Assembly: GCA_945901035.1 (NCBI GenBank)
Contig: CAMDKN010000012.1
Span: 1 to 14,268, forward strand
Source: Gulosibacter massiliensis
GTDB taxonomy: Bacteria > Actinomycetota > Actinomycetes > Actinomycetales > Microbacteriaceae
Direction: 5' to 3'
Length of the DNA stretch: 14,268 nt
A program made the position numbers and the translations under genes. Shown piece after piece: positions 1 through 14,268 of the stretch (positions within the stretch are counted from its first letter, which is position 1; each line of letters starts with the position of its first letter). The notes below the pieces were generated by a model, which saw only the letters and a program-made list of their open reading frames with translations, was not told where the DNA came from and ran no database searches.

Positions 1-186
1 GAACAGCGACGCTAACAATTCCGCATCGGTAATCGATCCGCGGACAAAGGTGGCACTGTCGGGAACGAATTCCCGACGACCCGACGACAGATTGTCGAGA
101 ACAACGGTGTCGATACCGTCCGCGTTCAATGCACGAGCGACGTGGGCACCGATGTATCCCGCACCGCCCGTTACCAACCACGCCAT
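1..186 (-). CDS. galE: NAD-dependent sugar epimerase, UDP-glucose 4-epimerase-like (N-terminal part only)
   Basis: This is the first 62 codons of a short-chain dehydrogenase-type nucleotide-sugar epimerase; the rest lies beyond the left edge. The protein begins MAWLVTGGAGYIGAHVARAL. TGGAGYIG (residues 6-13) is the glycine-rich NAD-binding loop of extended SDR enzymes, and LDNLSSG (30-36) is the end of the second strand typical of GalE. GalE interconverts UDP-glucose and UDP-galactose in the cytoplasm, supplying galactose for glycans. ATG at 186 is the natural start because the Rossmann strand follows at once. There is no Shine-Dalgarno; TACGCT lies 6 nt upstream of the ATG, suggesting a leaderless message. 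The desaturase stop is 24 nt upstream on the same strand. The exact substrate cannot be settled from the N-terminus alone; other UDP-sugar epimerases share these motifs. Confidence 0.85.
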   Translation of the reverse strand, partial: MAWLVTGGAGYIGAHVARALNADGIDTVVLDNLSSGRREFVPDSATFVRGSITDAELLASLF

Positions 187-192
187 GGCTCT

Positions 193-198
193 AGCGTA
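193..198 (-). promoter_or_regulatory. Putative -10 element for a leaderless galE transcript
   Basis: On the minus strand TACGCT (TAnnnT, the actinobacterial -10 form) is followed by six bases and then the galE ATG at 186. No Shine-Dalgarno precedes the ATG and no good -35 is visible, which is common in actinobacteria. Inference only. Confidence 0.4.
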
Positions 199-210
199 AC
201 GTTTCGCGAT

Positions 211-1299
211 TTAGCTGCGCGGGCGCATGTCAGCAACCATCGGACACACGAACGGGTCCGAGTTCTTGCTCAGTCCCACCTTGTTCAAGTACACGATGAT
301 CGCCGTGTACGACGAAATGAGGTTCATCTCGACCAACGTAATGTTTTTATCGTTGCAGTACGCCATCACAATGTCGTGCGCCCGCTTGAGATACGGACGA
401 GCCATCGACGGGAACAGGTGGTGCTCGACCTGGTAGTTGAGCCCGCCCATCAGGTTGTCCTTGAGCCAGCTCCCGCGAATGTTACGGCTCGTCACCACCT
501 GGCGTTCGAAGAAGTCAAGCTTGACGTCGCGCGGAACGAGCGGCATGCCCTTATGGTTGGGCGCGAACGCGGCTCCCATGAAGAATCCGAAAATCATCAT
601 CATGAAGACCCACAGGGCAATCGCCCACAGCCACCCAAACATAGCGCCCATGACGACGTAGGGGGCGGTCTGCCGGATCACCATGAGCGAGAACTCGAGA
701 GTACGAATTCCGACCGAGCGATCCGTGCGTCGCAGTGCTTGGAACGAATCGAGGAGCAGGTCGAACCCGGTCAAAAACAACAGGAACGGAAACAGGTAAC
801 CCTGCCGGTTGGAAATCCAGCGTTCGATCCCGCGCTTCTCATCACGCGATTCGACCGTGAAGCTGAGGACGCGGATCGCGATGTCCGGGTCCTGACCAAT
901 CTGGTTCGGCTTTTGGTGGTGCTTGTTGTGCTTGCGCATCCAGAACCCATACGACAACCCCGCGAACAGATTCGCGAGGAAGAGACCAGTCCAGTCGTTC
1001 CACTTGTTGTTCCGAAAAATCTGTCGGTGTGACGCTTCGTGCGCGATGAACCCGAACTGGGCGCTCACGATCCCGAGCAAACCCGCAATCGCAAAGGCGG
1101 CGGGGATAATGAGCGAATCGTGTGCACCGGACGCGCCGATGAATCCCCCCGCGGTCCACAGGCCGAGGGCGGCGATCGACAGAATCACGAGACGAATGAC
1201 GTAGAAGCTGGGCTTCTTGTGCAGTAACCCCGCGGCCTTGACCCGGGCCAGAAGTTCGGTGTAGTTCGACGTCGCGGGGGCAAGGACAGTTGCACTCAT
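211..1299 (-). CDS. Membrane fatty acid desaturase (three His-box family)
   Basis: A 362-residue integral membrane di-iron desaturase that should introduce a double bond into an acyl chain (acyl-lipid or acyl-CoA), using O2 and electrons from a ferredoxin or rubredoxin partner. The three iron-binding histidine boxes are intact: HEASH (residues 87-91), HNKHH (124-128) and QVEHH (290-294). The third box with Gln in place of the first His is the signature of the front-end/linoleoyl-CoA-type branch, which in actinobacteria includes DesA3-like enzymes. Hydrophobic segments lie near 32-58, 62-85, 104-120 and 205-245. There is no fused cytochrome b5 domain, so electrons must come from a separate protein. 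ATG at 1299 follows TAAACT by 6 nt with no Shine-Dalgarno, suggesting leaderless translation. Regioselectivity cannot be read from the sequence. A role in membrane fluidity or cold adaptation is plausible but inferred. Confidence 0.93.
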   Translation of the reverse strand: MSATVLAPATSNYTELLARVKAAGLLHKKPSFYVIRLVILSIAALGLWTAGGFIGASGAHDSLIIPAAFAIAGLLGIVSAQFGFIAHEASHRQIFRNNKWNDWTGLFLANLFAGLSYGFWMRKHNKHHQKPNQIGQDPDIAIRVLSFTVESRDEKRGIERWISNRQGYLFPFLLFLTGFDLLLDSFQALRRTDRSVGIRTLEFSLMVIRQTAPYVVMGAMFGWLWAIALWVFMMMIFGFFMGAAFAPNHKGMPLVPRDVKLDFFERQVVTSRNIRGSWLKDNLMGGLNYQVEHHLFPSMARPYLKRAHDIVMAYCNDKNITLVEMNLISSYTAIIVYLNKVGLSKNSDPFVCPMVADMRPRS

Positions 1300-1305
1300 T
1301 GTCCA

Positions 1306-1311
1306 AGTTTA
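1306..1311 (-). promoter_or_regulatory. Putative -10 element for the desaturase gene
   Basis: Minus-strand TAAACT followed by TGGACA and the ATG at 1299. The 6-nt spacing puts the expected transcription start at or next to the ATG. It lies in the 46-nt gap after chrA, so the desaturase probably has its own promoter. No convincing -35 is visible. Confidence 0.42.
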
Positions 1312-1345
1312 GGGGGCTTTCCTATGAAAAACCTCTGTACGAACA

Positions 1346-2671
1346 TCACCCGCTGAACGTGGCGACGAGCCCGACGACGAGCCCGATCACCGCCCCGCCC
1401 GCGATGACCTCGACGATTGACCGTTTGAGTCCCACGAGTGCGTATCCCGCGCCGACCGCGATGGCGATGCCCCACAGATTGACGGGCGCGTCGGCCGGGA
1501 CGAACACATGTTGCGCAAACGTGACAGCGAGGCTGAGAATGACCCCCACGATGGCCGCGTTGATCGCGGTCAGCGGGGCGGTAAATGCGACACGGCTTCG
1601 AGCGGCTTCGACGTAGGGACCGCCCGCCAGGATGAAAAAGAACGACGGCAAAAAGGTGAACCACGTGGCGACACACGCGGCGATGACACCCGACAACCAC
1701 GAGGTTCCGTCACCCAACAGTTCGCCCGTGAATCCTCCGATGAATCCCACAAAGCTGACAAACATAATGAGCGGCCCCGGCGTCGTTTCGCCGAGCGCCA
1801 GTCCGTCAATCATCTGTGCTGGTGTCGCCCACCCCGCACTCACGGCACCGTGAAAAACGTAGGGCAACACCGCGTACGCCCCGCCGAAGGTGAGGAATGC
1901 CGCGCCCGAGAAAAACAGCGCCATCGAAAAGATTTGGTTAGACGTCCCCACCGTGGCCCACAATGCAGCGATCGGAAAAAACCAGGCGGCCAGAGAAACA
2001 GCCGCCGTGCGGACGAGCCGCCACCGTGTCACGCGTGCGTGCGGTGGCGTGGGTGTGTCATCACCGATGACGGCGGAACCCGACTCCGTGACGGACGACT
2101 GGTGTCCGCCAACTCCGTCGAAAACAGCCGGCGCGCGCCGCGACCCAATCAGTCCGATCACTGCCGCGACGACGATGATGAGGGGAAACAGCGCTCCGGA
2201 CCACAGCATTACTCCCGTCGATGCCGCGGCGATCGACCACAGAATCGGATGCCGGAGCGAGCGGGACCCGATTCGATAGACCGCTTGTGCGATAATCGCG
2301 ACGACAACGGGTTTGATTCCCTCGAAAATCCCTGCCACGAGTGGTGTCGAACCCCACGCAACGTAAAGCCCGGAGAGGGCGATGAGCAGGACGAGCGAGG
2401 GCAGGATGAACAGTGTTCCCGCGATTACACCGCCGCGCACTCCGTGCATGAGCCATCCGAGGTACGTGACGAGTTGCTGCGCCTCGGGTCCGGGCAACAC
2501 CATGCAGTAGTTGAGGGCGTGCAGGAACCGCTTCTCCGAAATCCACCGGCGCTTGACGACAACCTCATCGTGCAACATCGATATCTGTCCAGCTGGACCA
2601 CCGAAACTGGTCAGTCCGAGTTTCCACCAGTACGACACGGCGTCGCGGAGCGGGATTGTCGGGGTGGTCAC
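1346..2671 (-). CDS. chrA: ChrA-type chromate transporter, long two-domain form
   Basis: A 441-residue inner-membrane protein of the CHR family, whose characterised members export chromate using the proton motive force. Both homologous halves are present. The N-terminal half carries FGGPAGQISMLHDEVV (residues 23-38) and CMVLPGPEAQQL (56-67). The C-terminal half repeats the pattern with FGGAYAVLPYV (262-272), GWATPAQMIDGLALGETTPGP (280-300, split here by function) and FVGFIGGF (307-314). Near 180-215 a hydrophilic linker joins the halves. Many alternating hydrophobic segments fit about ten or more TM helices. The length is usual for the long CHR group. The start is GTG at 2671; CAGACT stands 6 nt before it and no Shine-Dalgarno is seen. 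No chrB regulator or chromate reductase is nearby, so the true substrate could be another oxyanion. Confidence 0.92.
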   Translation of the reverse strand: MTTPTIPLRDAVSYWWKLGLTSFGGPAGQISMLHDEVVVKRRWISEKRFLHALNYCMVLPGPEAQQLVTYLGWLMHGVRGGVIAGTLFILPSLVLLIALSGLYVAWGSTPLVAGIFEGIKPVVVAIIAQAVYRIGSRSLRHPILWSIAAASTGVMLWSGALFPLIIVVAAVIGLIGSRRAPAVFDGVGGHQSSVTESGSAVIGDDTPTPPHARVTRWRLVRTAAVSLAAWFFPIAALWATVGTSNQIFSMALFFSGAAFLTFGGAYAVLPYVFHGAVSAGWATPAQMIDGLALGETTPGPLIMFVSFVGFIGGFTGELLGDGTSWLSGVIAACVATWFTFLPSFFFILAGGPYVEAARSRVAFTAPLTAINAAIVGVILSLAVTFAQHVFVPADAPVNLWGIAIAVGAGYALVGLKRSIVEVIAGGAVIGLVVGLVATFSG

Positions 2672-2710
2672 GCGCTCAGTCTGGCAGACTCACCACGCCC
2701 CGAAAAGTCG

Positions 2711-2998
2711 CTAGACCGCGATGGACAACGTCACCTCGACGATGTCGCCGACCAGAAGCTTTTCGGGAAGGCGAAGCGCGTTCTTGATGGGGACGAGGTA
2801 GCCGCCGTCCTTGGGAAACAGCGACGTTGTCACCGTTGTCGAGCCAATCGTCACGGTGCAGGGGATGACGCCCCAACCGTACGTGACCATCGATGCGACT
2901 TCGCCGATTCGCGCGGCGTCGTCATCGGGAACACGGACGAAATAGTACGGCGCCGGTCCACGCCACTCGAAGACCGTGCCCTCGAAGGTAAGGCGCAT
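2711..2998 (-). CDS. DUF1905 domain-containing protein
   Basis: A 95-residue soluble protein that fits the DUF1905 family: it starts MRLTFEGTVFEWRGPAPYY, has the central VPDDDAARIGEVA region (residues 24-36), then a GGYLVPIKNALR segment (65-76) and ends GDIVEVTLSIAV, the pattern of a small beta-barrel whose function is unknown. It is a complete single-domain member, without the YdeI/OmpD-associated domain that some relatives carry. Its ATG lies only 3 nt after the stop of the upstream 2TM gene on the same strand, so the two are almost certainly cotranscribed, although no functional link is known. No catalytic residues can be assigned. Confidence 0.85.
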   Translation of the reverse strand: MRLTFEGTVFEWRGPAPYYFVRVPDDDAARIGEVASMVTYGWGVIPCTVTIGSTTVTTSLFPKDGGYLVPIKNALRLPEKLLVGDIVEVTLSIAV

Positions 2999-3001
2999 GC
3001 C

Positions 3002-3298
3002 TTAGCGGCGCTTCTGAATCTTTTCGGCCTCGGCGCGGATTTGGTCCTCCGTGAGAGGACGGTCCCCGAGCGTGGAATAAGCATCGAGGTAAGCGAACAC
3101 GACACCGATGCCCATTCCGAACATCACCCACATCGGCCAGAAGTAGCCGTTCGGTGTTGTAAACCACCAGACGCCCGAGAGAAAGGCGTTGAGGACAATG
3201 GTGACGGTCAAGAACTGCCACGCATCGCGTTTTTTCTTGAGGCTCTTCTTCGCGATTTCGAGAAGGGCGGGATCGAGGTTTTCCTTTGGAGTAGCCAT
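3002..3298 (-). CDS. Small 2TM-domain membrane protein
   Basis: A 98-residue protein with a charged N-terminus (KKSLKKKRD, residues 17-25), two membrane helices (about 27-47 and 53-72) separated by a short turn rich in W/F/Y, and a charged helical tail ending EAEKIQKRR. This matches the 2TM domain family, found alone or next to signalling domains; its biochemical role is not known. The sequence suggests both termini are cytoplasmic, since positive charges flank the helix pair. ATG at 3298 is preceded by TAGACT with 6 nt between, and there is no Shine-Dalgarno. It is the first gene of a pair with the DUF1905 gene. The divergent SRPBCC gene begins close by, so the two promoters must overlap. 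Confidence 0.82.
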   Translation of the reverse strand: MATPKENLDPALLEIAKKSLKKKRDAWQFLTVTIVLNAFLSGVWWFTTPNGYFWPMWVMFGMGIGVVFAYLDAYSTLGDRPLTEDQIRAEAEKIQKRR

Positions 3299-3304
3299 GC
3301 GAAC

Positions 3305-3310
3305 AGTCTA
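3305..3310 (-). promoter_or_regulatory. Putative -10 element for the 2TM/DUF1905 pair
   Basis: Minus-strand TAGACT, six bases, then the ATG at 3298. The same few bases read on the plus strand as AGTCTAAAT, which could serve the divergent SRPBCC gene. Inferred from spacing and the lack of any Shine-Dalgarno. Confidence 0.42.
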
Positions 3311-3353
3311 AATCCGAATGGGGCAATCTACGATGGAAACGAAAGTAGGCGAC

Positions 3354-3794
3354 ATGACCCGCATCGATGTTCGGCTTGACCTCCCCCACCCCATCGACCA
3401 CGTGTGGGACCGGCTGACCGACTGGGGATCGCACTCGGCGTGGATTCCCAACACCGTCGTCACCGTGACGACGGCGACGGCGGGGATCGGAACCGAATTC
3501 GTTGGAATCACGCGCATCGGACCATTGCGCCTCGACGACCCGATGACGGTCAGCGAGTTTGAGCCTCCGGTCAACGGAAGTGCATCCTGTGTGGTCACCA
3601 AGACCGGTCAGGTGCTGGGGGGACCCGCGGGCTTCACCCTCACCGGGCTCGGCGACTCCAGCACACGCCTCGACTGGTTCGAGGACGTGCACCTCAGGCC
3701 CGCCGGGCTGTTCTGGTGGACGGCGCCTTTTGTTCTCGTAGTCGGAACAATCGCCTTCCGGTCAGTTCTTAAGTCCTTCGCCCGCACTCTTTAG
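3354..3794 (+). CDS. SRPBCC (START/Bet v 1-like) family protein
   Basis: A 146-residue protein of the SRPBCC superfamily, a helix-grip fold with a deep hydrophobic ligand pocket (polyketide cyclase/dehydrase-like in bacteria). The start reads TRIDVRLDLPHPIDHVWDRLTDW, the typical first strand and helix with a conserved W; a G-T-E-F-V-G strand, a DPMTVSEFEPP strand and an STRLDWFEDVHL strand follow, and the C-terminal helix is hydrophobic. The ligand is unknown. ATG at 3354 fits family length best; in-frame ATGs at 3318 and 3333 would add 12 or 7 residues and are possible for a leaderless transcript, since none of the three has a clear Shine-Dalgarno. The gene is divergent from the 2TM gene and convergent with the DUF805 remnant, with a hairpin just after its stop. 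Confidence 0.83.
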   Translation: MTRIDVRLDLPHPIDHVWDRLTDWGSHSAWIPNTVVTVTTATAGIGTEFVGITRIGPLRLDDPMTVSEFEPPVNGSASCVVTKTGQVLGGPAGFTLTGLGDSSTRLDWFEDVHLRPAGLFWWTAPFVLVVGTIAFRSVLKSFARTL

Positions 3795-3798
3795 CGAC

Positions 3799-3828
3799 GT
3801 GTGCCCCTGCCAATTGTCAGGGACACAC
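3799..3828. terminator. Hairpin between convergent transcription units
   Basis: GTGTGCCCCTG (3799-3809) and CAGGGACACAC (3818-3828) form an 11-bp inverted repeat with one mismatch around an 8-nt loop. It starts 5 nt after the SRPBCC stop and 14 nt before the DUF805-remnant stop on the other strand, the place of a bidirectional terminator. No T-run follows on either side, as is common in actinobacteria. Confidence 0.6.
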
Positions 3829-3841
3829 GGAGTGAAACGGG

Positions 3842-3991
3842 TTATTTGACGGATTCGCCGAATGCGTTGGCGCCCGGCTGGCTGTCTTTGAGGAATTGGA
3901 CGAGCAACATGATCCATCCCACGATCGGAATCAGAATGAAGAGGTAGTAGGTTCCCTTGCGTCCCACATCGTGCAGGCGTCGCCAAATGAC
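3842..3991 (-). pseudogene. Truncated DUF805 membrane protein (C-terminal half only)
   Basis: On the minus strand a 49-codon open stretch reads VIWRRLHDVGRKGTYYLFI and continues through a membrane helix to QPGANAFGESVK and a TAA stop. RRLHD-x-GR, the following hydrophobic helix with P-x-V-G, and the closing G-x-N-x-F-G are the C-terminal hallmarks of DUF805 inner-membrane proteins, which normally have about 110-150 residues and several TM helices. The N-terminal helices are missing, and no ATG, GTG or TTG lies in frame upstream before the tmRNA 3' end. A GTG at 3967 could in principle start a 42-residue fragment. It lies about 55 nt downstream of mature tmRNA on the same strand, so it looks like a remnant left by a recombination event next to ssrA. 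It could still be transcribed by read-through from the tmRNA promoter. Confidence 0.7.
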
Positions 3992-4023
3992 ATGTGAACT
4001 CGTTTCGTTGTGTGTGGTGAATC

Positions 4024-4042
4024 GTGTGGAATGTGACCAGCC
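4024..4042 (-). repeat. 3' arm of the pre-tmRNA processing stem
   Basis: Plus-strand GTGTGGAATGTGACC (4024-4038) is the exact reverse complement of 4433-4447 on the other side of tmRNA. After one mismatch (4039/4432) three more pairs follow (4040-4042 with 4429-4431). In the minus-strand transcript this arm begins 3 nt after the CCA end of tmRNA. Confidence 0.85.
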
Positions 4043-4045
4043 AAA

Positions 4046-4420
4046 TGGTGGAGATGGGGGGAATTGAACCCCCGTCCAATACGAACAGTCGGAGTCTTCT
4101 ACGGGCGTATCTTCAGAAGACGTTCTGCTCGGCCCCGACCTTTAGCTGAAGAACCTAAGTCGACGGGCCCAGTATCAGTAAATGTCCTTCGAACCCCTGA
4201 CACACAGATTCGAAGCAAGCCTTCTAAATGACGCCAGGATCCAAGCCGAAGGCGGAACTTGGTCTGACGGACTTCGATGGCGGCTTATTAGGCGGCGAGA
4301 GCGAAGTCGGTGCGCTTAGCTTTGGCACCTATTGGTTTGCAAGGGGCGTTTACGAGATAACCCTGCATCCTCGACCCGCTTCTCTCCGGCTTAGACGCAC
4401 TGTCGAAACCGATCATCCCC
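4046..4420 (-). ncRNA. ssrA: tmRNA (transfer-messenger RNA)
   Basis: A 375-nt tmRNA that, with SmpB, rescues ribosomes stalled on broken mRNAs and tags the nascent chain for proteolysis. The 5' end reads GGGGAUGAUCGGUUUCGACA and the 3' end CAUCUCCACCA. The acceptor stem GGGGAUG/CAUCUCC is 7 bp with a G3-U wobble, the alanine identity element. The T arm is GGGGG-UUCAAUU-CCCCC. The CCA is encoded (4046-4048). The tag reading frame, from resume codon GCC at 4326 to tandem stops UAAUAA at 4290, encodes AKAKRTDFALAA; the ALAA end is the ClpXP/ClpAP-type degron. It lies downstream of smpB, as in many actinobacteria. The ends were set from the acceptor stem and should be exact. Confidence 0.97.
4288..4326 (-). 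other. tmRNA tag-peptide reading frame
   Basis: GCC AAA GCT AAG CGC ACC GAC TTC GCT CTC GCC GCC TAA on the minus strand gives AKAKRTDFALAA, added after the tmRNA-borne alanine. A second TAA follows immediately. The ALAA tail is the conserved proteolysis signal; the KAKRTDF core resembles tags of other high-GC Gram-positive bacteria. Confidence 0.9.
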
Positions 4421-4428
4421 AAGATGGG

Positions 4429-4447
4429 GGCGGGTCACATTCCACAC
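4429..4447 (-). repeat. 5' arm of the pre-tmRNA processing stem
   Basis: Plus-strand GGTCACATTCCACAC (4433-4447) pairs perfectly with 4024-4038; with one mismatch and three more pairs the helix spans 19 positions. In the transcript it ends 8 nt before the mature 5' G at 4420. The arm overlaps the end of the leader element AACTCAACAGTGTG. Confidence 0.85.
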
Positions 4448-4476
4448 TGTTGAGTTTTCAAAACCCTTTCGGGTCT
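4447..4476 (-). promoter_or_regulatory. rRNA-leader-like (boxA-like) element in the tmRNA leader
   Basis: The transcript reads a small hairpin AGACCC-GAAA-GGGUUU (4461-4476, GNRA loop) running into TTTTGAAAACTCAACAG and GTGTG. This closely resembles the conserved TTGAGAACTCAACAGTG-like leader/spacer element seen before rRNAs in actinobacteria, where it is linked to antitermination and RNase III processing. The resemblance is from memory, not from a search. It could instead act as a weak terminator for smpB. Confidence 0.5.
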
Positions 4477-4482
4477 GTCTCC

Positions 4483-4488
4483 ACTATA
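4483..4488 (-). promoter_or_regulatory. Putative -10 element of the ssrA promoter
   Basis: Minus-strand TATAGT, the best match to TATAAT in the gap between smpB and ssrA, lies about 63 nt upstream of mature tmRNA. Transcription starting about 7 nt downstream would include the hairpin, the boxA-like element and the processing arm in the leader. No clear -35 is visible at 16-18 nt. Confidence 0.45.
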
Positions 4489-4508
4489 GAACTCAGCTCG
4501 GACAACCT

Positions 4509-4985
4509 TTATTCCCCGCGCAAGCGCTTGGACTTCATCGCGCGTTCGGCTTCGCGTTTGTCTTCCTTTTCGCGCAGAGTTTGACGTTTGTCGTAGTCCT
4601 TTTTCCCCTTGGCGATCGCCAGTTCGACCTTGGCGCGACCGTCCTTGAAATAGATCTTGAGCGGAACGAGCGTGTAGCCGCCGTCTTTCACTCGGTGGGA
4701 AATCTTGATGATCTCGGCGCGGTGCAACAGCAGTTTGCGCTTGCGCCGGGTCGCGTGGTTGGTCCACGTGCCCTGCGTGTATTCGGGAATGTGGACGGAT
4801 TCCATCCACATTTCGCCGTCGACAATCTGCGCCCAGCCGTCGACGAGCGACGCTTTGCCCAACCGGAGTGCCTTGACTTCGGTACCAGTGAGCGCGAGAC
4901 CACACTCGTATGTGTCCTCGATGTGATAATCGTGACGGGCTTTCCGGTTCGTCGAAACGACCTTTTCGCCTTCTTCGCGTGGCAT
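4509..4985 (-). CDS. smpB: SsrA-binding protein SmpB
   Basis: A 158-residue OB-fold protein that binds the tRNA-like domain of tmRNA and places it in the A site of stalled ribosomes, its C-terminal tail acting in the empty mRNA channel. Family marks are [10 protein letters not shown] (residues 13-22), the [14 protein letters not shown] segment (34-47), [13 protein letters not shown] (65-77), RRKRKLLLH (80-88) and the basic tail [19 protein letters not shown] (127-145). Length and motifs are those of a complete SmpB. The ATG at 4985 has a purine-rich ribosome-binding region (GAGGGGG) ending 7 nt upstream, a rare clear Shine-Dalgarno in this window. It follows ftsX by 56 nt and precedes ssrA, its RNA partner, in the same direction. 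Confidence 0.97.
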
Positions 4986-5027
4986 GTCGCACCCCCTCTC
5001 CCTTTTCCCGGCGGACCCCAGCCCTCC

Positions 5028-5033
5028 AGTTTA
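5028..5033 (-). promoter_or_regulatory. Possible -10 element for smpB
   Basis: Minus-strand TAAACT in the 56-nt ftsX-smpB gap, about 42 nt upstream of the smpB ATG. It is the same hexamer as before the desaturase gene. With a purine-rich leader and a Shine-Dalgarno this would be a leadered transcript. No good -35; smpB may equally be read from the ftsEX operon. Confidence 0.3.
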
Positions 5034-5041
5034 CAACGGGG

Positions 5042-5956
5042 TCAGACGCGAAGGTAACGGGAAATCGCGATGTAGGCGCTTGTCGCCGCAAGCACGGCGC
5101 CCGCGGCCAGCAGGCCCGGGAACACGAACCAGACATCAGCGAGTTGGATAAACGAGGTTGCGGGCAGTGCGCTGGACAAATACCCGTCGACGAAGAAAAC
5201 CATAATCCCCGCGATCGCTCCACAGGCGAGCACGGACCCGATGGTCGCCGCGACGACCCCCTCGAGGATGAATGGGGTTTGGATGTACCAGTTCGAGGCG
5301 CCGACGAGTCGCATGATGGCCAGTTCGCGGCGGCGCGAGAAAGCCGACAATCGAATGGTCGTGGCGATGAGCAGGGCGGCGGCGATGAGCATCAACACCG
5401 CCACGCCGATCGCCGTCAGACTCGCGGCGTTGAGCATCGAGAAAATCCCGTCCAGATACGAACGCTGGTCGATGACGGACTCGACTCCGCTCATCCCCCC
5501 GACGGCTTCGAAGACGAGAGCCGATTGGGTCGGGTCTTTGAGGTTCACCCAGAACGTTTGGGGCAGAAGGTCGGGGGTGACGAGGTCAACGACGGGACTG
5601 CCCGCGAATTGTTCGGTGAAGTTCGCATACGCTTCGTCGTGGTTTTCGAAGTACCACTTGTCAATGTAGGGCGCGAGCGTGGCCGAGGAGAGTTGGGCCT
5701 CCACGGCCGCGATTTGTTCGGCGCCAACCTCTTGTTGGTCACACGCGCCCAGAGTCGAATATTGCGTGCAGAGATAGACCGCGACCTGGGCTTTGTCGTA
5801 CCAGTACGACTTCATGTTGGCGATTTGGGCCTGCAACAGTGCCGCCGAACCGACAAAGGTCAGCGACACGAGTGTGACGAGGATGACCGACACGACCATC
5901 GAGACGTTTCGCCGCACACCGTTCCACGCCTCGAGCAGGACAAAGTTCAATTTCAC
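5042..5956 (-). CDS. ftsX: Cell-division protein FtsX (permease-like)
   Basis: A 304-residue membrane protein that pairs with FtsE; the complex does not transport but transmits ATP hydrolysis across the membrane to activate peptidoglycan hydrolases at the septum. Layout: short cytoplasmic N-terminus with the amphipathic LLEAWNGVRRN segment (7-17), TM1 (20-41), an extracellular domain (about 45-170), then TM2 (178-200), the cytoplasmic loop FSRRRELAIMRLVGASNWYI (206-225), TM3 (228-256) and TM4 (277-299). The extracellular domain has two cysteines (63 and 72) that could form a disulfide. Length fits the family. The GTG start overlaps the ftsE stop by 4 nt (GTGA), so translation is coupled. Confidence 0.96.
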   Translation of the reverse strand: MKLNFVLLEAWNGVRRNVSMVVSVILVTLVSLTFVGSAALLQAQIANMKSYWYDKAQVAVYLCTQYSTLGACDQQEVGAEQIAAVEAQLSSATLAPYIDKWYFENHDEAYANFTEQFAGSPVVDLVTPDLLPQTFWVNLKDPTQSALVFEAVGGMSGVESVIDQRSYLDGIFSMLNAASLTAIGVAVLMLIAAALLIATTIRLSAFSRRRELAIMRLVGASNWYIQTPFILEGVVAATIGSVLACGAIAGIMVFFVDGYLSSALPATSFIQLADVWFVFPGLLAAGAVLAATSAYIAISRYLRV

Positions 5957-6807
5957 AGCGGTTCGTCCCCGATGCGGTCCAAATAACTGAGATCAATCGC
6001 TTCACTCGTCGGCGACATCGGGTCGAACGCCGGGATGGGGTCAAAGTCGAGGGGCTCGATTGCGATCGGTTGCGAGTCAGCGCGCGTGGGGTACGAGTCA
6101 TCGACGGTGACAATCGGGTTGGCGCGAGTTTGGTACTGACCGCCCGCCTCGTCACGGATGATGCGTCCCTCGCTCAATTCGACGACGCGCCGCTTCATGT
6201 CGTTCACAATGGCGGTGTCGTGGGTTGCCATGAGGACCGTCGTGCCCGCGGCGTTAATGTTGCGAAGCACATCCATGATTCCCGCCGACGTGGCAGGGTC
6301 GAGGTTTCCGGTCGGTTCATCCGCGAGCAGGATGGCGGGCTTGTTGACAACCGCCCGCGCGATCGCAACGCGCTGCTGCTCACCGCCCGACAGTTCGTGG
6401 GGTAATCGGTTTTCTTTGTTGCCCAACCCCACAAGCCCGAGGACTTCGGGAACCGCGTCGTGAATGTACGCCTCGCTCTGACCGAGGACGCGCAGCGCAA
6501 ACGCCACGTTGTCGAAGACGGTCTTGGTCGGCAACAAGCGGAAGTCTTGGAAAACCACACCGAGGTTTCGGCGATACGCGGGAACCTTTCGATTCGACAA
6601 GCGCCCGAGATCTTGTCCGAGAACGTGAATCAGCCCGGCCGAGGCACGCTCTTCGCGCAGGATCAACCGCAGAAAAGAAGACTTGCCGCTCCCCGACGCC
6701 CCGACCAGAAAGACGAACTCGCCGGGCTTGACTTCCAGCGTCGCTTCATGGAGTGCCGGTCGGTTTCCCGAACGGTACACCTTCGACACGGTTTCAAAAC
6801 GAATCAT
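5953..6807 (-). CDS. ftsE: Cell-division ATP-binding protein FtsE
   Basis: A 284-residue ABC-type ATPase, cytoplasmic partner of FtsX in septal peptidoglycan remodelling. Walker A is GASGSGKS (36-43), the Q-loop VVFQDFR contains Q87, the signature is LSGGEQQ (139-145), Walker B is ILLADEP (159-165) and the switch histidine is H196 in MATHD. MIRFETVSKVYRSG is the canonical N-terminus, so ATG 6807 is preferred to the in-frame start at 6852; TAGGGT lies 7 nt upstream of it, suggesting a leaderless transcript. Odd point: typical FtsE ends near residue 222-230, whereas this one has some 55-60 extra residues, acidic and proline-containing, ending DLSYLDRIGDEPL. prfB is immediately upstream, with a 53-nt gap. 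Confidence 0.96.
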   Translation of the reverse strand: MIRFETVSKVYRSGNRPALHEATLEVKPGEFVFLVGASGSGKSSFLRLILREERASAGLIHVLGQDLGRLSNRKVPAYRRNLGVVFQDFRLLPTKTVFDNVAFALRVLGQSEAYIHDAVPEVLGLVGLGNKENRLPHELSGGEQQRVAIARAVVNKPAILLADEPTGNLDPATSAGIMDVLRNINAAGTTVLMATHDTAIVNDMKRRVVELSEGRIIRDEAGGQYQTRANPIVTVDDSYPTRADSQPIAIEPLDFDPIPAFDPMSPTSEAIDLSYLDRIGDEPL

Positions 6808-6814
6808 CGTGATA

Positions 6815-6820
6815 ACCCTA
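6815..6820 (-). promoter_or_regulatory. Putative -10 element for a leaderless ftsEX transcript
   Basis: Minus-strand TAGGGT followed by 7 nt and the ftsE ATG at 6807; it supports this start over the upstream in-frame ATG at 6852. AGGG inside the hexamer could alternatively act as a weak Shine-Dalgarno. Confidence 0.4.
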
Positions 6821-6860
6821 GGCGCGAGGCGGGCGCCCACTCGGAGCGACACTCATACTG

Positions 6861-7967
6861 CTAATCCGTCTTTTGTTTGCGGTGCCGGATCCCTGCCGCG
6901 ATGAAGCCATCCAGATCGCCATCGAAGACCGCCTGCGGGCTGTTGACCTCGTGGTTCGTGCGAAGGTCTTTCACCATTTGGTACGGTGCGAGCACGTACG
7001 AGCGCATCTGGTCGCCCCACGACGCCGTGATGACACCCGCCAGTTCCTTCTTCTTTTTCGCTTCGTCCTCTTTCTGTACCAACAGCAGGCGGCTCTGCAA
7101 CACCCGCATCGCGGCGGCGCGATTTTGAATCTGGCTCTTTTCGTTTTGGCAGGACACCACGGTTCCGGTCGGAAGATGCGTGATGCGAACCGCCGAGTCG
7201 GTCGTGTTGACCGACTGTCCGCCCGGGCCGGACGACCGGAAGACGTCCACCCTGATATCCGAGTCGGGGATGTCGATGACTTCGACGGCGGCTAGGAGAG
7301 GCACGACTTCGACAGCGGCAAAGGACGTTTGGCGTTTGCCCGCGGAATTGAACGGGCTCATCCGGACGAGTCGGTGCGTTCCCGCTTCGACGGACAGCGT
7401 TCCGAACGCAAACGGTGCATCCACTTCGAACGTCGCGCTCTTGATTCCCGCCTCTTCGGCATACGACGTGTCGAGCACGTGCACCGCGAACTTATGCTGC
7501 TCGGCCCAGCGCAGATACATGCGCAACAGCATTTCGGCGAAATCCGCCGCGTCCACACCGCCGGCACCAGACCGAATCGTAACGATGGCCGGTAGCGCGT
7601 CGTATTCGCCGTCGAGGAGGGTTTGCACCTCCATCTCACCGATGACCTTTTCGAGCCCGGCGATCTCGGTCAACACCTCGGTGGCCGACTCGTCGTCGCC
7701 CGCCTCTTTGGCCATGTCGAGCAGAACGTCGAGGTCGTCGAGTCGCCGTTGGATTACGTTCACCCGGTCGCGCTGGGTCTGCGCGTGGGACAGGGCACTC
7801 GTCACGGCTTGTGCGGACGCCTGATCGTCCCAGAGGTCGGCGGCGCCGGCCTTTTCCGACAACTCGCCGATCCGGACGGCCAGCGCCGGCATGTCGATCA
7901 CGCTGACGATGTCGGCGAACGACGAACGGAGAGCCGCGATGCGGTCAGAGACATCCAACGAAATCAT
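6861..7967 (-). CDS. prfB: Peptide chain release factor 2
   Basis: A 368-residue class I release factor that reads UGA and UAA and triggers peptidyl-tRNA hydrolysis. The stop-codon tripeptide SPF (204-206) marks it as RF2, not RF1; the catalytic GGQ is at 249-251 in SSGPGGQSVNTTDSAVR. The coiled N-terminal domain (1-110) and the IRSGAGGVDAADFAEMLLRMY segment are typical. The frame is open from the first codon: the programmed +1 frameshift with an in-frame UGA near codon 25 found in many bacteria is absent, so autoregulation by that route is not possible here, as in other actinobacteria. ATG at 7967 has no Shine-Dalgarno; TAGTCT lies 9 nt upstream. The tadG-like gene ends 27 nt upstream. Confidence 0.97.
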   Translation of the reverse strand: MISLDVSDRIAALRSSFADIVSVIDMPALAVRIGELSEKAGAADLWDDQASAQAVTSALSHAQTQRDRVNVIQRRLDDLDVLLDMAKEAGDDESATEVLTEIAGLEKVIGEMEVQTLLDGEYDALPAIVTIRSGAGGVDAADFAEMLLRMYLRWAEQHKFAVHVLDTSYAEEAGIKSATFEVDAPFAFGTLSVEAGTHRLVRMSPFNSAGKRQTSFAAVEVVPLLAAVEVIDIPDSDIRVDVFRSSGPGGQSVNTTDSAVRITHLPTGTVVSCQNEKSQIQNRAAAMRVLQSRLLLVQKEDEAKKKKELAGVITASWGDQMRSYVLAPYQMVKDLRTNHEVNSPQAVFDGDLDGFIAAGIRHRKQKTD

Positions 7968-7976
7968 GAGATACCC

Positions 7977-7982
7977 AGACTA
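7977..7982 (-). promoter_or_regulatory. Putative -10 element for prfB
   Basis: Minus-strand TAGTCT, 9 nt before the prfB ATG at 7967, in a gap of 27 nt after the tadG-like gene. It would give a leader of only a few bases. No Shine-Dalgarno and no clear -35 are present. Confidence 0.38.
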
Positions 7983-7994
7983 CCGCTCGCCCAT

Positions 7995-8423
7995 TCACCC
8001 TCCGAAGACGATGCGCGCAGACGCGGACGCCTCGATTGGAAACGACACCGGAAAAAACTGCGAGCCGAGCGGAGGTGTCCAGTTCGTCCGAACCGAAACC
8101 TGAGCCGTCACACCGTCGGGTGTGATCGCCGACAGCAGCCTTACGCCGTCGGTGGTGTCGCGGACGAATGAGTTGACCGCACGCCGAACCCCGCGGTTTG
8201 TCAGGCGAATGACGAGGTTGTGGCCGTCGAACTGAGCGCGGCGAGGGTCGAACGATTCCGCACCGTCGAGCGCGGCCATGTCGGCCGTCGATTGCAGGTT
8301 GGTTCGCGCGAGCGCGAGGTCGGTCGAGTCGATTATTGCGACGGCGGTGACCCCGCACAGAGCGAGGAGTCCCGCCACCAGGGGGAGCATCGAGCCGCGC
8401 TCGCCCCCGAAGGACGATGTCAT
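7995..8423 (-). CDS. TadG-like pilus-assembly protein (TadE/G-like N-terminal domain)
   Basis: A 142-residue protein with a single N-terminal helix in the arrangement GERGSMLPLVAGLLALC...NLQSTADMAALDGAE (7-56), the signature of the putative Flp pilus-assembly TadE/G-like domain (as in mycobacterial Rv3654c-type proteins). After the helix comes a small beta-rich extracytoplasmic region. It lacks the Glu at +5 after the RG site, as TadG-like proteins usually do. It is the last gene of the pilus cluster. The ATG at 8423 overlaps the stop of the preceding tadE-like gene by 4 nt (ATGA), so the two are translationally coupled; the longer in-frame opening to 8588 would overlap that gene extensively and is not favoured. 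The likely place is the cell envelope, as an accessory of the Flp/Tad pilus. Confidence 0.82.
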   Translation of the reverse strand: MTSSFGGERGSMLPLVAGLLALCGVTAVAIIDSTDLALARTNLQSTADMAALDGAESFDPRRAQFDGHNLVIRLTNRGVRRAVNSFVRDTTDGVRLLSAITPDGVTAQVSVRTNWTPPLGSQFFPVSFPIEASASARIVFGG

Positions 8424-8854
8424 CGATTCACCGATGTGGTCGACACCCGGGCGGTCGCGCTTCGCGAAACCGTGACGCTCGGCGCGATGTCGATACCCGG
8501 CAGAGCGGGAAGGAAACGCAACGGCACGTCGATGGAAACCGCGAGGGTGACGAGTGACCCGCGCTGCCGGCAGGAACGCGCCGCACAATCCAGTTCGATT
8601 CGCCAGTCGGCGTCGGATAGTCCGTGGTCAGCGATGGCAAGGTCGGTGATGTTGGCGATTGCAGTGTGGCCCGATTGAACACTGTCCGCGAGGGTGAAGG
8701 CGCGAACGCCCTGACGCGCGGACACCGTTGCGGCGAAGGTCGCCGAGGCAATTTCACTCGTCGTCACCGTCAGCGCGACCACGGGGACCAGCAGTCCGAT
8801 GGCGGCCACGAGAAACTCGAGGCTCGCGCTTCCGCGATCGTCGGAAAAATCCAT
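8420..8854 (-). CDS. TadE-like minor pseudopilin
   Basis: A 144-residue protein with the prepilin-like start DDRGSASLEFLVAAIGLLVP (5-24). Glu13 stands at +5 relative to the putative cleavage after Gly8, followed by one hydrophobic helix to about residue 31, as in TadE/Flp-class substrates of the prepilin peptidase. The rest is a small extracytoplasmic domain with two close cysteines (90 and 95) that may form a disulfide. It is a second tadE-type gene besides the one at 10453-10947, from which it is now separated by the plus-strand GntR/Cache module. ATG at 8854 gives the natural short N-terminus; a longer same-frame opening upstream runs antisense through the GntR gene and is not real. Confidence 0.82.
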   Translation of the reverse strand: MDFSDDRGSASLEFLVAAIGLLVPVVALTVTTSEIASATFAATVSARQGVRAFTLADSVQSGHTAIANITDLAIADHGLSDADWRIELDCAARSCRQRGSLVTLAVSIDVPLRFLPALPGIDIAPSVTVSRSATARVSTTSVNR

Positions 8855-8993
8855 GGTCCCAGTGTTTCGCGGGTGCCCATCCAACCTCCTGCTCTGTCCA
8901 CAGGGCAATCGTTTGGTGACCGCACCGTAAATCGTTATCGACAAAAAATTGCCAGTATCGTAAGAGGCACGCACACGACGAGATAGGGGATTC
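8855..8993. other. Divergent intergenic region, tadE-like and GntR genes
   Basis: 139 nt between two divergent genes. It holds a plus-strand TATCGT (8956-8961) that could be a -10 for the regulator, an AGGGG Shine-Dalgarno 4 nt before its GTG, and an A-run. GGTG-ACCG-CACC (8915-8926) is a short inverted repeat that could be a FadR-type operator for autoregulation; evidence is weak. Confidence 0.3.
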
Positions 8994-9749
8994 GTGAGTG
9001 AAATAATCGGGTTTCGATCCCAGGTTTTTCGGCCCCTCCCCGAAGTGCTTCGGGCGGATGCGATCGTCGATCGACTGTCCACCGCCATCTCGCTGGGACT
9101 CATCCGGCAGGGCGAACAACTACCCGTCGAAAACCAGTTGACGGCAATGTTTGGCGTGGCAACCGCGACCGTTCGTGACGCACTCCAAACACTTCGCGAG
9201 CGCGGAATCATTGAAACCCGGCGCGGGCGAAGCGGTGGGACCTTTATCATTGGGACCCCGAGTACTGATCCCCGCGTTCTTCGCGAACGGCTCACCGCGT
9301 TGTCAATGGCCGAACTACGCGACATGGAAGACGAACAGTTGGCCACTGGTCTTGCCGCTGTCCGGCTCGTCATCGAACGCGCCTTTCCCCACGACATCGA
9401 TCGCCTCGAACGCATTGCTCGGACGATGGCTGATGCCACCACAGCCGACGCGTGCATGCGCGCCGACAGTCGGTTCCACATCGAACTGGCGGCCCTCGCC
9501 CAGTCAGAACGCCTGGCCTCTACGCAGATGAGGCTGTTGACCGAGTCGAGCGAAATCCTGTGGTCGATTCTGGAGGTCGCCGAGGATCGGGACTGGACGA
9601 TGGCGGACCATCTCGAGATTGTGACGGCGGTTCGGGCGGGCGACATCACGGCTGCTGAAAATGCCGTTCGGCTTCACACCTCGCGCGACTTTTATCGTCT
9701 CGTCGCGGCTCGACTCGACTCGCTCTATCCAATCGAGGTACCGGAGTGA
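8994..9749 (+). CDS. GntR-family transcriptional regulator, FadR/FCD subfamily
   Basis: A 251-residue regulator with an N-terminal winged helix (about 20-88): LSTAISLGLIRQGEQLPVENQLTAM and ATATVRDALQTLRERGIIETRRGRSGGTFI show the GntR helix-turn-helix and wing. The C-terminal all-helical FCD domain (about 100-240) keeps the usual metal/ligand residues: D158 and H162 (DSRFH), H206 and H228. FCD regulators respond to organic acids and related metabolites bound at that site. The GTG at 8994 has a clear AGGGG Shine-Dalgarno; its frame ends in a GTGA overlap with the next gene, so both are coupled. The pair is on the strand opposite to all its neighbours and splits the tad locus. The regulated pathway cannot be told; no catabolic or transport gene accompanies it here. 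Confidence 0.93.
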   Translation: MSEIIGFRSQVFRPLPEVLRADAIVDRLSTAISLGLIRQGEQLPVENQLTAMFGVATATVRDALQTLRERGIIETRRGRSGGTFIIGTPSTDPRVLRERLTALSMAELRDMEDEQLATGLAAVRLVIERAFPHDIDRLERIARTMADATTADACMRADSRFHIELAALAQSERLASTQMRLLTESSEILWSILEVAEDRDWTMADHLEIVTAVRAGDITAAENAVRLHTSRDFYRLVAARLDSLYPIEVPE

Positions 9750-10522
9750 GAGAGGTTTCGGCGGAACTCGGGCGCGCCCGCGACGCAATCGGGCAGTGGT
9801 TCACCGAACTATTTGCCGACCTGAGCAGAATGTCGTCCGAGTCTCAACGCGAAATTCGCGGCGCACTCGGCACACGAACTGACCTGACCGAGAAACACCT
9901 CCGGGCAATTCAACCCGCTGCGACCGCGTTCCTCGACCGCCATCCGGTTCCCTTGGCGGCTGGGCTGGTCCTCGGTCCGGGAATTATCGATGACACGACC
10001 GGCGCGATCGAATGGTGGCGCCGAGGGCCTCGCGGTGGAACCCAGCGCATTGTCTTCACCCTGAACCCCGATGCAGCGGGTTTTTACGACTACCTCACCT
10101 ACGACTGGTTCACCGAGGTGATCAACACCGGTGCGCCCGCAATTCAGGGGCCGTATCTGGATTACGCAGGGTTGGACCAATACATCCTGACCAGCATGGT
10201 TCCGTTTTACCTGGACGGAGCTCTCGTCGGCACGGCCGGGTGTGACACCGAAGTCCGCGCACTCGAACCCGTCGTCATGCCCCACCTGCGCCAAATACCG
10301 ATGGATGTGGCGCTGGTGTCCAAGTTCGACCGAATCGTCGTGGGAAACTCGGGTCGATTCTTGGTCGGCAATCGCGTCGGTGACCTGCCACGAGACGCAC
10401 TTCGCGTCCCGCTAACCGGAGTCGACCTCGGGCTCCAACTCGTCGCTCGTCCTCACCTTCGCTCGAAGGCTCCGTACTCGGACGCCATCGAGGTCGCGAA
10501 GAAGATGCGCGCGAGCAAGTAA
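9746..10522 (+). CDS. Soluble Cache-domain protein coupled to the GntR regulator
   Basis: A 258-residue protein with no signal peptide and no membrane helix. Residues 1-60 are helical and charged. From about 65 to 235 it has the look of a Cache (PAS-like sensor) domain: TGAIEWWRRG (85-94), FYDYLTYDWF (113-122), GPYLDYAGLDQYILTSMVPFYLDG (135-158) and VGTAGCDTEV (161-170), the last being the usual closing strand with a ligand-contacting Asp. Cache domains are normally extracytoplasmic parts of receptors and kinases; here it is free and, lacking any TM segment, presumably cytoplasmic. The GTG start overlaps the regulator stop by 4 nt (GTGA), pointing to a joint regulatory unit, perhaps ligand sensing or delivery. 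The ligand is unknown; aromatic residues plus Asp would suit an amine or amino acid. Its 3' 70 nt overlap the antisense end of tadE. Confidence 0.75.
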   Translation: MREVSAELGRARDAIGQWFTELFADLSRMSSESQREIRGALGTRTDLTEKHLRAIQPAATAFLDRHPVPLAAGLVLGPGIIDDTTGAIEWWRRGPRGGTQRIVFTLNPDAAGFYDYLTYDWFTEVINTGAPAIQGPYLDYAGLDQYILTSMVPFYLDGALVGTAGCDTEVRALEPVVMPHLRQIPMDVALVSKFDRIVVGNSGRFLVGNRVGDLPRDALRVPLTGVDLGLQLVARPHLRSKAPYSDAIEVAKKMRASK

Positions 10523-10947
10523 CACCCCGCTCTACGGTGAGGCCCCGCTTCGGCGGGGCCTCCTTCGTTGTACCACGTTTCGCGAAACGCCCGACCCTGG
10601 ATTTCGATAGTGGCGACGGGAAGCCACGATCCCATCACGGGAACGTCCAGATGTGCGGAGATGACAACGACGTCGCTGTCGCCGACACGTGTCGAGTGCA
10701 CGGAAACGCCCTGCACCAGGCCGCCTGCGACACCACGACCAATCAGGTCTTCAGTTCGGGCAACACCGTCGGCATCGGTGGTGTCGGCGAGTGCCGCGTG
10801 GGCCGCGCCAGCAATAGCCGAATCAATCGCAATTGACCGGATGTGGGCGACGAACGAGATCTGCAGCACCGCCAACGTCACGGCAACGAGCAGGACGCTG
10901 ACGAGGACGAATTCCACCGGAGCGCTTCCGCGGTCGCGGCGGTCCAT
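10453..10947 (-). CDS. tadE: TadE-like minor pseudopilin with read-through C-terminus
   Basis: The first 124 or so residues form a normal TadE-like protein: MDRRDRGSAPVEFVLVSVLL with Gly7 and Glu12 at +5 of the prepilin-type site, one hydrophobic helix (about 13-33) and a small extracytoplasmic domain ending at VATIEIQGRAFRE. The remaining 40 residues (from TWYNEGGPAEAG) are encoded by sequence antisense to the terminator hairpin of the convergent Cache gene and then by 70 nt antisense to that gene's 3' end, so the native stop seems lost. The ATG overlaps the stop of the flp-like gene by one base (TGATG), so both are coupled. TadE proteins are minor pilins needed for Flp pilus assembly. Whether the extended protein works is unknown. 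Confidence 0.8.
   Translation of the reverse strand: MDRRDRGSAPVEFVLVSVLLVAVTLAVLQISFVAHIRSIAIDSAIAGAAHAALADTTDADGVARTEDLIGRGVAGGLVQGVSVHSTRVGDSDVVVISAHLDVPVMGSWLPVATIEIQGRAFRETWYNEGGPAEAGPHRRAGCYLLARIFFATSMASEYGAFERR
10539..10562 (+). terminator. Strong rho-independent-type hairpin after the GntR-Cache module
   Basis: GAGGCCCCGC / GCGGGGCCTC form a perfect 10-bp GC-rich stem around a UUCG tetraloop, 17 nt after the Cache-gene stop. A short pyrimidine tract (CTTCGTTG) follows on the plus strand. On the minus strand the same bases are translated as part of tadE (about residues 129-136). Confidence 0.85.
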
Positions 10948-11108
10948 CAGAGGGTCAGCACGCGGTCAATCGCGTTGTTGAAGACGTCTCCGAGCGCGGG
11001 ACCCGCCATCGCCCACACTACGACCACAAGCCCAGCGGTCATGAGCGTGATGAGGACCCAGCCTGGAACGTCGCCGCGGTCGGGAGTGTCACTTCTCGAG
11101 TTGTTCAT
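10947..11108 (-). CDS. Flp-like mini-pilin of the Tad system
   Basis: A 53-residue protein beginning MNNSRSDTPDRGDVPGWVLI with one hydrophobic helix (about 17-37) and an amphipathic tail FNNAIDRVLTL. Size, position between the tadC side and tadE, and the RG dipeptide before the helix fit a Flp-type pilin or DUF4244-like actinobacterial pilin. Unlike classical Flp pilins, and unlike the two TadE-like proteins here, it lacks Glu at +5 of the presumed cleavage after Gly12 (Trp17 instead), so processing may differ. ATG 11108 is the first in frame; GGGGGA stands immediately upstream. The stop overlaps the tadE start by one base. It is short enough to be missed by automatic calling. Confidence 0.75.
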   Translation of the reverse strand: MNNSRSDTPDRGDVPGWVLITLMTAGLVVVVWAMAGPALGDVFNNAIDRVLTL

Positions 11109-11146
11109 TCCCCCAGCGTGTCGAAATTCAGTGACCGTCGCCCGCG

Positions 11147-11155
11147 TTATCCACA
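11147..11155 (+). promoter_or_regulatory. Perfect DnaA-box sequence
   Basis: TTATCCACA, the consensus DnaA box, lies in the 54-nt gap between the 4-TM gene and the flp-like gene. It is single; no cluster of further boxes or AT-rich unwinding element surrounds it, so it is not an origin. It could be a titration or regulatory site, or chance. Confidence 0.35.
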
Positions 11156-11162
11156 GAGGCCA

Positions 11163-11549
11163 TCAGGACGAACGGCGCCGCGTGTCTCCGATTCGAATCG
11201 CGTAGAAGACCGAGCCGGCGATGACCGCCACCGAGGCGACGCGGAAGACGATGTTGAGTGCAGAGATCGCCTCGGACATCGGGTTGTTCTCGAATTGTGT
11301 CTCCGGTGCCATTGGGTCATACGCGATGACCAAGAGCGTCACCGTCACAGCACTCAACACGATCGCCGCGAGCAGTGATCCCCAGGTGAGGACCGGGAGA
11401 CGCACCCGCCCGAGCGCCCACGCCGCCACGGTCAGCAACGCGACAATGACAACCGCTGCACCACCCTGTAAGGCGTCGATCCAACCGTTCAGGCTGAACA
11501 GGATAGCAACGATCTGGATAATCAAGGCAATGGTGAGGCGAAACTTCAT
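11163..11549 (-). CDS. Unknown four-helix membrane protein inside the tad cluster
   Basis: A 128-residue protein with four hydrophobic segments (about 5-24, 29-47, 54-77 and 97-119), a polar loop with DPMAPETQFENNPMSEA (78-94) between the third and fourth helices, and a short basic tail (GDTRRRSS). The 78-94 loop would face outside if both ends are cytoplasmic. I do not recognise the family. The ATG at 11549 has a good Shine-Dalgarno (GGAAGGGA, 4 nt before the ATG). It lies between tadC (45-nt gap) and the flp-like gene (54-nt gap), a place where mycobacterial and streptomycete tad loci usually go straight from tadC to flp, so it is either a lineage-specific pilus accessory or an inserted gene. 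Confidence 0.75.
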   Translation of the reverse strand: MKFRLTIALIIQIVAILFSLNGWIDALQGGAAVVIVALLTVAAWALGRVRLPVLTWGSLLAAIVLSAVTVTLLVIAYDPMAPETQFENNPMSEAISALNIVFRVASVAVIAGSVFYAIRIGDTRRRSS

Positions 11550-11594
11550 GGGGTCCCTTCCGACACCACCAGTATCGCGCGAACTGACCTCCCG

Positions 11595-12266
11595 TCACAA
11601 TGAAATCGACGTGAGCGCGGTCACTCCGGGGAAGATTGCCATGATGACCGTGACCGGGAGGATGAGAAAAACCAACGGGAACATCATGAGCGTCTCTCGC
11701 GCACTGGCGGATTCCAACAGCTTCTGCCCCGCGGCGTGTTGTTCGTCGGCGGCGAGCGATCGGATGATGTCGATGAGGGGTGTTCCGTGTCGCCTCGCGA
11801 TCTCCAGATGTTCAACGAGTCTCGACCAACCCGCGTGGCCGACTCGGACCTCGCTCGCGTGAAGCGCGTCCGAGACCGAAACACCCAACCCGATTTCCGC
11901 GGTGATTCGGCGACACTCGTCGGGCAGGATTCCCCGGCCACTGGCCGCAATCCGCTCGAGTGCGTGCGGAATCGTCAAACCGGTCGACACACACAACCCG
12001 AGAAGGTCGAGAACGGCCGGGATCTCGTCGGACACCGCGGACCGGGTTCGACCTCGCCGAGGGCCTCGCGATATCAGTGCACGGGGAACCCGCGCGACGA
12101 GCGCGAGAACTCGAACCGCGGGATTGTCGTGCGCCGCACTCGACTGAGGCAGTCCGACATCGCGAATGTGTGGAGCGAGTCGCGTTCCCAACCGCGAGAC
12201 GAGGGGACCCGACACGAGAACGAACAGTCCGAGTCCCAACAGCGCCCCGAGCGCGATGTCAACCAT
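11595..12266 (-). CDS. tadC: TadC-like type II secretion F-family platform protein
   Basis: A 223-residue inner-membrane protein of the T2SSF family, one of two platform subunits of the Flp/Tad pilus machine. An N-terminal helix (about 3-22) is followed by the cytoplasmic helical bundle (EIPAVLDLLGLCVSTGLTIPHALERIAASG near 82-111; HLEIARRHGTPLIDIIRSLA near 154-173) and a C-terminal helix pair (LLESASARETLMMFPLVFLILPVTVIMAIFPG). It is shorter than many TadC proteins but has one full F domain. ATG 12266 overlaps the tadB stop by 8 nt; a GTG at 12275 in the same frame is an alternative. It should work with TadB and the TadA ATPase. Confidence 0.88.
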   Translation of the reverse strand: MVDIALGALLGLGLFVLVSGPLVSRLGTRLAPHIRDVGLPQSSAAHDNPAVRVLALVARVPRALISRGPRRGRTRSAVSDEIPAVLDLLGLCVSTGLTIPHALERIAASGRGILPDECRRITAEIGLGVSVSDALHASEVRVGHAGWSRLVEHLEIARRHGTPLIDIIRSLAADEQHAAGQKLLESASARETLMMFPLVFLILPVTVIMAIFPGVTALTSISL

Positions 12267-13113
12267 CGATGCCACCCGTCAACCACCGCCGGGGTTCTCG
12301 CAGAGACCCGAGCGCCGTCATGACGAAATACGCAACGACGGTGGCGCCCGCTGAGGCGACGATGAGCACGCTGCCCGACGAGGACGCATACGCGTCCCGA
12401 TTTTCGGGGCGGCTGGCGAGCAGTGCGAGAACTACCCAGGGGGCAATCACTCCGAGCGTCGCGGCGTGACGGACCCAGGATTGTCGGGTTCGCGCCTCGT
12501 CTCGAATCCCCTGTTCTTTCCGAACAGAACGGGCGAGTTCGAACAACACGGCGGGCAGTTCGGTGCCGCCGAACTCACGGGCTACCGCGAGTGATTCGAC
12601 GACGCGATCGGCAGTGGGGTCAGCGAGCACGTGTTGGAGCCGACGAAGGGCCGACTCCGCGTCGGAGCCCCGCCGGAGGTCCGACTCCAGACCGTCCCAC
12701 GCCGGACGCCACTCACTCGGCACCATGGTGGCGGCCGCCGAGACGGACTCGAGCAGGGTTGAACCTGACCGAAGCGACACGCGAATCGAATCAATCACGT
12801 CAGGCCACAGCGCACGGGCACGGCGTCGACGAGAATCCCGAACCGACGACAACGCGATGAGGGGAACGCCGAGTCCGAGCGCGACACCCAGCGGGGTGAC
12901 CGCGGGAATCGGGATGATCGCGGTCACAACCGTTGCGACGATGACGGACACCGTGCCCAGGACAATACCGACGATCGTGAGTGGGACGCCTGCCAGCCCC
13001 GCCTCGTCGCACCACTGCCGGAGTCGCGGCAATCGGTGAACTGTGCGCGGCACCAACAGCAGAAACAGGCCAACGCCCAGCCCGATTCCGCAGAGGACTA
13101 GGTCAAGGCCCAC
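12259..13113 (-). CDS. tadB: TadB-like type II secretion F-family platform protein
   Basis: A 284-residue inner-membrane protein with an N-terminal helix (about 3-22), two further hydrophobic segments (42-66 and 72-90), a cytoplasmic T2SSF bundle (WPDVIDSIRVSLRSGSTLLESVSAA; then ESLAVAREFGGTELPAVLFELARSVRKEQ) and C-terminal helices (APWVVLALLAS; GSVLIVASAGATVVAYFVMTAL). This is the TadB layout of the Flp pilus platform. The start chosen is GTG 13113, which has GGA 6 nt upstream and overlaps the tadA stop by 16 nt; the frame stays open to 13281, but there it lies inside the tadA ATPase-coding region and is a shadow. It is coupled upstream to tadA and downstream to tadC. Confidence 0.88.
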   Translation of the reverse strand: MGLDLVLCGIGLGVGLFLLLVPRTVHRLPRLRQWCDEAGLAGVPLTIVGIVLGTVSVIVATVVTAIIPIPAVTPLGVALGLGVPLIALSSVRDSRRRRARALWPDVIDSIRVSLRSGSTLLESVSAAATMVPSEWRPAWDGLESDLRRGSDAESALRRLQHVLADPTADRVVESLAVAREFGGTELPAVLFELARSVRKEQGIRDEARTRQSWVRHAATLGVIAPWVVLALLASRPENRDAYASSSGSVLIVASAGATVVAYFVMTALGSLREPRRWLTGGIDG

Positions 13114-14171
13114 AGCGATTCCATTTCGATGTCCGCCGCCGGTGAAATGCTCGCGGGGCGAGAGATTTCGACGACCCGGCGGAGTCCGTCCGAGTTCATC
13201 TGGCAGTGCACCACGAGGTCGATTGTTGCCACAATCGTCGAGGCCACGAATACTTCGGACACACCCCCGGCGAGTTGACAAAGTGTCACCAGTTTGCGCA
13301 CCGCATCAGCGGCGGAATTCGCGTGAATCGTGCACAGTCCGGGAATGCCCGAATTCAACGCAACGAGAAGGTCAAGAGCCTCGTCGCCGCGAACCTCGCC
13401 CACGACGAGTCGTGTCGGCCTCATGCGAAGCGCTTCCTTGACTAAACGCCGCAGCGTCACTTCACCGACCCCGTCGAGGCTCGCACCCCGGCACTGCATC
13501 CCGACGACGTCGATGTGGGTGGAGGCAATCTCGAACGTTTCCTCGACCGTCACGATGCGTTCGGCGGATTCCAGTTCGTCGAGAAGCGCACACACCATCG
13601 TCGTCTTCCCCGCCTGCGTTGCACCCGAAACGAGAACGGTGTGACCACGCCGGACGGCGTTCGACAGAAGCTCGCCGGCGTCGGGAGTCACCGTTGAGCG
13701 CGCGACAAGATCGTCCAGGGTTCGGACCGACCGCGAAAACTTGCGAATGTTGATGCTCCAGTGTTCCCGCGTGATGGGCGGGATGACGACGTGAAGCCGC
13801 GAACCGTCCGGGAGCGACGCGTCGACGAACGGTTGCGAGATGTCTATTCGGCGTCCGCTGTGACGGAGCATGCGTTCGACCAGTGTGCGCAGTTCGTCCA
13901 CGGTGAGGTCGGTCGCAATTCGTTCGTGCCGACCCGACCGTGCCACGAAGACGGCGGTGGGTTCGTTGATCCAGATTTCCTCGATGGACGGGTCGTCGAG
14001 CAGCGGTTGCAGCGGACCAAAACCGCTGATGCGTTGACTCACCTCGGACTCCGAGACCTCGTGGGCGACCGGGTCCCGGAGCGACCTTTCGTTTTCCCGG
14101 CGGACCTCGGAGGCGATCGCACCGTCGACGCCGTCTCCCGTCAAAACCGCGCGACGAACGCGACTCACCAC
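13098..14171 (-). CDS. tadA: TadA/CpaF-type secretion ATPase
   Basis: A 357-residue hexameric GSPII_E/VirB11-like ATPase that powers Flp pilus extension (and probably retraction) from the cytoplasm. N-terminal domain about 1-150, including ISGFGPLQPLLDDPSIEEIWIN (48-69). ATPase part: Walker A GATQAGKT (183-190), Asp box IVTVEETFEI (206-215), Walker B RLVVGEVRG (254-262) and His box TIHANSA (281-287). The GTG at 14171 is the usable start in this frame; GTG 14168 is an alternative. Neither has a Shine-Dalgarno, while a well-placed AAAGGA and ATG at 14223 open a different frame (see findings). The frame is open upstream to about 14260 with no start codon. It is the first gene of tadA-tadB-tadC, with overlaps between each pair. 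Confidence 0.93.
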   Translation of the reverse strand: MVSRVRRAVLTGDGVDGAIASEVRRENERSLRDPVAHEVSESEVSQRISGFGPLQPLLDDPSIEEIWINEPTAVFVARSGRHERIATDLTVDELRTLVERMLRHSGRRIDISQPFVDASLPDGSRLHVVIPPITREHWSINIRKFSRSVRTLDDLVARSTVTPDAGELLSNAVRRGHTVLVSGATQAGKTTMVCALLDELESAERIVTVEETFEIASTHIDVVGMQCRGASLDGVGEVTLRRLVKEALRMRPTRLVVGEVRGDEALDLLVALNSGIPGLCTIHANSAADAVRKLVTLCQLAGGVSEVFVASTIVATIDLVVHCQMNSDGLRRVVEISRPASISPAADIEMESLWALT

Positions 14172-14226
14172 AGATGAGGAGCTGGGTGGGGATTGACTTG
14201 AGAAGATCCGCTTCTGAGCGCATCGT

Positions 14227-14268
14227 TCACATCCTTTCGGGACCGGGCGAACGCAGACGTTTTAACTC
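14227..14268 (-). CDS. Possible C-terminal end of an upstream gene (partial)
   Basis: At the right edge the minus strand reads ELKRLRSPGPERM and a TGA at 14227-14229. In tad loci of this type a CpaE/Ssd-like protein usually precedes tadA, so this may be its C-terminus. The AAAGGA Shine-Dalgarno before the ATG at 14223 overlaps this end. Thirteen codons are too few for identification. Confidence 0.35.
   Translation of the reverse strand, partial: ELKRLRSPGPERM

Follow-up and report, generated by a model that had tools for sequence, protein, structure and literature searches.

A conserved leader–trailer helix and a boxA-like element at the tmRNA gene of Gulosibacter massiliensis and other Microbacteriaceae

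The ssrA locus and its inverted repeat

In the window analysed here, by which we mean the whole 14,268-nt stretch of Gulosibacter massiliensis DNA, the tmRNA gene (ssrA) lies between the two halves of a long inverted repeat, an arrangement that raises the question of whether those halves pair in the precursor as the leader and the trailer of a ribosomal-RNA transcript do and, if so, what purpose such a helix might serve. Antitermination at boxA and leader–trailer helices are best known from the rRNA operons. The gene was recognized as that of a tmRNA by its tRNA-like ends, its tag reading frame, and a score for RF00023 above the gathering score; upstream on the same strand lie smpB, ftsX, ftsE, and prfB, so named after their Pfam domains (Table 1). 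The assembly containing the window (G000) comprises 1.2 Mb and is incomplete (79.94% complete); and from the names of the nearest SmpB relatives—mostly Microbacteriaceae, Gulosibacter, and Micrococcales assemblies, with Cryobacterium, Plantibacter, and Rhodoluna next—we infer that the family designated f1 in our sampling is the Microbacteriaceae.

Table 1. Features of the ssrA locus in the window, listed in the direction of transcription.
Feature	Position	Strand	Basis or remark
smpB, upstream of ssrA	4509..4985	-	same strand as ssrA; Pfam SmpB PF01668, 1.2e-60
Putative -10 hexamer TATAGT	4483..4488	-	27 nt 5' of boxA; pattern match alone
Short hairpin GACCC-GAAA-GGGTT	4462..4475	-	directly 5' of boxA, in a boxB-like position; leader fold
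boxA-like element TTGAAAACTCAACA	4448..4461	-	adjoins the 5' arm directly; core as in family 16S leaders
5' arm of leader–trailer helix, GTGTGGAATGTGACC	4433..4447	-	direct reading; inverted-repeat search
5' arm extension	4429..4432	-	mismatch at 4432 and three pairs at 4429-4431
ssrA, tmRNA, 375 nt	4046..4420	-	tag AKAKRTDFALAA, CCA encoded; ARAGORN and Rfam RF00023, 176.9 bits
3' arm extension	4039..4042	-	mismatch at 4039 and three pairs at 4040-4042
3' arm of leader–trailer helix, GGTCACATTCCACAC	4024..4038	-	direct reading; covariation with the 5' arm

The preliminary description of the window had reported that positions 4024–4038 of the plus strand (GTGTGGAATGTGACC) are the exact reverse complement of 4433–4447, and direct reading bore this out, along with the extension of the helix to 19 positions by three further pairs (4040–4042 with 4429–4431) beyond a mismatch at 4039/4432, which is U-C in the transcript, and with its closure 3 nt past the CCA on one side and 8 nt short of the mature 5' end on the other, the ends of the tmRNA being those given by ARAGORN and RF00023. 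On the 5' side the transcript accordingly reads hairpin, TTGAAAACTCAACA, GTGTGGAATGTGACC, a mismatched C followed by GCC, and 8 nt; and on the 3' side the tmRNA, UUU, GGC, a mismatched U, and GGTCACATTCCACAC, so that the CCA is separated by 7 nt from the 15-nt 3' arm and by 3 nt from its inner extension. The helix thus contains 18 pairs over 19 positions, more than the approximately 17 bp that is the figure for E. coli; the minimum-energy fold of the precursor includes the duplex (z -5.14), and the arms, when joined by a linker, give a folding energy of -30.7 kcal/mol versus a shuffle mean of -11.5. The helix score was 29.0, as against a mean of 13.0 and a maximum of 19.1 in 40 shuffles of the flanks. 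The ssrA repeat is the longest of the 6 inverted repeats listed for the 14-kb window; since, however, another perfect 15-mer inverted pair is present there, with its members 11 kb apart, the length of the repeat alone gives modest support and the window alone is not decisive. The weight in favour of the helix comes from its position and from the relatives, rather than from its length.

As to the leader, a transcript starting inside the 5' arm would have told against the helix; the -10-like hexamer stands far enough 5' of boxA that the whole arm would be expected in the transcript, to judge from that pattern; a sigma-70 scan of positions 3000–5500 gave no site near ssrA, so that the -10 is a guess from the pattern. 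A boxB-like hairpin 5' of boxA, as in the window, was found in 48% of 86 leaders of relatives versus 19% of shuffles, which amounts to a mild enrichment, and the leader of the window as a whole folded no more stably than its shuffles (z -0.14). Two further observations concern the immediate surroundings of the tmRNA. The 8-nt spacer CCCATCTT (4421–4428, minus strand) is similar to the acceptor strand at the 3' end (CCCATCTCC), and its pairing with the mature GGGGATG (4414–4420) would give a possible competing hairpin. The gene 3' of ssrA (3842–3994, minus strand) is apparently truncated, with one frame beginning MSFGDAC and stopping early and a second frame reading HVIWRRLHDVGRKGTYYLF.. to the end; at the corresponding place in a congener (L002) a DUF805 frame is full-length (PF05656, 3e-28).

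The helix among the relatives

To place the repeat in its family we searched 99 relatives with RF00023 and read the flanks of the matches, obtaining 119 rows, 57 from the family and 62 from outside. Not among these rows are four relatives without a match above the cut-off and five others, of which three (L337, L338, L339) were analysed later, one (L341) had no tmRNA by ARAGORN, and one (G071), at a contig edge, was left out. The helices were scored without gaps on longer flanks, a procedure that replaced an earlier one in which leaders of 60 nt and trailers of 50 nt were folded as duplexes and which missed helices where the 5' spacer was long.

A helix of 12–24 positions between leader and trailer was present at 50 of the 57 Microbacteriaceae tmRNA genes, in 49 of them with a score higher than any obtained from 40 shuffles of the flanks concerned, L071 falling narrowly short. 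Counting mismatches and G-U pairs, 44 of the 50 span 17–24 positions, and 36 contain G-U pairs, which indicates an RNA rather than a DNA site. The placement of the helix is more regular on one side than on the other: measured from where the boxA core ends, all 50 helices start at offsets of -9 to +1 nt (the limit allowed having been -12 to +3), and the 3' arm follows the CCA by 2–3 nt in 35, whereas the mature 5' end lies anywhere from 6 to 60 nt beyond the helix. The position is therefore tied more tightly to the boxA-like element than to the mature 5' end.

Seven of the 57 family members (G019, G024, G027, G029, G034, G041, G044) gave no helix, the candidates lying far off or being too weak, and six of these seven genomes measure at most 1.8 Mb. 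A match to RNase III was obtained from 59 of the 60 family genomes, among them G000, and 58 of these matches lay above the cut-off; the exception, G026, has the helix and is 82% complete. The presence of the RNase III gene was tried as a separator of genomes with and without the helix and failed, since all seven helix-less genomes have a match, from which it also follows that tmRNA as such can do without the helix.

Outside the family the helix is rare. Six of the 62 tmRNAs had one above their own shuffles, three of them at boxA (L103, L095, L098; both f18 genomes and one f5 genome), and weaker helices at boxA, below their shuffles, occurred in another f5 genome and in two f12 genomes. The phylum sample covered the best 29 new loci out of 113 genomes above the cut-off, 2 of the 29 coming from the same class. 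A wider class sample, with 114 matching genomes, from which 26 new loci and 40 stretches were used, made up together with L337–L339 a set with 66 non-family and 3 family rows; none of those 66 had a helix above its shuffles at boxA, and of the 3 family rows, which are not among the 57, two exceeded 30 shuffles and L280 stayed just below. Above-shuffle helices away from boxA (L064, L092, L130, L135, L284, L290, L324) were taken as chance. Among 80 SmpB loci, the stretch contained no tmRNA in 45 and was of insufficient length in 2; 16 of the 33 remaining had a helix above the shuffles, several of these 16 coming from genomes already counted. In that set Mobilicoccus had a helix above its shuffles and Agilicoccus one below, and Plantibacter flavus (L205) likewise carries the helix.

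At three loci the trailer carries an insert: 93–98 nt separate the tmRNA 3' end from the 3' arm in L009 (genome G006), L011 (G005), and L200 (Cryobacterium psychrotolerans). In the first two the tmRNA 3' end (ATCTCCAC..) is repeated within the insert, which resembles an integration footprint, and the helix is kept outside the insert; in L200 the downstream frame has a weak match to Phage_int_SAM_1 (8.9e-4, under the curated cut-off).

Compensatory changes, which the preliminary description had proposed seeking in the ssrA flanks of relatives, were found together with the complementarity itself, so that the locus displays both the complementary flanks enclosing the mature RNA and the compensatory changes by which an rRNA-type leader–trailer helix is recognized. 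The alignment comprised 22 genera and was made by MAFFT without being fitted to the structure; its rows came from 36 that satisfied the limits on score, 3' spacing, and boxA, after removal of 8 congeners and of 6 with other arm lengths, and two of the rows retained (G000 and G047) were partly misaligned by MAFFT. In the arm helix 96.0% of the cells were paired and 12 of the 16 pairs had changed on both sides, with CG, UA, and UG all occurring at one arm position. For the whole structure, consisting of the arm and six boxA pairs, the paired cells came to 89.7%, as against 24–46% with slid partners, and the covariation score was 0.402, a value reached by none of 500 shuffles, versus 0.213 in the shuffles, whereas the number of further pair types was matched by 57 of the 500. 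The boxA part paired in 73.5% of the cells, and only one of its six pairs had changed on both sides. Swapping the arms between genomes told the same way: own arms scored 28.3 and swapped arms 15.4, the own arm being strictly best in 29 of 57 because close relatives have arms in common; and in a fitted count over 44 rows, made independently of the above selection of rows, at least 14 of the 16 pairs formed in 35, with a mean of 14.25 for own versus 11.7 for swapped arms.

The boxA-like element and the parallel with pre-16S rRNA

Directly 5' of the arm lies an element that the preliminary description had overlooked: its reading of the helix as conserved stood, and its account of the context proved incomplete. 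The element of the window, TTGAAAACTCAACA, is common to the 16S leaders of the family, and TTGARAACTCAACAG recurs in the ssrA and the rrn leaders of family members. The closest counterpart to the ssrA element is the GATCYTTGAGAACTCAACAGYGTGCAC present in most of the 16S loci that we read, the TTTGAGAACTACACAGTGGACGCGAGC of the 23S leaders being a less close match. We take this element of the 16S leaders and of ssrA to be the actinobacterial boxA.

Across 14 genomes a 15-mer boxA pattern, with at most one mismatch allowed, returned 59 hits, versus 7 for the reversed pattern used as a control. The hits, of which 30 were placed by reading the sequence and 29 by coordinates, fell at 16S or 23S leaders (39), at ssrA (10, in 9 genomes), at contig ends (6, of which 4 resemble 16S leaders and 2 are presumed to), on a contig with rRNA-leader hits (1), and elsewhere (3); the 27 exact hits were distributed among 16S (15), ssrA (6), and contig ends (6). 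At one mismatch 5 of the 14 genomes had no ssrA match to the pattern. In G000, whose assembly holds no 16S match and for which the congeners G010 and G014 stand in, the ssrA element was the only match with at most one mismatch.

With at most 2 mismatches the boxA core was found at ssrA in 48 of the 57 family rows—a count in part circular, since the consensus was written from these same leaders—and in 21 of the 33 rows from the rest of the order, 2 of the 27 from other classes, and 23 of the 66 non-family rows of the wider sample, as against 0.25% of shuffles. With more than 2 mismatches it was scored as absent in f22 (4 of 4), f72 (4 of 4), f76 (5 of 5), and 25 of the 27 rows from other classes. 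Outside the family boxA often adjoins the mature 5' end directly, lying within 2 nt of it in 21 of the 29 order rows having at most 3 mismatches, and within 1 nt in 21 of the 23 wider-sample rows having at most 2. The helix consequently looks like an addition between boxA and the tmRNA. Four loci of the class sample (L289, L309, L325, L335), read by eye, have the ACAACTGCACA core directly on a mature GGGG end, with a TANNNT -10-like motif so close that the predicted leader would be little more than that core. A second tmRNA-like gene in G092 (L340, C3:130901-131262; 118 bits by Infernal, none by ARAGORN) lies on a separate contig and has a boxA-like element of its own.

The resemblance to rRNA extends to the base of the helix. 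Of 11 family 16S loci we used 8, leaving out one that was incomplete (L036) and two second copies (L044, L045); according to a helix score taken without a shuffle control, 7 of these have the boxA tail ACTCAAYAGYGTGC(A) paired with GCACRCTRTTGGGT 157–185 nt past the 16S gene, and in the eighth (L041) a longer variant pairs at the same place, the non-family loci L038 and L042 pairing differently. It would thus seem that the pre-16S of the family uses the same tail of boxA to form a helix of its own. The tmRNA helices often start within those same letters (-9 to +1), that of the window just after boxA. Because both the order of the elements and the basal pairs are alike, the ssrA layout may be called literally rRNA-like; and the earlier claim that the helix encloses the whole tmRNA as such helices enclose rRNAs emerges strengthened, given the boxA core of the 16S leaders and the similar basal pairing of the pre-16S.

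A proposed scheme, its alternatives, and its significance

We therefore consider it probable that ssrA, in the genome of the window and in most of the family members sampled, is organized as a miniature rrn unit in which boxA would tether the 5' arm and RNase III would probably open the duplex; the sequence evidence suggests a tmRNA made and trimmed by the production line of the ribosomal RNAs. The broader proposition—that actinomycete tmRNA is transcribed by a Nus-modified antitermination complex of the rRNA type, with the leader boxA anchoring the 5' arm until the 3' end is made and the helix can form—seems to us evenly poised between true and false. The scheme would carry over to tmRNA the model put forward for pre-16S. 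From the promoter the polymerase would transcribe the short hairpin, the boxA-like element, at once the 5' arm, then the tmRNA and the 3' arm; boxA in the nascent RNA would bind NusB-S10, which would modify RNA polymerase and keep the 5' arm close to the RNA exit, with the untranslated tmRNA of 375 nt forming a loop in the meantime. Once the CCA had been made, the emerging 3' arm would zip onto the 5' arm, and the closed helix would draw the ends together for the acceptor stem and cover the 3' end. RNase III would then probably cut the duplex in the cell, RNase P would generate the 5' end, and 3' exonucleases would trim to the CCA. The anatomy fits such a tether, in that the 5' arm keeps a set position relative to boxA, the CCA is closely followed by the 3' arm, and the 5' spacer is free. 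A NusB match was found in 5 of the 6 genomes searched, including G000. The single genome G029 (0.9 Mb) combines no NusB match and no ssrA helix with a boxA having 3 mismatches.

What is known of E. coli provides the model. There, according to PMC10250234, the formation of 30S depends critically on a pre-16S leader–trailer helix of >17 bp, whether or not RNase III is present, NusB-bound boxA is pictured as keeping the leader arm at the RNA exit to meet the emerging trailer, boxA makes a difference of 2- to 3-fold, and covariation between leader and trailer is reported for the pre-16S of the Enterobacteriaceae.

Four other readings of the repeat were weighed. According to the first, the helix is a structural clamp uncut by RNase III, which joins the ends, shields the CCA from 3' exonucleases, and is removed by the 5' cut of RNase P. 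The tight 3' and free 5' spacings would suit a clamp, as would the occurrence of RNase III in the seven genomes without a helix; nevertheless, 44 of the 50 helices have 17–24 positions, which is near the size of the helices that RNase III uses. The literature likewise speaks on both sides, since in E. coli the 16S helix matters even without RNase III (PMC10250234, in part), whereas in the rRNA-bracketing stems of Propionibacterium acnes staggered cuts were mapped that are ascribed to that enzyme (PMC3848588, in part). We regard a clamp as rather unlikely, and it may hold alongside the Nus part of the miniature-rrn explanation. According to the second, the helix is a maturation stem and nothing more, by which RNase III frees the pre-tmRNA from a longer transcript, possibly one running into the downstream DUF805 gene, with boxA being an inheritance that has no Nus role. 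Such a stem would agree with the conservation and covariation of the helix, with the presence of the RNase III gene, with the DUF805 frame found close behind the 3' arm in relatives, and with the maturation of the B. subtilis scRNA by RNase III (PMC3328962, in part); but boxA is kept at ssrA in families without the helix, is seldom found outside rrn and ssrA across the 14 genomes scanned, and is what the place of the helix is fixed against, rather than the mature 5' end, so that we hold this reading to be doubtful and clearly improbable.

A feature at the DNA level, such as the trace of elements integrating at the 3' end of tmRNA or a palindrome bound by a protein, was considered and rejected as very improbable: tmRNA 3' ends do serve as integration sites, and the inserts in G005, G006, and C. 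psychrotolerans, with the copy of the 3' end in the first two, recall one, yet these inserts leave the helix in place outside them, and the G-U pairs in 36 of the 50 helices, the free 5' spacing, and the position at boxA all speak against a DNA site. Chance complementarity in one genome, for which the second 15-mer pair of the window might have pleaded, is refuted by the helix in 50 of 57 relatives, by the covariation, and by the scores of own versus swapped arms, and retains practically no probability.

Compared with the leaders of bacterial pre-16S and pre-23S, the miniature rrn unit that we favour has the same boxA, the 5' arm downstream of it, the complementary trailer, the looped-out mature RNA, and, within the family, similar basal pairs; it differs in that the helix encloses a 375-nt tmRNA, the arm adjoins boxA with no separate boxC identified, and the ends are presumably finished by RNase P and by trimming to the CCA. 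Other targets of boxA outside rrn (suhB and others) are protein genes in gamma-proteobacteria. We know of no boxA at the B. subtilis scRNA. That RNA of the SRP is, like tmRNA, a stable non-rRNA, and its precursor is matured by RNase III (PMC3328962, in the part available; cuts at both ends according to a title cited there); it is nonetheless another RNA in another phylum, and its cleavage was shown in B. subtilis, while the ssrA helix is known from sequence alone. For E. coli pre-tmRNA the available part of a review gives RNase P at the 5' end and, as possible endonucleases at the 3' end, RNase III or RNase E, with exonucleases acting afterwards, and that part describes neither a bracketing leader–trailer helix nor boxA (PMC3968760). 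The action of RNase III on a small stable RNA is, in view of these two cases, not in itself new, and the wholly distinct route of maturation that had been suggested for the window was an overstatement. In Streptomyces venezuelae, of another family, the available part of PMC12096830 records a rise of ssrA RNA in an RNase III mutant and does not have ssrA identified in the induction experiment, results that would neither support nor exclude a role of RNase III in the Microbacteriaceae. We found no report of a boxA or a bracketing helix at tmRNA in the open-licence literature of PubMed Central; what appears to be new is the use on tmRNA of an arrangement known from rRNA.

Should the proposal be true, a step dependent on RNase III would be predicted in the maturation of Microbacteriaceae tmRNA, and the locus would offer a compact object, of 375 nt, for asking whether tethering by boxA promotes the closure of a long-range helix. 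It could also explain how a long untranslated RNA escapes Rho. The system of boxA and leader–trailer helix would then extend to another housekeeping RNA, and in these bacteria the rRNA and the RNA of ribosome rescue would share one production line and could be co-regulated.
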